The notes under the pieces: generated by a model
What the model was told of the DNA's origin: nothing
What the model saw: only the letters and a program-made list of their open reading frames with translations
Databases searched by the model: none
Made by a program: the position numbers and the translations under genes
NCBI RefSeq assembly: GCF_900167525.1
Contig: NZ_FUZQ01000001.1
Location: forward strand, 62,001-126,000
Reading direction: 5' to 3'
Length of the DNA: 64,000 bases
Origin: Krasilnikoviella flava
GTDB lineage: Bacteria > Actinomycetota > Actinomycetes > Actinomycetales > Cellulomonadaceae
Part shown: in pieces, positions 1-64,000 of the stretch
How positions within the stretch are numbered: the first letter of the stretch is position 1
Layout of the letters: every line of letters starts with the position of its first letter

Positions 1-2
1 CC

Positions 3-305
3 GGCGGCGTCTCCGTGGCCGAGATGGCGTACAAGACCACCAGCGACGAGTACGTCCACGGCCGGTTCCGCGCCTACGGCGAGGTCCTGTCGATCTGGGA
101 CTACCACGACAACGACCGCAAGTCGGTCGTGCGGCTCTGGGTCGGCGGGAGCGGCCCCGCCGTCTTCTACTCGAACGGGGACAACACCTATCGGGAGAAG
201 AACCTGTCGTACGACGAGGGGCAGACCGTCTATATCCAGACCTGCACGTCCGACGGCGCCGGGGCGGTGTGCACGGAGAAGAAGAAGGTTCCGGGCAGGT
301 CCTGA
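3..305 (+). CDS. C-terminal part of an unrecognised protein (5' end outside window)
   Basis: The frame is open from the left edge to a TGA at 303-305, so this is probably the end of a longer gene. An internal GTG at 15 and ATG at 24 exist but no ribosome binding site precedes them. The roughly 100 visible residues are polar, rich in Tyr, Asp and Gly, and contain a Cys pair about ten residues apart near the end, followed by a Lys-rich tail. This suits an exported beta-rich domain, but I do not recognise the family. A strong terminator hairpin follows at once, so the gene is transcriptionally separate from narG. Confidence 0.55.
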   Translation, partial: GGVSVAEMAYKTTSDEYVHGRFRAYGEVLSIWDYHDNDRKSVVRLWVGGSGPAVFYSNGDNTYREKNLSYDEGQTVYIQTCTSDGAGAVCTEKKKVPGRS

Positions 306-336
306 CTGGCGTCCGCACGACCGGTGGACGACGCCG

Positions 337-368
337 GAGCCCCGGGTCTCGTCGCAGACCCGGGGCTC
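337..368 (+). terminator. Hairpin terminator before narG
   Basis: A perfect 13-bp inverted repeat (GAGCCCCGGGTCT at 337-349 and its complement at 356-368) with a 6-base loop lies 32 bases after the stop of the partial gene. There is no T-tract, as is usual for actinobacterial terminators. It isolates the narG promoter region (369-460). I see no convincing FNR or NarL box in that region. Confidence 0.75.
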
Positions 369-460
369 GTCGCCGCGCGCACCCTCGACGTGCGCTGTCG
401 CAGGTCCGGGCCCATGATGCGAAGCAGTGACTCTCCGGTTCCCCAGCCCCAGGAGTGCGC

Positions 461-3400
461 ATGTCGACCACCCGCCCGCCCGTCCGCGACCTCGGGTCGG
501 CACCGCCGACCGACGCGTCCGACGCCCTGCTGCGGCTCGGCAAGCACCTGCGCAAGGGGGACGTGTCCGAGGACCTGCGGCAGCTGTTCCTCAAGGGCGG
601 CCGCGAGGGCGACGTCTTCTACCGGGACCGGTGGTCGCACGACAAGGTGGTGCGCTCCACGCACGGCGTGAACTGCACGGGATCGTGCTCGTGGAAGGTG
701 TACGTCAAGGACGGCATCATCACGTGGGAGACGCAGCAGACGGACTACCCGTCGGTGGGCCCGGACTCCCCCGAGTACGAGCCGCGCGGCTGCCCGCGCG
801 GCGCCGCGTTCTCCTGGTACACGTACTCGCCCACGCGGGTGCGCTACCCGTACGTGCGCGGCGTGCTGCTGCGGGCGTACCGGGAGGCGAAGGCCGCGGT
901 GGGCGGCGACCCGGTGCTGGCGTGGGAGCGGCTGACATCGGACCCCCAGACGGCGCGGGCGTACAAGAGCGCGCGGGGCAAGGGCGGCCTGGTGCGCGCC
1001 ACGTGGGACGAGGCCGCGGAGCTCGTGGCCGCCGCGCACGTGCACACGATCAAGGCGCACGGGCCTGACCGGGTGGCCGGCTTCTCCCCCATCCCGGCGA
1101 TGTCGATGGTGTCGCACGGCGTCGGGGCACGGTTCGTGCAGATGCTGGGCGGCACGATGCTGTCGTTCTACGACTGGTACGCGGACCTGCCGGTCGCGTC
1201 CCCGCAGGTGTTCGGCGACCAGACGGACGTGCCGGAGTCCGCGGACTGGTGGAACTCCTCCTACCTCATCATGTGGGGCTCGAACATCCCCGTGACCCGC
1301 ACCCCGGACGCGCACTTCATGGCCGAGGCGCGCTACCGCGGCACCAAGGTGGTCTCGGTCTCGCCGGACTACGCGGACAACACGAAGTTCGCCGACCAGT
1401 GGCTGGCGCCGCAGCCGGGCACGGACGGCGCCCTGGCCATGGCGATGGGGCACGTGATCCTGCGCGAGTTCCTCGTCGAGAAGCGCACCGCACCGTTCGT
1501 CGACTACCTCAAGAAGTACGCGGACGCGCCCTTCCTGGTGCGCCTCGACGAGCACGACGGCGCGTACGTGCCCGGCAAGTTCCTCACCGCCGCGGACGTG
1601 GACGACGCCGTCCTGCCCGGGGCGTCGACGGCGGCCAACCCGCACTTCCGGACGCTGCTGCTGGGCGCGGACGGCGCCGTCGTCGCACCGAACGGGACGC
1701 TCGCGGACCGGTACGGCGAGGCCGGCGAGGGGAAGTGGAACCTCGACCTGGGCGACGTCGACCCCGTGCTGTCGGTGGCGGACGCCCCGGTGGTCGAGCC
1801 CGTCGAAACCACCGACGGGGTATCGACGGGCTCGACCGGCGTCCCGGTGCTGCTCCCCAGGTTCGACGTCCTGCCCGACGGCTCGGACGACGCCGCCGCG
1901 CACCTCGGCGGCAAGGGCGTGCTGACGCGCGGCGTGCCGACCCGGCGGGTGGGCGGCCACCTGGTGACGACGGTCTTCGACCTGCTGCTGGCACAGTACG
2001 GCGTCGAGCGGGCGGAGCTCGGGCTGCCGGGCGAGTGGCCCACGGGCTACGACGACGCGACGGCCCCCGGCACGCCGGCCTGGCAGGAGGAGATCACCGG
2101 CGTGCGGGCCGCCGACGCCGCGCAGATCGGCCGGGAGTTCGCGCAGAACGCGGAGGACTCCGGCGGCCGGTCGATGATCATCATGGGCGCGGGGGCCAAC
2201 CACTGGTTCCACTCGGACACCATCTACCGCGCGTTCCTCACGCTCACCACGATCACCGGCTGCCAGGGCGTCAACGGCGGCGGCTGGGCGCACTACGTGG
2301 GGCAGGAGAAGTGCCGGCCGATCACGGGGTGGGCCCAGTATGCGGGCGGGCTGGACTGGGTGCGCCCGCCGCGGCAGATGATCGGCACGGGCTGGTTCTA
2401 CCTCGCCACCGACCAGTGGCGGTACGACGGGATGCCGGCCGACGCGCTGGCGTCGCCGCTGGCCCCGGGCCGGCTGGCCGGTCGCACGACGGCGGACGCC
2501 CTGGTGGAGTCCGCGCAGCGCGGCTGGATGCCGAGCTACCCGACCTTCGACCGCAACCCGCTGGACCTCGTGGACGAGGCGCGCGCGGCGGGCAAGGAGC
2601 CCGAGCAGCACGTCGTCGACGAGCTCAGGGCGGGCCGGCTGCACTTCGCGTGCGAGGACCCCGACGACCCGGCGAACTTCCCGCGCGTGCTGACGATCTG
2701 GCGGGCCAACATCCTCGGCTCGTCCGGCAAGGGCAACGAGTACTTCCTCAAGCACCTGCTCGGCACGGACGCGTCGGTGCTCGCCGACGAGGCCCCCGAG
2801 GGTCGCCGGCCGACGTCGATGACGTGGCGTGACGAGGCGCCGCGCGGCAAGCTCGACCTGCTGGTCACGATGGACTTCCGGATGACGAGCACCACGCTGT
2901 TCTCCGACGTCGTGCTCCCCGCGGCCACCTGGTACGAGAAGCACGACCTGTCGAGCACGGACATGCACCCGTTCGTGCACTCGTTCAACCCGGCGATCAG
3001 CCCGCCGTGGCAGACGAGGACCGACTTCGACACGTTCCACACGCTGGCGGGGCTCGTGGCGCAGATGTCCGAGGAGCACCTGGGCGTGCGCGAGGACCTG
3101 GTCGCCACCCCGCTGCTGCACGACTCCCCCGACGAGCTCGCGGTGCCGCACGGCACGCTCACCGACGCCGGGGCGCCGGTCACCGAGCGCGAGCTGGTGC
3201 CCGGCGTGACGATGCCGCGCCTGCAGGTGGTGCAGCGCGACTACCCGGCGTTCGCCGCGCGGATGGCCGCGCTCGGGCCGCTGACGGACACCAAGGGCAT
3301 GTCCACCAAGGGCGTCGCGTTCATGCCCGACGAGGAGGTGCGCAAGCTCGGGCAGGTCAACGGCCTGGTGACCTCGGGCCCCGCGGCCGGGCGCCCGCGC

Positions 3401-4306
3401 CTGGACCGCGACACGCACGCCTGCGAGACGATCCTCGCCCTGTCCGGCACCACCAACGGCCGCCTCGCGGTGCAGGGCTTCGAGCACCTGGAGCAGCGGA
3501 CGGGACGGCCGCTGGCCGACCTGGCGCGGGACGACCAGGCCAAGCGCGTCACCTTCCCGGACGTGCAGTCGCGCCCGACGACGGTGATCACCTCCCCGGA
3601 GTGGTCCGGGTCGGAGCACGGCGGGCGCCGGTACACGGCGTTCGCCGTGAACGTGGAGCGGCTCAAGCCGTGGCACACGCTCACCGGCCGCCAGCACTTC
3701 TACCTCGACCACGACTGGATGATCGAGCTGGGCGAGCAGCTGCCGGTGTACCGGCCGCCGCTGGACCTGCACCACCTGTTCGGCGACTCGCCACGGCCGG
3801 GCGCGTTCGACGACGGGGGCCCCGACGGCAGCGGCACCGGGCACGCCGCCGTCGCGGTGCGCTACCTGACCCCGCACTCCAAGTGGTCCATCCACTCCGA
3901 GTACCAGGACAACCTGTTCATGCTGTCGCTGTCGCGCGGTGGACCGAACATCTGGATGAGCCCGGCGGACGCCGCGAAGATCGGCGTCGCGGACAACGAG
4001 TGGATCGAGGCGGTGAACCGCAACGGCGTCGTCGTGGCCCGCGCCGTCGTCTCCCACCGCATGCCCGAGGGCACGGTGTACATGCACCACGCCACGGACC
4101 GCACGGTCGACGTGCCGCTCGCCGAGACGTCCGGGCGCCGCGGCGGCATCCACAACTCGCTGACCCGCATCCTGCTGAAACCCACGCACCTCGCCGGCGG
4201 GTACGGGCAGCTCACCTACGCGTTCAACTACCTCGGCCCCACCGGCAACCAGCGCGACGAGGTCACCGTCATCCGACGCCGCTCGCAGGAGGTGCGTTAC
4301 TCGTGA
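461..4306 (+). CDS. narG: Respiratory nitrate reductase, alpha (catalytic) subunit NarG
   Basis: Reduces nitrate to nitrite at a Mo-bis-MGD centre, taking electrons from quinol through NarH and NarI on the cytoplasmic face of the membrane. The N-terminal Fe-S signature is visible: His, three residues, Cys, three residues, Cys (HGVNCTGSC, about residue 66), with a further Cys in GCPRGA. The 1281 residues are slightly above the roughly 1240 usual for the family. ATG 461 is chosen because AGGAG lies five bases upstream; GTG 455 overlaps that ribosome binding site. A palindromic repeat adds about 16 residues in frame near residue 445. The gene ends in a GTGA overlap with narH and heads narGHJI. 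Confidence 0.97.
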   Translation: MSTTRPPVRDLGSAPPTDASDALLRLGKHLRKGDVSEDLRQLFLKGGREGDVFYRDRWSHDKVVRSTHGVNCTGSCSWKVYVKDGIITWETQQTDYPSVGPDSPEYEPRGCPRGAAFSWYTYSPTRVRYPYVRGVLLRAYREAKAAVGGDPVLAWERLTSDPQTARAYKSARGKGGLVRATWDEAAELVAAAHVHTIKAHGPDRVAGFSPIPAMSMVSHGVGARFVQMLGGTMLSFYDWYADLPVASPQVFGDQTDVPESADWWNSSYLIMWGSNIPVTRTPDAHFMAEARYRGTKVVSVSPDYADNTKFADQWLAPQPGTDGALAMAMGHVILREFLVEKRTAPFVDYLKKYADAPFLVRLDEHDGAYVPGKFLTAADVDDAVLPGASTAANPHFRTLLLGADGAVVAPNGTLADRYGEAGEGKWNLDLGDVDPVLSVADAPVVEPVETTDGVSTGSTGVPVLLPRFDVLPDGSDDAAAHLGGKGVLTRGVPTRRVGGHLVTTVFDLLLAQYGVERAELGLPGEWPTGYDDATAPGTPAWQEEITGVRAADAAQIGREFAQNAEDSGGRSMIIMGAGANHWFHSDTIYRAFLTLTTITGCQGVNGGGWAHYVGQEKCRPITGWAQYAGGLDWVRPPRQMIGTGWFYLATDQWRYDGMPADALASPLAPGRLAGRTTADALVESAQRGWMPSYPTFDRNPLDLVDEARAAGKEPEQHVVDELRAGRLHFACEDPDDPANFPRVLTIWRANILGSSGKGNEYFLKHLLGTDASVLADEAPEGRRPTSMTWRDEAPRGKLDLLVTMDFRMTSTTLFSDVVLPAATWYEKHDLSSTDMHPFVHSFNPAISPPWQTRTDFDTFHTLAGLVAQMSEEHLGVREDLVATPLLHDSPDELAVPHGTLTDAGAPVTERELVPGVTMPRLQVVQRDYPAFAARMAALGPLTDTKGMSTKGVAFMPDEEVRKLGQVNGLVTSGPAAGRPRLDRDTHACETILALSGTTNGRLAVQGFEHLEQRTGRPLADLARDDQAKRVTFPDVQSRPTTVITSPEWSGSEHGGRRYTAFAVNVERLKPWHTLTGRQHFYLDHDWMIELGEQLPVYRPPLDLHHLFGDSPRPGAFDDGGPDGSGTGHAAVAVRYLTPHSKWSIHSEYQDNLFMLSLSRGGPNIWMSPADAAKIGVADNEWIEAVNRNGVVVARAVVSHRMPEGTVYMHHATDRTVDVPLAETSGRRGGIHNSLTRILLKPTHLAGGYGQLTYAFNYLGPTGNQRDEVTVIRRRSQEVRYS
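1792..1837 (+). repeat. Palindromic repeat inserted in frame inside narG
   Basis: Two perfect 15-base arms (GGTCGAGCCCGTCGA at 1792-1806 and its complement at 1823-1837) are separated by 16 bases. It encodes a VEPVET...VSTGSTG peptide in NarG. The same architecture with nearly the same arms recurs at 51666-51711 between genes, so this is a dispersed repeat that has entered a coding region while keeping the frame open. Similar palindromes are, from memory, common in Micrococcales genomes. Confidence 0.85.
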
Positions 4307-6000
4307 AGGTCATGGCGCAGATGTCGATGGTGATGAACCTCGACAAGTGCATCGGTTGCCACACCTGCTCGGTCACGTGCAAGCAGGCGTGGACGAACCG
4401 CACCGGCATGGAGTACGTGTGGTTCAACAACGTCGAGACCCGCCCCGGGCTCGGCTACCCCCGCACCTACGAGGACCAGGACACCTGGCAGGGCGGCTGG
4501 GTGCGCACCAAGCGGGGCAAGCTCAAGCTCCGCGCGGGCGGGCGGGCCAAGAAGCTCGCCACGATCTTCGCCAACCCCAAGCTGCCGTCCATCCACGACT
4601 ACTACGAGCCGTGGACGTACGAGTACGACATGCTGCTCAGCGCCCCGCAGGGCGAGCACACCCCGGTGGCGAAGCCGAAGTCCCTCCTCACCGGCGACGA
4701 CATGTCGATCCAGTGGTCGGCCAACTGGGACGACGACCTCGGCGGGTCGACCGCGACGATGCAGGACGACCCGATCCTCAAGCACATGAGCGAGCACGTC
4801 GCCGAGGAGCTCGAGCAGACGTTCATGTTCTACCTGCCGCGCATCTGCGAGCACTGCCTCAACCCGTCCTGCGTCGCGTCCTGCCCGTCGGGCGCGATGT
4901 ACAAGCGGGTCGAGGACGGCATCGTGCTGGTGGACCAGGACCAGTGCCGCGGCTGGCGCATGTGCGTCACCGGCTGCCCGTACAAGAAGGTCTACTTCAA
5001 CCACAAGACCGGCAAGGCCGAGAAGTGCACCCTGTGCTACCCGCGCATCGAGGTGGGCCTGCCCACCGTGTGCTCGGAGACCTGCGTGGGCCGGCTGCGC
5101 TACCTCGGCCTCGTGCTGTACGACGCCGACAAGGTCGGCGCCGCCGCCGCCATCGAGGACGAGCACGACCTGCTCGCCGCCCAGCGCTCCGTCTTCCTCG
5201 ACCCGGACGACCCCGAGGTGGTCGCCGCCGCCCGCCGCGAGGGCATCCCGGACGACTGGATCACCGCCGCGCAGCGCTCCCCCATCTGGAAGCTCATCCA
5301 CGACTACGAGGTGGCGCTCCCCCTGCACCCGGAGTACCGCACGCTGCCGATGGTCTGGTACATCCCGCCGCTGTCGCCGGTGGTCGACGTCGTGGCCAGC
5401 TCCGGCAACGACGGCGAGGACGGGCGCACCCTGTTCGCCGCGATCTCCCAGCTGCGCATCCCGCTGGAGTACCTGGCCGGGCTGTTCACCGCGGGCGACA
5501 CCGCGCCGGTGGAGCGCGTGCTGCGGAGGCTCGCGGCGATGCGGTCCGGCATGCGCGAGGTCAACCTCGGCCGGGAGTTCCCCGAGGAGACCGCCACCGC
5601 CGTCGGCATGACCGCTGACCAGGTCCAGGAGATGTACCGCCTGCTCGCGATCGCCAAGTACGAGGAGCGGTACGTCATCCCCACCGCGCACACCGAGGTG
5701 GCGCGCGAGCTGGAGGAGATGGCCTGCTCCCTCGACTTCGAGGGCGGCCCGGGGATGGGCGGCGCGGGTCCGTTCGGCTCGTCGTCGGGCACACCCACCC
5801 CCGTGGCGGTGGAGAACTTCCACGCCCTCGCTGCGCGGCAGACCGCCGACTCCCCCTACGGCCCGACCACGCCCGGGCGCGTGAACCTGCTCAACTGGGA
5901 CGGCAACGGCCGGCCCAGCGGGCTGTTCCCGCCGGGCGACATCGGCGGGGGCGCGGCCGGCGAGGGCGGCGACGGCGCGGACGAGGAGGGTCGGCCGTGA
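4303..6000 (+). CDS. narH: Respiratory nitrate reductase, beta (Fe-S) subunit NarH
   Basis: Relays electrons from NarI haem to NarG. Four ferredoxin-type cysteine groups are visible: CIGCHTCSVTC near the N-terminus; CEHCLNPSCVASC; CRGWRMCVTGC, where a Trp replaces one Cys as in the [3Fe-4S] cluster of the family; and CTLCYP with later Cys residues. The GTG start at 4303 overlaps the narG stop by four bases, which implies translational coupling. At 565 residues it is slightly longer than E. coli NarH because of a Gly/Pro-rich C-terminal tail (about residues 485-565). The stop overlaps the GTG of narJ. Confidence 0.97.
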   Translation: MKVMAQMSMVMNLDKCIGCHTCSVTCKQAWTNRTGMEYVWFNNVETRPGLGYPRTYEDQDTWQGGWVRTKRGKLKLRAGGRAKKLATIFANPKLPSIHDYYEPWTYEYDMLLSAPQGEHTPVAKPKSLLTGDDMSIQWSANWDDDLGGSTATMQDDPILKHMSEHVAEELEQTFMFYLPRICEHCLNPSCVASCPSGAMYKRVEDGIVLVDQDQCRGWRMCVTGCPYKKVYFNHKTGKAEKCTLCYPRIEVGLPTVCSETCVGRLRYLGLVLYDADKVGAAAAIEDEHDLLAAQRSVFLDPDDPEVVAAARREGIPDDWITAAQRSPIWKLIHDYEVALPLHPEYRTLPMVWYIPPLSPVVDVVASSGNDGEDGRTLFAAISQLRIPLEYLAGLFTAGDTAPVERVLRRLAAMRSGMREVNLGREFPEETATAVGMTADQVQEMYRLLAIAKYEERYVIPTAHTEVARELEEMACSLDFEGGPGMGGAGPFGSSSGTPTPVAVENFHALAARQTADSPYGPTTPGRVNLLNWDGNGRPSGLFPPGDIGGGAAGEGGDGADEEGRP

Positions 6001-6719
6001 GCCTCGCGTTCCTGCCCCGCCCCGGCGTCCGCGCCAAGCGGCTCGACCCGCTCGCCCCCGTGCCGCTGGACGACCGGGGCCGCGCCGTCGCGCACATGGG
6101 CGCCGCGGTGCTGCTGCGCTACCCCGACGACGAGGCGCGCGCGGCCGCGGCCACCGTGCGCGACGCCGCCGCGGGCCTCCCCGCCCCGGTGCGCGACCGG
6201 CTGACCGGGCTGGCCACCGCCCTGACGGACGGCGACCCGGCCGCACTGCAGGCGGAGTACGTCGCCACGTTCGACCTCAAGCGCCGCTGCGCCATGTACC
6301 TGTCGTACTACGCGGCGGGCGACACCCGGAAGCGCGGTGCCGCGCTCGTGCGCTTCGTCGAGGCCTACCGCGCCGCCGGCTTCGAGACCACCGGCGACGA
6401 GCTGCCCGACTACCTGCCCACCGTCCTGGAGCTGTCCGCCCGCGGCGGGCCTGACGGCGCCCGGATCGCGGGCGCCCTGCTGTCGGCCCACCGCGACGGC
6501 ATCGAGGTGCTGCGCTCGGCGCTCGCTGCGCAGCGCTCGCCCTGGACGCCGGCGATCGAGGCCGTCTGCCTCACCCTGTCGCCGGTCGACGCCGCCACCG
6601 CCGAGCGCGTCGCCGACCTGGTGGCGGCCGGCCCACCGGCAGAGCTGGTGGGGCTGAGCGGGTACGGGAGCGGTGACACGGGGCACGCGAACGACGGGAA
6701 GGACCTGCCATGGGCCTGA
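5997..6719 (+). CDS. narJ: Nitrate reductase assembly chaperone NarJ
   Basis: A system-specific chaperone (NarJ/TorD fold) that holds apo-NarGH until the molybdenum cofactor and Fe-S clusters are inserted. It is not part of the final enzyme. The 240 residues are all-alpha in character and include the family's conserved RRCAMYLSYY segment followed by DTRKRG. The GTG start overlaps the narH stop, and the C-terminus overlaps the start of narI by ten bases, so the gene is locked into the operon. Confidence 0.93.
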   Translation: MSLAFLPRPGVRAKRLDPLAPVPLDDRGRAVAHMGAAVLLRYPDDEARAAAATVRDAAAGLPAPVRDRLTGLATALTDGDPAALQAEYVATFDLKRRCAMYLSYYAAGDTRKRGAALVRFVEAYRAAGFETTGDELPDYLPTVLELSARGGPDGARIAGALLSAHRDGIEVLRSALAAQRSPWTPAIEAVCLTLSPVDAATAERVADLVAAGPPAELVGLSGYGSGDTGHANDGKDLPWA

Positions 6720-7471
6720 CGGACGCTTCCGCCGACAAGATCATCCTGTGGGTCGTGGTGCCCTACGTGACCTTCGCCGTCCTCGTCGTGGGGTCGGTCT
6801 GGCGCTACCGCTACGACAAGTTCGGGTGGACCACCCGCTCCAGCGAGCTCTACGAGAAGCGCCTGCTGCGCTGGGGCTCCCCGCTGTTCCACTTCGGTCT
6901 GCTGTTCGTGGTGCTCGGGCACTTCCTGGGGCTCGTCGTCCCGAAGTCGTGGACCGAGGCCGTGGGGGTCTCGGAGGCGCAGTACCACTTCGTCGCGACA
7001 TGGATGGGCTCGCTCGCGGCCCTCGTCGCCGTCGCCGGGCTGCTCATCCTCATCTACCGCCGCCGCGCCACCGGCCCCGTCTTCCTCGCCACGACCAAGA
7101 CGGACAAGCTCATGTACGTCTTCCTCGCAGGGTCGCTGCTGTCCGGCGCATGGGCGACGGTGCAGACGCAGGTGATCGCGGCCGGTCACGGGTACGACTA
7201 CCGGGAGACCATCTCGCCCTGGTTCCGGTCCCTGTGGTACCTGCAGCCGGAGCCGGCCCTCATGGCCGGGGTGCCCGCCGCGTTCCAGGTGCACATCACC
7301 GTCGCGATGCTGCTGTTCGCGCTGTGGCCCTTCACCCGTCTGGTGCACGCGTTCTCCGCCCCCGTGCAGTACCCGTTCCGGCCCTACGTGGTCTACCGGT
7401 CCCGCGAGGCCTCCGTGTCGTCGCGGGCGCCGCGGCCCGGGTGGGACCCCACGAACACGCCGCCCCGCTGA
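6710..7471 (+). CDS. narI: Respiratory nitrate reductase, gamma (cytochrome b) subunit NarI
   Basis: Membrane subunit that oxidises quinol and anchors NarGH through two b-type haems. The 253-residue protein shows about five hydrophobic helices. Histidines suitable as haem ligands lie in the second helix (FHFGLLFVVLGHF) and in the helix ending FTRLVHAFSAP, the classic NarI C-terminal haem segment. ATG 6710 lies inside the end of narJ. The cytoplasmic tail is short and basic. narK follows 16 bases later. Confidence 0.95.
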   Translation: MGLTDASADKIILWVVVPYVTFAVLVVGSVWRYRYDKFGWTTRSSELYEKRLLRWGSPLFHFGLLFVVLGHFLGLVVPKSWTEAVGVSEAQYHFVATWMGSLAALVAVAGLLILIYRRRATGPVFLATTKTDKLMYVFLAGSLLSGAWATVQTQVIAAGHGYDYRETISPWFRSLWYLQPEPALMAGVPAAFQVHITVAMLLFALWPFTRLVHAFSAPVQYPFRPYVVYRSREASVSSRAPRPGWDPTNTPPR

Positions 7472-7487
7472 ACTCAGGAGGAATGCG

Positions 7488-8720
7488 ATGACCTCGGCAG
7501 CCACCCCCGGACCGACGGACGCCCCGACGGCCCCGGCCATGCAGGGCAACACGACGCAGCTCGCCCTCGCGACCGTCGGCTTCGCGATCTGCTTCTGGGC
7601 GTGGGCGCTGCTCGGGCCGCTGGGCAACAGCTACGGGCAGCTGTACCACCTGTCGGACTTCGAGGTGTCCGTGCTGGTGGCCGTGCCCGTCATCGTCGGG
7701 TCGCTCGGTCGCATCCCGATCGGTGCGCTCACCGACCGGTTCGGCGCCAAGGTGATGTTCCCGCTGTGCGCCGCCCTGACGATCGTCCCGGTGCTGTTCA
7801 TCGGGTTCGTCGCGAACAGCCTGCCGTGGCTGCTGATCGGCGGGTTCTTCCTCGGCCTCGGCGGCACGACCTTCGCCATCGGCGTCCCGTTCGTCAACAA
7901 CTGGTACCCGCCGGCCCGCCGCGGCACCGCGATCGGCATCTTCGGCGCCGGCATGGGCGGCACGGCCATCGCGTCGTTCTCCACCGTGCCGATCCGCGAC
8001 GCGTGGGGCGACGGCGCCCCGTTCATCATCGTCGCCGTGTTCCTCGCGGTCTTCGCCCTCGCCTCGCGGGCCCTGCTGCAGGACTCCCCCGCCTGGAGCC
8101 CGGGGACCGGCGGCGAGGGCATGTGGGCGCGCACGTGGGCCACCCTCAAGATCCCCGCCACGCTGCAGCTGTCCTGGCTGTACGCCATCGGCTTCGGCGG
8201 CTTCGTCGCGTTCTCGGTGTACCTGCCGACGTTCCTGCAGAACGCGTACGACCTCAGCGCCAGCGACGCGTCGTTCCGCACCGCGGGCTTCGTGGTGCTC
8301 GCGGTGGTCTGCCGGCCCCTCGGGGGCACGCTGTCGGACAAGGTGGGCGGCGTCCCCGTGTCCATCGCGTGCTTCGCGGTGGTCACCGTGTTCGCGGCCG
8401 TGATCGTCTTCCAGCCGGCCTTGATCCCCGGCGCGACGATCGCCTTCCTCGGCATGGCGGCCGCGCTCGGGGCCTCGTCCGGAGCGACGTTCGCGCTCGT
8501 GGCCAAGATGGCACCTCCCGGCACGGTGGGTGCGGTGACCGGCGTCGTCGGCGCCGCGGGCGGCCTGGGCGGCTTCATCCCGCCGCTGATCATGGGCGCC
8601 GTGTACGGCGCGCGGGGCGACTACGGCATCGGGTTCGGCCTGCTCGCGCTGACGGCCCTCCTCACCCTGCTGTTCACGCTCGGCCCGGTGCGCAAGCGCG
8701 TGCGGGCGAACGCCGGATGA
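7488..8720 (+). CDS. narK: Nitrate/nitrite transporter NarK (MFS)
   Basis: Imports nitrate and/or exchanges it for nitrite, feeding the reductase encoded upstream. The 410-residue protein has the 12-helix MFS pattern and two glycine-rich nitrate-signature segments, one around GLGGTTFAIGVPFVNNWYPP and one around GAAGGLGGF in the second half, which are diagnostic for NarK-type carriers. A strong AGGAGG ribosome binding site lies just before ATG 7488. It is the last gene of the apparent narGHJIK operon. Sequence alone cannot separate nitrate/proton symport from nitrate/nitrite antiport. Confidence 0.93.
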   Translation: MTSAATPGPTDAPTAPAMQGNTTQLALATVGFAICFWAWALLGPLGNSYGQLYHLSDFEVSVLVAVPVIVGSLGRIPIGALTDRFGAKVMFPLCAALTIVPVLFIGFVANSLPWLLIGGFFLGLGGTTFAIGVPFVNNWYPPARRGTAIGIFGAGMGGTAIASFSTVPIRDAWGDGAPFIIVAVFLAVFALASRALLQDSPAWSPGTGGEGMWARTWATLKIPATLQLSWLYAIGFGGFVAFSVYLPTFLQNAYDLSASDASFRTAGFVVLAVVCRPLGGTLSDKVGGVPVSIACFAVVTVFAAVIVFQPALIPGATIAFLGMAAALGASSGATFALVAKMAPPGTVGAVTGVVGAAGGLGGFIPPLIMGAVYGARGDYGIGFGLLALTALLTLLFTLGPVRKRVRANAG

Positions 8721-8808
8721 CGGCACGGCCGGCGACCTGCGCCGCCGTCTCACCCGCGCGCCGGACCCGCCGTGAGGTCCGCGCCGCACGGGCGACACGT
8801 CGTCGGCC

Positions 8809-8820
8809 TAGCGTGGTCGC
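8809..8820 (+). promoter_or_regulatory. Leaderless promoter -10 of moeA
   Basis: TAGCGT at 8809-8814 is followed by exactly six bases and then ATG 8821. There is no room for a Shine-Dalgarno sequence, so transcription probably starts at the A of the start codon. Confidence 0.55.
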
Positions 8821-10260
8821 ATGAGCGCCGAGTCCACGACGCCGGGCAGCACGCCGGGCAGCACGCGCAGCCTGACGGAGCACGTGGCCGCCGTGCTCGC
8901 GCGGGTCGCCGCGCTGCCCGCCGAGGACGTCGGCCTGGACGAGCTCGCCGTCGAGGGCCCGGGGCGGGTGCTCGGCGCCGACGTGCGCGCCGTCGCGCTG
9001 GTGCCGCCGTTCGACGCCGCCGCGATGGACGGCTACGCCGTGCGCCTCGCCGACCTCCCGGCCGACGGCTCCCCGGCGACCCTCCCCGTCGTCGGCGACC
9101 TCCGCCCCGGCTCGCCCCCCGATCGCCGTCGCCGTGCGGCAGGCGCTGGACACGCCGTCGTGGAGGGCCGTCCTCCCGCTCACCACGCCACCGGAGCCGC
9201 CGTGCGCATCATGACCGGCGCGCCGGTGCCCGGGTGGGCCGACGCCGTGGTGCCGGTGGAGCGCACGTCGACAGGACGGTTCGTCGCGGGCGGCCCGACG
9301 ACGGAGCGCGAGGTCACGCTCGCCCGCCAGCCCCGGGGCCACGTGCGGCACCGCGGCGAGGACGTGCGACCGGGCGACCTGCTCGGCCGGGCCGGCGACG
9401 CCGTGACACCCGCGCTGGTGGCCGTCGCGGCGTCCGCCGGGCTGACCGCGCTGCCCGTGCGGCGGCGGCCCCGCGTGGCCGTGCTGTCCACCGGGTCGGA
9501 GCTCGTCCCCGCTCGGGTCGGCAGCTCGTCCCCCGTCCGGCACGACGGCCTGCCCGACGAAGGACGGGCTGCCGACCCGACAGGCCTCATCCCGGACTCG
9601 AACTCGCTGCTCCTCGCCGCCCTCGCCCGCGCCGCCGGGGCCGACGTCGTGCGCGTCGGCGCCGTCCCCGACGACGCCGACGCCCTCCGTGCCGCCCTCG
9701 ACCGTGTCGCGGCCGGGCCGGGGGTCGACCTGCTCGTCACGACCGGCGGGGTGTCGGCGGGGGCGTCGGACGTGGTGCGGGCGGTGCTGGACGGGGACGA
9801 CGTGCGCCTGGCCGACGTCGAGGTCGCGGCCGTGGCGCTGCGGCCCGGGCGCCCGCAGGCGCTGGCCCGCTGGCGGGGCGTGCCCTGGGTGGCGCTGCCC
9901 GGCAACCCGGTGAGCGCGTTCGTGTCGTTCGCGCTGTTCGTCCGGCCCGCGGTCGCCGTCCTCGCGGGCCGGGAGCCGGTGCGGCCGGTCCGGCGCACCG
10001 TGGCCGAGGCGTGGCCGAGCCCGCCGGGACGCACCCATGTCGTGCCGGTGCGGAGCCTGCCCTCGGGCGTCGTCGAGCGCGCCGTCTCCCCCGGCGCCGT
10101 CCGCGGCGAGGGCCCTGGCTCTGGCGCAGCCGGGCACGCCACGTCGGCCCTGCTGGGCGCCGACGCGCTCGCTCTCGTGCACCCCGATGTGGACAAGGTC
10201 GAGGCCGGCGACGAGGTCGACGTCCTGCCCCTCGACCTGCCGTTCGGCGCCGGGGCCTGA
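8821..10260 (+). CDS. moeA: Molybdopterin molybdenumtransferase MoeA
   Basis: Inserts molybdate into adenylated molybdopterin in the cytoplasm. Family hallmarks are present: PPFDAAAMDGYAVR near residue 65, AVRIMTGAPVPG, VLSTGSELVP and the TTGGVSAG active-site loop. At 479 residues it is longer than the roughly 400 usual, because of two extra segments. One of about 20 residues lies before the RIMTGAP motif. The other follows LSTGSELVP and is encoded by a palindromic repeat (9513-9580). Both keep the frame and all core motifs are intact, so the protein is probably functional. It starts the Mo-cofactor gene set that supports NarG; mobA follows one base after its stop. Confidence 0.93.
   Translation: MSAESTTPGSTPGSTRSLTEHVAAVLARVAALPAEDVGLDELAVEGPGRVLGADVRAVALVPPFDAAAMDGYAVRLADLPADGSPATLPVVGDLRPGSPPDRRRRAAGAGHAVVEGRPPAHHATGAAVRIMTGAPVPGWADAVVPVERTSTGRFVAGGPTTEREVTLARQPRGHVRHRGEDVRPGDLLGRAGDAVTPALVAVAASAGLTALPVRRRPRVAVLSTGSELVPARVGSSSPVRHDGLPDEGRAADPTGLIPDSNSLLLAALARAAGADVVRVGAVPDDADALRAALDRVAAGPGVDLLVTTGGVSAGASDVVRAVLDGDDVRLADVEVAAVALRPGRPQALARWRGVPWVALPGNPVSAFVSFALFVRPAVAVLAGREPVRPVRRTVAEAWPSPPGRTHVVPVRSLPSGVVERAVSPGAVRGEGPGSGAAGHATSALLGADALALVHPDVDKVEAGDEVDVLPLDLPFGAGA
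9513..9580 (+). repeat. Palindromic in-frame insertion within moeA
   Basis: Imperfect inverted repeat: a 19-base left arm (9513-9531) pairs with 9562-9580 with one mismatch, around a 30-base centre. It falls exactly where MoeA has an extra loop of about 20 residues compared with the family (by memory). The arm sequence differs from the narG element, so it belongs to another repeat family or is a local structure. Confidence 0.6.
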
Positions 10261-10261
10261 C

Positions 10262-10993
10262 ATGGGTCCCGGCGCCGCCCCGCACGTCCGGCACGACGCC
10301 GTCGTCCTGGCCGGCGGGCGTGCCACGCGTCTCGGCGGCGTCCCCAAGCCGACCGTCGTGCTCGACGGCGCCACGCTGCTCGACCGCGCGCTGGCCGCGG
10401 CCCGCGACGCCGAGCGCACCGTCGTCGTCGGGCCCGATCCCTCGCTGCCGCCCGGCCGGGACGTGCTCGTCGCGCGCGAGGACCCGCCGTTCGGTGGTCC
10501 CGTCGCCGGGCTCGACGCCGGGCTGGGGGCTCTCGGCGCGGCGACCGAGGGCGGCGCTCCCGCATGGGTCCTCGTGCTCGCCGTGGACGTGCCGCGCGCG
10601 GCCGAGGCGGTCCCGCTGCTGCGCGCCGCCGTCGCAGGGCACGAGGGGACCGACGGCGCCTACCTCGTCCGGGAGGACCGTGCGCAGTGGCTGGTCGGCC
10701 TGTACCGCCGCGCCGCGCTGCGGCGCGCTCTGGACGCGGTGGCCGGTCCGGACGGCCCCGCGGGGCTCGCCGGGGTGCCGGTCAAGCGCCTGGTCGCGCA
10801 CCTCTCGTGCGTCGAGGTGCCCGACCGCGACGAGGTGAGCGCGGACGTCGACACCTGGGACGACCTACGACGCCTTACGGTAGGACTTCACACAGGAAGC
10901 CACACAGGAGACCACACCGTCGTGGCCGCCCGCGCCGGCGCGGAGCCCACGACGCCCCGACCGCCGACCGACCGCTGGGGAGGAACCCGATGA
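10262..10993 (+). CDS. mobA: Molybdenum cofactor guanylyltransferase (MobA-like)
   Basis: Attaches GMP to Mo-molybdopterin to form the guanine dinucleotide cofactor needed by NarG. The nucleotidyltransferase signature VVLAGGRATRLGGVPKP is at residues 13-29, and the metal-binding Asp is in VLAVDVP. At 243 residues it ends in a low-complexity His/Thr/Pro tail of about 35 residues. The ATG lies one base after the moeA stop, and its own stop overlaps the ATG of the DUF6457 gene, so all three are translationally linked. Confidence 0.88.
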   Translation: MGPGAAPHVRHDAVVLAGGRATRLGGVPKPTVVLDGATLLDRALAAARDAERTVVVGPDPSLPPGRDVLVAREDPPFGGPVAGLDAGLGALGAATEGGAPAWVLVLAVDVPRAAEAVPLLRAAVAGHEGTDGAYLVREDRAQWLVGLYRRAALRRALDAVAGPDGPAGLAGVPVKRLVAHLSCVEVPDRDEVSADVDTWDDLRRLTVGLHTGSHTGDHTVVAARAGAEPTTPRPPTDRWGGTR

Positions 10994-11307
10994 CCGACCA
11001 GACGCCTCGCGGCACCGCCCGCGGCACAGAGCCCGGCTCCAGCGTGCTGGACCGGTGGGTGGACGCCCTGGAGGCGGAGCTCGGGCTGCCGCTGCGCAGC
11101 GTGGACGTCGGCGCCGTGCTGGACCTCGCGCGCGATGCCGCGCACCAGGTCGCGCGGCCCGCCGCCCCCGTCACGGCCTACGCCGTGGGCTACGCGGCCG
11201 GGCTCGCCGCCGCGCGCGGCGAGGGCTCCGACGCGCTCGGGCGCGCGACGTCGGCGGCGCTGTCCTGGCAGGACCCGGGTCCTGGCACCTCCGGGACGGG
11301 GAGCTGA
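10990..11307 (+). CDS. DUF6457 protein, Mo-cofactor associated
   Basis: A 105-residue protein with the conserved pattern of this small actinobacterial family: LDRWVDALEAELGL, then VLDLARDAAH and RPAAPVTAYAVGYAAG. It is predicted to be mostly helical and has no signal peptide. Its function is unknown. From memory the family usually sits beside mobA or moaA, and here it lies between them, overlapping mobA by four bases (ATGA) and five bases ahead of moaA. A helper role in cofactor synthesis or insertion is an inference from position only. Confidence 0.8.
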   Translation: MTDQTPRGTARGTEPGSSVLDRWVDALEAELGLPLRSVDVGAVLDLARDAAHQVARPAAPVTAYAVGYAAGLAAARGEGSDALGRATSAALSWQDPGPGTSGTGS

Positions 11308-11311
11308 CCGG

Positions 11312-12430
11312 ATGACGACCGTCTCGCTCGGGATGCCGCGACTGCCCGCGGCGGGGGTGCCCGACGTCGCCCTGCCCGCGGACCGCCCGGCCACCGGGGG
11401 CCTCGTGGACCGGTTCGGCCGCGTCGCGACCGACCTGCGCGTGTCGCTCACCGACCGCTGCAACCTGCGCTGCACGTACTGCATGCCCGCCGAGGGCCTG
11501 CCCACGCTGCCGAAGGACTCGGTGATGACGCGCGAGGAGATCGTGCGCCTCGTGGGCGTCGCGACGCGCGACCTCGGCGTGCGGCAGGTGCGGTTCACCG
11601 GCGGGGAGCCGCTGCTGCGCCGGGACCTGGTGGAGATCGTGCGCGACTGCGCCGCCCTCCCCCTCCGCCCGGAGCTCAGCCTCACCACCAACGCCGTGGG
11701 GCTCGACTCCCGCGCCGCGGCCCTGCGCGAGGCCGGGCTGGACCGGGTGAACGTCTCGCTCGACACCCTGGACCCGGACACGTTCGCCACGCTGGCCCGG
11801 CGCCCGTTCCTCGCCCGCACGCTGGCCGGGATCGACGCCGCCGCGCGCGAGTTCGACCTCGTGAAGATCAACGCGGTGCTGGTGCGCGGCGTCAACCTCG
11901 ACCACGCGGCCGAGCTCCTGGCGTGGTGCCTCGAGCGCGGGTTCGAGCTGCGGTTCATCGAGCAGATGCCGTTGGACGCCGACCACGCCTGGGACCGCGC
12001 GGCGATGGTGACCGCGGCGGAGGTGCGCGAGCAGCTCGGCGAGCGGTTCGCCCTGGAGCCCGACGAAGAGCCGCGCGACGGCGCACCCGCGGAGCGGTTC
12101 GTCGTGCGCGACGCCCACGGCGGCCGCCTGGGCCGGGTGGGCATCATCGCGTCGGTCACCGAGCCGTTCTGCGGCGACTGCCGCCGCACCCGCCTCACCG
12201 CGGAGGGCGGGGTGCGCGACTGCCTGTTCGCGCACACCGAGACCGACCTGCTGGGCCCGCTCCGTGCGGGCGCCGACGACGCCGTCCTGGCCGACCTGTG
12301 GCGCACCGCCATGTGGGGCAAGCAGGCGGGGCACGGCATGGACGACACCGGGTCCGGCACGGACCTGGACACCCGGCCGGGCTCGGGGTTCACGCAGCCC
12401 GCACGCACCATGAGCGCCATCGGAGGATGA
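11312..12430 (+). CDS. moaA: GTP 3',8-cyclase MoaA (radical SAM)
   Basis: First step of molybdopterin synthesis: rearranges GTP to 3',8-cyclo-GTP using S-adenosylmethionine. The N-terminal radical-SAM cluster is CNLRCTYC (about residues 50-57). The second cluster that binds GTP is CGDC with a further Cys in RDCLF. The C-terminus ends in the Gly-Gly that MoaA needs for activity (SAIGG). It has 372 residues. ATG 11312 follows the preceding stop closely in the operon. The partner cyclase moaC and the large synthase subunit moaE are not in this window. Confidence 0.95.
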   Translation: MTTVSLGMPRLPAAGVPDVALPADRPATGGLVDRFGRVATDLRVSLTDRCNLRCTYCMPAEGLPTLPKDSVMTREEIVRLVGVATRDLGVRQVRFTGGEPLLRRDLVEIVRDCAALPLRPELSLTTNAVGLDSRAAALREAGLDRVNVSLDTLDPDTFATLARRPFLARTLAGIDAAAREFDLVKINAVLVRGVNLDHAAELLAWCLERGFELRFIEQMPLDADHAWDRAAMVTAAEVREQLGERFALEPDEEPRDGAPAERFVVRDAHGGRLGRVGIIASVTEPFCGDCRRTRLTAEGGVRDCLFAHTETDLLGPLRAGADDAVLADLWRTAMWGKQAGHGMDDTGSGTDLDTRPGSGFTQPARTMSAIGG

Positions 12431-12431
12431 C

Positions 12432-12752
12432 GTGCCCGACCAGCCGACCATGACGGACCGGCCGATCGGCCAGCCGACGAGCGAGCCGACGACCGGGCAG
12501 GACACGCAGCCCGTGGGCCTGCGCTACTTCGCCGCCGCTCGCGCCGCCCTCGGCCGCTCGGAGGAGACGCTCACCGTCCCGCCCGGCGCCACCGTCGCCG
12601 ACGTCGTCGCCCGGCTCGCCGCCGCCACCCCCGCGGCCGAGCCCGTGCTCGCCCGCTGCAGCGTGCTGCTCGACGGGCGCCGGGCCGCGCCCGCCGACGT
12701 CGTGCCGGCCGGCGCGAGCCTCGACCTGCTGCCGCCCTTCGCCGGCGGCTGA
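12432..12752 (+). CDS. moaD: Molybdopterin synthase sulfur carrier subunit MoaD
   Basis: Ubiquitin-like sulfur carrier whose C-terminal Gly-Gly (PPFAGG) becomes a thiocarboxylate that donates sulfur to precursor Z in MoaE. It has 106 residues, of which about the first 25 are an extra polar N-terminal extension before LRYFAAARAALG, the usual start of the beta-grasp fold. GTG 12432 is chosen because GGAGG lies five bases upstream, inside the end of moaA. A terminator follows. Confidence 0.93.
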   Translation: MPDQPTMTDRPIGQPTSEPTTGQDTQPVGLRYFAAARAALGRSEETLTVPPGATVADVVARLAAATPAAEPVLARCSVLLDGRRAAPADVVPAGASLDLLPPFAGG

Positions 12753-12780
12753 GCCGGCGCCCTGCGCGGGCGCCGGCTCA
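12750..12780. terminator. Bidirectional terminator between moaD and the giant surface gene
   Basis: A perfect 13-bp stem (12750-12762 with 12768-12780) and a 5-base loop, overlapping the moaD stop codon. It lies between convergent genes and can serve both strands. Confidence 0.8.
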
Positions 12781-12819
12781 GGGCCGGGTCAGTGCCGGGT
12801 CATGGGCGGGGCATCGCGC

Positions 12820-15800
12820 CTAGTTCGTGCTCCACCAGGTCTTCTCGTAGGCCTTGCCGTTGATGACGACCCACACGTTGTGGCCGCGGTACTGCGGCGA
12901 GGCGCTGCCGATGAAGCACAGCAGCTCGAGGGACCCGTTCGCCGGGATGTCACGGCGGTAGGTCGACGACCCGTAGAACTGGTGCGCGGAGCCGTCGAAG
13001 TCGGTCCAGCAGGCGACGCTCTGGCTGCCCGTGTCCTGGAAGTCGTGCGTGGTGACCACCAGCTTGGCGCAGGTGGGATCGCCGCAGTCGCCGTTGTTCA
13101 CCGAGCTGCCCCGCGAGACCACCGCGCGCGGGTTCGGCGGGGCGTCCGTGGTGTGGCTCGCGCTCGCCCAGGCGCCGCAGCCCGCGAGGTTGCACGCCCG
13201 CGCCTGGACCGAGTACGTGGTCGAGTAGGCGGACCCCGTGTCCATCGAGAAGGGGAACGTCGCCGACGACCCGCTGCCCGTGCCCCACGACCGCTGCCAC
13301 TCGATGCGCTGCACCGGCCGCCCGCCGTTGTTGCCCGGGGCCGAGATGGTGAACCGGCCCTGCGTCGCGGACACCTTCGACGGCGAGATCCCCGGGGTGC
13401 CCGGCGTCGTGTACGGCGTGACCGCGCCCGACCTCGCCGACCAGCCGGAGCAGGTGTACGCGTTGCAGGCCCGGACGTCGAACGTGTACTCGGTGCCGTT
13501 CGACAGCCCCGGGTAGGTGTACGAGGTCGCGTTGCCGACGTTCGTCCCGCCGGAGCCGTTCGCCCGCACCTGGTAGTACCCGCCGCTCCCGCGGTAGTCG
13601 TCCGTGGCGCTCCAGCTCACGTTCGCCTGGCCGCTGGTGTTCGAGCCCAGCTCGGCCCGGACGTTGCCGGGCACGCCCGGCACGCCGTAGGGCACGACGG
13701 CGTTCGACGCGGCGCTGGCCTCGGAGGTGTCGGCCTTGTTCCGCGCCCGGACGGTGAACGTGTAGGTGGAGGTGGTCTTGAGGCCCTCGACGGTCTGGGA
13801 GAGCGCCGTGCCCGCCTCGATCGTGCGGGTCTTCGTCCCGTCCTCGTAGACGTCGAGGAAGTACATGTCGATCGGGGCGCCGTTGGTGTCCGGCTGCTGC
13901 CAGCTCACCGTCGTCTGGCCGCCCACGGCGGTGTCGACGCGGCTCGCGGACGGCGCGGCGGGCGCGGCCGGCGGCCCGGCCGGGGTCTCCGGGGCCGACG
14001 GGTCGCCCCACTCCGACGGATCGGGCGCGGCGTTCACGGCCTGCAGGCGCACCGTGTACGCCGTGCCGTTGGTCAGCCCGTCCCACACGAACGTGCCGCC
14101 CGTGACGCACTGCTGCTGGATCGCGCCGCTCGTGGGAGCGGGGCTGATCTCCAGGTTGACGCACTCGATCGGCGACCGGTCGGAGTACGTCTTGTTCGTC
14201 CAGTCCACCGTGAGCTTCTGGTCGCCGAACGTCAGCGTGGGGGCCGCCGGCGGGTCCGGCTTCTCGTCCGGGCGAGCCATCTCCGACGCCGCCGACGGGT
14301 CGGACTCGCCGACGTCGTTGGTCGCCGTCACGGTGAACGTGTACTCCACGTTGTTCGTCAGGCCGTCGAAGGTGCAGGTGGTGGTGGTGCAGTCCTTGGT
14401 CTTGCCGTCGCTGGCGTGCAGCGTGTACCCGGTGATGGGGGCGCCGTTGTCGTTCGGCTGCTCCCAGCTCAGCACCACGGTGCCGGAGCGCACCTCCTCG
14501 ACCGCCGGCGCCCGAGGAGGCTCCGGCCTGCCGAGCACCGTCACGGTCACGGTGCCGTCCACCTGGCGGTCCGGGTCCTGCGTGGCGTCCTCCACCGTGT
14601 AACGGGCGGTGAGCACGCCGTGGAAGTCGGCGTCGGGGGTCACGGTCACGTTCGAGCCGTCGAACGAGACGTCGCCGGAGCCGGCCTCGCCGACCGCGCC
14701 CACCACCGTCAGGTCCTCGCCCGGGAAGGGGTTGGTGTCGTTCTCGAGCACCGGGATCGTCACCGGCTGGCCCTGGTGCGCGTCCGGCACCTTGTCGGGC
14801 GTCGTCTGCACGAGCGGCCGGGTGGAGCCCACGACCGTGAGCTCGAGGTTGCCGCTGACCGGCGGGTTCTTGCCGTCCGAGACGCTGAACGCGACGTCCT
14901 GGCGGGTGCCCTTCGACACCGACGGCTCGACCTGCGCGGTCACGGTGCCGCCCGAGACCGCCGTCGAGATGCCCTTGGCACCCTCGACGTCGAACGTCAG
15001 CGCGTCCTTGTCGGGGTCCTTGACGTAGCGCGACAGGTCGACGACGTTCTCCTCGCCCGCCGCCACCTGGAGCGTCGGCGTCCCGACCACCTGCGGCGGC
15101 TGGTTCTTCGACGGCACGACGTCGATCGGCACCGTGAGGACGGCCGTCAGCCCTTCCTTGTCGTCGGGCCCCTCGCCGTCGGTCACCTCGAAGCTCACCG
15201 ACGCCCCGCCGGCGAAGTCCTCGGCCGACGTGAACTCGATCGTGTCGCGGTCCTTGACCTCGGTCGAGCCGCCGGTGGCCTTGACGGTCTTCTCCTCGGT
15301 GACGCGCGGCACGTGGTTCTCCCGCACCACGACGAGGTCGCCCAGCTCGACGGTCAGCGGCTCGCCGCTGACCGCCTGCAGGGGGGTCGAGCCCGGCTTG
15401 AGGTACGGCCGCGACTGGTCGCCCGGCACGCGCACGAACGCCTTGGCCTGCAGCCCGTCGACGTCGGTGACCGTGTAGGTGACGACCTGGGCCGTCGCGC
15501 GCACCGCGACCTGGATCGTGCCGTCGTCGCCGACGGTCACGCCCTCCGACGCCCGGTCCACCGAGACCTCGAGGTCGGCGCCCACGCCGTCCGGGTCGAC
15601 GTCGTTGGCGAGCACGTCCACCGTCACCGTGGACGCGTCCCGGATCTGGCCGGCCGTGACGACGTCGTCGTGCGCGATCGGCTTGAGCAGCGGCGCCTCG
15701 GCGTCCACGGTCACCGTGATCGACCCGGTGGAGCGCGCCTTGAAGGCGTCCTGGACCGTGTAGTAGAAGGAGTACGCGCCGTCCTTGCCGGGGGCGGTGA

Positions 15801-18800
15801 GCACGACCTCGTCCTCCACGGCCTCGGGCTCGACGCCCTCGCGCATGCCGCTGAAGCCGTCCTTGACGAGGCCGATCTCGTCGCCGTCGGGGTCGTTGTC
15901 GTTCTCCAGCGCCCGCACGGCCACCGTGCGGCCCGGCCGCACCGTGCTCTCGTCGTCCACGACCTGCGGCGGCTGGTTGGTCTCCGGGGGGACGGCGATG
16001 CCCACCCGCACGACCCCGCGGCCCACGGCCCCGCGCGTGTCGGTCACCTCGTAGGCGAACGAGTCGAAGCCCGCCGCGCCCTCGGCCGCCGTGTAGTCGA
16101 CGAAGCCGTCCACGATCTCCGCCGTCCCCTGGCTCGGCGCCTCCGAGATCGAGCTCAGCGTCACCTGGTCGCCGTCGGGGTCCGTGCCGTCGAGCTCGAG
16201 CGGGATGCGCACGGTCTTGCCGCTGAGCACCCGGCTCTCGGTGTCCGGCACCTGGGGCGCCGCGTTCTCCTCGTCGTCCTTGATCGTGATGGTGACCTGC
16301 GCGGAGTCCTTCTGCCCGTTGCTGTCGCGCACCTCGTACACGAGGTGCGCGGTGCCCGCCTCGGCGCCGGCCCTGAACCGCACCGTGTCCTCGGAGACGA
16401 ACGCCTCGCCGAGCTCCGCCTCGGGCTCCTCCTGCAGCTCGTCGTTGAGGACGATCTCGAGGCCGTCGGGGTGCGAGTCGTTCTTCAGCACGGGGATCGT
16501 CACGACGTCACCCGCGTGCACCAGCGCCTTGTCCGCGCCGGCCTCCGGGGGACGCAGCCGGTCGGGCGCCGGGATCGGGACCACCCGCACCTGGCCGGTC
16601 GCGGAGCCGGTGCCGTTCGCGACCGTGTAGTCGAAGGTCACCGGCTCGGTCAGGCGCCGCTTCTCCGTGACCTTGAGGATCTCGTGGTTGAGCACCGTCA
16701 CGTCCACGGGCGAGTCGTCCGGCACGGTGACCGACTGCACCACGAGGACGCCGCCCGCCGGGTCGGAGTCGTTCGCCAGCACGTCGAGCAGCGCGGAGCC
16801 GTCCGACGGCAGCAGCACCTGGTCGGAGACCACCACCGGCGGCGCGTCGTCCTCCGGCGGCGCGACCACGTCCACCCGGACGAGGCCGAGCGCCACGTTG
16901 GGGCCGTCGCTCACCTGGTAGGTGATGTCGAAGGAGCCCGGCTCCTGCCCCAGCACCGAGAACACCCCGGCGGACAGGTTGTTCGTGACCTTCAGCCCCT
17001 TCTTCTCCGCCACGTGCACGAGCCGCAGCTCGTCCCCGTTGGGGTCGGTGTCGTTCTCCAGCGGCCGCACCGTGACCGGCTGGCCGGCCAGGACCGTGAC
17101 GTGATCCTGCACCGCGACCGGCGGCTCGTTGGTCGCCACGACCTGGACGATCAAGGTGCCCTCGACCGGCTCGCCGCGGGAGTCGGAGACCGTGATGTCG
17201 ACGATCTTGCGACCCGTGGCCGAACCACCGTCGCGGAACTCGACGGTGCCGTCCGGGCGCGAGCGCACCTCGTCCTTCGGGTCCGCGGTGCTGGCGTGCG
17301 AGAGGAACAGGTCGTCGCCGTCCGGGTCCTTGAAGTACGGCAGCACCTTGACGCTCCCGGTGCCGTCCTGGCCGACGCGCAGCACGGGCTTCCCCGACTG
17401 CGTGGGCGGGTCGTTCTCGGACTCCGGCACCACCTCGACCGTCACCTTCGCGGTGTCCGTGCCGTCGCGGCCGTCGTCGACCTGGTAGGTGAACGTCGCG
17501 CTCCCGGTGGCGTCCGCCGGCACGTCGGCCTGCAACGCCGCGCCGTCCAGGACCCGGTCGACGTCGATGTCCCCGTCGACGTCGCCGTCGACCGACGCCG
17601 TCATGACGTCGCCGTCCGGGTCGATGTCGTTGCCCAGCACGTTGAGCACCGTGGTGCCCCCGGCGCGGACGCCGAACGTGTCGTCCTCCGCCTGCGGCGG
17701 CCGGTTCTTCTTGTCCCGGTCCGCGACGAACTGGTCGACCTGCTCCGGCGTCGTCTCCTCCGACTCGGTCTTCTCGCCCTCCGCGTCCTCGGGGATGGTC
17801 AGGTCCCAGTCGTCGACCTTCTGGAACTCGTCCGCGGCCATCCACAACGTGCCGTTGACGACGTCGTTGAGCACGATGACGTCGCGGTTCACGCGGTACA
17901 CGAGGTTGGTGTCGGTGCCGATGCCCTCGAGCACCGTGTCCTCGTCGGCGTCGGTGCCGGGGCAGTCGCGCACCACCTGGCCCGAGACGGACCACGCGCC
18001 GTACACGCACTCGCCGAGCTGTACCGGGCGGGAGGGGGTGCCGTTCGCGGTCCGCTTCGCGGCGGCCTTGCCGTCCAGCGGCTGGGAGACCAGCCCGCGC
18101 GCCGTGGCGAGCACCACGACGTCGGAGTCGGCCGACGGCTGCTGCAGCTGCGCCGCCGCGCCGCCGTCGATCTCCACCGCGTCACCGCCGGGCAGCACGA
18201 CCTTGCCCGTCGAGCGGTCGAGCACGACCGCGGCGTCGCCCACCGTGGTCACCTGGAGCTCCGCGTCCTTCGCCACCGACAGGCGCTCCTCGTCGGTGGA
18301 CTCCGCCGTGCCCCGGGCCCCCGTCGCCACGGTGTAGAGCTTCCCCTCGGCGGGGGCCGCCACGATGACCGTGCCGTCCGTGCTCACCTCGACCTGGGCG
18401 CCCGCGCCCACCTCCTCGAGCTCGGGCTCCGTCTCCTCCGCGTCGAACGCCATCGCGCCGTCGAACGGCACGACCCAGACCCGCCCCGTCTCCCCGTCGA
18501 GCACCGCGGCGGTGTTCCCGCCGGTCGCGACGTCGGCGCCGGCGGGCAGCTTGAGGGTGCTGCGCAGCGCCAGCTGCGCCGGGTCGACCGGGCTGGCGGA
18601 GGAGTCCACGGAGCTCTCGAGCAGCACGTGCTGTGCATCCTGCTCGACGTCGAAGCTCACGGAGTTCGCCAGGAGGGTGCCGTCGAGGGCCCGGGCCTCG
18701 TAGTTGAACCGGCCGAGGGTGCCCGTGGACGTCTGCGTCACCCACACGCCCGAGTCGTTGAGGTCGACGTCGACCGTCGCCTCGCCGTCGTACCAGAGCG

Positions 18801-18891
18801 CGAATCCGGTGAGGCCTGCGCCGAACAGCGCGACGACGCCCACGGAGGCGATGGAACGACGGTTCTCCAGGACGCGCGAGACGAAGCTCAT
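12820..18891 (-). CDS. Giant cell-surface protein, Ig/cadherin-like repeats plus fibronectin III domains
   Basis: A 2023-residue protein. One membrane helix near residues 15-33 suits a type II anchor or uncleaved signal. Residues about 40-390 have short repeated beta motifs resembling a propeller. From about 395 to 1450 come ten or so repeats of roughly 95 residues, most marked by an NDxDPDGD calcium-binding-like motif. From about 1455 come five fibronectin III domains, two with RACN...C pairs, then a roughly 105-residue C-terminal domain with four or five Cys. GAGAGG precedes the ATG. A TATGCT hexamer at 19022-19017 could be a -10. Such proteins act in adhesion or wall architecture; the actual ligand is unknown. 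Confidence 0.85.
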   Translation of the reverse strand: MSFVSRVLENRRSIASVGVVALFGAGLTGFALWYDGEATVDVDLNDSGVWVTQTSTGTLGRFNYEARALDGTLLANSVSFDVEQDAQHVLLESSVDSSASPVDPAQLALRSTLKLPAGADVATGGNTAAVLDGETGRVWVVPFDGAMAFDAEETEPELEEVGAGAQVEVSTDGTVIVAAPAEGKLYTVATGARGTAESTDEERLSVAKDAELQVTTVGDAAVVLDRSTGKVVLPGGDAVEIDGGAAAQLQQPSADSDVVVLATARGLVSQPLDGKAAAKRTANGTPSRPVQLGECVYGAWSVSGQVVRDCPGTDADEDTVLEGIGTDTNLVYRVNRDVIVLNDVVNGTLWMAADEFQKVDDWDLTIPEDAEGEKTESEETTPEQVDQFVADRDKKNRPPQAEDDTFGVRAGGTTVLNVLGNDIDPDGDVMTASVDGDVDGDIDVDRVLDGAALQADVPADATGSATFTYQVDDGRDGTDTAKVTVEVVPESENDPPTQSGKPVLRVGQDGTGSVKVLPYFKDPDGDDLFLSHASTADPKDEVRSRPDGTVEFRDGGSATGRKIVDITVSDSRGEPVEGTLIVQVVATNEPPVAVQDHVTVLAGQPVTVRPLENDTDPNGDELRLVHVAEKKGLKVTNNLSAGVFSVLGQEPGSFDITYQVSDGPNVALGLVRVDVVAPPEDDAPPVVVSDQVLLPSDGSALLDVLANDSDPAGGVLVVQSVTVPDDSPVDVTVLNHEILKVTEKRRLTEPVTFDYTVANGTGSATGQVRVVPIPAPDRLRPPEAGADKALVHAGDVVTIPVLKNDSHPDGLEIVLNDELQEEPEAELGEAFVSEDTVRFRAGAEAGTAHLVYEVRDSNGQKDSAQVTITIKDDEENAAPQVPDTESRVLSGKTVRIPLELDGTDPDGDQVTLSSISEAPSQGTAEIVDGFVDYTAAEGAAGFDSFAYEVTDTRGAVGRGVVRVGIAVPPETNQPPQVVDDESTVRPGRTVAVRALENDNDPDGDEIGLVKDGFSGMREGVEPEAVEDEVVLTAPGKDGAYSFYYTVQDAFKARSTGSITVTVDAEAPLLKPIAHDDVVTAGQIRDASTVTVDVLANDVDPDGVGADLEVSVDRASEGVTVGDDGTIQVAVRATAQVVTYTVTDVDGLQAKAFVRVPGDQSRPYLKPGSTPLQAVSGEPLTVELGDLVVVRENHVPRVTEEKTVKATGGSTEVKDRDTIEFTSAEDFAGGASVSFEVTDGEGPDDKEGLTAVLTVPIDVVPSKNQPPQVVGTPTLQVAAGEENVVDLSRYVKDPDKDALTFDVEGAKGISTAVSGGTVTAQVEPSVSKGTRQDVAFSVSDGKNPPVSGNLELTVVGSTRPLVQTTPDKVPDAHQGQPVTIPVLENDTNPFPGEDLTVVGAVGEAGSGDVSFDGSNVTVTPDADFHGVLTARYTVEDATQDPDRQVDGTVTVTVLGRPEPPRAPAVEEVRSGTVVLSWEQPNDNGAPITGYTLHASDGKTKDCTTTTCTFDGLTNNVEYTFTVTATNDVGESDPSAASEMARPDEKPDPPAAPTLTFGDQKLTVDWTNKTYSDRSPIECVNLEISPAPTSGAIQQQCVTGGTFVWDGLTNGTAYTVRLQAVNAAPDPSEWGDPSAPETPAGPPAAPAAPSASRVDTAVGGQTTVSWQQPDTNGAPIDMYFLDVYEDGTKTRTIEAGTALSQTVEGLKTTSTYTFTVRARNKADTSEASAASNAVVPYGVPGVPGNVRAELGSNTSGQANVSWSATDDYRGSGGYYQVRANGSGGTNVGNATSYTYPGLSNGTEYTFDVRACNAYTCSGWSARSGAVTPYTTPGTPGISPSKVSATQGRFTISAPGNNGGRPVQRIEWQRSWGTGSGSSATFPFSMDTGSAYSTTYSVQARACNLAGCGAWASASHTTDAPPNPRAVVSRGSSVNNGDCGDPTCAKLVVTTHDFQDTGSQSVACWTDFDGSAHQFYGSSTYRRDIPANGSLELLCFIGSASPQYRGHNVWVVINGKAYEKTWWSTN

Positions 18892-19090
18892 GCCATTCCT
18901 CTCGATCCCCTGTACGGGTGCGACAGCCCACGCGCCACCGTGGCGGCGCGGGCGGAGGCCCGGCGTGACCCATCCGGGGAGGGCGATGGGGAACAGCGCG
19001 ATGCATTCCTCGCCGGAGCATACCGAAACTGCCCGGCACGGGGGCGTTCGTCCGATGGGGAGGTCTACCCATGCCGCCGCGGCGGCGGCG

Positions 19091-20101
19091 TCACGCGTCC
19101 CGGTGCGCGCGGATGGCGGCGGCAGCCTGCGGCAGCACGTCCGTGAGGTCGCCGACGACGGCGAAGTCGCAGATCTCGAAGATCGGCGCCTCGGGGTCGG
19201 CGTTCACGGCCACGATCACCTGCGACGCCTGCATGCCGCCGCGGTGGTGGGGGGCGCCGGAGATGCCCGCGCCCACGTAGAGGCGCGGCGCGATGGTGAC
19301 GCCGGTCTGGCCGATGTAGCGGTCGAACCAGCCCTCGAAGACGGCGTCGCGGGAGGCGCCGACCGCGGCGCCGACGGCGTCGGCGAACTTCTCGACCGGG
19401 CCGAAGTCCCCACCGGTGCCGCGCCCGCCGGCGACGACGACGGCCGCCTCCTCGAGCGTGGGGCGGCTCGGGGCGCGCTCCTTCACCTCGCGCGACGTGA
19501 CGACGACGCCGGCCGTCCCGGGCAGAGCCACGGGCAGCGGGTCGACCTCGGTCGCGACCGGGGCCGCGGCAGGTTCGGGCACGACGGCGTTGGCACGCAC
19601 GGTCAGCACCGCGACGTCCGCGGTGACGACGCACCGGGTGTCCCAGGCGCCGGCGAAGACGCGCTTGCCGGCCACGACGCGGCCCGCCTCGTCCTCACCC
19701 ACGGCGGCGGCGTCGATGACCAGCCCCGCGCCGAGCACGTGCGCCGCCAGAGCGGCGGCCTCCTTCGCGCCGAACGTGGCGGGGGCCAGGACGACGTCGG
19801 CGTCGGTGCGGCGCACCGCGGCGGCGAGCGTCGCGCCCACGACGGACGGCAGGTGCCGGGCGCCGTCGCCCCCGGCGGCGGCGAGCGCGTCGGTCGGCAC
19901 CTCGGCCTGGTGCACGGTCTCCACGCCGTAGGCGCCGAGCTGGGCGAGCACCTCGACCGTGGGCGCCTCCAGGGTCACGGCCTCGACGCGGCCGAGGCCG
20001 CGCGCGATCGTGAGCAGCTCCAGCACGCTGGAGCGCACCTCGGTGGCGGGGTCCACCAGGACGAGGGCGGTGCGGTTGCGGGTGGGGTCGTTCGTCGACA
20101 C
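19091..20101 (-). CDS. etfA: Electron transfer flavoprotein, alpha subunit
   Basis: With EtfB it forms the FAD-containing heterodimer that passes electrons from acyl-CoA and related dehydrogenases to ETF-quinone oxidoreductase. The C-terminal FAD-binding domain is clear: VVAGGRGTGG, IGQTGVTIAPRLYVGAGISG, then PIFEICDFAVVGD. It has 336 residues. The GTG start has GAGAGGA upstream and lies 12 bases after the etfB stop. No dehydrogenase partner is encoded in the window. Confidence 0.94.
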   Translation of the reverse strand: MSTNDPTRNRTALVLVDPATEVRSSVLELLTIARGLGRVEAVTLEAPTVEVLAQLGAYGVETVHQAEVPTDALAAAGGDGARHLPSVVGATLAAAVRRTDADVVLAPATFGAKEAAALAAHVLGAGLVIDAAAVGEDEAGRVVAGKRVFAGAWDTRCVVTADVAVLTVRANAVVPEPAAAPVATEVDPLPVALPGTAGVVVTSREVKERAPSRPTLEEAAVVVAGGRGTGGDFGPVEKFADAVGAAVGASRDAVFEGWFDRYIGQTGVTIAPRLYVGAGISGAPHHRGGMQASQVIVAVNADPEAPIFEICDFAVVGDLTDVLPQAAAAIRAHRDA

Positions 20102-20113
20102 GGTCGCGTCCTC

Positions 20114-20920
20114 TCAGACCAGCTCGTTGCGGATGAGGTACTCGGCCAGGGCGGTGCCGCCCTCGCCCTTGTCGACCACCAGCTCGACCTCGGGGCGGGC
20201 GGGGCGCGGCGTCGCGGACACCGCCTCGGTGCGGGCGCCCGCGGCGCCGACGGCGGCGGGGTCGAGGCCGAGGTCGGCCGCCGACCACTCCTCGATCTGC
20301 TTGGTGCGGGCCGCCATGATCAGCTTGAAGTTCGGCATGCGGGGCGTGTTCGCCGTGTCCGCGACGGACAGGACGGCGGGCAGCGGGGCGGTCAGCGTCT
20401 CCGAAGCCTCGTCGGTCTCCCGGCCCACGGTGAGGGTGCCGTCCGCGACGTCGACCTTCTTCGCCAGGGTGATCGCCGGTCGGCCGAGCTCGGCCGCGAC
20501 CAGCGCCGGGACCACGGAGCCGAGGCCGTCGAGGGCCGCCATGCCGGTGATCACGAGGTCGACCGGTGCGCCGTCCGCCTCGAGCCGACGGACGCCGGCG
20601 GCGAGCGCCGCGGCGGTGCCGAAGTAGTCCGAGCCGGCCAGCGCGTCGTCGGTGACCCGGACCGCGCGGTCCACCCCCATCTGGAACGACTTGCGCAGCG
20701 CCACGTCGCCGTCCGCCGGGGCCACGGTGAGCGCGACCACCTCGCTGGCCGCGCGCTCGTCCTCGGGCAGCGCGTCGAGGATCCGCAGGGCCGCCTCGAG
20801 GGCGTTCTCGTCCAGCTCGTTGAGGGTGCCGACGCCCGGGTCGCGGTCGACGCGACAGTCCACGAAACGCCGATCCGCGTTGATGTCCGGCACGTACTTC
20901 ACGGCGACGACGATGCGCAC
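20114..20920 (-). CDS. etfB: Electron transfer flavoprotein, beta subunit
   Basis: Partner of EtfA; binds AMP structurally. It begins MRIVVAVKYVPD, has LNELDENALEAALR (about residue 36) and the MAALDGLGSVVP nucleotide-binding segment, and ends in a Leu-Ala-Glu-Tyr-Leu helix. It has 268 residues. The GTG start at 20920 is supported by GGAGG ten bases upstream. It is first of the two-gene etfBA operon. The roughly 65 bases between it and the upstream MFS gene show no strong hairpin. Confidence 0.94.
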   Translation of the reverse strand: MRIVVAVKYVPDINADRRFVDCRVDRDPGVGTLNELDENALEAALRILDALPEDERAASEVVALTVAPADGDVALRKSFQMGVDRAVRVTDDALAGSDYFGTAAALAAGVRRLEADGAPVDLVITGMAALDGLGSVVPALVAAELGRPAITLAKKVDVADGTLTVGRETDEASETLTAPLPAVLSVADTANTPRMPNFKLIMAARTKQIEEWSAADLGLDPAAVGAAGARTEAVSATPRPARPEVELVVDKGEGGTALAEYLIRNELV

Positions 20921-20985
20921 GGGCGCGACCTCCAGCTCACGGTGGTGACGACCGGCCGCAGTCGCTGCGGCCGACGGTGTCGAGC

Positions 20986-22311
20986 CTACCCGCGGCCTCC
21001 ACGCTGTCGGCGCGGAGTCCGTGCGTCGCCGTCGGCACCGCGTCCACGCATCGCCGTCACGGCGGCGGGGAGGAGGACGGCCGCAGCGCCGGCAGACGCC
21101 ATGGCACCCGCGAAGAAGGGCGCCGCCTGGCCGGCCGCGAGCGAGAGGGCCCCTGCACCGAGGCCCGCGGCGAACAGGCCGAGGTCCCAGCATGACGTCG
21201 TGACGCCGATCGCGACGCCGGGCGGACGGGCGGACGGCGTTCCGAGGGTGAGCGCCACGGCGCACGGGTAGGCGAGAGCCACCCCCGCCCCGACCGCGGC
21301 ACACACGACCAGTGCCCCTGGCACGCCGGTGACCGTCGGGAGCACGGCCAGCGCCACCCCCTGCACGACGGCGAGGACTGCCGCGGGGCGCGCGGGGCCC
21401 CAGCGGTCGACCGCGGGGCTGCCCGCCGCCCGGACCACGAGGAACGCGGCGGCGAGCACGGTGAGGCCTGCGGTGTCCGGCAGGCCGCGGGACCTCAGGT
21501 ACAGCGCGAGCATGCTGATCACGACCCCGTACCCGCACGCGACGAGACCGAGGTAGATGCCGGGGAGCCGCTCGGCGGAGGACCGTCGCCCCCACCGCCG
21601 TCGTCGCCGGCCGGTCGGCGGGTCGGAGGGCGCGGGCGAGGCGTCCCTCGACCGGACCTCCGCCTGTCGCCCGGCGGAGGCGACGAGCCCCAGCGCCGTC
21701 AGCGGAGCCGCGACGGCCAGCACCCACGCAAGGGTCGTTCCGGCGGCGCCCAGGCCGGCGGTCAGCACGGCGGCCGCCGGCCCGACCGTCAGCCCGGTCC
21801 ACATCGACAGGCCGAACCAGCCGGCGACCCGGCCGCGGCGCGCGGCGGGCGCCGCGGCGAGCACCCACGGGAGCGCCCCGGAGAAGAGCAGCCCCTCGCC
21901 GAGCCCCACCAGCAATCGCGCGATGGCCACCGATCCCGGGTTGACCGTCGCAGCCTGCCCCGCAGCACCGACCGCCACCGCGACGGCGCCGGCCGCGACG
22001 GCACCGCGCGCGAGACCGCGGTCCGCCAGCCGGCCCGCGCGGGGCCGCACCCACGCGCTCGCGAGGAACGGCAGGCCCACGAGCACGGGAACCAGCGGCT
22101 CGGGCGTGCCGCCCCGCTGGGCGAGGTCGTGCGGCAGCAGCTGGAGCCCCACCCCGAGGGAGAGATAGCCGAGCGCCACGGCCGCCCACAGCCGGCGCAC
22201 CGGTGCCCGCGAAGGGCGGAGCGGGATCCCGGGAACACCGGGGTGGTCAGGTCCGCCGGGCACGACGTACCCGTCAGGTCCCGGAGGGTCCGGGGGTCTC
22301 GACGGGTCCAT
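20986..22311 (-). CDS. MFS transporter, drug/metabolite efflux type
   Basis: A 441-residue protein with about 12 hydrophobic helices, a Pro-rich cytoplasmic N-terminus of about 35 residues, the MFS motif-A region around RPRAGRLADRG between helices 2 and 3, and a basic central loop (RRRRRWGRRSS). The substrate cannot be read from sequence. The gene starts three bases after the stop of the alpha/beta hydrolase gene and so belongs to the same transcript, which is divergent from the TetR gene with operator sites between. A TetR-controlled detoxification or efflux unit is the likeliest reading. Confidence 0.8.
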   Translation of the reverse strand: MDPSRPPDPPGPDGYVVPGGPDHPGVPGIPLRPSRAPVRRLWAAVALGYLSLGVGLQLLPHDLAQRGGTPEPLVPVLVGLPFLASAWVRPRAGRLADRGLARGAVAAGAVAVAVGAAGQAATVNPGSVAIARLLVGLGEGLLFSGALPWVLAAAPAARRGRVAGWFGLSMWTGLTVGPAAAVLTAGLGAAGTTLAWVLAVAAPLTALGLVASAGRQAEVRSRDASPAPSDPPTGRRRRRWGRRSSAERLPGIYLGLVACGYGVVISMLALYLRSRGLPDTAGLTVLAAAFLVVRAAGSPAVDRWGPARPAAVLAVVQGVALAVLPTVTGVPGALVVCAAVGAGVALAYPCAVALTLGTPSARPPGVAIGVTTSCWDLGLFAAGLGAGALSLAAGQAAPFFAGAMASAGAAAVLLPAAVTAMRGRGADGDARTPRRQRGGRG

Positions 22312-22314
22312 CGG

Positions 22315-23160
22315 TCACGAACGCCGTGCGGGGCCGAGGAACTGCAGGACCTCGCGCGCGGCCCGGACACGGGAGTCGGCGAGTGCGTGGTCGGTGTCGA
22401 GCACCGTCGCGGACAGCGCTACGCCGTGCCGGCGGAACGCCTCGGCGACGGGTGCGTGGTGGTGCGCGGCGGGGGTCACCTGGTCGCGACCGGTCCCGAC
22501 GAGCAGGACCCGGCGGCCGGTGAGGTGGGGCGCCAGGGCGGGGAGCGACCACCGCTCCCCCTGGGACATCATCTCGTCCACGAGCGCGCGGGCGGTGGTC
22601 CCCCGCAGCGGCGCGAGGAGGCCGCCCCAGGCCTGCTCGTAGCGCGCCCGGCCGCCGGGCTCGCCCACCTCTCGTCGGGCACGGCCGAAGTCGAAGCCGG
22701 CGATCGACACCGCGGCGTCGAGCGTCGGGTCGGCTGCCAGGGTCTGCAGGGCCACGAACCCTCCGAAGCTGTGGCCGACCAGGCTGATGCGGCCGCCGTC
22801 GAACCGGGCGTCGTCGCGCAGGGCGGTCACGACGGCGCGCGCGTCGTCCAGCGCGGCCGCCCAGGACCAGGAACCGGGGCTGCCCCACGAGCCACGGTAG
22901 TGGGGGGTCACGGCGGCGTACCCGGCCCGCCGCAGCACCTGGGCCAGGTCCTGCCAGGTGTCGTGACCGGGGAAGCCGTGCAGGAGGAGGACGACGGGAT
23001 GGGGTCCGGTGCCGGCGGGGAGCAGCGCGCTGTTGAGCAGCCGGTGCCCACCGGACACGAGGGGCAGCTCGACCGAGGTAGGCGGCCACGGGTGGGCCGG
23101 TGGGTCGCTCACGAACGGGTCGTCGCCGCCCGGGCCCTCGATGGTACTGATCGGTTCCAT
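22315..23160 (-). CDS. Alpha/beta hydrolase (S9/dienelactone-hydrolase-like)
   Basis: A 281-residue cytoplasmic serine hydrolase. The oxyanion region is LLLHGFPGHDTW, the nucleophile Ser is in GHSFGG (about residue 144), the likely acid is Asp in GTGRDQVTP, and the likely His is in TDHAL. This order fits peptidase S9-like or acyl esterases; the substrate is unknown. TAGGGT at 23172-23167 (minus strand) stands six bases before the ATG, so the mRNA is probably leaderless. Operator-like repeats overlap both the first codons and the promoter. Confidence 0.8.
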   Translation of the reverse strand: MEPISTIEGPGGDDPFVSDPPAHPWPPTSVELPLVSGGHRLLNSALLPAGTGPHPVVLLLHGFPGHDTWQDLAQVLRRAGYAAVTPHYRGSWGSPGSWSWAAALDDARAVVTALRDDARFDGGRISLVGHSFGGFVALQTLAADPTLDAAVSIAGFDFGRARREVGEPGGRARYEQAWGGLLAPLRGTTARALVDEMMSQGERWSLPALAPHLTGRRVLLVGTGRDQVTPAAHHHAPVAEAFRRHGVALSATVLDTDHALADSRVRAAREVLQFLGPARRS

Positions 23161-23209
23161 CTGCGCACCCTAGCGCGCCCGGAACCGGATCGGTACCGAG
23201 CGGTACCAT
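23143..23209. promoter_or_regulatory. TetR operator cluster and divergent leaderless promoters
   Basis: Three copies of one palindromic design lie here. A perfect site GGTACCG-AG-CGGTACC is at 23192-23207. A degenerate 7-2-7 copy is at 23143-23158, inside the first codons of the hydrolase gene. A 7-3-7 copy at 23181-23197 overlaps the first. The minus-strand -10 (23172-23167) and the plus-strand TACCAT (23204-23209, six bases before the TetR GTG) sit among them, so binding would block both promoters. Confidence 0.7.
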
Positions 23210-23215
23210 CAACGC

Positions 23216-23803
23216 GTGCCCGTACCCCAGGGATCCACCCTCGACCCGGACCGCACCCGCTCCGCCTGCCTCGACGTGGCCACCGAGCTCTTCTACGCGC
23301 GCGGCGTCGACGCCGTGGGCGTGGCCGAGGTGTGCAGCACGGCGGGCATCTCCAAGCAGACGCTCTACCGCCACTTCGGGTCCAAGGACGGCCTGGTGGA
23401 GGCGATGGTCGAACGGCGCAGCGAGCGGGTATGGCGATGGCTCGAGGATGCCGCGACCGCCGCTGGGCCGGCGCCGCAGGCACGTCTGACGGCCGTGTTC
23501 GACGCTCTGGGAGGCTGGTTCTCCGAAGCGGAGTTCCGCGGGTGCGGCGTCATGAACGCCGTCACGCAGCACCGCTCGGCCGGCCTGCTGCGGCTCGCTG
23601 CCCGCCACCTCGACCGATACCGCGGGCTCCTCGCCGCGATCGCCGTCGACGCCGGGGCCGCGGACGCCGCCGGGACCGCGGAACAGCTCCTGCAGGTCCT
23701 CGAGGGCGCCACCCTCCTCGCCTCCACGTCGCCGCACCCGGCAGACGCCGCCCGCACCGGCCGGGACGCGGCCCTGGCCCTGCTGGCCGCCTCCCGGACC
23801 TGA
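23216..23803 (+). CDS. TetR-family transcriptional regulator
   Basis: A 195-residue repressor. The N-terminal helix-turn-helix runs over residues about 15-60 with the family pattern LFYARGVDAVGVAEV...ISKQTLYRHFGSKDGLVEAMV. The C-terminal ligand domain contains a Cys (FRGCGVMNAV) as in many AcrR/YxaF-type proteins. The GTG start has no ribosome binding site but a TACCAT hexamer six bases upstream. It is divergent from the hydrolase-MFS pair and overlaps their shared operator, so it probably represses both directions and responds to the transporter's substrate. Confidence 0.88.
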   Translation: MPVPQGSTLDPDRTRSACLDVATELFYARGVDAVGVAEVCSTAGISKQTLYRHFGSKDGLVEAMVERRSERVWRWLEDAATAAGPAPQARLTAVFDALGGWFSEAEFRGCGVMNAVTQHRSAGLLRLAARHLDRYRGLLAAIAVDAGAADAAGTAEQLLQVLEGATLLASTSPHPADAARTGRDAALALLAASRT

Positions 23804-23844
23804 CGGCGCGCGCCTCTACGGCTCATCCCGGGCAGCATGTCCTC

Positions 23845-26133
23845 ATGGAATCGCGACCCAAGGTCACGCCGCTGACACGACCGAGCGCCAGGCGCAGTCA
23901 TGTGCCGCCCCTGGGCGTGCACCCGACGCCGGACGGCGGGATCGACGTGGCGGTGGCGGCGTCGCACGCCGCCGGCGTCGAGCTGTGCCTCGTGGACGTC
24001 GTCGAGCCGCACCGCGACGCCCACGACCCGGCCCGCTACGCCGAGCGGAGGTTCCCGCTCGACGGCCCGGTGTACGGCGTCTGGCACGGGCACGTGCCGC
24101 ACGTGAAGCCCGGGCAGCGGTACGGGTTCCGGGTGCACGGGGCGTGGGACCCGCGGGCGGGCCAGCGGCACAACCCGGCCAAGCTGCTCGTCGACCCTTA
24201 CGCGCGGGGGCTGGCCGGGGACCTGACGTACGGGCCGGAGACGCTCGGCGCGGTGAGCGCGCCCCGACGCCCGGACGAGCCGGACTCCCCCGACGGCCGC
24301 TGGTGGGTGGCCGAGCGGTACGGAGCCGCCGACGACCGCGACTCCCTCGCCTTCGTGCCGCACTCCGTCGTCGTGGCGTCGCACCCGGGGCCGCCGCCGC
24401 TGAGCCGGCCGCGCGTGCCGTGGGCGGACACCGTGGTCTACGAGGCGCACGTCCGCGGGCTGACGGCGCAGCACCCCGACGTGCCGCCGGAGCTGCGCGG
24501 CACGTACGCGGGTGTCGCGCACCCGGCGATGATCGCCCACCTCACGAGCCTCGGCGTCACGACGCTCGAGCTGCTGCCGATCCACACGTTCGCCGACGAG
24601 CCGCACCTCGCGGCGCAGGGGCTCACCAACTACTGGGGCTACCAGACCCTCGGCTTCTTCGCCCCGCACGCCGGGTACGCGACGCGGGCGGCGCGCGAGG
24701 CGGGACCGGCCGCCGTCCTCGACGAGGTGCGCGGCATGGTGCACCTGCTGCACTCCGCGGGCATCGAGGTGCTGCTCGACGTCGTGTACAACCACACCTG
24801 CGAGGGCGGCGACGACGCCCTGCACGTGAGCTGGCGCGGCCTCGACAACGTCGGCTACTACCTGCACGACGGCGCCTCGCCGGCGGCGCTGGCCGACGTC
24901 ACCGGCACCGGGAACTCGCTCGACTTCCGCCGCCCGCGGGTGGTGCAGCTCGCGCTGGACTCCCTGCGCTACTGGGCCGAGGTGGTCGGCGTGGACGGGT
25001 TCCGCTTCGACCTCGCGGTCACGCTCGGCCGCACGCACCACGGCTTCTCCCCCGACCACCCGTTCCTCGTGGCGCTGCAGGCCGACCCGGTGCTGAACAA
25101 CCTCAAGCTCGTGGCCGAGCCGTGGGACGTCGGCCCCGGCGGCTGGCAGACCGGGAACTTCCCGCCGCCCATGGCCGAGTGGAACGACCGCTTCCGCGAC
25201 GCCGTGCGCGGGTTCTGGCTCGACGCGCCCCGGGAGGGTTCGCACGGCCGCCCCATGCACGGGCTGCGGGAGCTCACCACCCGGCTGGCCGGGTCGGCCG
25301 ACCTGTTCGGGCACTCGGACCCGCCCCTGGCACGAGGGCCGGTCGCGTCGGTCAACTACGTCACCGCGCACGACGGGTTCACGCTCGCCGACCTCGTGGC
25401 GTACGACCACAAGCACAACGAGGCCAACGGCGAGGACAACCGCGACGGGTCGGACCACAACCTGTCCTGGAACCACGGCGTCGAGGGGCACGCCCCGGGG
25501 GCCGACGACGGGGAGGGCGGCGGCGACACCGCCACCGAGCCGTGGTCCGCCGTCGTGCCGCTGCGCCGCCGCTCCCAGCGCAACCTGCTGGCCATGCTGC
25601 TGCTTTCGGCGGGCACCCCGATGCTCACGGCCGGCGACGAGCTGGGCCGCACCCAGCGCGGCAACAACAACGCGTACGCGCAGGACAACCCGATCTCGTG
25701 GGTGTCGTGGGACCTCGAGGACGCCGCCCGCGACCTGCTTGACACCACGCGCGCGCTGCTGGCCCTGCGCGCCGAGCACCCGGCGCTGCGGGCCGACTCG
25801 TTCTTCCTCGGCAGCCCCCGCCCCGGCGAGGACGAGCCCGACCTGCTGTGGTTCGGCTCCGACGGCGCGCCCATGGACCGGGACGCGTGGGCCGTCGCCG
25901 GGCGGCGGGTGGTGCAGATGCTGCGCCCCGGGCCCGACGACGGCGACGCGCACGTGCTGCTGGTCCTCAACGGCGGGCTGGACGACGTCGGCGTCACCCT
26001 GCCCCCTGCCCCCGGCGGCGGCGCGTGGGAGCGGGCGTGGAGCTCGTCGTGGGACCGGCCGGAGGCACCCGACGACGAGGCCGAGGACGTCGTGCTCGAG
26101 TCGCTGAGCGTGGAGGTCTTCCTGGGCCGGTGA
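23845..26133 (+). CDS. glgX: Glycogen debranching enzyme GlgX (GH13)
   Basis: Hydrolyses alpha-1,6 branch points of phosphorylase-trimmed glycogen. A CBM48-type N-terminal domain (about 20-160) precedes a GH13_11 catalytic barrel. The nucleophile Asp is in GFRFDLAV, the acid/base Glu in KLVAEPWD and the third acid in TAHDG. GDELGRTQRGNNNAYAQDN is the family-specific C-terminal segment. It has 762 residues. ATG 23845 is used; another ATG at 23836 is out of frame. No strong ribosome binding site is seen. Three 12-base direct repeats start inside its last codons. Confidence 0.93.
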   Translation: MESRPKVTPLTRPSARRSHVPPLGVHPTPDGGIDVAVAASHAAGVELCLVDVVEPHRDAHDPARYAERRFPLDGPVYGVWHGHVPHVKPGQRYGFRVHGAWDPRAGQRHNPAKLLVDPYARGLAGDLTYGPETLGAVSAPRRPDEPDSPDGRWWVAERYGAADDRDSLAFVPHSVVVASHPGPPPLSRPRVPWADTVVYEAHVRGLTAQHPDVPPELRGTYAGVAHPAMIAHLTSLGVTTLELLPIHTFADEPHLAAQGLTNYWGYQTLGFFAPHAGYATRAAREAGPAAVLDEVRGMVHLLHSAGIEVLLDVVYNHTCEGGDDALHVSWRGLDNVGYYLHDGASPAALADVTGTGNSLDFRRPRVVQLALDSLRYWAEVVGVDGFRFDLAVTLGRTHHGFSPDHPFLVALQADPVLNNLKLVAEPWDVGPGGWQTGNFPPPMAEWNDRFRDAVRGFWLDAPREGSHGRPMHGLRELTTRLAGSADLFGHSDPPLARGPVASVNYVTAHDGFTLADLVAYDHKHNEANGEDNRDGSDHNLSWNHGVEGHAPGADDGEGGGDTATEPWSAVVPLRRRSQRNLLAMLLLSAGTPMLTAGDELGRTQRGNNNAYAQDNPISWVSWDLEDAARDLLDTTRALLALRAEHPALRADSFFLGSPRPGEDEPDLLWFGSDGAPMDRDAWAVAGRRVVQMLRPGPDDGDAHVLLVLNGGLDDVGVTLPPAPGGGAWERAWSSSWDRPEAPDDEAEDVVLESLSVEVFLGR

Positions 26134-26164
26134 CGTGGCCGGTGACGTGGCCGGTGACGTCACC
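26125..26164 (+). repeat. Three tandem 12-bp repeats ending in a perfect palindrome
   Basis: GGCCGGTGACGT occurs three times without change (26125-26136, 26137-26148, 26149-26160). The last copy runs into CACC, giving the palindrome GGTGACGTCACC at 26153-26164. The array begins in the last codons of glgX and lies 57 bases before the next start codon. It could be slippage-derived or a regulator-binding array for the dehydrogenase gene. Confidence 0.75.
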
Positions 26165-26221
26165 CGTGAGGCCGGCGCGCGAACCGTGGGCACGGCGCCG
26201 CTCCTCTGCCAGACTGCGCGC

Positions 26222-27937
26222 ATGGAAGCTGACGTCGTCGTCATCGGTGGGGGCCTGTCGGGGCTGGTCACGGCCACGGAGCTCACCGCCGCGGGCCGCC
26301 GGGTGGTGCTGCTCGACCAGGAGCCGGAGGCGTCGTTCGGCGGCCAGGCGTGGTGGTCGTTCGGGGGGCTGTTCCTCGTCGGCTCCCCGGAGCAGCGCGC
26401 GATGGGCGTGCACGACTCGCCCGAGCTGGCATGGTCCGACTGGCTGGGGTCGGCGCGTTTCGACGCCGGTGCCGAGCGCGGCGAGGGGCCCGACCGCCAT
26501 GGCTACGCGTGGGCCCGCCGCTTCGTGGAGTTCGCGGCGGGCGACCTCAGGTCGTGGCTGCGCGGCAAGGGCGTGCGCTGGTTCCCGCTCGTGCAGTGGG
26601 CCGAGCGCGGCGGGTACACGGTGGGGCACGACGACGCACGCACCGAGCACGGCAACTCCGTCCCCCGCTTCCACGTCACCTGGGGCACCGGCCCCGGCAT
26701 CGTCGCGCCGTTCGTGGCGGCCGCCCTGGCCGCCCGCGACGCCGGGCTGCTCGACCTGCGCTTCCGCCGTCGCGTCACGGGCCTCGTCACCACGGACGGC
26801 CGCGTCACCGGCGTGCGGGCGGACGTGCTGGCCGACCAGCCGCTCACCGGCCTGCCGTTCGGCGGCCGCGGTGCGCCGTCGAACCGGGACGTGGTGGGCG
26901 CCGAGGAGATCGCCGCGGGTGCCGTCGTCGTCGCGACCGGCGGCATCGGCGCGAACCACGACCTGGCCCGCGCGCACTGGGACGCCGAGGCCGGCACGCT
27001 GCCCGACCGGATGCTCTCCGGCGTCCCGGACTCCACCGACGGGCTCATGCTCGGCGTCGCCGCGGAGGCCGGCGGCGCGCTCGTGCACGAGGACCGGATG
27101 TGGCACTACCCCGAGGGCATCGCCAACCATTCGCCCGTGTGGACGAACCACGGCATCCGGATCCTGCCCGGGCCGTCGTCGCTGTGGCTCGACGCCGACG
27201 GCGGACGCCTGCCGGCCCCGCTGTTCCCGGGGTTCGACGCGCTCGGCGCGCTGCAGCACGTGACGCGGCGCGGCGACGACCACTCCTGGTTCGTGCTCAA
27301 CAAGGCGATCATGGAGTCCGAGTTCGCCCTGTCCGGGTCGGAGCAGAACCCCGACCTCACCGGCAAAGACGTCAAGCTGCTGGCCCAGCGGGTGCTGCCG
27401 CGCGCCGTCGGGCCGGTGGAACGGTTCGCGAACGAGTCGCCCGAGTTCCTCTGGGCCGACAACCCCACCGACCTCGCGGCGAAGATGAACGCTCTCGTGG
27501 ACGCCACCCCGGGGTCGAAGGGCCACGTCGACCCGGGGGCCCTCGCCGCCGTCGTCGCCGCCCGCGACGCGCAGGTCGCCTCCGGCCTCGGCAAGGACCC
27601 GCAGGTCGTCGCCACGCGCGCCGCCCGCGACTACCGCGTGGACAAGCTCATCCGCGTGGCGAAGCCCCGCCCGCTGACGACGCCGAAGGACGGCCCGCTG
27701 CTCGCCGTCCGCCTGTCCGTGCTGACCCGCAAGACCCTCGGCGGCCTGTGGTGCGACCCGTCCGGCCGGGTGCTGCGGGCCGACGGATCGGTGCTCGACG
27801 GGTTGTGGGCCGTGGGCGAGGCCGCCGGCTTCGGCGGCGGCGGCGTGCACGGCCATCGCGCGCTCGAGGGCACGTTCCTCGGCGGCTGCCTGCACACCGG
27901 CCGCACCACCGGTCGGGCGCTCGCCGCCGACGTCTGA
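26222..27937 (+). CDS. FAD-binding dehydrogenase (3-ketosteroid dehydrogenase/fumarate reductase-like)
   Basis: A 571-residue flavoprotein. The Rossmann dinucleotide motif is at the very N-terminus (VVIGGGLSGL), followed by LLDQEPEASFGGQAWWSFGG and a second FAD motif near the end (GLWAVGEAAGFGGGG...GHRALEGTFLGG). The arrangement matches the FAD-binding dehydrogenase group related to KstD and soluble fumarate reductases. No steroid or other pathway genes are nearby, so the substrate is unknown. ATG 26222 lies six bases after a CAGACT hexamer, a weak match to the leaderless pattern. It converges on the DUF559 gene. Confidence 0.85.
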   Translation: MEADVVVIGGGLSGLVTATELTAAGRRVVLLDQEPEASFGGQAWWSFGGLFLVGSPEQRAMGVHDSPELAWSDWLGSARFDAGAERGEGPDRHGYAWARRFVEFAAGDLRSWLRGKGVRWFPLVQWAERGGYTVGHDDARTEHGNSVPRFHVTWGTGPGIVAPFVAAALAARDAGLLDLRFRRRVTGLVTTDGRVTGVRADVLADQPLTGLPFGGRGAPSNRDVVGAEEIAAGAVVVATGGIGANHDLARAHWDAEAGTLPDRMLSGVPDSTDGLMLGVAAEAGGALVHEDRMWHYPEGIANHSPVWTNHGIRILPGPSSLWLDADGGRLPAPLFPGFDALGALQHVTRRGDDHSWFVLNKAIMESEFALSGSEQNPDLTGKDVKLLAQRVLPRAVGPVERFANESPEFLWADNPTDLAAKMNALVDATPGSKGHVDPGALAAVVAARDAQVASGLGKDPQVVATRAARDYRVDKLIRVAKPRPLTTPKDGPLLAVRLSVLTRKTLGGLWCDPSGRVLRADGSVLDGLWAVGEAAGFGGGGVHGHRALEGTFLGGCLHTGRTTGRALAADV

Positions 27938-27951
27938 CCCCCGGCCATACC

Positions 27952-28022
27952 GCGAGGTAGTGCCTCCGGTCGCGCGGTCGTACCCCGCGTGCCCTACCCG
28001 CGAACGGGAGGCACTACCTCGC
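27952..28022 (-). repeat. 71-bp palindromic element, copy A (3' side of the DUF559 gene)
   Basis: The tips are perfect 16-bp inverted repeats (GCGAGGTAGTGCCTCC at 27952-27967 and its complement at 28007-28022). Read on the minus strand, the whole 71 bp aligns without gaps to the element at 29058-29128 (54 identical positions by hand). The minus-strand tip contains the TAG stop of the DUF559 gene. It also lies between convergent genes, so it may serve as a terminator. Confidence 0.88.
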
Positions 28023-29003
28023 CACCTGGCGTCGGGCCGCTTCCGCGAGCGCGCGCCGGATCCGGGCGACCAGACGGTCCGGATCAGCGAGGTCCTCCCA
28101 CGTGACGTGCAGGAGCGTCCACCCCGCCTCCGTGAGCGCGTCGTGCCGACGCTTCTCCGCGAGAAGCCGCTCGCGAGGGTCGCCGTACTCGCCGCCCGAG
28201 TACTTCACGGTCCCGTCGAACTCGATGCCCACCGCCAGACCGGGCCAGCCCAGGTCGATCCACACGGTGCCGCGCCAGGTGTCAACGGCGACGGCGAGGT
28301 CCGGCGGCTCCAGGCCGGCCGCGTCGAGGAGCCACCGCAGCCTCGTCTCTCCCACCGACTCCGATCTCGCGTCGGCGAGCTCCACGATCCGCCGTGCCTG
28401 CCGCACCCCGGGCTTTCCAGCGGCCTCGGCCAGGACGGCCTCGGCCACACGTCGATCGGCACCCGCACGGAACGCGGAGTCGGCGACGACGAGCGCCCGC
28501 TCCCCCGGCAGCCAGCGGGCGCAGTCGACCATCGTGCGTTCGAGGGTGGACACCGGCAGCCCGGCAGGCACGACGGTCCGGTCCTTCGCGGGGAGGTCGA
28601 CGGGGTGCCGGTGGACCGGGCTGCCGCTGCCTCGCCGGACCTTCGGCTTCCACCCCTGGCTGACGTGGACCTCCTCGGCGAGCCGGTAGACCCAGAGCCC
28701 GTGCAGCAGCGCGGCCGTCTCGTGACTGAAGCAGTACGCGGTCCGCAACGTGGCTGCCGTCGCGGCGACCAGCGCGAGGACGCGCTGCTCCCGCTGCCGC
28801 GCGACACCGCCGTCCGACGACGCCGGGCCGGTGTACTGCCCGCGCCGGACGCGCACCAGCTCCCCGCGACTCGCGCGACGCTCGATCACGGAGCGCCAGG
28901 CCTCGTCGTAGCGCACGAGGGCCGGCAGCGGTCGTGGTCGGGGAACGGCGGTGTCGCCCGGCCTGCGCGCGTCACGCCGGGTCGGTGGGGCGTCGTCGGG
29001 CAT
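28014..29003 (-). CDS. DUF559 (Vsr-like) putative endonuclease with N-terminal AbiEi-like winged helix
   Basis: A 329-residue protein. The first 100 residues resemble the winged-helix part of AbiEi-type antitoxins (RYDEAWRSVIERRASRGEL...VRRGQYTGP). The C-terminal 110 residues are a DUF559 domain of the very-short-patch-repair nuclease superfamily: E in SVGETRLRWLL, Asp in WIDLGWP, Glu and Asp in VGIEFDG, then EKRRHDALTEAGW. The usual His after the FDG motif appears as Lys (GTVKY). No cognate toxin gene is adjacent. The gene is bracketed by homologous 71-bp repeats, one of which provides its stop codon. Function unknown. Confidence 0.75.
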   Translation of the reverse strand: MPDDAPPTRRDARRPGDTAVPRPRPLPALVRYDEAWRSVIERRASRGELVRVRRGQYTGPASSDGGVARQREQRVLALVAATAATLRTAYCFSHETAALLHGLWVYRLAEEVHVSQGWKPKVRRGSGSPVHRHPVDLPAKDRTVVPAGLPVSTLERTMVDCARWLPGERALVVADSAFRAGADRRVAEAVLAEAAGKPGVRQARRIVELADARSESVGETRLRWLLDAAGLEPPDLAVAVDTWRGTVWIDLGWPGLAVGIEFDGTVKYSGGEYGDPRERLLAEKRRHDALTEAGWTLLHVTWEDLADPDRLVARIRRALAEAARRQVAR

Positions 29004-29057
29004 GCCGACAGCGTGGCAGGACGACGGCGTCTCCGTGCGAGGCCTGTGGACGGCGCC

Positions 29058-29128
29058 GCGCGGTAGTGCCTCCCGCTTCCCGGTAGTGCTCGGCGGGCAC
29101 GACCGGACGACGAATGGCACTACCGCGC
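29058..29128 (+). repeat. 71-bp palindromic element, copy B (5' side of the DUF559 gene)
   Basis: Perfect inverted tips of 15 bp when extended two bases outward (29056-29070 with 29116-29130), plus an internal half-copy CGGTAGTGCT at 29081-29090. It has the same length as copy A and about three quarters identity, but opposite orientation, so the pair brackets the DUF559 gene as a long inverted repeat. It lies in the divergent region just upstream of the glgE promoter. Confidence 0.88.
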
Positions 29129-29147
29129 GGAACGCGCGGCGGCTGGC

Positions 29148-29160
29148 TAGCGTGGAGGCC
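29148..29160 (+). promoter_or_regulatory. Probable leaderless promoter -10 of glgE
   Basis: TAGCGT at 29148-29153 is followed by seven bases and GTG 29161. The GGAGG in between is too close to the GTG to work as a normal ribosome binding site. The same hexamer precedes moeA. Confidence 0.45.
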
Positions 29161-31215
29161 GTGACGTCTCCGCAGCCCACGCCGCACGCGCCGATCGGAC
29201 GGATCCCCGTCCTGGAGCTCTCCCCCGTCGTCGAGGGCGGGCGCTGGCCCGCGAAGGCGACCGTCGGCGAGGTGGTGCCGGTCGAGGCCACGGTGTTCCG
29301 GGAGGGGCACGACGCCGTCGCGGCCACCGCCGTGCTGCTCGCACAGGACGGGTCGGTGCACTCCACCGCGCCGATGGTCGACGTCGCACCCGGCCTGGAC
29401 CGCTTCCGGGGCTTCCTGCAGCCGGACGCGGAGGGCGACTGGTCGTTCCGCGTCGAGGCGTGGTCGGACCCGTACGGCACGTGGGCGCACGACGCGGTGA
29501 TCAAGTTCGACGCCGGGCAGGACGTCGACCTGGTCCTGGCGGAGGGCCGGATGCTGTTCGAGCGCGTCGTGGCACCGGAGCTGCAGGCGACACGGTCCGC
29601 CGAGGACGCCGCCACGCTCGCGGCCGCGGCCCACGAGCTGGCCGACGCCACGCGCCCGCCCGAGGCACGCCTCGCGATGGCGATGACGGCGGCGGTCAAG
29701 GACGCCCTCCGGCGCGCCCCGCTGCGCGACCTCGTCACCGCGAGCGCCGCTTACCCGCTGCGCGTGAGCCGCCCGCTCGCCCTGGCCGCGAGCTGGTACG
29801 AGATGTTCCCGCGCTCCGAGGGCGCGACCCGACGCAAGGACGGCCGCTGGCGCTCGGGCACGTTCCGGACGGCGGCGAAGCGGCTGCCCGCGATCGCCGG
29901 GATGGGGTTCGACGTCGTCTACCTCACCCCGGTGCACCCGATCGGCACGACGTTCCGAAAGGGCCGGAACAACACGCTGGACCCGCAGCCGGGCGACCCG
30001 GGCAGCCCGTACGCGATCGGCTCTCCCGACGGGGGTCACGACGCGATCCACCCGGAGCTGGGCACCGAGAAGGACTTCCGGGCCTTCACCGCCTCCGCCC
30101 GCAAGGAGGGGCTCGAGGTCGCCCTCGACCTGGCGCTGCAGTGCTCCCCCGACCACCCGTGGGTGACGGAGCACCCGGAGTGGTTCACGGTCCGCGCGGA
30201 CGGCACCATCGCGTACGCCGAGAACCCACCCAAGAAGTACCAGGACATCTACCCGCTGAACTTCGACCGCGACCCTGCCGGCCTGTCCGCGGAGATCCTG
30301 CGGATCGTGCGGCTGTGGATCGACCGCGGCGTCACGGCGTTCCGCGTCGACAACCCGCACACCAAGCCGCTGGACTTCTGGGAGTGGCTGCTCAGGCAGG
30401 TGCACGCGGAGCGCCCGGACGTGATCTTCCTGTCCGAGGCGTTCACGCGCCCCGCGATGATGCAGACCCTGGCGCGGATCGGGTTCCACCAGTCGTACAC
30501 GTACTTCACCTGGCGCACCACGAAGGACGAGGTCGAGGAGTACCTGCAGGAGGTCTCCGGCCCGCAGGGGTCGGTGCTGCGCCCGAGCTTCTGGCCCACG
30601 ACGCACGACATCCTGCCCCCGTACCTGCAGCACGGCGGCGTCGCGGGCTTCGCCGTCCGCGCCGTCCTGGCCGCGACGGGCAGCCCCACGTGGGGCGTCT
30701 ACGCGGGCTACGAGCTGGTGGAGAACGTGCCGCGCCCGGGCGTCGAGGAGCAGATCGACAACGAGAAGTACGAGCTCAAGCCGCGCGACTGGTCGCAGGC
30801 CGAGGTCATCGGCATCTCGACGCTGCTGCGCCGCCTCAACGAGATCCGGCGCGCGCACCCGGCGCTGCAGCAGCTGCGCGACCTGACCGTGCATCCGACG
30901 ACGAACGACCAGGTCGTCGCGTTCTCGCGGCGGGTCCGTGCCGAGCACCTGCCGGGCGCCGGCCGGCCGGGTGCCACGCAGGACGACGTCGTGCTCGTCG
31001 TGCTCAACCTGGACCCGTGGGCCGCCCAGGAGTCGACCGTCCTCCTCGACCTCGAGGCGCTGGGCCTGACGCGGCCGGACGGCGTGGAGGACCAGCCGTT
31101 CTTCGTCGCGCACGACGAGCTGTCCGGCGCGACCTACCCGTGGGGCGGCCACCCGTACGTCCGCCTCGACCCGCGCGAGCAGGTGGCGCACGTCCTGAAG
31201 ATCGGGCTGGCATGA
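29161..31215 (+). CDS. glgE: Alpha-1,4-glucan:maltose-1-phosphate maltosyltransferase GlgE
   Basis: Extends linear alpha-glucan with maltosyl units from maltose-1-phosphate, made by the maltokinase encoded two genes downstream. A beta-sandwich N-terminal domain (about 10-120) and a helical bundle precede a GH13_3 barrel. The nucleophile Asp is in FRVDNPHTKP, the acid/base Glu in FLSEAFTRP and the third Asp in THDILPPYL. The 684 residues are close to the characterised mycobacterial enzyme. The GTG start is leaderless-like. It begins the glgE-treS-mak operon. Confidence 0.95.
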   Translation: MTSPQPTPHAPIGRIPVLELSPVVEGGRWPAKATVGEVVPVEATVFREGHDAVAATAVLLAQDGSVHSTAPMVDVAPGLDRFRGFLQPDAEGDWSFRVEAWSDPYGTWAHDAVIKFDAGQDVDLVLAEGRMLFERVVAPELQATRSAEDAATLAAAAHELADATRPPEARLAMAMTAAVKDALRRAPLRDLVTASAAYPLRVSRPLALAASWYEMFPRSEGATRRKDGRWRSGTFRTAAKRLPAIAGMGFDVVYLTPVHPIGTTFRKGRNNTLDPQPGDPGSPYAIGSPDGGHDAIHPELGTEKDFRAFTASARKEGLEVALDLALQCSPDHPWVTEHPEWFTVRADGTIAYAENPPKKYQDIYPLNFDRDPAGLSAEILRIVRLWIDRGVTAFRVDNPHTKPLDFWEWLLRQVHAERPDVIFLSEAFTRPAMMQTLARIGFHQSYTYFTWRTTKDEVEEYLQEVSGPQGSVLRPSFWPTTHDILPPYLQHGGVAGFAVRAVLAATGSPTWGVYAGYELVENVPRPGVEEQIDNEKYELKPRDWSQAEVIGISTLLRRLNEIRRAHPALQQLRDLTVHPTTNDQVVAFSRRVRAEHLPGAGRPGATQDDVVLVVLNLDPWAAQESTVLLDLEALGLTRPDGVEDQPFFVAHDELSGATYPWGGHPYVRLDPREQVAHVLKIGLA

Positions 31216-31239
31216 CGGGGCCGGCATGAGGGGGCCCCG

Positions 31240-33014
<1,775 letters not shown>

Positions 33015-33018
<4 letters not shown>

Positions 33019-34421
33019 GCGCCGTGCGGCCGGCCGTGGGCGCCCCCGACCCGAGCGTCGGCGACCTGCTCGCGGCCTGGCTGCCGGGCCGGCGCTGGTT
33101 CCCCGCGGGCGGCGCGAGCGCCGCCGGGGTGCGGGTCGAGCCGTGGCTCGCGGTGACCTTCGACGACGACGCCTCGGGCGGCGGGGACGACGGCGACGGG
33201 GCCGACGTCGTCGTCCTCCTGGTCCGCCTGCGCGGCGCGGGCGTGCCGGGCGGCGAGGTGGTGGCGCAGGTGCCGCTGGTGCTCACCGACCCGGCCGCGC
33301 GCGGCCCGGGCTTCATCACCGAGCTGCGCACCGCCGCGGGCGACGTCGCGGTGCACGACGGCGGCGCCCACCCCGCCTGCTGGCTCACGCTGCTGCGCGC
33401 GGCCGGCGTGGGCGACGGCGTGGACGGCCGCGCCCTCACCGCAGCCGGGCACGTGGTGGCCGGCGAGCAGTCGAACACGAGCGTGGTGCTCCCGGGCGCG
33501 CCCTCCCCCGACGGCACGGGCGGGATGCTCAAGATCCTGCGCACCGTGACCCCGGGTCCGCACCCGGACGTGGTGGTCCCTCGTGCCCTGACCCGCGCCG
33601 GCTGGGACGGCGTACCACGGTTCCTCGGCGCCGTGCAGGTGACCACCGACCCCGGCACGACCACCGCTCTCGCCGTGCTCAGCGAGCTGGTGCCGCACGC
33701 CCGCGACGGCTTCGAGCTGGCCTGCGAGCACGCCGGTCGCGGCGAGTCGTTCGCGCACCTCGCGGCGGACCTCGGCCGCGTCGTGGCCGAGCTGCACACG
33801 GTGCTGGTCCAGGCGATGCCGCCGGGCCCCCTGCTCGACCCGGCGACGTTCGTCGCGGGGCTGCGGGACCGGGCGGTGCTCGCCGTCGCCGAGGCGCCCG
33901 GCCTGGCCGCGCGCGCCCCCGCGATCGACGCCCTCCTCGACGACCTGCAGGGCCGCCTGCCGCGGCTGCGCCTCCAGACCGTCCACGGCGACCTGCACCT
34001 GGGCCAGGCGCTGCACGGGGAGACCGGGTGGAAGCTGCTCGACTTCGAGGGCGAGCCGCAGCGGCCCGCCGAGGAGCGCGCCGCACCCGACCTCCCGCTG
34101 CGCGACGTCGCGGGCATGATCCGCTCGTTCGCGTACGCCGCGGCCGTCGGTGGGGCTCCCGACCCGTCATGGGAGGCGGAGGCGGTGCACGCCTTCCTCG
34201 GCCGCTACCGCCAGTCAGCCGCCCCTGCGGCTCTGCAGAGCCCGGGCACCCGCCGCGCCCCCGAGCTCGACCCGCCGACCGCCGACGCCGCCCTCGCCGC
34301 CCTCGTCCTCGACAAGGCCCTCTACGAGGTGGTCTACGAGACCCGGCAGCGGCCCACGTGGGTGCACATCCCGTTGTCCGCCGTGGACCGGGTGCTGGAG
34401 AGCGCCCGCCGCACCCGCTGA
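33015..34421 (+). CDS. mak: Maltokinase (Mak/Pep2)
   Basis: Phosphorylates maltose with ATP to maltose-1-phosphate for GlgE. It has 468 residues. The N-terminal cap holds PGRRWFPAGG. The eukaryotic-kinase-like core has VHGDLHLGQ (catalytic Asp) and LLDFEGEP (metal-binding Asp), and the helical end has DKALYEVVYETRQRP and WVHIPLSAV, all typical of the family. The GTG start is coupled to treS. The C-terminal half is interrupted by a Pro/Ala-rich stretch near residue 400. It is the last gene before the convergent sugar island. Confidence 0.93.
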
Positions 34422-34428
34422 GCGGGCA

Positions 34429-34445
34429 CGGCGGGCGTCCCGCCG
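34429..34445. terminator. Small hairpin between convergent mak and beta-mannosidase genes
   Basis: CGGCGGG-CGT-CCCGCCG forms a 7-bp stem. An outer TGAGCG/CGCTCA pair (34419-34424 and 34468-34473) includes both genes' stop codons. It is short but well placed for both strands. Confidence 0.5.
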
Positions 34446-34470
34446 AGGCGCGACCCGGGCGGAGGCGCGC

Positions 34471-37026
34471 TCAGCGCAGGTCGTTGGCGCAGCGCACGGC
34501 GGCGGCGAAGGCCGCCGGGTCGCCGCCCGCGGGCGACGTGATCCGCAGCGTCGTGCTCTGCCCGGCCCGCAGCGTGACCAGGCCGGCGTCGACGCGCGCC
34601 GCCGGGTCCACGACGTCGGCATGGCAGAAGACGTCGCGCGCCAGCGAGGTGGCGGTGACCCGCAGCTCGCAGCCGCCGTCCACGGGCGACGTCTCGATCC
34701 TCAGCGGGCGCGGGTCGAGGCGCTGGTCCACCACCTCGGCGCCGTGCCGCAGGGCGTCGGCGACCCCGGTGCCGGGGGCGTCCGCCGTGGCCACGAGCAC
34801 CTCGGCGCCGGGCTCCGCGAACGTCGCGACGTCCGCGGGCACCACGACGGTGGCGGCGCCGCGGGCCGGCGCGTCCACCTCCAGGGTCGCCTTCGCGACC
34901 ACCGCCCCGTCGAGCGCCTCGCGGGTGACGGTCCACGTCCCGGCGAGGCGCTCGCCGGTGTCGTTGACCACCACGAGCGCGAGGGTGTCGGGCTCCGCCG
35001 CCAGCCCCTCCCACGCCGCCGCCCGCGCCTGCTCGGACACGCGGGGCTGGAAGGTGGCCAGCCGCGGCGCGTACGCCGCGCGCAGGGCGTGCCAGAGCGG
35101 CTTGCGGTGCTCGTCGTGGTCGACCGCCGCCCACGACACCACGGGCCAGTTGTCGTTCAGCTGCCACATGATGGAGCCCGTGTTGTGCGGGGTGAGGGAC
35201 CGGACGTGCTCGATGCCGAACCGCACGGCGTGCGCCTGGTTGAGCTGCGTCGTCCAGTGCCAGTCCTCGATCGTGGCCGGGTCGGGCAGGTGCCCCTTCC
35301 AGCCGCGCTCGAGCTTCGCGTTGCCCAGGTGCGCCTTCTGGTGCACGAGCATCTGGTGCCCGAACGGGTCGAGCGGCTCGTCGTGGACCACGCGCATGAG
35401 CGTCGACCAGGCGGGCGGACCCTGGAAGCCGAACTCCGACAGGAACCGCGGCGCGTAGCGGGCGTAGACGGAGTAGTCCTCCCGGTTCCACACGTCCCAG
35501 ATGTGCATGGTGCCGTAGCGCTCGTCGTTCGGGTGCCGGTAGTCGCCGTACGAGTAGGGGCTCGCCGGCGAGTACGGGCGCGTCGGGTCCAGCTCGGCGA
35601 GCACGCCGGGCAGCAGCTCGCGGTAGTACAGGTCGCCCCACGGCCGCCCGCCCAGCCGGCCGGCCCAGCCCCAGTCGACCGAGCCCCACGTGTTCTCGTT
35701 GTTGCCGTTCCAGATCACCAGCGACGGGTGCGGGCTGAGCCGGGTGACGTTCTCCCGTGCCTCTGCCTCCACCTCGGAACGCATGGGCTCGTCCTCGTTG
35801 TACGCGGCGCACGCGAACGGGAAGTCCTGCCACAGCAACAGGCCCTGCTCGTCGGCCAGGTCGTACAGGTCGTCGGACTCGTAGATGCCGCCTCCCCATA
35901 CCCGCAGCAGGTTGGCGTTCGCCTCCAGCGCGTCGTCCACGCGGCGCGCGTACCGGTCCCGGTCGATCAGCGTGAGGAACGCGTGGTCAGGGATCCAGTT
36001 CGCCCCGCGCACGAGGACGGTCTCGCCGTTCACCTTCAGCAGGAACGGCGCGCCCGCCTCGTCCGCGGCGGTGTCCAGCTCCACCGTGCGGAACCCGACC
36101 CGCCCGGTCCAGCGGGCGGCGTCGGCGCCGTGCGCCGCGGTCACCTCGACGCCGTACAGGGGCTGGTCCCCGTGGCCGACCGGCCACCACCGGCGCACGC
36201 CCGGCACGCGGACGGTCACGACGCCCTCGACCTGCCCGGCGGGCACCGTGCCCGTGGCGTCGAGCCGTTCGCCGTCCGGGCCGGTCAGGCGCACGCGCAG
36301 CGGCACGTCGCCGTCCGCCGCGACGCCGTCGCGCTCGATCTCGACGTGCGCGGTGAGGACGCCGTCGTGCGCTCCCTCCGCCCCCGGCACGACGTCGACG
36401 AGCGGGCGCACCGTGGCGACGCGCACCCCCGACCAGGAGTCGAGGCCGAGAGGCTTCCAGATGCCGGCGCCGGCGACGTCGATGCCCCAGTCCCAGCCGA
36501 AGGAGCACGCCATCTTGCGCAGCTGGTTGTACTCGTGGTGGTTGGTCGAGGGCAGCTCGCCGTCCCGCTCGGCGCGGGCCAGGGCCTCGGGCACCGGGGC
36601 GGCGAACGTGACGACGAGGGAGTTGCTGCCCTCGCGCAGCGCGTCGCGGGCGTCCCACCGGTAGGACCGGTGCATGTTCTGGGTGCGCCCCAGCTCGACG
36701 TCGTTGAGCTGCACGGTCGCGACGGTGTCGAGGCCGAGGGCCACGAGGTCGTGCCGCGCGGCGTCGCCGGCCTGCCAGTCGAACGTCGTCGCGTACCGCC
36801 ACGACGTGTCGCCGATCCACTGCTGCGCCGCCTCGTTGTCGCCGTCGAACGGCTCGTCGATCAGGCCCGCACGGTGCAGGTCGAGGTGCGCCTCGCCAGG
36901 CACGACGGCCGGGATCCCCGCCGCGAGCGCCGGCGCCACGGCGTCCGGCGCGTCGGACGCCGGCTCCGCGGCGGTCAGGCTCCACCCCTGGTGCAGGGCG
37001 CGGAAGGTCGAGGGGAGGTACGTCAT
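34471..37026 (-). CDS. Beta-mannosidase (GH2)
   Basis: Removes beta-1,4-linked mannose from the non-reducing end of manno-oligosaccharides, apparently in the cytoplasm since no signal peptide is present. It has 851 residues. The N-terminal sugar-binding domain has SFGWDWGIDVAGAGIW, typical of mannosidases in GH2. The catalytic barrel shows the acid/base Glu in WNGNNEN and the nucleophile Glu in FLSEFGFQ. ATG 37026 follows AAGGA. It is the last gene of the seven-gene minus-strand operon, 74 bases after the GH42 gene. Confidence 0.93.
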   Translation of the reverse strand: MTYLPSTFRALHQGWSLTAAEPASDAPDAVAPALAAGIPAVVPGEAHLDLHRAGLIDEPFDGDNEAAQQWIGDTSWRYATTFDWQAGDAARHDLVALGLDTVATVQLNDVELGRTQNMHRSYRWDARDALREGSNSLVVTFAAPVPEALARAERDGELPSTNHHEYNQLRKMACSFGWDWGIDVAGAGIWKPLGLDSWSGVRVATVRPLVDVVPGAEGAHDGVLTAHVEIERDGVAADGDVPLRVRLTGPDGERLDATGTVPAGQVEGVVTVRVPGVRRWWPVGHGDQPLYGVEVTAAHGADAARWTGRVGFRTVELDTAADEAGAPFLLKVNGETVLVRGANWIPDHAFLTLIDRDRYARRVDDALEANANLLRVWGGGIYESDDLYDLADEQGLLLWQDFPFACAAYNEDEPMRSEVEAEARENVTRLSPHPSLVIWNGNNENTWGSVDWGWAGRLGGRPWGDLYYRELLPGVLAELDPTRPYSPASPYSYGDYRHPNDERYGTMHIWDVWNREDYSVYARYAPRFLSEFGFQGPPAWSTLMRVVHDEPLDPFGHQMLVHQKAHLGNAKLERGWKGHLPDPATIEDWHWTTQLNQAHAVRFGIEHVRSLTPHNTGSIMWQLNDNWPVVSWAAVDHDEHRKPLWHALRAAYAPRLATFQPRVSEQARAAAWEGLAAEPDTLALVVVNDTGERLAGTWTVTREALDGAVVAKATLEVDAPARGAATVVVPADVATFAEPGAEVLVATADAPGTGVADALRHGAEVVDQRLDPRPLRIETSPVDGGCELRVTATSLARDVFCHADVVDPAARVDAGLVTLRAGQSTTLRITSPAGGDPAAFAAAVRCANDLR

Positions 37027-37100
37027 GGAGGAGTCCTTCGTGGTTCGCAGGGAGTTCGCGGGGTGCTGCCGGTGCTGGTCCGGCCAGGGTCGCAGGTGGC

Positions 37101-39140
37101 TCAGCCGGGCGCCGGGCGGCGCGGTTCGCGCAGGACGCGCACGCCGCCCGCGGCCACGACCGTCAGAGGTCCGACGTCCGCCCCGGACAGCAGGTCGTAC
37201 CCGGCGGCGGCGACCTTCTGGTCGTCGTCCGTGTGGTTGAGCAGGAAGAGGTAGGAGCGGTCGTCGCGCCGGCGGCGCACCGCCTCCAGCCCGGGCGCCG
37301 CCTCGAGCACGCGCGGGACGCCCGACTCGGCCAGGAGGTGGTCGACGACGCGGCCGACGCCGTCGGCGCCGAGCGCGGCGGAGACGTACCAGGCGGACCC
37401 GCCGCCGTGCCGCCGCCGTGTCACCGCCGGCCCGCCGGCGAGCGAGCTCGTGGCGTACCGGACCACCGCCTCCGCCCCGTCGAGGTGGACGCGCTCGGTC
37501 CAGTCCGCCGCCTCGCCGCCGTCGTCCAGGCCGACGGCCTGCCCGTCCTGGAGCGGGTAGAACTCGTCGCTCCAGGCGCCGAGCAGGTCGGCGAACGCGC
37601 CGGGGAAGCCGCCCGTGCGGACCTGGCCGTGCGCGTCGCAGACCCCGGACAGGTAGGTGACCAGCACGGTGCCGCCACGAGCGACGACGGCGGAGACCCG
37701 GGCCGCCGTGTCGTCGTCGACGACCATCAGCGTGGGGACGACGACGAGGTCGTAGCCGTCCAGCGCCGTGCCCGGCGGCACGACGTCGCACAGCACCTGC
37801 CGGTCCCACAGGGCCCGGTGCCACGCGCCGAGCTCCCGCCCGTAGGACAGCTCGCGGTGCGGCATCAGGCCGTGCTGGAGGGCCCAGCCCGCGGCGTCGT
37901 CGACGATCATCGCGGCGCGCGCGGGCTCGACGGCGGTGCCGGCGACCTCCTGGAGCGCGCGCAGGTGCCCGCCGAGCTCCACGACCTCCTGCCACACGCG
38001 CGAACGGGTGCCGGCGTGCGGCAGCATCGCGGAGTGGAACTGCTCGGCGCCGGCCCGCGACGCGCGCCACTGGAAGAACATCGCGCCGTCCGAGCCTCGG
38101 GCCACGTGCCCGAGCGAGTGGCGCACGATCTCCCCGGGATCCTTGGCGCGGTTGCGCCGCTGCCAGCTCGGGCCGCCGGTCGAGCTCTCCATCAGCAGCC
38201 ACGGCCGCCCCGGGGACATGCCGCGCATCCGGTCCGCGGCGAGGGCGAGGTCGTGCTCACGGACACCGGCGGGGAGGTCGCCGACCAGCGTGTAGTGGTC
38301 GTTGGCGACGACGGCCGTGTGCGGGGCCCACGACGCGTAGTCCACGACCTGCGCCCCGGCACCGACCATGAGGTTGGTCGTGACGGGCACGGCGGAGTGC
38401 CGCTCGAGGACCTCCTTCTCCGCCAGGTAGTGCGCCAGCAGCGCGTCGGAGGAGTAGCGCTCGAAGTCCAGGAAGAGCCCGGGGTTGGGGGCACCGTGCC
38501 GCCCGCGCGGCGGCATGATCTCCTCCCAGGCCCCGTACCGGTGCCCCCACTGCGCCGTGCCCCAGGCCGCGTTCACGGCCTCGAGGCTGCCGTGCCGGGC
38601 GTGCAGCCAGCGCCGGAACCCCGCCGCGGAGTCGTCGCAGTAGCAGCGCGCGTTGCCGCCGCCGAGCTCGTTGCCGACGTGCCACAGGCGCACGGCCGGG
38701 TGGTCCCCGTACCGGCGGGCCAGGGCGTCGACGTGCCGCAACGCGTACCGGCGGTACACCTCCGACTCGGGGCACCAGGCGTTGCGCCCGCCGGCCGGCT
38801 CGCGGTACCCGTCGGCGAGCACCGGGGCGATGCCGGGGTGCGCGGTGAGCAGCCAGCTCGGCGGCGCCGCGGTGGGGGTGGCCAGGTCCACGGCGATCCC
38901 GTGCGCGTGCAGCAGCCCGATCGCGTCGTCCAGCCACGACCAGTCCCGCACGTCGTCCGCGACCTCGACGGTGCCCCACGCGAAGACGCCGAGCGTCACG
39001 AGGTTGACCCCCGCCTCGGCCATCAGGCGCACGTCGTCGTCCCAGACCACGCGCGGCCACTGCTCGGGGTTGTAGTCGCCGCCGTACGACAGCCCGTCCG
39101 TCGGCCACGGCGCCGTCGCCCCGGGCGTGGCGGCCGTCAC
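37101..39140 (-). CDS. Beta-galactosidase (GH42)
   Basis: Cytoplasmic exo-galactosidase of 679 residues. It starts soon before GLSYGGDYNPEQWP, the family's N-terminal signature. The acid/base Glu is in HVGNELGG (about residue 155) and the nucleophile Glu in LLMESSTGG (about 315). A glutamine-amidotransferase-like trimerisation domain and a short beta domain follow. The GTG start at 39140 overlaps the stop of the upstream ATPase gene (GTGA), which is better supported than starts further upstream. It would act on galactose-containing oligosaccharides imported by the adjacent transporter. Confidence 0.93.
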   Translation of the reverse strand: MTAATPGATAPWPTDGLSYGGDYNPEQWPRVVWDDDVRLMAEAGVNLVTLGVFAWGTVEVADDVRDWSWLDDAIGLLHAHGIAVDLATPTAAPPSWLLTAHPGIAPVLADGYREPAGGRNAWCPESEVYRRYALRHVDALARRYGDHPAVRLWHVGNELGGGNARCYCDDSAAGFRRWLHARHGSLEAVNAAWGTAQWGHRYGAWEEIMPPRGRHGAPNPGLFLDFERYSSDALLAHYLAEKEVLERHSAVPVTTNLMVGAGAQVVDYASWAPHTAVVANDHYTLVGDLPAGVREHDLALAADRMRGMSPGRPWLLMESSTGGPSWQRRNRAKDPGEIVRHSLGHVARGSDGAMFFQWRASRAGAEQFHSAMLPHAGTRSRVWQEVVELGGHLRALQEVAGTAVEPARAAMIVDDAAGWALQHGLMPHRELSYGRELGAWHRALWDRQVLCDVVPPGTALDGYDLVVVPTLMVVDDDTAARVSAVVARGGTVLVTYLSGVCDAHGQVRTGGFPGAFADLLGAWSDEFYPLQDGQAVGLDDGGEAADWTERVHLDGAEAVVRYATSSLAGGPAVTRRRHGGGSAWYVSAALGADGVGRVVDHLLAESGVPRVLEAAPGLEAVRRRRDDRSYLFLLNHTDDDQKVAAAGYDLLSGADVGPLTVVAAGGVRVLREPRRPAPG

Positions 39141-40063
39141 GACACGCTCCGCGGGGCGGCCTCGCGCCGCGCCCGGGCCGCCGGGACGCCCGCCTCCTGC
39201 CACTCGCCCACGAAGTGGTCGAAGCACACGCTGTTGTCGATCGCGCCGCGGTCCGTCCCCTCCTGGGTGAGCGTCACCCGGTCGACCCGCTCGGGGTCGG
39301 GCGCCGCCATCGCCAGGAGCTTGGTGTAGTCGTGGTGCGGGTCGAGGATGACGGCGTCGGCCGGACCGCGCTCGACGACCCGGCCCCGGTACAGCACGAC
39401 GATCTCGTCCGAGAAGTGCCGGGCCGTGGCGAGGTCGTGCGTGATGTACAGGACTGCCAGGCGGTCCTCGCGCTGCAGGCGGCCGAGCAGGTTGAGGACG
39501 CCGAGCCGGATCGACACGTCCAGCATCGACACGGGCTCGTCGGCGATGAGCACCTGGGCGCCCGGGGCGAGCGCGCGGGCGATGGCGACGCGCTGGCGCT
39601 GGCCCCCGGACAGCTCGTGGGGCCGGCGCGAGGTGAGGTCCTCGGCGGGCGTGAGGTTGACCCGCTCGAGCATCTCGACCACCCGCTCGTGGGTCTCGGT
39701 CGCCGTGTGCGTGCGCTGGTGGATCCGCAGCGGGCGGGCGATGTGGTGCTCGATCGAGTGGAACGGGTTGAGCGACGCGAACGGGTCCTGGAAGACCATC
39801 TGCACCTGACGCCGGTAGAGCGACCCCTGGACCGGGGTGTCGTCGTCGAGGCGCACGTCGACCGTGCCCGACGTCGGCTTCTCCATGCGCGTGAGGATCT
39901 TCGCGATCGTCGACTTGCCGGAGCCCGACTCCCCCACGAGGGCGACGGTGCGGCCGGGGACCAGGTCAAGGCTCACATGGTCGACGGCGCGCAGCCGCGA
40001 CCGCCGCAGCCCCGAGCGGATCGAGTAGTCCTTGACCAGGTCGGACACGTGGACGCGGGTCAT
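39137..40063 (-). CDS. Oligosaccharide/peptide-type ABC transporter, ATPase subunit 2 (OppF/DppF-like)
   Basis: A 308-residue ATPase. Walker A is GESGSGKST (about residue 45), the Q-loop is in [12 protein letters not shown], the signature [15 protein letters not shown], Walker [12 protein letters not shown], and the switch His is in [12 protein letters not shown]-terminal tail of about 40 residues is typical of the dipeptide group. ATGA overlaps join it to the other ATPase upstream and GTGA to the GH42 gene downstream. Context makes oligosaccharides likelier cargo than peptides. Confidence 0.92.
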
Positions 40064-40986
40064 GCTCGGTCCTCCTCGGGGACGCCGGCGGGCTCGGCGA
40101 AGTCGTCGACGCCGCTGCGGATGAAGCCGCCCCGCTCCCCCGACAGGCTCGGGAACGAGCCCAGCAGCTTGCGGGTGTACGGGTGGCGCGCGTCTCGGTA
40201 CAGGCGCTGGGCGGTGTCGAGCTCGACGATCTCGCCCTCGAGCATGACCGCGATGCGGTCGCTGATCTCCAGGAGCAGCGGCAGGTCGTGGGTGATGAAC
40301 ACGACCGCGAAGTCGAGCTCGTCGCGCAGGCGCACGATCTCGCGCAGGATGTCGCGCTGGACGACGACGTCGAGCGCCGTCGTCGGCTCGTCCATGATCA
40401 TGATCTGCGGCTCGAGCAGCATCGCCATCGCGATCATGACGCGCTGGCGCATGCCGCCCGACAGCTCGTGCGCGTACGAGCCGAGGCGGCGCGGGTCCAC
40501 CCCGACGCGGGTCAGCACCTCCTCCGACCGCCGCCGCACCTCGGCGCGCGACGTGCGCGGCCGGTGGGCCAGCAGCGTGTCCCGCAGCTGTGCCTTCACG
40601 GTGGTCACGGGGTTGAGGGCGTTCATCGCGCCCTGGAACACCATCGACAGCTTGTCCCAGCGGAACGCCCGCAGCGCGGAGTCCTCCAGGGCGAGCACGT
40701 CCACGTCGGAGCCGTCGCGGTCGTGGAAGGTGATGCTCCCCGACGCGATCCGTGCCGGCGGGCGGTGCAGCCGGTTGACCGCGTAGGCGAGCGTCGTCTT
40801 GCCGCAGCCGGACTCCCCGGCCAGGCCGAGGATCTCGCCGCGGTGCAGGGTCAGGCTCGCGTCCTTCACGGCGGTGACGGGCCGTTCGACCTCGTAGACC
40901 ACCGTGAGGTCGGAGACGGTGAGCACCGGCTCCGTCCGGCCACCGCGGGCGGTGGTCCCCTCGTCCTGCAGCAGGGTGGTCGTCAT
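40060..40986 (-). CDS. Oligosaccharide/peptide-type ABC transporter, ATPase subunit 1 (OppD/DppD-like)
   Basis: A 308-residue ATPase. Walker A is GESGCGKTT, the Q-loop segment MVFQGAMNALNP is characteristic of OppD-type subunits, the signature is LSGGMRQRVMIAMAM, Walker B IMDEPTTALD and the switch His is in THDLPLL. The C-terminus carries the HPYTRKLL element of the dipeptide family. The ATG overlaps the stop of the permease gene (ATGA). It forms a heterodimer with subunit 2. Confidence 0.93.
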   Translation of the reverse strand: MTTTLLQDEGTTARGGRTEPVLTVSDLTVVYEVERPVTAVKDASLTLHRGEILGLAGESGCGKTTLAYAVNRLHRPPARIASGSITFHDRDGSDVDVLALEDSALRAFRWDKLSMVFQGAMNALNPVTTVKAQLRDTLLAHRPRTSRAEVRRRSEEVLTRVGVDPRRLGSYAHELSGGMRQRVMIAMAMLLEPQIMIMDEPTTALDVVVQRDILREIVRLRDELDFAVVFITHDLPLLLEISDRIAVMLEGEIVELDTAQRLYRDARHPYTRKLLGSFPSLSGERGGFIRSGVDDFAEPAGVPEEDRA

Positions 40987-42047
40987 CGCGTGGACACCTC
41001 CTTCGCGCGGTCCGCACGGACCGCGTCGGGCTCCTGCGGGCGCGACCGGCGGGTCGCGCGAGCCAGCTCGCGCTCGAGGCGGGCGGCCTTGCGGGCCCGC
41101 TTGCGGTGCTGGCGCAGGTTCTTGAGCTTGGGGTTGATGATCTCGTCGATCGAGAAGTTGATGAGCGACAGACCCATGCCGAACAGCGCGATCATCAGGC
41201 CCGGCGGCACGAACCACCACCATGCCCCGAGCGAGAGCGCGAAGCCGTTCTGCGCGTAGAAGAGCATCGTGCCGAGGGTCGCGGAGTTGGACGCCCCCAG
41301 CCCGATGAACGACAGCCCGGCCTCGCCGAGGATCGCCGCGATGACCGCGAAGACGAACTGCGAGGCGATGACGGGCAGCAGGTTCGGGAGGATCTCCACC
41401 ACGATGACGCGCCACGGCTTCTCGCCCGAGACCTTCGACGCCGCCACGTAGTCGCGGTGGCGCACCGAGAGGGTCTGGGCGCGCAGCACCCGCGCCGACG
41501 CGGCCCAGCTCGTCACCGCCAGCACGACGGCGATCGTCCACAGTCCGCGGCTCTCGCGCGGCACGAAGCCGGAGATGACGATCACGAGCGGCAGCCCGGG
41601 GATCACCAGGAAGACGTTCGAGAGCAGCGAGAACGCCTCGTCGGCGAAGCCGCCGCGGTAGGCGCCGTAGATGCCGAAGAACGCGGACAGGGCGGTGGCC
41701 AGGACGCCGACCAGCAGGCCGATCTGCAGCGACCCGCGCGTGGCGTACGCGAGCTGCGCGAGCACGTCCTGGCCGGTCTGGGTGGTCCCGAGCAGGAAGT
41801 CGCCCGAGGGTGGCGTCAGGCCGATGTCGCGGATCTGCCGCGGGTCGCCCACCAGGTAGGGGCCGAAGATGCCGAAGAGCGTGATGGCTCCCACCAGCAC
41901 GAGGCCGATCACCAGCCAGGGAGTCATCGTGGGCAGCAGCATGCGCCAGCCGGAGCGCGGCGCGTCGCCGGCCCGGTCGCGCGCGACCTCCGCGGCCTCG
42001 GTCTCGTCCACGAGGGACGGTTCGTTCGCAGGACTCAGGTTCGTCAT
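40983..42047 (-). CDS. ABC transporter permease (OppC/DppC-like)
   Basis: A 354-residue inner-membrane permease with about six helices. The loop that contacts the ATPase is recognisable (DYVAASKVSGEKPWRVIVVEILPN), as is the family sequence LLGTTQTGQDVLAQLAYATR. It has a polar N-terminal 35 residues and an unusually long, highly basic C-terminal tail of about 50 residues (KLKNLRQHRKRARKAARLER). AAGGAGG precedes the ATG. Confidence 0.92.
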   Translation of the reverse strand: MTNLSPANEPSLVDETEAAEVARDRAGDAPRSGWRMLLPTMTPWLVIGLVLVGAITLFGIFGPYLVGDPRQIRDIGLTPPSGDFLLGTTQTGQDVLAQLAYATRGSLQIGLLVGVLATALSAFFGIYGAYRGGFADEAFSLLSNVFLVIPGLPLVIVISGFVPRESRGLWTIAVVLAVTSWAASARVLRAQTLSVRHRDYVAASKVSGEKPWRVIVVEILPNLLPVIASQFVFAVIAAILGEAGLSFIGLGASNSATLGTMLFYAQNGFALSLGAWWWFVPPGLMIALFGMGLSLINFSIDEIINPKLKNLRQHRKRARKAARLERELARATRRSRPQEPDAVRADRAKEVSTR

Positions 42048-42060
42048 GACGGGGCCTCCT

Positions 42061-43050
42061 TCAGGACCGGGCTCGGGTGCGCGGGTCGATCAGGCCGTAC
42101 AGCATGTCGACCACGAGGTTCGCGCCGAGCACGGCGAGCGTGATGACGAGGAACAGCCCCTGCATGAGCGCGTAGTCGTTGTTGGTCACGGCCCCCAGGA
42201 GCCGTCCGCCGATGCCGGGGTAGGAGAACACCTGCTCGGTGATCACCGAGCCCGAGACCACGAAGCCCAGCGAGATCGCGAAGCCGGCGACCGACGGCAG
42301 CACGGCGTTGCGCGAGGCGTACGAGCGCAGCACCTTGCGCGGGGACAGGCCCTTGGCCTCGGCGGTGAGGACGTAGTCCTCGGACAGGGTGGAGACCATC
42401 ATGTTGCGCATCCCGAGCAGCCAGCCGCCGACGGAGGCCAGCACGATCGTCAGCGCCGGCAGGGCGCCGTAGTGGATCGCGGAGGCGATGAACTCGGCGT
42501 TCCACCCCGGGTCCAGGACGACGTCGTAGCCACCCTGCAGCGGGAACCAGCCGAGCACCCGGGCGAGGAAGTACGCCAGGATCAGCGCCAGCCAGAAGTA
42601 GGGCACGGCCGCCAGCAGCGTCGTCGCCGGGATCAGCGAGTCCAGCCAGGTCCCGGGCTTCCACCCGACGAAGGCCCCCAGCGTCACGCCCAGGACGGCC
42701 GCCATGACGGTGGCGATGCCGACGAGGACCACCGTCCACGGCAGCGACTGCGCGATGACGTCGGTGACCTGTGCCGGGTAGTAGCTGACCGACACGCCGA
42801 GATCGCCGTGCAGCAGGTTGTTCAGGTAGTCGACGTACTGGTTCCACAGCGGTTGGGAGTCGTCGCCCCCGAGGAGGAGCGCGTACGCCTCACGGGTCTC
42901 GGGCGTCACGGTCCCGCCGCGCTGCTGCAGCTTGGCGAGCAGGATGTCGACCGGGTTGCCCGGCAGGAGCCGGGGGATCGCGAAGTTCAACGTCAGCGCG
43001 GCCCACAACGCCACGACGTAGAAGCCCATCTTGCGCAGGAAGTAGTTCAC
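42061..43050 (-). CDS. ABC transporter permease (OppB/DppB-like)
   Basis: A 329-residue permease. It has the N-terminal FYVVALWAALTLNFAIPRLLPG that starts many DppB-like proteins, about six helices, and the ATPase-contact segment EDYVLTAEAKGLSPRKVL followed by YASRNAVLP. The GTG start is 39 bases after the binding-protein gene. With OppC-like it forms the transmembrane channel. Confidence 0.93.
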   Translation of the reverse strand: MNYFLRKMGFYVVALWAALTLNFAIPRLLPGNPVDILLAKLQQRGGTVTPETREAYALLLGGDDSQPLWNQYVDYLNNLLHGDLGVSVSYYPAQVTDVIAQSLPWTVVLVGIATVMAAVLGVTLGAFVGWKPGTWLDSLIPATTLLAAVPYFWLALILAYFLARVLGWFPLQGGYDVVLDPGWNAEFIASAIHYGALPALTIVLASVGGWLLGMRNMMVSTLSEDYVLTAEAKGLSPRKVLRSYASRNAVLPSVAGFAISLGFVVSGSVITEQVFSYPGIGGRLLGAVTNNDYALMQGLFLVITLAVLGANLVVDMLYGLIDPRTRARS

Positions 43051-43089
43051 GGCAGGGTGCTTTCCTCGGGGACGACGACTCGGGACATG

Positions 43090-44784
43090 TCAGCCGGCCG
43101 GCTGGATCTTCTTGAAGATCTCGGCCGCGTCCATCGCCGACCACACGGCCGGGAAGGCGTAGAGATCGTCGTCGGACGGCCAGCCGCTGAACTTCGCCGT
43201 GTTCCACACGCTGGTGGTGCCGCCGGTGAGGATCGGCACGTACGGCATGTCCTCGAAGACGTGCTCCTGGATCGTGTCGAAGTACGGCTGGCGCGCCGCG
43301 GCGTCGTCGAGCGGCAGCTTGGCGAGCTCGTCGAGCGCCTTGTCGACCTCAGGGTCGGAGTACCGCGAGTAGTTGTTCCCCGCCGACTTGCCGACCTTCG
43401 CCCCCGAGCCGGAGTCGAAGAAGTAGTTGTAGAGGTAGAACGGGTCGGGCGCGGGGCCCTGCCACAGGGAGTCGATGGCGAGCTCGAACTTGCCCGAGCC
43501 CTTCTTCTCCGTCCACTCGTTCCACGACGACTGCGCGGTCTGCAGGTCGATACCGGCCGCCTTCGCCTGGGAGGCCATCGTGTCGAGGGCGGTGATGTAG
43601 TCCGTCCACCCGGTCACGACCTCGACGGTCAGCGTGAGCTTCTCGCCGTCCTTGGCGTAGATGCCGTCGGAGCCCTTCGCCCAGCCGGCGTCCTCGAGCG
43701 CCTGCGCCGCCTTGTCAGGCTCGGCGGCCATCGGGGCCACCTTCTCCGTGACCGCGTCCGAGACGAACGCGTCCTGGCCGGGCGTCAGCGTGAAGACGGG
43801 CGAGATCTCGTTCGCCGTCTCCATGAACGCCAGCTTGTTGAGCTGGGTGCGGTCCATCGCGTAGTACAGCGCCTTGCGGACCGCCGGGTCCGTCTGCGGC
43901 CCCTCGCAGCCCATCTCCGCGCTCGAGCAGGTCGACAGCACCATCTGGTTCTGCCACTGCGTGTACGCGTCGTAGCTCGGGAAGTTCTGGTGCGTGTTCT
44001 GGATGTCGGGGATGGGGCCGGTCTGCCAGTCGACCGTGCCGGCCGCGATCGCGTCGGCACCGGCCTGGTTGCCCGACAGCGACAGGAACCGGATGTTCGT
44101 GAGCGCGGGCGCACCGCCCCAGTAGTCGGGGTTGACCTTGTAGGTGAACGCCTGCGGCTTGAAGTCGTCGAGCAGGTAGGCGCCGGTGCCCACGGGCTTC
44201 TCGATGACGTCCTCGACCGGGTTGACGTCCTTCCACAGGTGCTCGGGGACGATCGGCGTATTCATCACGTCCGGCCCCTTGACGAACGCCGGCTCGTCGA
44301 ACGTGAACGTCACGTGCGTGTCGTCGACGGCCTTCGCGGTGCCGTCGAACCCGCCGCTGTTGATCGACGGGTTGTCCTTGAGGAGCGTGAACGTGAACGC
44401 GACGTCCTTCGCCGTGAACGGCTCGCCGTCGCTCCAGGTGACCCCCTCGCGCAGGGTGACGGACAGCTCGGTGCCGTCGTCGTTCCACGCCTGCTCCGTG
44501 CCGAGCAGCGGCACCGGGTCGCTCACCTCGGCCTTGTTGTAGAAGAACAGGGGCTCGTAGATGGTCCCGAGCCCGCCGATCTTCGAGGGCGAGAACGGGT
44601 TGAAGTTGATCTGGTAGTCCCCGGCCTGGCCCGTGTAGGCGACGAGCGTGCTGTTCGCGCCCCCGTCCGAGCCACCCGGGTTGCCGTTGGAGCCGCCCCC
44701 GGAGCACGCCGCAAGGGCGAGACCGAGGGCCGCGACGCCGGCGAGCACCGTGCCGCGCCGACGGATTCCTGACGTGAGGAACAT
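43090..44784 (-). CDS. Extracellular solute-binding lipoprotein, family 5 (oligosaccharide binding)
   Basis: A 564-residue lipoprotein. A basic N-terminus, a hydrophobic stretch and the lipobox LAACSGG (Cys about residue 27) are followed by a Gly/Ser/Asn linker. Family 5 landmarks include YEPLFFYN, VTWSDGEPFTAKDVAFTF and IVPEHLWKDV. Family 5 proteins bind peptides, nickel or beta-linked oligosaccharides; the surrounding glycosidases favour galacto/manno-oligosaccharides here. ATG 44784 is preceded by AAAGGA. It is the first gene of the operon, behind a promoter with palindromes. Confidence 0.92.
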   Translation of the reverse strand: MFLTSGIRRRGTVLAGVAALGLALAACSGGGSNGNPGGSDGGANSTLVAYTGQAGDYQINFNPFSPSKIGGLGTIYEPLFFYNKAEVSDPVPLLGTEQAWNDDGTELSVTLREGVTWSDGEPFTAKDVAFTFTLLKDNPSINSGGFDGTAKAVDDTHVTFTFDEPAFVKGPDVMNTPIVPEHLWKDVNPVEDVIEKPVGTGAYLLDDFKPQAFTYKVNPDYWGGAPALTNIRFLSLSGNQAGADAIAAGTVDWQTGPIPDIQNTHQNFPSYDAYTQWQNQMVLSTCSSAEMGCEGPQTDPAVRKALYYAMDRTQLNKLAFMETANEISPVFTLTPGQDAFVSDAVTEKVAPMAAEPDKAAQALEDAGWAKGSDGIYAKDGEKLTLTVEVVTGWTDYITALDTMASQAKAAGIDLQTAQSSWNEWTEKKGSGKFELAIDSLWQGPAPDPFYLYNYFFDSGSGAKVGKSAGNNYSRYSDPEVDKALDELAKLPLDDAAARQPYFDTIQEHVFEDMPYVPILTGGTTSVWNTAKFSGWPSDDDLYAFPAVWSAMDAAEIFKKIQPAG

Positions 44785-44843
44785 CTGCGGTCCTTTCTCG
44801 AGCCGGCTCCAGAGCCGGCTGCCAGCGGCGCCGTCGTCGGCGC

Positions 44844-44882
44844 TCGGTGTGTATTCTTGCCACACCGAACTTAACCGGTCAA
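44844..44882 (-). promoter_or_regulatory. Promoter and candidate operators of the sugar-uptake operon
   Basis: On the minus strand TTGACC (44882-44877) and AAGAAT (44858-44853) form a -35/-10 pair with an 18-base spacer. Two palindromes overlap it: TCGGTGTG-N9-CACACCGA (44844-44868, over the -10) and TTAACCGGTCAA (44871-44882, over the -35, one mismatched pair). Both are candidate binding sites for the divergent ROK repressor. Confidence 0.55.
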
Positions 44883-44916
44883 GTGCTCTAGATCACTCGT
44901 CGCGAGGGGGCGATCC

Positions 44917-46179
44917 ATGCTGCTGGACGGCGTCACGCAGGTCGTCTCGTCGCGCCGTCTGCTCGACCTTGTCCGCACCCGCGGCACGATCAGCCGGGTC
45001 GAGCTCGCTCGGCTCTCGGGCCTGACCTCGCCCACCGTGACCCACGTCGTCCGAGGGCTCCTCGACCTCGGCCTGGTGCACGAGACCGGGGTCCAGCAGC
45101 GCGGCCGCGGCCAGCCCCGACGGCTCCTGAGCGTCACGGCCGAGGCCGGGTACGCCGTGGGGATCCAGGTGGACCTGACCACCACCACGGTGGTGGTGGT
45201 CGACTTCGCCGGCGCGACCGTCGCCAGCACCGGGCTGCGGGGTTCCGGGCACCGCTCCCCCGACCGGACGGTCGCGGCGCTGATCGACCACGTCGGCGAC
45301 CTGCTCGCCGGCGCCGGCGTGCCGCGCGACCGCGTGCTCGGCGTCGGGCTCGTGACCCACGGCCCCCAGGACCGCGGCCGGGGCGTGCTCCTCACCGCCC
45401 AGCCCACGCCGGCGTGGGAGGAGTACCCGCTGACGGCGCGGCTCGGCGCCGGGCTCGGGCTGCCCGTGCTGCTGGAGAACGACGCGACCGCCGCGGCCGT
45501 GGGCGAGCTGTGGACCCAGCACCTCGGGACCGAGACCTTCGGCCTCGTCTACATGGCCTCGGGGATCGGCGGGGCCGTCGTGGTGGACGGCGTCGCCTAC
45601 CGGGGACGCGCCTCGAACGCCGTCGAGATCGGGCACGTCCCGCTGCCCGGCGCCCGGGCGTCCTGCGTGTGCGGCAACCGCGGCTGCACCCAGGCCGAGG
45701 CGGGCCCGGCGGCCGTCGTCGCGCGGGCGCTCGCGCACGGCGAGCCCGCCCGCCGATGGGGCGTGCACGGGCGGTCCGAGGACACGCTCGCCGACTTCGA
45801 ACGCGTGGCCCGCGCCTGGCGAGGAGGCGACCCGGACGCCGCCGACCTGCTCGCCCGTTCCGCGCAGCGCGTCGGCCAGGCAGCCACCGTGCTCGTCAAC
45901 CTCTTCGACGTGGACACGGTGCTGCTCGCCGGCCCCGCGTTCGCGACGGCCGGGCCGCTCTACCGCCGGGTCGTCGCCGCCGCCCTCGAGAAGCACGCGC
46001 TCGGCCGCACCCTCAGCCCGCCCCGGGTCGAGCTGTCCGGCCAGGTCGCCACCGTCGCTGCCGTCGGCGGCGCCCTGACCGTGCTGCGCGGCACGCCCGA
46101 CACCACCGTCCCCGTGGGCGGGCCGGGCACGAGGCCCCGGCTGCCCGACGACCACCCCGCAACGATCGGAGCCCTGTGA
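44917..46179 (+). CDS. ROK-family transcriptional repressor
   Basis: A 420-residue regulator. The N-terminal winged helix (about 10-65) contains GTISRVELARLSGLTSPTVTHVVRGLLDLGLV. The ROK domain follows, with ENDATAAAVGELW and the zinc-binding cluster region CVCGNRGCTQAEAG (three Cys; the upstream His is in EIGHVPLPG). Regulators of this type respond to a sugar or sugar phosphate. The gene is divergent from the transporter operon with shared operators and is coupled by GTGA to the alpha-galactosidase gene, so it likely controls both. Confidence 0.92.
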   Translation: MLLDGVTQVVSSRRLLDLVRTRGTISRVELARLSGLTSPTVTHVVRGLLDLGLVHETGVQQRGRGQPRRLLSVTAEAGYAVGIQVDLTTTTVVVVDFAGATVASTGLRGSGHRSPDRTVAALIDHVGDLLAGAGVPRDRVLGVGLVTHGPQDRGRGVLLTAQPTPAWEEYPLTARLGAGLGLPVLLENDATAAAVGELWTQHLGTETFGLVYMASGIGGAVVVDGVAYRGRASNAVEIGHVPLPGARASCVCGNRGCTQAEAGPAAVVARALAHGEPARRWGVHGRSEDTLADFERVARAWRGGDPDAADLLARSAQRVGQAATVLVNLFDVDTVLLAGPAFATAGPLYRRVVAAALEKHALGRTLSPPRVELSGQVATVAAVGGALTVLRGTPDTTVPVGGPGTRPRLPDDHPATIGAL

Positions 46180-48308
46180 CCACCGACAACGCCGTCCTGC
46201 ACCGCGACGGGACCGCCCTCGTCCTCCACCTGCCGGGAGCCGGCCTCCCGGCCGTCGTGCACTGGGGCGCCGACCTCGGCCCGCTCGACGACGCCGGCCT
46301 CGCCGCCCTCCTGCAGGCGACCAGCCGTCAGACTCCGCCCGGCACGCTCGACGCCGCCTGGCGGCTGCCGCTCCTCCCGCAGGAGTCCGACGGCTGGTCG
46401 GGACGCCCGGCCCTCCTCCTCTCGCGCGCCGGCGCCCCCGTCTACCCGCGCTGGCAGTGCGAGACCGACCGGCCGGACGACGCGACCGCGGTCGTCACCG
46501 CCACCGACCCCGACGGCGGTCTCACCCTGCGCACCCGCCTCGAGATCGGGGCCGGAGGCGTCGTGCTGCTCGACCACGAGATCGTCAACGACGGTGCCGA
46601 CCTCCTCGACGTCGCCTGGCTCGAGGCGACGCTGCCCGTGCCCAGGAGCGCCGACCACCTCACCACGTTCGGGGGCCGCTGGACCCGGGAGAAGTCGCCC
46701 CTCACGACCGAGATGCCGCGCGGCAGCACCGTGCGCGAGTCCCGGCGCGGTCGCGGCGGCCACGACGCCCCGTGGGTGACGCTCGCCTCCGAGGGGGTAC
46801 CGCGGGCCGGCGACGGCCGGGTGTGGGCGATCCACCTGGGCTGGAGCGCCGACGTGCGACACCGCGTGGACCGCGTCACCGAGCACGTCCCGCTGCTGGG
46901 GGCGGGCGAGCTGCTGCGGCCGGGCGAGCTGCGCCTGGCACCCGGCGAGTCGTACCGGGCGCCGACGGCGTACTTCGCCTGGTCGGACGGCGGCCTCGAC
47001 GGCATCGCGGCCCGGTTCCACACCTGGCTGCGCGCACGCCCCCAGCACCCGCGGACGCCCCGGCCGCTGGTGCTCAACACGTGGGAGGCCGTGTACTTCG
47101 ACCACGACCCGGAGCGGCTGACCGCGCTCGCCGAGCGGGCGGCCGACGTCGGTGTCGAGCGCTTCGTCCTCGACGACGGCTGGTTCCCCGCCCGCCGGGA
47201 CGACACCCGGGGCCTGGGCGACTGGGTGGTCGACCGCGACGTCTGGCCCGACGGCCTGGAACCGCTCGCCGACCTCGTGCACGGGCTGGGCATGCAGTTC
47301 GGGCTGTGGTTCGAGCCCGAGATGGTGAACCTCGACTCCGACCTCGCACGGACCCACCCCGAATGGATCCTCGGGAACCCGGCGTCCGTGCCGTCGCCCG
47401 ACGGCGTGTCCTTCCGCACCCAGTACGTGCTGGACCTCGCGAACCCCGACGCATGGGAGCACGTGCGCGGGCAGATGTCCGCCCTGATCGGCCGCCTCGG
47501 CATCGACTTCGTCAAGTGGGACCACAACCGCGACCTCGTGGAGCCCGTGCACGACGGGGTGCCCGGCACGCACGCCCAGACCCTCGCGACGTACCGGCTC
47601 GTGGACCGGCTCAAGGCCGACCACCCCGGCCTGGAGATCGAGTCGTGCTCCTCGGGCGGGGCCCGGACCGACCTCGGGATGCTGGCCCGGACCGACCGGG
47701 TGTGGGCCTCGGACTCCAACGACCCCGTGGAACGCCAGGACATCCAGCGGTGGACCGAGCTGGTGCTGCCGCCGGAGCTGATCGGCGCGCACGTCGGGCC
47801 CTCGCCGGCGCACTCGTCCGGGCGGGCCACCGACCTGTCCTACCGGATCGCCGCGTCGCTGCAGGGGTCCGCGGGCTTCGAGTGGGACCTCCTGGGCTGC
47901 GACGCCGAGGAGACCGCCCGGATCGCGGCCTTCGCCACGCTCTACAAGGAGCTGCGCGGGCTCCTGCACTCGGGCACGGTGCGCCACCCCGACACGACCG
48001 ACCCCGCCCTGCGGGTGCGGACCGTGGTCGCGCAGGACCGGTCGGAGGCCCTCGTCGTCGTCGCGACCGTCGCCTCCCTCGAGGAGGCCCTGGCCGAGCG
48101 GCTGCGCATCGAGGGGCTGGACCCGCGACGCCGCTACACCGTGCGGCTGCGGGACGAGATCGGCGCGTCACGCTGGGGCTGGGTCACGCCGAGCTGGCTC
48201 GGCGACGGCCCGGTCACCCTCCCCGGCGGGGCGCTCGCCGACGTCGGCCTGCAGCTGCCGACGCTCTGGCCGGTCCAGGCGCTCGTGCTGCACCTCACCG
48301 CCGCGTAG
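46176..48308 (+). CDS. Alpha-galactosidase (GH36)
   Basis: Releases alpha-1,6-linked galactose from melibiose, raffinose or galactomannan-derived oligosaccharides. It has 710 residues. An N-terminal beta-supersandwich precedes the barrel. The conserved NTWEAVYFDHD and LDDGWFPARRDD are present, the nucleophile Asp is in FVKWDHNRD (about residue 450), CSSGGARTDLGML follows, and the acid/base Asp is in VWASDSNDP. There is no signal peptide. The GTG start overlaps the ROK stop. Its 3' end overlaps that of the convergent LacI gene by 14 bases. Confidence 0.95.
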   Translation: MTTDNAVLHRDGTALVLHLPGAGLPAVVHWGADLGPLDDAGLAALLQATSRQTPPGTLDAAWRLPLLPQESDGWSGRPALLLSRAGAPVYPRWQCETDRPDDATAVVTATDPDGGLTLRTRLEIGAGGVVLLDHEIVNDGADLLDVAWLEATLPVPRSADHLTTFGGRWTREKSPLTTEMPRGSTVRESRRGRGGHDAPWVTLASEGVPRAGDGRVWAIHLGWSADVRHRVDRVTEHVPLLGAGELLRPGELRLAPGESYRAPTAYFAWSDGGLDGIAARFHTWLRARPQHPRTPRPLVLNTWEAVYFDHDPERLTALAERAADVGVERFVLDDGWFPARRDDTRGLGDWVVDRDVWPDGLEPLADLVHGLGMQFGLWFEPEMVNLDSDLARTHPEWILGNPASVPSPDGVSFRTQYVLDLANPDAWEHVRGQMSALIGRLGIDFVKWDHNRDLVEPVHDGVPGTHAQTLATYRLVDRLKADHPGLEIESCSSGGARTDLGMLARTDRVWASDSNDPVERQDIQRWTELVLPPELIGAHVGPSPAHSSGRATDLSYRIAASLQGSAGFEWDLLGCDAEETARIAAFATLYKELRGLLHSGTVRHPDTTDPALRVRTVVAQDRSEALVVVATVASLEEALAERLRIEGLDPRRRYTVRLRDEIGASRWGWVTPSWLGDGPVTLPGGALADVGLQLPTLWPVQALVLHLTAA

Positions 48309-49317
48309 CCGGCGGTCCGGTGCTCCCGCGCACCGTGAGGGTGGGGGTCGAGTCGCGGTACGCCCGCGCCTCGGCCCCCGCCATCCGCTCGAACAGCCGC
48401 CGGGCCACGTGCGCCCCGTAGCTCGTCACGTCGTGGCTCAGCGCGGTGAGCTGGGGGTACGCCGCCTGACACAGGGGCGAGTCGTCCCACGCCACCAGCG
48501 AGACGTCCTCGGGCACGCGAGCACCCAGCTCGTGCGCGACGCCGAGCCCGGCGAACGCCATGACGTCGTTGTCGTAGATCACCGCCGTCACGGGGTCGTC
48601 GGTGTCCAGCAGGGACCGCGTGGCGGCGGCGCCGGCGTCCGGCGTGAAGTCGGCGCGCGCCACCCGGGCGACGACCCCCGCGCGCGCCGCCTCACCGTCG
48701 AACGCGAGGTCGCGGATGGTCGTGTGCCCGAAGCCCTCCGTGCCGGAGACCCGGCCGATCCTGCGGTGCCCGAGCCCGGCGAGGTAGCCCACGCACTCGC
48801 GCAGCGCCGCGGCGTCGTCGGTGAACACCGAAGGCAGGTTCCCCGCGAACTCCGGGTCGCCCACGACGACGGCGGGCAGCGCGTCACGACCCGACAGCGC
48901 CACGAGGCGCGGGTCGTCCCGGCGCGGGTCCACCACGATCACCCCGTCGACACGGCGAGCCGCGTGCCACCGGCGGTGCGTCTGGACCTCGCCCTCGATG
49001 TCGGGGACGACCTGCAGCAGGAGGCCGTACGACCGCTCCGTGAGGACCTGCTCGATGCCGGCGATGAACTGCATGTAGAACGACTCGAAGCCCAGCGTCT
49101 CGGGGGCACGGGCCAGCACGAGGCCGATGGTCTCCACCCGCGCGCCGGACAGGGCGCGAGCGGCCTGGCTCGGCACCCAGCCCAGCTCCGCCGCGACCCC
49201 CAGGATCCGTGCCCGGGTCTCGTCGGAGACGCCCGGCCGGTCGTTGAGGGCGTAGGACACCGCACCCGTGGACACCCCGGCCTGCCGGGCGATGTCCGCG
49301 ATCGTGATCCGCGCCAT
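48295..49317 (-). CDS. LacI-family transcriptional regulator
   Basis: A 340-residue regulator. The helix-turn-helix and hinge are at the N-terminus ([28 protein letters not shown]; hinge with [10 protein letters not shown]). The periplasmic-binding-like sensor domain starts at IGLVLARAP and ends in [10 protein letters not shown]-type sequence. ATG 49317 is supported by GGAAGGAGAG upstream, and an alternative start further upstream lacks this. It stands at the far edge of the sugar island, divergent from glgB. It probably controls genes of the island, itself, or glgB. Confidence 0.92.
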
Positions 49318-49333
49318 TCGCTCTCCTTCCCGT

Positions 49334-49351
49334 CGAGGATGGTATGCCTCG
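49334..49351. promoter_or_regulatory. Candidate LacI-type operator upstream of the LacI gene
   Basis: CGAGG-N8-CCTCG overlaps a minus-strand TACCAT hexamer that could be the -10 of the lacI-type gene. The position suits autoregulation. The arms are short, so this is only suggestive. Confidence 0.35.
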
Positions 49352-49426
49352 CGGACCTCCTCGCGGTCGCGGAGCCTGGCCGCGCGCCGGGACGCGACGG
49401 TCCCTCGTCCGTGGAATCGTGTGCGC

Positions 49427-51640
49427 ATGACGCCGTCACCGCCGCCCGTCGACCCCGAGGTGCTGACCGCCCTCGCGCAGGGCACCCTGCACGACCCGCA
49501 CGCCGTGCTCGGCCCGCACCTGCTGGACGACGTCGCGGACGGCCGGGCGTGGGCGGCCGTGCGGGTGCTGCGGCCGCTGGCCGACGAGGTGGTGGTCGTG
49601 ACGCCGGACGGCGAGCACCCGGCTCGGCACGCGGCGGCGGGCGTCTGGGAGGCCGTGGTGCCGGCCGGCGCCGACGCGGGCGGCGTCAGGCACGCGCCGG
49701 ACTACCGGGTCCGCACGCGGTACGACGACGACGTACAGACGGTCGACGACCCCTACCGCTTCCTGCCCACCGTGGGCGAGATGGACCTGCACCTGATCGC
49801 CGAGGGCCGGCACGAGGAGCTGTGGCGGGTGCTCGGCGCGAACCCGCACCGCTACCCGAGCGCGCTCGGCGACGTCGAGGGCACCGCGTTCGCCGTCTGG
49901 GCACCGAACGCGCGCGGCGTGCGGCTGGTGGGCGACCACAACCGGTGGACCACGGTGCACCCGATGCGCTCGCTCGGCGCGAGCGGGGTGTGGGAGCTCT
50001 TCGTGCCCGGCGTGGGTGCGGGCAGCCGCTACAAGTTCGAGGTGCTGGGCGCCGACCGCGTGTGGCGGGCCAAGGCCGACCCGCTCGCCAAGGGCACCGA
50101 GGTGCCGCCGGCGACGGCGTCCGTCGTCGTCGACTCCGCCTACGCCTGGGGCGACGACGACTGGCTGACCACGCGGGCCGCGCGCGACCCGCACGGCGGC
50201 CCGATCAGCGTGTACGAGGTGCACCTCGGCTCGTGGCGGCCAGGGCTCGGCTACCGCGAGCTGGCCACCGAGCTCACGGCGTACGTGGTCGAGCAGGGCT
50301 TCACCCACGTCGAGCTCCTGCCCGTGGCGGAGCACCCCTTCGGCGGGTCGTGGGGGTACCAGGTCACGGGCTACTACGCGCCGACGGCGCGGTTCGGCCA
50401 CCCGGACGACTTCAGGTACCTCGTGGACCGGCTGCACCAGGCCGGGGTGGGCGTCATCCTCGACTGGGTGCCGGGCCACTTCCCGCGCGACGAGTTCGCC
50501 CTCGCCCGGTTCGACGGCTCACCGCTGTACGAGCACGCCGACCCGCGCCGCGGCGAGCAGCCCGACTGGGGCACGTACGTCTTCGACTTCGGCCGCCGCG
50601 AGGTGCGCAACTTCCTCGTCGCCAACGCCACGTACTGGTTCGAGGAGTTCCACGCGGACGGCCTGCGCGTGGACGCCGTCGCGTCGATGCTCTACCTCGA
50701 CTACTCGCGCAAGCCCGGCGAGTGGGAGCCCAACGTGCGCGGCGGCCGGGAGAACCTCGAGGCGATCGCGTTCCTGCAGGAGGCGAACGCCACGGCCTAT
50801 CGCCGCTCCCCCGGCGTCATGATGATCGCCGAGGAGTCCACCGCCTTTCCGGGCGTCACGCGGCCCACCGACGCGGGCGGGCTCGGTTTCGGGCTGAAGT
50901 GGAACATGGGCTGGATGAACGACGGGCTCCGGTACGTGGCCCACGACCCGATGTACCGGCGCTTTCACCACCACGAGCTGACGTTCTCGCTGGTCTACGC
51001 CTTCTCCGAGCAGTACGTGCTGCCCGTCAGCCACGACGAGGTGGTGCACGGCAAGGGCTCGCTGCTGCGCCGGATGCCCGGCGACCGGTGGAAGCAGCTC
51101 GCAGGCGTGCGGTCGTTCCTCGCCTACCAGTGGACCCATCCCGGCAAGCAGCTGCTGTTCATGGGCCAGGAGTTCGCGCAGGACGCCGAGTGGGACGAGG
51201 CCTCCGGCCTCGACTGGTGGCTGCTCGAGACGCCCGGTCACGCGGGCGTGCAGCACCTCGTGCGCGACCTCAACGCCCTCTACCGCCACACGCCCGCCCT
51301 GTGGGAGCGGGACTTCGACGCCGGCGGCTTCGAGTGGCTGGACGCCGACGACGCCGACCACGACACGCTGTCGTGGGTGCGGCGGGCGGCCGACGGCAGC
51401 CCCGCCGTCGTGGTCGTGAACTTCGCCGGCGTGCCGCACGAGGGCTACCGCCTCGCGCTGCCGGACGGCGGCGCCTGGGACGAGTCGCTGAACACCGACG
51501 CGCTGGACTACGGCGGCTCCGGCGTCGGGAACCTGGGGCGGGTGCACGCCCAGGACGTCCCCTGGAAGGGGCGACGGCACTCCGTCACGCTGCGCGTGCC
51601 GCCGCTGGCTGCGCTGGTCCTCCGTCCCGCCGCCGGCTGA
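49427..51640 (+). CDS. glgB: 1,4-alpha-glucan branching enzyme GlgB
   Basis: Makes alpha-1,6 branches in the glucan built by GlgE. It has 737 residues: an extra N-terminal CBM48-like module, a second CBM48 ([20 protein letters not shown]), a GH13_9 barrel with the nucleophile Asp in [15 protein letters not shown], the Glu in MMIAEES, the third Asp in [12 protein letters not shown], and [14 protein letters not shown] near the end. ATG 49427 is chosen; GTG 49421 is possible. In many actinobacteria glgB follows glgE-treS-mak directly, but here a 15-kb sugar island intervenes. Confidence 0.95.
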
Positions 51641-51665
51641 GCCTGCGGACACGCCCACCGCCGCC

Positions 51666-51711
51666 GGTCGAGCCTGTCGAAACCCAGAGCCGGGTCTCGA
51701 CAGGCTCGACC
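51666..51711. repeat. Dispersed palindromic repeat between convergent genes
   Basis: Arms GGTCGAGCCTGTCGA (51666-51680) and its complement (51697-51711), with four further pairs inside after one mismatch and a 6-base centre. It is the same family as the element inside narG. Lying 25 bases after glgB and 11 bases before the end of the convergent gene, it may act as a bidirectional terminator. Confidence 0.85.
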
Positions 51712-51722
51712 GACGGGCGCGC

Positions 51723-52676
51723 TCAGTAGAGGCTGATCGCCAGGCGCTGGCGGGCCTTGACCACGCGCGGGTCGGTAGGGCCGACGATCTCGAAGTACTC
51801 GACGAGCCGCACGCGCAGCTGCTCCTTCGTGTCGGCGTCGGCGCCGGGCAGCTGCTCGAGCAGGCGGGCGAACGCGTCCTCGACCTTGCCGCCGAGCATG
51901 TCCATGTCCGCCACCGCGAGCTGGGCGTCGACGTCCGCCGGAGCGTCCGCCGCCGCGGTGCGTGCGACCTGCAGGTCGGCGCCGCGGGTTCGCTGCAGCA
52001 GCCGCACCTGCGCGAGCCCCGCCACCGCGAGCGAGTCCTTCGGGTCCTGCTTGATCGCCTTCTCGTACGCGGCGACGGCGGTGTCCAGGTCGTCGCGCTC
52101 GATCGCGTCGTACGCCTCCTGGTGCAGCGGCGGCAGCGGCTCCTCGACCGGCTCCTCCTCGGCGGCCTCGGGGAGCTCCTCGCCGTCGCCGCCCTGGGCG
52201 GGTGCGCGCCCGGTGACGCCGTTCTGCTCGGCCGCGGCCAGCACCTGGTCGAGCACGCCGCGGACCTGCTCCTCGGGCGCCGCGCCCTGGAACAGGGGCA
52301 GCGGCTGACCCTGGAGCACGGCGACGACGGTCGGCACGCCCTGCACCTGGAAGGCCGCAGCCACCTGGGGGTAGGCCTGGGCGTCGAGGCGGCCGAGCAG
52401 GAAGCGCCCGGCGTACTCGTGGGCGAGCCGCCCGAGCAGCTCGGCGAGGTCGGCGTTCGCCTTGTCGGTGGGGATCCACAGGAGCATGACCACGGGGTAC
52501 GTGGTCGAGTCCTGCACCACCTGCTGGAAGTTCGCGTCCGTGACGTCCAGCACGTAGCCCTCCGCCGACGGCGCGCCGCCGGGCTCCCCCGGGGGCGGCG
52601 ACTGGGGGCGGTTCAGGGCCGACAGGTCGACGGCGCCACGCGTGCTGAAGGTCGGGTCGGGCGTGGGGTTGGTCAT
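51723..52676 (-). CDS. Thioredoxin-fold/TPR protein without CxxC (CnoX/YbbN-like)
   Basis: A 317-residue cytoplasmic protein. A disordered Pro-rich start is followed by a thioredoxin domain (about 35-145: VVMLLWIPTDKAN, then QVQGVPTVVAVLQG with the cis-Pro). The active-site CxxC is absent. After an acidic linker (EELPEAAEEEPVEEPLP) come TPR-like helices (LDTAVAAYEKAIKQDP). This layout matches the chaperone-holdase CnoX. AGGA stands eight bases before ATG 52676, whereas the upstream ATG at 52685 has no spacing for it. It is the last gene of a three-gene minus-strand group. Confidence 0.82.
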   Translation of the reverse strand: MTNPTPDPTFSTRGAVDLSALNRPQSPPPGEPGGAPSAEGYVLDVTDANFQQVVQDSTTYPVVMLLWIPTDKANADLAELLGRLAHEYAGRFLLGRLDAQAYPQVAAAFQVQGVPTVVAVLQGQPLPLFQGAAPEEQVRGVLDQVLAAAEQNGVTGRAPAQGGDGEELPEAAEEEPVEEPLPPLHQEAYDAIERDDLDTAVAAYEKAIKQDPKDSLAVAGLAQVRLLQRTRGADLQVARTAAADAPADVDAQLAVADMDMLGGKVEDAFARLLEQLPGADADTKEQLRVRLVEYFEIVGPTDPRVVKARQRLAISLY

Positions 52677-52700
52677 GGGCGCCATCCTAAGAGGCGAGCG

Positions 52701-53714
52701 TCAGTTGGAGGCCGCCGTCGCCACGTGCGAGTAGCCGAGCGGCCGGATCTTCTCGTCGGAGCCCTTGGCCGGGACGTACAGCGCGACCATGTCGGTGTAC
52801 TCGGTCTTCAGCACGTTCGACTCGCCGGCGTCGCCGAGCAGGGCCTTCTGCGTCTCCGACAGTGCGGGCACCTTGGCCTCGTCCTCCGCCTCGACGGTGG
52901 TCTGGCCGTCGAGGACGCCCATCACGAGCGCCCCGCCGTCGGCGGTGCGGACGGAGCGCACCTCGTCCTTGCGCGCCTTGTACTTCTGCGTGTACTTGGT
53001 CCCGGACTCCTCGAACCCGGGAACCTCCTTCCACGCCGCCGCGTCGGCCGCGACCGCCGCGACCAGGTCGCCGTCCGGCAGGTCGAACCCCTTGGCGAAG
53101 GACGACTTCTTGGCCCCCAGGGTGACCAGGTCGGCGTACTGCGCGAGCGCGTCGGTGGGCGACGCCGCGAGCGTGTCGTCGTCGGCGGCCACGGCCTCCG
53201 ACCCGATGCCGGCGTCGGCGAAGGCGGGCATCGCCACGCCCGGGATGAGCTGTGTCCAGGCCCACATCTTGTAGTCCGAGCGCGCGGTCTCCTGCTCGAA
53301 GGCGACCAGGCGCGGCGTCTCGAGGTCCTCGGTGCTGGTCGTGATCGAGTAGCTCGTGCGCGGCCAGCCCTCGGTGGTCGGGATCACCATCTGCTGGGAC
53401 TCGCTCGGGATGTCCGTGACGAACTCCGCGTTGTCCCGCTCCTTGGCCACGGACAGCTGGCTCGTGCGCACCTCGTACGCCGGCCCGGTGACGCGCGGCT
53501 TGAGGTCCTTGCCCTTGAGGGCCTTGTCGGCCTTCTTGACCGTGTCCGCGACCGCGGTGAACACCTGGGTGTCCTGCTCCTCGGTCAGCACGGGCCCGCT
53601 GAACGCCTCGCCGGGCACGGGCTGGGGCAGCTCGTCGGCGCAGCCGGCGAGCAGCGTCGTCGAGACGACGACGGCGCTCGCCACGGCCAGGCCGCGGGTG
53701 GTTCGGCGGTTCAT
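52701..53714 (-). CDS. Conserved lipoprotein of unknown function
   Basis: A 337-residue protein with a Lys/Arg-poor but clear lipoprotein signal: MNRRTTRG, a hydrophobic stretch, lipobox LLAGCADE (Cys about residue 25). The mature part is acidic with several Tyr/Trp positions (DYKMWAWTQLIPG) and no enzymatic motif that I recognise. From memory it resembles a family of actinobacterial lipoproteins labelled only by a DUF number. The ATG overlaps the stop of the upstream membrane-protein gene (ATGA), so the two proteins probably act together at the outer face of the membrane. Confidence 0.75.
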   Translation of the reverse strand: MNRRTTRGLAVASAVVVSTTLLAGCADELPQPVPGEAFSGPVLTEEQDTQVFTAVADTVKKADKALKGKDLKPRVTGPAYEVRTSQLSVAKERDNAEFVTDIPSESQQMVIPTTEGWPRTSYSITTSTEDLETPRLVAFEQETARSDYKMWAWTQLIPGVAMPAFADAGIGSEAVAADDDTLAASPTDALAQYADLVTLGAKKSSFAKGFDLPDGDLVAAVAADAAAWKEVPGFEESGTKYTQKYKARKDEVRSVRTADGGALVMGVLDGQTTVEAEDEAKVPALSETQKALLGDAGESNVLKTEYTDMVALYVPAKGSDEKIRPLGYSHVATAASN

Positions 53715-55174
53715 CGGTTCTCCCCGTCTGCGGAGGTCGAGCTGTCGGTCGGGTCGGCGGCCTGCCCGGTCCGGGAGGTGTCGCCGAAGCCCCAGGTGGC
53801 GCGCCAGGCGGCGGCGCGGCCCGCGGGCGTGGACGTGTCGGGGCGGGTGACGCCCTCCTCGGGCACCGGCACGCCCTGCTGCGGGCGCACCGCGGGGATC
53901 GAGCCCGTGATGGCGCGCAGCATGCGGGTCATCCCGCCCTGCTCGGCGACCCGCCGGGCCTCTTCCTGGGCGCGCAGCTCACGCCGCGTCATGCGCAGGG
54001 CACCGGTGGCCGTGGTGGGCTCCCCGGGCACCGGGTCGTGCGGCGACGGGTCCGCCGCCACCGGCTCCGCCGGGACCGGCACCGCCGGGGCGGGGACGGG
54101 TGCGGGAGCGGCGACGCCGCCGAACGGCGCCGCGCCCTCCTCGACGGCCGGTGCGGCCGGGTCGGCGACGACGTCCTCGCGCTGCCGGCGACGCGACCGG
54201 CGCAGCAGCCGGCTCGCGAGGGGGACCTCCGCCGTGCCGGCGGCGTCACGCGCGCTGCCGTCGTCCTGCGCGGTGCCGTCGTCCTGCGCGGTGCCGTCGT
54301 CCTGCGCGGTGCCGTCGTCGTGGGCGGGGCGGTCGAGCGGTTCGCCCGCCACGAGCCCGCCCGGCGCGGCCGCGCCGTCCACCGGGGCCGCCGCGTCGGC
54401 GCCCGCCGACCCCGGACGCACCGGGGCGAAAGGGCTCCCGAGGCCGGCTGCAGGCGGGCCGTCGCCGTGGAGGTCGGTGCCGGTCTCGTCGCGCGACCCC
54501 TGCTCGGCCGTGTCAGCCATGTCCGCCTCGTCGGCACGGCGGGCGCGGGCCCGCCGGCCGCCGACGACGAGCAGAGCGGCGCCGATGAGGACCAGCGCCG
54601 CGCCCACCCCGACGCCGGGCCACAGGTACGGCGTGCTGACGCTGCGCGGCCAGGTGAGCTCGAGGGTCGGCGCCTGCGCGCCCTCCCCGACACCCGCGGC
54701 GAGCAGCGTCCAACGGCCGGGGCGGTCGCTCCAGCGCAGCGTGACGCTGTTCTCGTCGCTGGCCTCGGCCACCCACATGTCCGACCCGGCGGGGTCGGGC
54801 CCGGACTTCGGCGCCTCGTTGGTCTCCGCGTCGGCGTCGGCGGGCTCACCCGCCGTGACCGCGAGGTTCTCCCAGTCGCTCAGGCCCGTCACGCGCGAGT
54901 ACGGGTCGTTGCCGACCCATCCCGCGACGTCGACGTCCCGGCCGACGGCCAGGGTGACCTTCTGCCCCTCGGGTACGGACGCGCTGACCGTGACGTCGCC
55001 TCCGACGAGTCCGAGCACACCGGGATCGGTGACGACGAACGTGCCGTCACCGGTCGGTGTGGCCGTGGCGACCACCGTGTCGGTGTCGCGCCAGACCGTG
55101 GCGGAGGCGACACCGAGCGCGGCGGCGACCAGTCCGAGGAGGACCAGGACACCGCCCAGAATGCGTTGCAGCAC
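53711..55174 (-). CDS. Two-helix membrane protein with low-complexity cytoplasmic tail, unknown function
   Basis: A 487-residue protein. A first helix at about residues 3-25 (ILGGVLVLLGLVAAALGV) is followed by an extracellular beta-rich domain of roughly 150 residues, a second helix at about 182-203, then a Pro/Ala/Asp-rich tail of about 280 residues with a perfect six-residue tandem repeat (DDGTAQ). The GTG start at 55174 is supported by GAAGGGA. I do not recognise the family. It starts a likely operon with the lipoprotein (ATGA overlap) and possibly the thioredoxin-fold gene. Confidence 0.72.
   Translation of the reverse strand: MLQRILGGVLVLLGLVAAALGVASATVWRDTDTVVATATPTGDGTFVVTDPGVLGLVGGDVTVSASVPEGQKVTLAVGRDVDVAGWVGNDPYSRVTGLSDWENLAVTAGEPADADAETNEAPKSGPDPAGSDMWVAEASDENSVTLRWSDRPGRWTLLAAGVGEGAQAPTLELTWPRSVSTPYLWPGVGVGAALVLIGAALLVVGGRRARARRADEADMADTAEQGSRDETGTDLHGDGPPAAGLGSPFAPVRPGSAGADAAAPVDGAAAPGGLVAGEPLDRPAHDDGTAQDDGTAQDDGTAQDDGSARDAAGTAEVPLASRLLRRSRRRQREDVVADPAAPAVEEGAAPFGGVAAPAPVPAPAVPVPAEPVAADPSPHDPVPGEPTTATGALRMTRRELRAQEEARRVAEQGGMTRMLRAITGSIPAVRPQQGVPVPEEGVTRPDTSTPAGRAAAWRATWGFGDTSRTGQAADPTDSSTSADGENR
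54258..54329 (-). repeat. 18-bp coding tandem repeat (3 perfect copies + 1 imperfect)
   Basis: Three identical 18-base units (54258-54311) and a fourth diverged unit (54312-54329) encode the DDGTAQ repeat in the tail of the membrane protein. Perfect identity suggests recent slippage expansion. Confidence 0.85.
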
Positions 55175-55481
55175 CGAGCTTTCCCTTCGACGTGGACAGT
55201 CCAGCATAGGGACGGCAGGCCGGGCTCCGTCCATGTGACCGTCCTGGCAGGGTGCGGTTCACGAACCCTTCACGACTTGCGTGCTGCGGGCGCGCCCCGG
55301 CTCCTGCGCGCCGTCACGACCCATGGAACACTGCCGGGGCGACGCCGTCGCGCCGCACCGACCCGGCGTGGGAAGATGTCCGACTCGTCCCGCGAGGGCA
55401 AGAATGTCCCGAGTATCGGCGTCCTGCCCCCACCACTATCCTGGCGAGGCCGGGGCACCCACCATGTACGGAGGTCTGCAC
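55175..55481. other. Intergenic region between divergent genes
   Basis: About 307 bases without a supported gene. On the minus strand TATGCT (55208-55203) is a possible -10 for the membrane-protein operon. On the plus strand TATCCT (55437-55442) is a possible -10 for the DivIVA-like gene. No convincing -35 boxes, hairpins or repeats are seen. Confidence 0.5.
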
Positions 55482-56924
55482 GTGTCCGACGAGCGCACGC
55501 TCTTCCCGATCACCATGCGCGGTTACGACCGCACCCAGGTGGACGGTCACATCGCCCGACTCGAGCAGGCGCTCGAGGAGGCCCGCCGGAACGTCGAGAG
55601 CACCGACGCGCGCGCCATGCAGATCTCCTCGGAGCTCGCGCTGGTGCAGCGCCAGCTCCGGGAGAACGAGAAGCCGTCGTACGCCGGGCTCGGCTCCCGC
55701 GTCGAGCGGCTGCTGCGGTCCGCCGAGGAGCAGTCCACCGAGGTGCTCACCCAGGCCAACCAGCAGGCCGCCGACGTGATGGCGCGAGCCAAGCTGTCCG
55801 CCGGCCAGGTGCGCGCCCGCGCGGAGTCCGAGGCCTCCGAGCTGCTGGGCAGCGCACGCCGCGAGGCCGAGGAGATCCGGTCCACGACGGCCGCGGAGGC
55901 CGAGGGCACGCTCCTCGCCGCCCAGCGCCGCGCCGAGGAGCTGGTCGGCTCTGCCGAGCGCGAGGCCGCCCTCATCACCTCCACGCTCTCCGCGGAGGAG
56001 AGCGAGCGGCGCGCCACCCTCGAGCGCGAGATCGGCGTCCAGCGTTCCACCGCCGAGCGCGAGACCACCGAGCTGCGGGTCTCCGCCGAGCGGGACACCG
56101 CGCAGCAGCGGGCGCAGACCGCCGCCGAGGCCGCCGCCCTGCGCGAGGAGGCCGACCGCGAGTCGACCGACCTGCTCGAGCGCACCCGTCGCGAGGCTGC
56201 CCGCATCGTCGCCGAGGCCAAGCACCACGCGGCCGAGGCGTCCGACGCCGTCACGACCGAGCTCGAGCAGCTCCGCGAGCAGGCCCGCGCCGCGCTGGCC
56301 GACGCCGAGCTCGAGATCGCCCAGCGCCGCGAGCAGGTGGAGCACGAGGCCGCCGCCCGGCACGAGACGGCGCGGCAGGAGACCGACCTGCTCGTGCGCG
56401 CCGCCGAGGAGCACGCCGCGGAGGCCGAGCAGCGCGTCGCCCTGGCGCTGCAGCAGGCGGAGAAGGTCCGCGCGGAGTCGGACGCGTACGTCAAGGCGCT
56501 CGTGGCGGACGCCCGCCGCACGGCCGACGGGATCGTCTCCGAGGCGCGCGAGTTCACCGAGCAGATGGTGAACGACGCCCGTGCCGAGGCGGAGCACCAC
56601 CGCACCACGGCGACCCGGCAGCTCGAGGACCTCACGCGGCGGCACGACTCGATCAACTCCTACCTCGACGAGCTGCGCGGCCTGCTCGGCGCGGAGAAGG
56701 CCGCGCCCGCCGCCGCCGTCGCCGAGCCCGTCGTCGTCGCGGACGTCCCCGGCCCCCCGCCGGAGCCGGTGGTCGAGGCCGAGCCGGTCGCCGAGGCTGC
56801 CCCGGAGGAGCCCGAGGAGGCTGCCGACGAGGAGCCGACGCCGAGCGAGCCCGTGCAGCCGGAGGACGCCGCCGACACGGACGCCGGCGCCGAGAAGGAG
56901 ACGCCTGCGGCCTCGAAGGCCTGA
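55482..56924 (+). CDS. DivIVA-domain long coiled-coil protein
   Basis: A 480-residue scaffold. The N-terminal FPITMRGYDRTQVDGHI is the DivIVA membrane-curvature-binding segment. Residues about 20-390 form a nearly uninterrupted Ala/Glu/Arg-rich coiled coil without Pro, and the C-terminal 90 residues are acidic and Pro-rich. Such proteins organise polar growth and the cytoskeleton (Wag31, Scy and FilP types). This one is longer than Wag31 and more Scy-like. GTG 55482 has GGAGG seven bases upstream, better than ATG 55464 whose codons would contain that site. A strong terminator follows. Confidence 0.88.
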   Translation: MSDERTLFPITMRGYDRTQVDGHIARLEQALEEARRNVESTDARAMQISSELALVQRQLRENEKPSYAGLGSRVERLLRSAEEQSTEVLTQANQQAADVMARAKLSAGQVRARAESEASELLGSARREAEEIRSTTAAEAEGTLLAAQRRAEELVGSAEREAALITSTLSAEESERRATLEREIGVQRSTAERETTELRVSAERDTAQQRAQTAAEAAALREEADRESTDLLERTRREAARIVAEAKHHAAEASDAVTTELEQLREQARAALADAELEIAQRREQVEHEAAARHETARQETDLLVRAAEEHAAEAEQRVALALQQAEKVRAESDAYVKALVADARRTADGIVSEAREFTEQMVNDARAEAEHHRTTATRQLEDLTRRHDSINSYLDELRGLLGAEKAAPAAAVAEPVVVADVPGPPPEPVVEAEPVAEAAPEEPEEAADEEPTPSEPVQPEDAADTDAGAEKETPAASKA

Positions 56925-56935
56925 GCGCCGCACCC

Positions 56936-56976
56936 CGCCGAGGGCCCGCCACCGATCCGGTGGCGGGCCCTCGGCG
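56936..56976. terminator. Strong bidirectional terminator
   Basis: A 19-bp perfect stem (56936-56954 with 56958-56976) and a 3-base loop, between convergent genes, six bases before the end of the hydrolase gene. Confidence 0.88.
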
Positions 56977-56981
56977 TCTCG

Positions 56982-57827
56982 TCAGCGGGTCGACGCCGGC
57001 CGGTACTGCCAGGGCCACCGGGGCGGGTTGGTGCGCTCGGCCACGCGCCGGTGCAGCAGGCCGATCGCGGCCGCGACGGTGGCCGGGTCCTCGACGGCGC
57101 TCATGTGGCCGGCAGCGGGGACCACGGTGAGCGCGCCGTCGCGCGCCGCGTGCACCATGTGCTCGGCCTCGACCAACGGGGTCACCTGGTCCTCGGCCCC
57201 GACCACCACCGCGACGGGGCCGTCGAACGTCTCCAGCACGGGGGTGCGGTCGGGCCGCGCGGCCATCGCACGCTGCGCCCAGGCCACGCCCGACGGCGAC
57301 TGCGCACGGATCCAGGACTCGAGCAGCGGGAAGAGGTTGCGGCGCTGCTCGGCGCTCGTGGTGCCGAGCAGCGCGCCGGGCATGCTGAGCACCGGGTCGA
57401 GCGTCTGGCCTTCGGTGACGAGGTCCGCGATCCGGAGCCGGTTGGCCCGCGCCGCGTCGAGGTCCGCCGTCGACTTGGTGTCCACGAGCCCGAGCCCGAC
57501 GACGAACCCCGGGTGCCGCTCGGCCAGGGCCAGCGCCACGTAGCCACCCATCGACAGCCCGACCACGACCGCGTTTCCCTCGCCCTGCGCGCGCATGGTG
57601 CGATGGACGGCGTCGGCCACGTCCTCGAGCCGCGGCGGGATACCCCCGAGGTCGGAGTGGCCCTGGCCGGGCAGGTCCACGCCGATGGCGCGCACCCCCT
57701 CGGGCAGGGCCTGTGCCGCGGCCGCCCACATGCGGTGGTCGAGCGGGAAGCCGTGCAGCAGCAGGACCGGCGTGCCCGCCCCCTCGTGGAGCGGGTAGGT
57801 CGCCAGGAGCGCAGAGGTGGTGGTCAT
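56982..57827 (-). CDS. Alpha/beta hydrolase (3-oxoadipate enol-lactonase-like)
   Basis: A 281-residue cytoplasmic hydrolase. The oxyanion segment is VLLLHGFPLDHRMW, the nucleophile Ser is in VGLSMGGYVAL (about residue 93), the acid Asp in GAEDQVTP and the His in PAAGHMSAVE. The closest impression is the PcaD/BioH-like group of small esterases, but no aromatic degradation genes are near. It ends beside the strong terminator. Confidence 0.82.
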   Translation of the reverse strand: MTTTSALLATYPLHEGAGTPVLLLHGFPLDHRMWAAAAQALPEGVRAIGVDLPGQGHSDLGGIPPRLEDVADAVHRTMRAQGEGNAVVVGLSMGGYVALALAERHPGFVVGLGLVDTKSTADLDAARANRLRIADLVTEGQTLDPVLSMPGALLGTTSAEQRRNLFPLLESWIRAQSPSGVAWAQRAMAARPDRTPVLETFDGPVAVVVGAEDQVTPLVEAEHMVHAARDGALTVVPAAGHMSAVEDPATVAAAIGLLHRRVAERTNPPRWPWQYRPASTR

Positions 57828-57883
57828 CGTCGACTCCTCGTCATCAGCGGATCACATCAGCGGGTGGTCCCGCCCGTGCCGGG

Positions 57884-58657
57884 TCATCGCGGAACGGTCT
57901 CGGCCTGATGTACCTCGCCGTCGAAGTGCGTCGGCAGCGGGGCGTGGCCGGGCAGCACGTGCCCGACGATCTCGTCGAGCACCCGGCGCACCGCCGGCTC
58001 CCCGACCCACAGGTGCTTCGCGCCGTCGACGCCGATCACCTCGGCCTGCGGCACGCGGGCGAACCGGCGGCGGGCCTCGTCGGGGCGCAGGTAGTCGTCG
58101 TGCTCGGGCACGAGCACCACCAGCGGACGGCCGAACGCCGCCCAACGGTCGAGGTCGGCGTCCGTGGCACGGTGCAGCGGCGGCGACAGCAGGATCGCGC
58201 CCTCGACGGCCGGGTCGGTGCCGTGCTTGAGCACCAGCTCGGTGCCGAACGACCAGCCGACGAGCCACGGCCGTGGCAGCTCACGGAACTCCGCGAGCTC
58301 GATCGCGGCGGCCACGTCGTACCGCTCCGCGTCCCCGCCGTCGAACGCCCCGCCGGACGTGCCGCGGGGCGACGACGTCCCCCGGGTGTTGAACCGCAGC
58401 ACGGCGAGGTCCGCGAGCGCGGGCAGGCGCCACGCCGCCTTGCGGTACACGTGCGAGTCCATGTAACCGCCGTGCGTGGGCAACGGGTGGAACGTGAGGA
58501 GGGTCGCGACCGGGTCCCGGCCGGCCGGGAGGGCGAGCTCGCCGACGAGCGTGAGCCCGTCCGCCGTGTGCAGCTCGACGTCCTCACGGCGCGCTGGGAG
58601 CATCGTGAGGGAGCGGATCTGGTGACCGGTGGCCTGCCCGGCTGCGTCGTCGTTCAT
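57884..58657 (-). CDS. Alpha/beta hydrolase (dienelactone-hydrolase-like)
   Basis: A 257-residue protein. The nucleophile Ser is in GWSFGTELV (about residue 140), the acid Asp in PEHDDYLRP and the His in GAKHLWVG. RFNTRGTSSPRG replaces the usual oxyanion arm. It resembles the YtpA/YpfH-like uncharacterised hydrolases that precede a second hydrolase in many actinobacteria. TACGCT (58671-58666) stands eight bases before the ATG with GGGAGG between, so it has its own promoter with a very short leader. It is 56 bases upstream of the next hydrolase gene on the same strand and probably co-transcribed. Confidence 0.78.
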   Translation of the reverse strand: MNDDAAGQATGHQIRSLTMLPARREDVELHTADGLTLVGELALPAGRDPVATLLTFHPLPTHGGYMDSHVYRKAAWRLPALADLAVLRFNTRGTSSPRGTSGGAFDGGDAERYDVAAAIELAEFRELPRPWLVGWSFGTELVLKHGTDPAVEGAILLSPPLHRATDADLDRWAAFGRPLVVLVPEHDDYLRPDEARRRFARVPQAEVIGVDGAKHLWVGEPAVRRVLDEIVGHVLPGHAPLPTHFDGEVHQAETVPR

Positions 58658-58750
58658 CGCCTCCCAGCGTAGTTCCGCCCGGCGCTCCAGGCCGGTCCGG
58701 GGACGGCGGTCCGCCTCGTCGTGAGGTCGGCACAGGTGCGCGGCGTCACG

Positions 58751-59050
58751 TCAGCGCAGCCGCGCGCGACGCTCCCAGCAGGAGGCGTGCCAGTGCCGGC
58801 GGTCCTCGAGGCCCGCGGCCTCTCCCCCGACGCCGTCCCGCTGCCACGCGACCACGTGCGGCGTGCCCGCCGGGATCTCCTGCCGGCAGGCCGGGCAGCG
58901 GTACGCCTTGTCGCCGCCGCGCAGCCGCCGCACCGTCCACTCGCCGTCGTCGGCGCTCTCGCGGCGCACCCCGCCGAGGGCACGGTCGAGGTCGATCGGC
59001 GGGGGCGGCGCGCTCCAGGGGCGCTTGCGGGAGGGACGACGCGAGGGCAT
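58751..59050 (-). CDS. Small conserved putative zinc-binding protein
   Basis: A 99-residue basic protein. After SRRPSRKRPW comes a domain with CPACRQEIPAG, HVVAW and HWHASCW, so Cys2-His/Cys ligands could bind one zinc. From memory the family is conserved in actinobacteria and often mislabelled as ATP/GTP-binding. No function is known; nucleic-acid contact is possible. ATG 59050 is chosen because GACAAT lies exactly six bases upstream, matching the leaderless pattern. It is divergent from the FKBP gene. Confidence 0.75.
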   Translation of the reverse strand: MPSRRPSRKRPWSAPPPPIDLDRALGGVRRESADDGEWTVRRLRGGDKAYRCPACRQEIPAGTPHVVAWQRDGVGGEAAGLEDRRHWHASCWERRARLR

Positions 59051-59170
59051 GCACCCATTGTCGCGCGACGGCACGCTCCGCCCCCCGCGGGCCCCTGGAA
59101 GCCTGGACGGCGCGGTCAGGTGGTGCCGTTACAGTGGCCCGGTTCGCCACCGCCGACCGAAGGACTCCCC

Positions 59171-60142
59171 GTGAAGCTCCGCACGTCCGCCGCCGCCACC
59201 GCGCTGGCGCTGGCCGCGGCCCTGACCCTGACCGCCTGCGCCGACGACTCGGGCGACGGTGCTACCCCGTCGGCCTCGGCGTCGTCGTCGGCGGCGCCCG
59301 AGACCCCTGCCCCCACCAAGGAGGACGTCGCCGCCCTGGAGTCCGTGAAGGTCGAGGGCGAGGCCGGCAAGGAGCCGAAGCTGTCCTTCAAGGCCCCGCT
59401 CGAGGTGTCGACCGCGACGTCCCGCGTCATCGACGAGGGCGACGGCGCCGAGCTGGCCGAGGGGATGAAGGTCACGATCGACTTCGTCGGCTACCTCGGG
59501 GCCGACGGCAAGAGCCAGGGCTCCACCTGGGCGCAGAAGGCGCCGCAGAGCTTCGTCCTCGGCGACGCGAGCTACGGCGTGCTGACCGAGCCCCTCCAGG
59601 GCCAGAAGGTCGGCTCCCGCGTCCTCGTCGCGTTCCCGTCGCAGGACGCCCAGGGGCAGGCCGTCACGGCCGTCAACCTCATCGAGGTCACAGACGCGAA
59701 GAAGATCCCGACGCGCGCCGAGGGCGAGGCCGTCGAGCCGGAGAAGGGCCTGCCGACCGTCACGCTCGACGACTCGGGCAAGCCGTCGGTGGAGATCCCG
59801 AAGGGCTACGAGGCGCCGAAGGACCTCGTCTCGCAGCCGCTCATCAAGGGCGACGGGGCGAAGGTGAAGGAGGGCCAGACGATCACGGCCCAGTACACCG
59901 GCTGGACGCTCGACGGGAAGTCCTTCGACTCGTCGTGGGAGCGCGGCACGCCCGCCAGCTTCCCGATCGCGCAGGGCCAGGTCATCGACGGCTGGGTCAA
60001 GGGCCTCGCCGGCCAGACCGTCGGGAGCCAGGTGCTCCTCGTGATCCCCGCCGAGCAGGCGTACGGCGCCGAGAAGAGCGACGACAACGAGCTCGCCGGC
60101 CAGCCGCTGGTCTTCGTGGTCGACATCCTCGACGCGCAGTGA
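59171..60142 (+). CDS. FKBP-type peptidyl-prolyl isomerase lipoprotein with two FKBP domains
   Basis: A 323-residue exported lipoprotein. The lipobox LTACADD (Cys about residue 20) is followed by a Ser/Ala/Pro linker. The first FKBP-like domain (about 75-175) has lost the FDSS and VIxGW residues of the active site. The second (about 215-323) keeps FDSSWERG, VIDGWVKGL, and the AYG flap. It catalyses proline isomerisation of secreted proteins at the outer membrane face. GTG 59171 has AAGGA upstream. TACAGT (59130-59135) is a possible -10. Confidence 0.92.
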   Translation: MKLRTSAAATALALAAALTLTACADDSGDGATPSASASSSAAPETPAPTKEDVAALESVKVEGEAGKEPKLSFKAPLEVSTATSRVIDEGDGAELAEGMKVTIDFVGYLGADGKSQGSTWAQKAPQSFVLGDASYGVLTEPLQGQKVGSRVLVAFPSQDAQGQAVTAVNLIEVTDAKKIPTRAEGEAVEPEKGLPTVTLDDSGKPSVEIPKGYEAPKDLVSQPLIKGDGAKVKEGQTITAQYTGWTLDGKSFDSSWERGTPASFPIAQGQVIDGWVKGLAGQTVGSQVLLVIPAEQAYGAEKSDDNELAGQPLVFVVDILDAQ

Positions 60143-60147
60143 CGCCG

Positions 60148-60188
60148 CGGCCGTCGTCGTGACGTCCCGCACGTCACGACGACGGCCG
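60148..60188. terminator. Terminator after the FKBP gene
   Basis: An 18-bp perfect stem (60148-60165 with 60171-60188) and a 5-base loop, starting six bases after the stop codon. A second small palindrome TGCAGGT-C-ACCTGCA follows at 60189-60203, upstream of the phosphoribosyltransferase promoter. Confidence 0.88.
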
Positions 60189-60271
60189 TGCAGGTCACCT
60201 GCAGGTCAGCACCACCACGGCGGCGGGCCCCCGGTCACGGGGGTTCGCCGCCGCGCGTATTCTCGGGGTCC

Positions 60272-60814
60272 ATGAGCGCACAGCCCGTCCCTGCCGGCAC
60301 CGAGCCGCCCACCGCCGTCGACGTCGCCCCCGAGCGCGAGGTGCTCACCTGGACCCTGCTGCCCGTGGCGATCCGCGAGCTGGCGCAGCGGGTCGTCGAC
60401 AGCGGGTTCCTGCCCGACGTCGTGGTCGCGGTCGCCCGTGGCGGCCTCGTGCCCGGCGGCGCCATGGCGTACGCGCTGGGCACCAAGGGAGTGGGCACGC
60501 TGAACGTCGAGTTCTACACCGACATCGGCAAGACGCTCGACGACCCGCGCGTGCTCCCGCCCCTCATGGACACGTCCGAGCTTCCCGGGTCCAAGGTGCT
60601 CGTGGTGGACGACGTCGCCGACTCGGGCCGCACCCTCGCGCTGGTCATGGACCTCCTCGCGAAGCAGGGCGCCGACGCCCGCTCCGTGGTGCTCTACACC
60701 AAGCCGCGCACCATCATCCGGCCGGACTACTCCTGGCGGGACACGGACCTGTGGATCACCTTCCCGTGGTCCGCCGACCCGCCCGTCACCGGTGCGCACT
60801 CGGCCGACGTCTGA
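60272..60814 (+). CDS. Phosphoribosyltransferase (purine salvage type)
   Basis: A 180-residue type I phosphoribosyltransferase. The PRPP-binding loop is VLVVDDVADSGRT (about residue 110), and VVAVARGGLVPGG forms the pyrophosphate loop. WITFPWSADPP at the end is typical of the xanthine/hypoxanthine branch, so it likely converts a purine base and PRPP to the nucleotide. The exact base is uncertain. TATTCT (60258-60263) lies eight bases before ATG 60272, giving a very short or absent leader. Confidence 0.85.
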   Translation: MSAQPVPAGTEPPTAVDVAPEREVLTWTLLPVAIRELAQRVVDSGFLPDVVVAVARGGLVPGGAMAYALGTKGVGTLNVEFYTDIGKTLDDPRVLPPLMDTSELPGSKVLVVDDVADSGRTLALVMDLLAKQGADARSVVLYTKPRTIIRPDYSWRDTDLWITFPWSADPPVTGAHSADV

Positions 60815-60818
60815 GCCG

Positions 60819-61748
60819 TCATGCGGCCCGGGCGAACAGCTCCCGGGCCCGGTCGACCACGAGGTCCGGGCGCTCGTCGACCATGAAGTGCGAGACCCCG
60901 GGGAGCACGTCGACGGTGAGGTCGTCGGCACGCTCCTCGTACCCGCCCATCAGGCGCGGGTCGCTGAGGATGTCGCCCTCGCCGAGCAGCGACACCGTTG
61001 GCGTGGTCAGGTACCCGTCCCGGTAGGCCCCGCGCAGCACGGCCCACAGCTCGCGCCGCACGAAGTCGCGGCAGAGCGCCGACCCCGCGCGTGCGCGCGC
61101 GGGCTGCCGGAGCGGAGCGACGAACGCCTCGACGTCCGCGTCGGTCATCGCGGGCTTCTCGCCGCCGTATGCCCGCAGCAGGTGGCGCGGGAGGCGCTGA
61201 CCGCCCCGACCGAGGGCCCGCGGCCCGGTCAGCCGGGAGGCGAGCACCATCTGGAACCACGTGTGCCGCAGCGTGAGCAGCATCCGCGGGTCGAACCGCA
61301 GCCACGGGTGGGGCACGCCCATGGTCAGCAACGACGCGGCCCGGTCGGGGTGCTCGAGGCCGAGGTGGAAGCCGACGATCGCGCCCCAGTCGTGGGCGAC
61401 GACGTGCGCGCGGCTCAGCCCCAGCGCGTCGAGCAGCCCGACGACGTCGGCCAGGAGCCGGTCGTGGGTGTAGCCGTCGGACGGAGCGTCGGTCCAGCCG
61501 CAACCACGCATGTCGGGGCACACGACGTGGTGGTCCTCGGCCAGCGGCCCGATCACGCCGCGCCACTCCCACCAGTGCTGCGGGAACCCGTGGAGCAGCA
61601 GCACCGGCTCGCCGGCGCCCTGCTCGACGACGTGCATCGCGAGCCCGTCGACGTCGACCCACCGATGGGTGACGCCGGCCAGCTCGGGCATCGGTACCGC
61701 GGGCAGCGTCGTGGCGGCCCGCCCTCTACCCACCGCGTTCTCGTCCAT
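60819..61748 (-). CDS. Alpha/beta hydrolase, epoxide hydrolase-like
   Basis: A 309-residue protein. HGFPQHWWEWR is the oxyanion HGxP motif of epoxide hydrolases, the nucleophile is Asp in HDWGAIVG (about residue 120), and the His is in GVSHFMVDE. An Asp nucleophile fits epoxide hydrolases and haloalkane dehalogenases, not esterases. TAGCGT (61762-61757) is eight bases before the ATG. It is divergent from a TetR gene with an operator palindrome between them, so it is probably induced by the compound it detoxifies. Confidence 0.87.
   Translation of the reverse strand: MDENAVGRGRAATTLPAVPMPELAGVTHRWVDVDGLAMHVVEQGAGEPVLLLHGFPQHWWEWRGVIGPLAEDHHVVCPDMRGCGWTDAPSDGYTHDRLLADVVGLLDALGLSRAHVVAHDWGAIVGFHLGLEHPDRAASLLTMGVPHPWLRFDPRMLLTLRHTWFQMVLASRLTGPRALGRGGQRLPRHLLRAYGGEKPAMTDADVEAFVAPLRQPARARAGSALCRDFVRRELWAVLRGAYRDGYLTTPTVSLLGEGDILSDPRLMGGYEERADDLTVDVLPGVSHFMVDERPDLVVDRARELFARAA
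60825..60849. terminator. Hairpin at the convergent ends of the phosphoribosyltransferase and epoxide-hydrolase genes
   Basis: GGCCCGGG (60825-60832) pairs with 60842-60849 across a 9-base loop. It lies in the last codons of the minus-strand gene, 10 bases after the plus-strand stop. Confidence 0.5.
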
Positions 61749-61769
61749 ACCGTCCGACGCTACTATGGC

Positions 61770-61789
61770 TGTAGTGTCATGTCACTACA
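61770..61789. promoter_or_regulatory. TetR operator palindrome
   Basis: TGTAGTG-N6-CACTACA, perfect 7-base arms, midway between the divergent epoxide-hydrolase and TetR genes and just upstream of both -10 hexamers. This is the expected binding site of the adjacent regulator. Confidence 0.75.
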
Positions 61790-61805
61790 TCCGCAGTAAT
61801 CGGGC

Positions 61806-61817
61806 TAGGGTGCCGTC
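61806..61817 (+). promoter_or_regulatory. Leaderless promoter -10 of the TetR gene
   Basis: TAGGGT (61806-61811), then exactly six bases, then GTG 61818. The same hexamer and spacing occur before the hydrolase gene at 23160. Confidence 0.6.
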
Positions 61818-62378
61818 GTGACCACCATCGCCCCGCCCCGCCGTCGCGCGCTCGACGCGGCCGTCGACCTGCTCGGCACCGAGGGGCTCCGCGCCCTCAC
61901 GCACGGACGGGTCGACGAGCGCGCCGGCCTCCCCCGCGGGTCGACGTCGAACTATTTCCGCACCCGCACCGCCCTGCTGGCCGGGGTCTCCGACGAGCTC
62001 GCCGCCCGTGACCTCGCCGCCCTGGCCGCCGCGCCGGAGCCCGGGTCGGCGGCCGACTTCGTCGACATGCTGTGCGCCGGCTTCGCGCAGGCGACCGGCC
62101 CCGACCGCGCCGCCACGACCGCCCGCCTCGCCCTCTTCCTCGAGGCGAGCCACGACGCCGACCTGCGAGGGCGCGTGAACCGAGGGCGCGACGCGCTCAT
62201 CGACTGGGGCGAACGGATGGCGGGCCGGCTCGGCGCGGCCGACGCGCGGGCGGCGATGCTCGCCGTCGCCGGCACCTACGAGGGCCTGCTGCTGCACGCG
62301 ATCGCGCGCCACGACCCCGCCGACCCGCGCCCGACGCTCGCGCTCGTCGTCGACGCGGCGCTGGGACCGCCGAGGTAG
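61818..62378 (+). CDS. TetR-family transcriptional regulator
   Basis: A 186-residue regulator. The N-terminal helix-turn-helix contains ALDAAVDLLGTEGLRALTHGRVDERAGLPRGSTSNYF in shortened form (GLRALTHGRVDERAGLP, then STSNYFRTRTALL). The C-terminal domain is all-helical with LALFLEASHDADLR. It has its own leaderless start and a palindromic operator shared with the epoxide-hydrolase gene. Its stop codon TAG is part of a 20-base tandem repeat. Confidence 0.87.
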   Translation: MTTIAPPRRRALDAAVDLLGTEGLRALTHGRVDERAGLPRGSTSNYFRTRTALLAGVSDELAARDLAALAAAPEPGSAADFVDMLCAGFAQATGPDRAATTARLALFLEASHDADLRGRVNRGRDALIDWGERMAGRLGAADARAAMLAVAGTYEGLLLHAIARHDPADPRPTLALVVDAALGPPR

Positions 62379-62418
62379 TTCCGGACGCGCCGAGGTAGTT
62401 CCGGACGCGCCGAGGTAG
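62371..62418 (+). repeat. 20-bp tandem repeat (2.4 copies) at the end of the TetR gene
   Basis: CGAGGTAGTTCCGGACGCGC occurs at 62371-62390 and 62391-62410, with a third partial copy CGAGGTAG at 62411-62418. The first copy provides the TAG stop. The core GAGGTAGT resembles the tips of the 71-bp elements beside the DUF559 gene. Confidence 0.8.
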
Positions 62419-62419
62419 C

Positions 62420-62459
62420 GCGAAAGGGCGGCCCGCATTGATGCGGGCCGCCCCTTCGC
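62420..62459. terminator. Strong bidirectional terminator between TetR gene and nrdF
   Basis: A 19-base stem (62420-62438 with 62441-62459, one mismatch) with a 2-base loop. Weaker pairing extends outward to 62410 and 62469 using the GGTAG repeat tip. It serves the convergent TetR and nrdF genes. Confidence 0.85.
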
Positions 62460-62494
62460 ACTACATCGGCGGATCTCGGACTATCTCAGCAGGG

Positions 62495-64000
<1,506 letters not shown>

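Follow-up and report, generated by a model that had tools for sequence, protein, structure and literature searches.

Bacterial genomes commonly contain dispersed palindromes, and for some of these no enzyme is known. The locus described here raises the question of whether a nuclease gene and the palindromes on either side of it belong together and, if they do, which of the two moves. It lies in a window (the whole stretch of DNA analyzed, 64,000 nucleotides) on contig NZ_FUZQ01000001.1 of Krasilnikoviella flava, whose 4.85-Mb genome (G000) is of the same genus as genomes of Isoptericola species, a group of soil bacteria; our comparison set comprises 18 genomes of this genus. A sequence-only reading of the window had drawn a parallel with REP/RAYT and had suggested that such proteins may recognize, spread, or be spread with the palindromes, or that gene and repeats form a non-autonomous cassette. 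We present here an analysis of the locus, its relatives, and the copies of its repeats elsewhere.

The gene and its two palindromes

The AbiEi-nuclease fusion gene occupies positions 28014 to 29003 on the minus strand, an open reading frame of 329 amino acids and the sole gene between those for an FAD-binding oxidoreductase and GlgE (neighbors named with Pfam). The predicted fold of its product (AF2 model; mean pLDDT, 92.8) is that of AbiEi joined to I-Bth0305I/Vsr. Residues 27 to 211 (28371 to 28925, minus strand) form an AbiEi-like region, a winged helix plus a nucleotidyltransferase-like domain, and residues 216 to 324 (28032 to 28358, minus strand) form a Vsr/EDxHD-type nuclease domain. 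The PADLOC AbiEi profile matches the window protein with an E value of 2.6e-11, and it matches all 66 aligned homologous proteins. The composition first proposed, an AbiEi-like part with a Vsr-superfamily nuclease, is upheld, and its domain name, DUF559, is corrected: no match to PF04480 (DUF559) was found in the window protein up to an E value of 10. Pfam gave nothing at 0.001 and two weak matches below threshold (MTES_1575, 0.022; AbiEi_4, 0.34). Among the 66 homologues, 19 match MTES_1575 (PF18741) at 0.001 and 3 match PF04480. Neither neighbor of the window gene is an AbiEii-type toxin gene. Two more copies of the family in the K. flava genome look broken (C2:256618-257342 and C4:82768-83465; L089, L090, and L280), with split frames, one containing an internal TGA, and with motif repeats alongside.

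Two 71-bp palindromes, neither assigned a strand, bracket the gene. One lies at its 3′ end (27952 to 28022), where the tip of the element supplies the minus-strand TAG stop codon (28014 to 28016), and the other lies upstream, between the gene and glgE (29058 to 29128), with a gap of 54 bp to the ATG (29003). The two match at 54 of 71 positions when one is inverted and at 50 of 71 in direct register, and their perfect inverted tips are 16 and 15 bp long (palindrome scores, 16 and 15). The lengths, the inverted match, the tips, and the placement relative to the gene had been read from the letters alone, and the observation was confirmed.

Within each element are four 9-bp motif copies, of sequence GGTAGTGCC or a variant of it (a single copy is degenerate); the first two are forward and the last two inverted, and same-strand copies are about 20 bp apart. 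In the element at the stop codon, these are an outer GGTAGTGCC (27956 to 27964, plus), an inner GGTCGTACC 20 bp from it (27976 to 27984, plus), a degenerate inner inverted copy placed by its register with 29096 to 29104 (27989 to 27998, minus), and an outer inverted GGTAGTGCC (28010 to 28018, minus). The upstream element has an outer GGTAGTGCC (29062 to 29070, plus), an inner GGTAGTGCT 20 bp from it (29082 to 29090, plus), an inner inverted GGTCGTGCC (29096 to 29104, minus), and, 20 bp from the last, an outer inverted GGTAGTGCC (29116 to 29124, minus). Of the five occurrences of GGTAGTGCC in the window, four lie in these tips; the mean count after shuffling is 0.34.

Palindromes with a score of at least 15 and a span of 55 to 100 number six in the window and zero in each of 12 block-shuffled windows, so strong palindromes as such are not unique to the nuclease locus; only the two that flank the gene carry GGTAGTGCC in both tips. 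Another strong palindrome, at 62408 to 62471, has a terminator-like core and a tip, CGCCGAGGTAGCGC, similar to the array motif of the L158/L160/L161 group. A palindrome at 51661 to 51716, with arms like GGTCGAGCCTGTCGA, has no visible likeness to the nuclease-flanking element.

Related loci, their ends, and their inheritance

A dehydrogenase-type gene is present in 16 of the 18 genus genomes, and in 9 of these 16 the AbiEi-nuclease gene stands between it and glgE, in the window orientation in 5 and reversed in 4. Palindromes or motif arrays occur on both sides of the gene in all nine; nowhere in the genus set do relatives share the gene at this site without either repeat. The flanking motif types are alike within a genome and differ between genomes (GGTAGTGCC, GGTCGTACC, AGTAGTACC, AGTAGAGCC, and GGTCGAGG), and both ends in I. 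cucumis (G002) are decayed and of the GGTCGTA type. The interval from the dehydrogenase gene to glgE was also found without the nuclease gene in some genomes: of the seven gene-less sites, four have a gap of 69 to 92 bp without such a palindrome, those of G004 and G009 hold unrelated genes and no such palindrome, and that of G008 keeps a lone decayed palindrome. About two of seven empty sites examined resemble a motif tip (seen in G010 and G011). Conserved GGCATGTTGT and CTAGCGTGG blocks lie upstream of glgE in the oxidoreductase-glgE gap of G003, G005, G007, and G008, with a variant in G004, and the CTAGCGTGG block occurs in the window too.

The comparison was extended to 93 distinct loci, comprising 35 of 53 genus matches and 76 usable loci among the 80 best of 464 relatives from named genomes, minus 18 duplicates. 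Scored by their best local match, the two flanks of a gene have a median of 46 at these loci (n = 93), compared with 18 for flanks of different loci and 18 for control genes. Ends matched with a score above 30 at 84 of the 93 loci, the window locus among them with a score of 41, and at 2 of 53 neighboring control genes; the remaining 9 loci missed the threshold. The association of matched ends with these genes, whose absence would have counted against the sequence-only proposal, is strong.

These ends are built of a 9- to 12-bp motif repeated every 19 to 22 bp, and same-strand spacings peak at 20, 19, 21, and 22 bp (129, 113, 27, and 16 cases, respectively). Counting loci with at least two motif copies on each side does not discriminate (87 of 93 own pairs versus 51 of 93 mismatched pairs), so a spacing test was used instead. 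A shared pair of 10-mers 18 to 23 bp apart on both sides was present at 64 of 93 loci when a gene's own flanks were compared, in 9 of 93 comparisons of mismatched flanks, and in none of 93 after shuffling; this stricter test was failed by 29 loci, that of the window included. The motif picking takes a GC-rich chance motif at some loci (e.g., L142, L176, and L233). By a simple classification, the 84 matched loci comprise 55 with palindromic ends on both sides, 16 with one-way arrays, and 13 that are mixed. All 16 one-way arrays are mirrored about the gene and none run the same way, with at least 2 of the 16 resting on a doubtful motif. The L157-L170 group was considered as a class without flanking repeats and rejected as such, since mirrored arrays occur in the five members examined and also in others.

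Across the phylum, 23 of 246 sampled genomes have a family match, the window's own included. Of 29 distant loci (window gene excluded), 17 score above 30 and 12 do not; the 99th percentile of mismatched pairs is surpassed by 20.

By their neighboring genes, the 93 loci fall into 18 neighborhoods under a loose rule that joins loci on any shared neighbor at 45% identity. Proteins were compared for 90 loci (three were dropped), 86 of which lie in neighborhoods with more than one locus. Each of the 86 has its closest relative by protein within its own neighborhood, compared with about 8 of 90 under shuffled labels; the gene is thus inherited in place across genera. No match was found among 72,556 plasmid records at an E value of 1e-15 or among 50,697 phage records at 1e-10. 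A moving cassette with the gene as cargo, one form that the sequence-only reading had allowed, is rejected on this agreement and on the lack of plasmid or phage matches at these thresholds. Instead, it is the palindrome that appears to spread; the gene keeps its position and inverts there.

The gene is flipped relative to its neighbors in 2 of 13 multi-locus neighborhoods. At the window site, at least five flips are required on a tree of 20 loci (L201 left out), a rough figure because 9 of its 20 inner branches are drawn open. Motif type, with labels assigned by eye, follows the protein clades on the same tree. Within cluster A, that of the window site, the two ends of one gene resemble each other more closely than does the median pair of ends taken from different loci in 21 of 21 cases. 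In 17 of 21, though, an end at another locus is a still closer match, so ordinary descent accounts for much of the likeness between ends. Recombination between the flanking palindromes would allow the gene to be inverted or deleted and would account for both the flips and the lone palindrome of G008.

Solo copies, a proposed mechanism, and its alternatives

At an E value of 1e-4 or better, the K. flava genome contains five copies of the element, the two that flank the gene and three solos (C10:42320, C10:54379, and C2:68879). The solos at C10:54379 and C2:68879 lie between convergent genes and overlap at least one stop codon. The copy at C10:42320 is inside a continuous mogA-moaE-like frame (names by eye; L087), and I. 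cucumis has a like-framed copy (L075). A composite search with ten element families gave matches in 17 of the 18 genus genomes, gene-flanking copies included; copy numbers are rough, 30 candidates per genome having been scored among the matches listed. I. chiayiensis (G001) has 62 matches, mostly one place matched on both strands, and at least 22 solo copies, whose gene context was read with a crude ORF caller.

Among the matches listed, those to the AGTAGTACC and GAGGTAGCGA families come from G006 and G017 alone, two genomes that have these families at their nuclease genes. Copies of the GAGATCGAC type occur in G005 and G008, and the motif is absent from the gene loci covered there (two of the three in G005). 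The I. cucumis solos carry GGTAGTGCC, unlike the decayed ends of its own gene, and G014 has GGTAGTGCC solos besides solos of its own gene's type.

Most of the solo sites compared are empty in at least one other species. The site at C2:68879 is empty in the close relatives G010 and G011, and that at C10:54379 is empty in G011. Ten I. chiayiensis solo sites were probed and six aligned; five of the six are without the full element in at least one other species, and at four of those five the element is shared with G005. At one of these, the L303 site, G003 keeps an apparent half element. At the sixth, the L296 site, I. chiayiensis and I. sediminis have a GGTCGTACC-type element and G012, a third species, has a GGTAGAGCC-type element; in each genome this is also the motif type at the ends of the nuclease gene. 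In I. chiayiensis, the L296 flank also holds a one-way CGAGGTAGGC array, like the L167 motif, adjoining a palindromic solo of a different family. No target-site duplication is visible in the alignments of empty and filled sites, which have diverged. Two I. chiayiensis genes outside the family are bracketed by pairs of elements of one family within about 1 kb (L302:1501-2345, with no Pfam match, and L308:1503-2619, with a sub-threshold match to DUF4287), so bracketing by elements is shared by genes other than that for the nuclease; these genes are perhaps cargo or perhaps lie between paired solo copies.

We think it probable that these loci represent a widespread two-part system, a sessile AbiEi-Vsr nuclease gene with a cognate element that both flanks the gene and is dispersed, and that the system is an independent analogue of REP/RAYT with nuclease-driven copying of the element. 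Typically, the element is a palindrome of 60 to 90 bp with about four motif copies of 9 to 12 bp ordered right, right, left, left, the same-strand spacing of 19 to 22 bp corresponding to two helical turns; in some clades, unidirectional arrays mirrored about the gene take the place of palindromes. The AbiEi part would bind the motif copies, by analogy with AbiEi and Rv2827c on arrays of 23-bp repeats. AbiEi is described as binding two 23-bp inverted repeats and Rv2827c as filling four at once (PMC7319586), a parallel to the proposed binding of AbiEi modules to an element with four copies. By analogy with I-Bth0305I, the nuclease may act as a dimer that cuts in or next to the element; the I-Bth0305I target, on which this enzyme is described as forming a dimer, spans nearly 60 bp (PMC3943268), close to the length of the present element. 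Recognition and cutting of its own element by the protein are a prediction by analogy. Repair of such breaks from other copies could homogenize the elements within a genome and seed new solos, and the same repair could invert or delete the gene between its two flanking copies.

A bolder form of this proposal is that a second, independent nuclease-palindrome partnership exists across Actinobacteria, in which an AbiEi-guided PD-(D/E)XK/Vsr nuclease both maintains its own family of elements and spreads it, a change in specificity leading to a rewriting of the elements throughout the genome, as is proposed for REP/RAYT with its unrelated HUH enzyme. We offer this form tentatively, as a serious possibility.

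The elements might instead be operators, with the AbiEi part repressing its own gene through the arrays before and after it, perhaps by looping, the dispersed copies serving as binding sites or decoys, and the nuclease having an ordinary defense or toxin activity with no part in the spread of elements. AbiEi-family proteins are described as autoregulating through 23-bp repeats, the four filled at once by Rv2827c among them (PMC7319586), and the AbiEi profile match in every aligned protein fits such a role. The start codon is a median of 95.5 bp from the last motif copy upstream, and mirrored arrays suit looping. This explanation leaves unaccounted for the copies close to the stop codon, the first downstream copy lying a median of 15.5 bp from it, as well as the dispersed copies with empty orthologous sites and the inversion of the gene; nor does an AbiEii-type toxin gene adjoin the window gene. 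We consider the operator explanation unlikely.

It is quite improbable that the gene is a homing endonuclease gene whose product cuts empty alleles, with the palindromes as cut sites and the gene copied in by repair. Homing genes normally interrupt their target, whereas here both flanking target-like elements are present in full. The gaps of 69 to 92 bp at four of the seven gene-less sites contain no cut site of this kind, and the vertical-looking inheritance at all 86 testable loci also argues against homing.

Passive palindromes, which would be either bidirectional terminators or generic repeats that collect between genes at 3′ ends, ordinary homologous recombination being the cause of inversion, are a very poor prospect: several copies do lie between convergent genes, overlapping or adjoining stop codons as REPs are described to do (PMC3733652), these loci often contain terminator-like palindromes of another type, and two unrelated I. 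chiayiensis genes are bracketed too, but matched ends are rare at control genes, unidirectional arrays obey the same rule without being palindromes, and motif type follows protein clade. The terminator version in particular is weakened by the unidirectional arrays and the control genes.

If the two-part system is as proposed and an AbiEi-Vsr nuclease maintains such repeats, it would be a new enzyme class to look for behind dispersed palindromes. The matched loci, with their many motifs, would supply many natural protein-motif pairs for reading the recognition code of AbiEi-type modules, and a role would be suggested for proteins labeled as little beyond a domain of unknown function or an endonuclease.

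Comparison with known systems

In the open-licence literature, we found no paper linking DUF559 proteins, AbiEi-nuclease fusions, or MTES_1575 proteins with flanking palindromes. The MTES_1575 Vsr-type REase domain (PF18741) has been described inside giant HEPN-helicase proteins, and the descriptions of these proteins in PMC3710099 mention no repeats, which sets them apart from the present loci. With the AbiEi and Rv2827c antitoxins of type IV toxin-antitoxin systems, the window protein shares the AbiEi antitoxin domain; it differs in being fused to a nuclease, in having no adjacent AbiEii toxin, and in having repeats on both sides of its gene and elsewhere in the genome. With I-Bth0305I and Vsr (EDxHD), it shares the fold of the catalytic domain, but its DNA-binding part is AbiEi. 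Unlike EDxHD homing genes, the present gene is intergenic with full flanking elements and has no sign of horizontal spread.

The closest resemblance is to REP/RAYT, including REPtrons and REPINs. RAYT genes are described as single-copy and vertically inherited (PMC8049555) and as having on their flanks palindromes that recur elsewhere, for the most part beyond 3′ ends (PMC3733652), with several repeat families per genome, each possibly having its own enzyme gene (PMC3733652; PMC8049555). The present gene is likewise sessile, vertically inherited, and flanked by palindromes that are also dispersed, with flanking on both sides in all nine genomes at the window site and matched ends at 84 of 93 loci (16 of these being one-way arrays). 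In the parallel first drawn, the linkage of gene and palindromes and the resemblance to REP/RAYT therefore hold, and the gene as a moving cassette does not, since the nearest protein relatives share a neighborhood in 86 of 86 testable cases.

The differences are in the parts. The enzyme is an AbiEi and Vsr-type nuclease, not a Y1 HUH transposase. The Y1 transposase profile PF01797 had no match in any of the 18 genus genomes and was positive in 5 of 14 control genomes; a RAYT that mobilizes these palindromes is rejected for the genus on that result. The element is made of about four motif copies spaced two helical turns apart, in place of the REP hairpin and its GTAG foot: GTAG is present in the window element and absent from many other families here, and there is no general GTAG or CGTC foot. 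Copies found here number tens at most, compared with the more than 100 described as usual for REPs (PMC2817692). Because the defining Y1 transposase is missing and there is no general GTAG foot, the system is best read as an analogue of REP/RAYT, not a member, and as not homologous to it. It is new in kind in that its enzyme, its element design, and its probable recognition module are all unrelated to those of RAYT and REP; if any pairing of an enzyme with dispersed palindromes counts as one kind, it is a variant of that kind.
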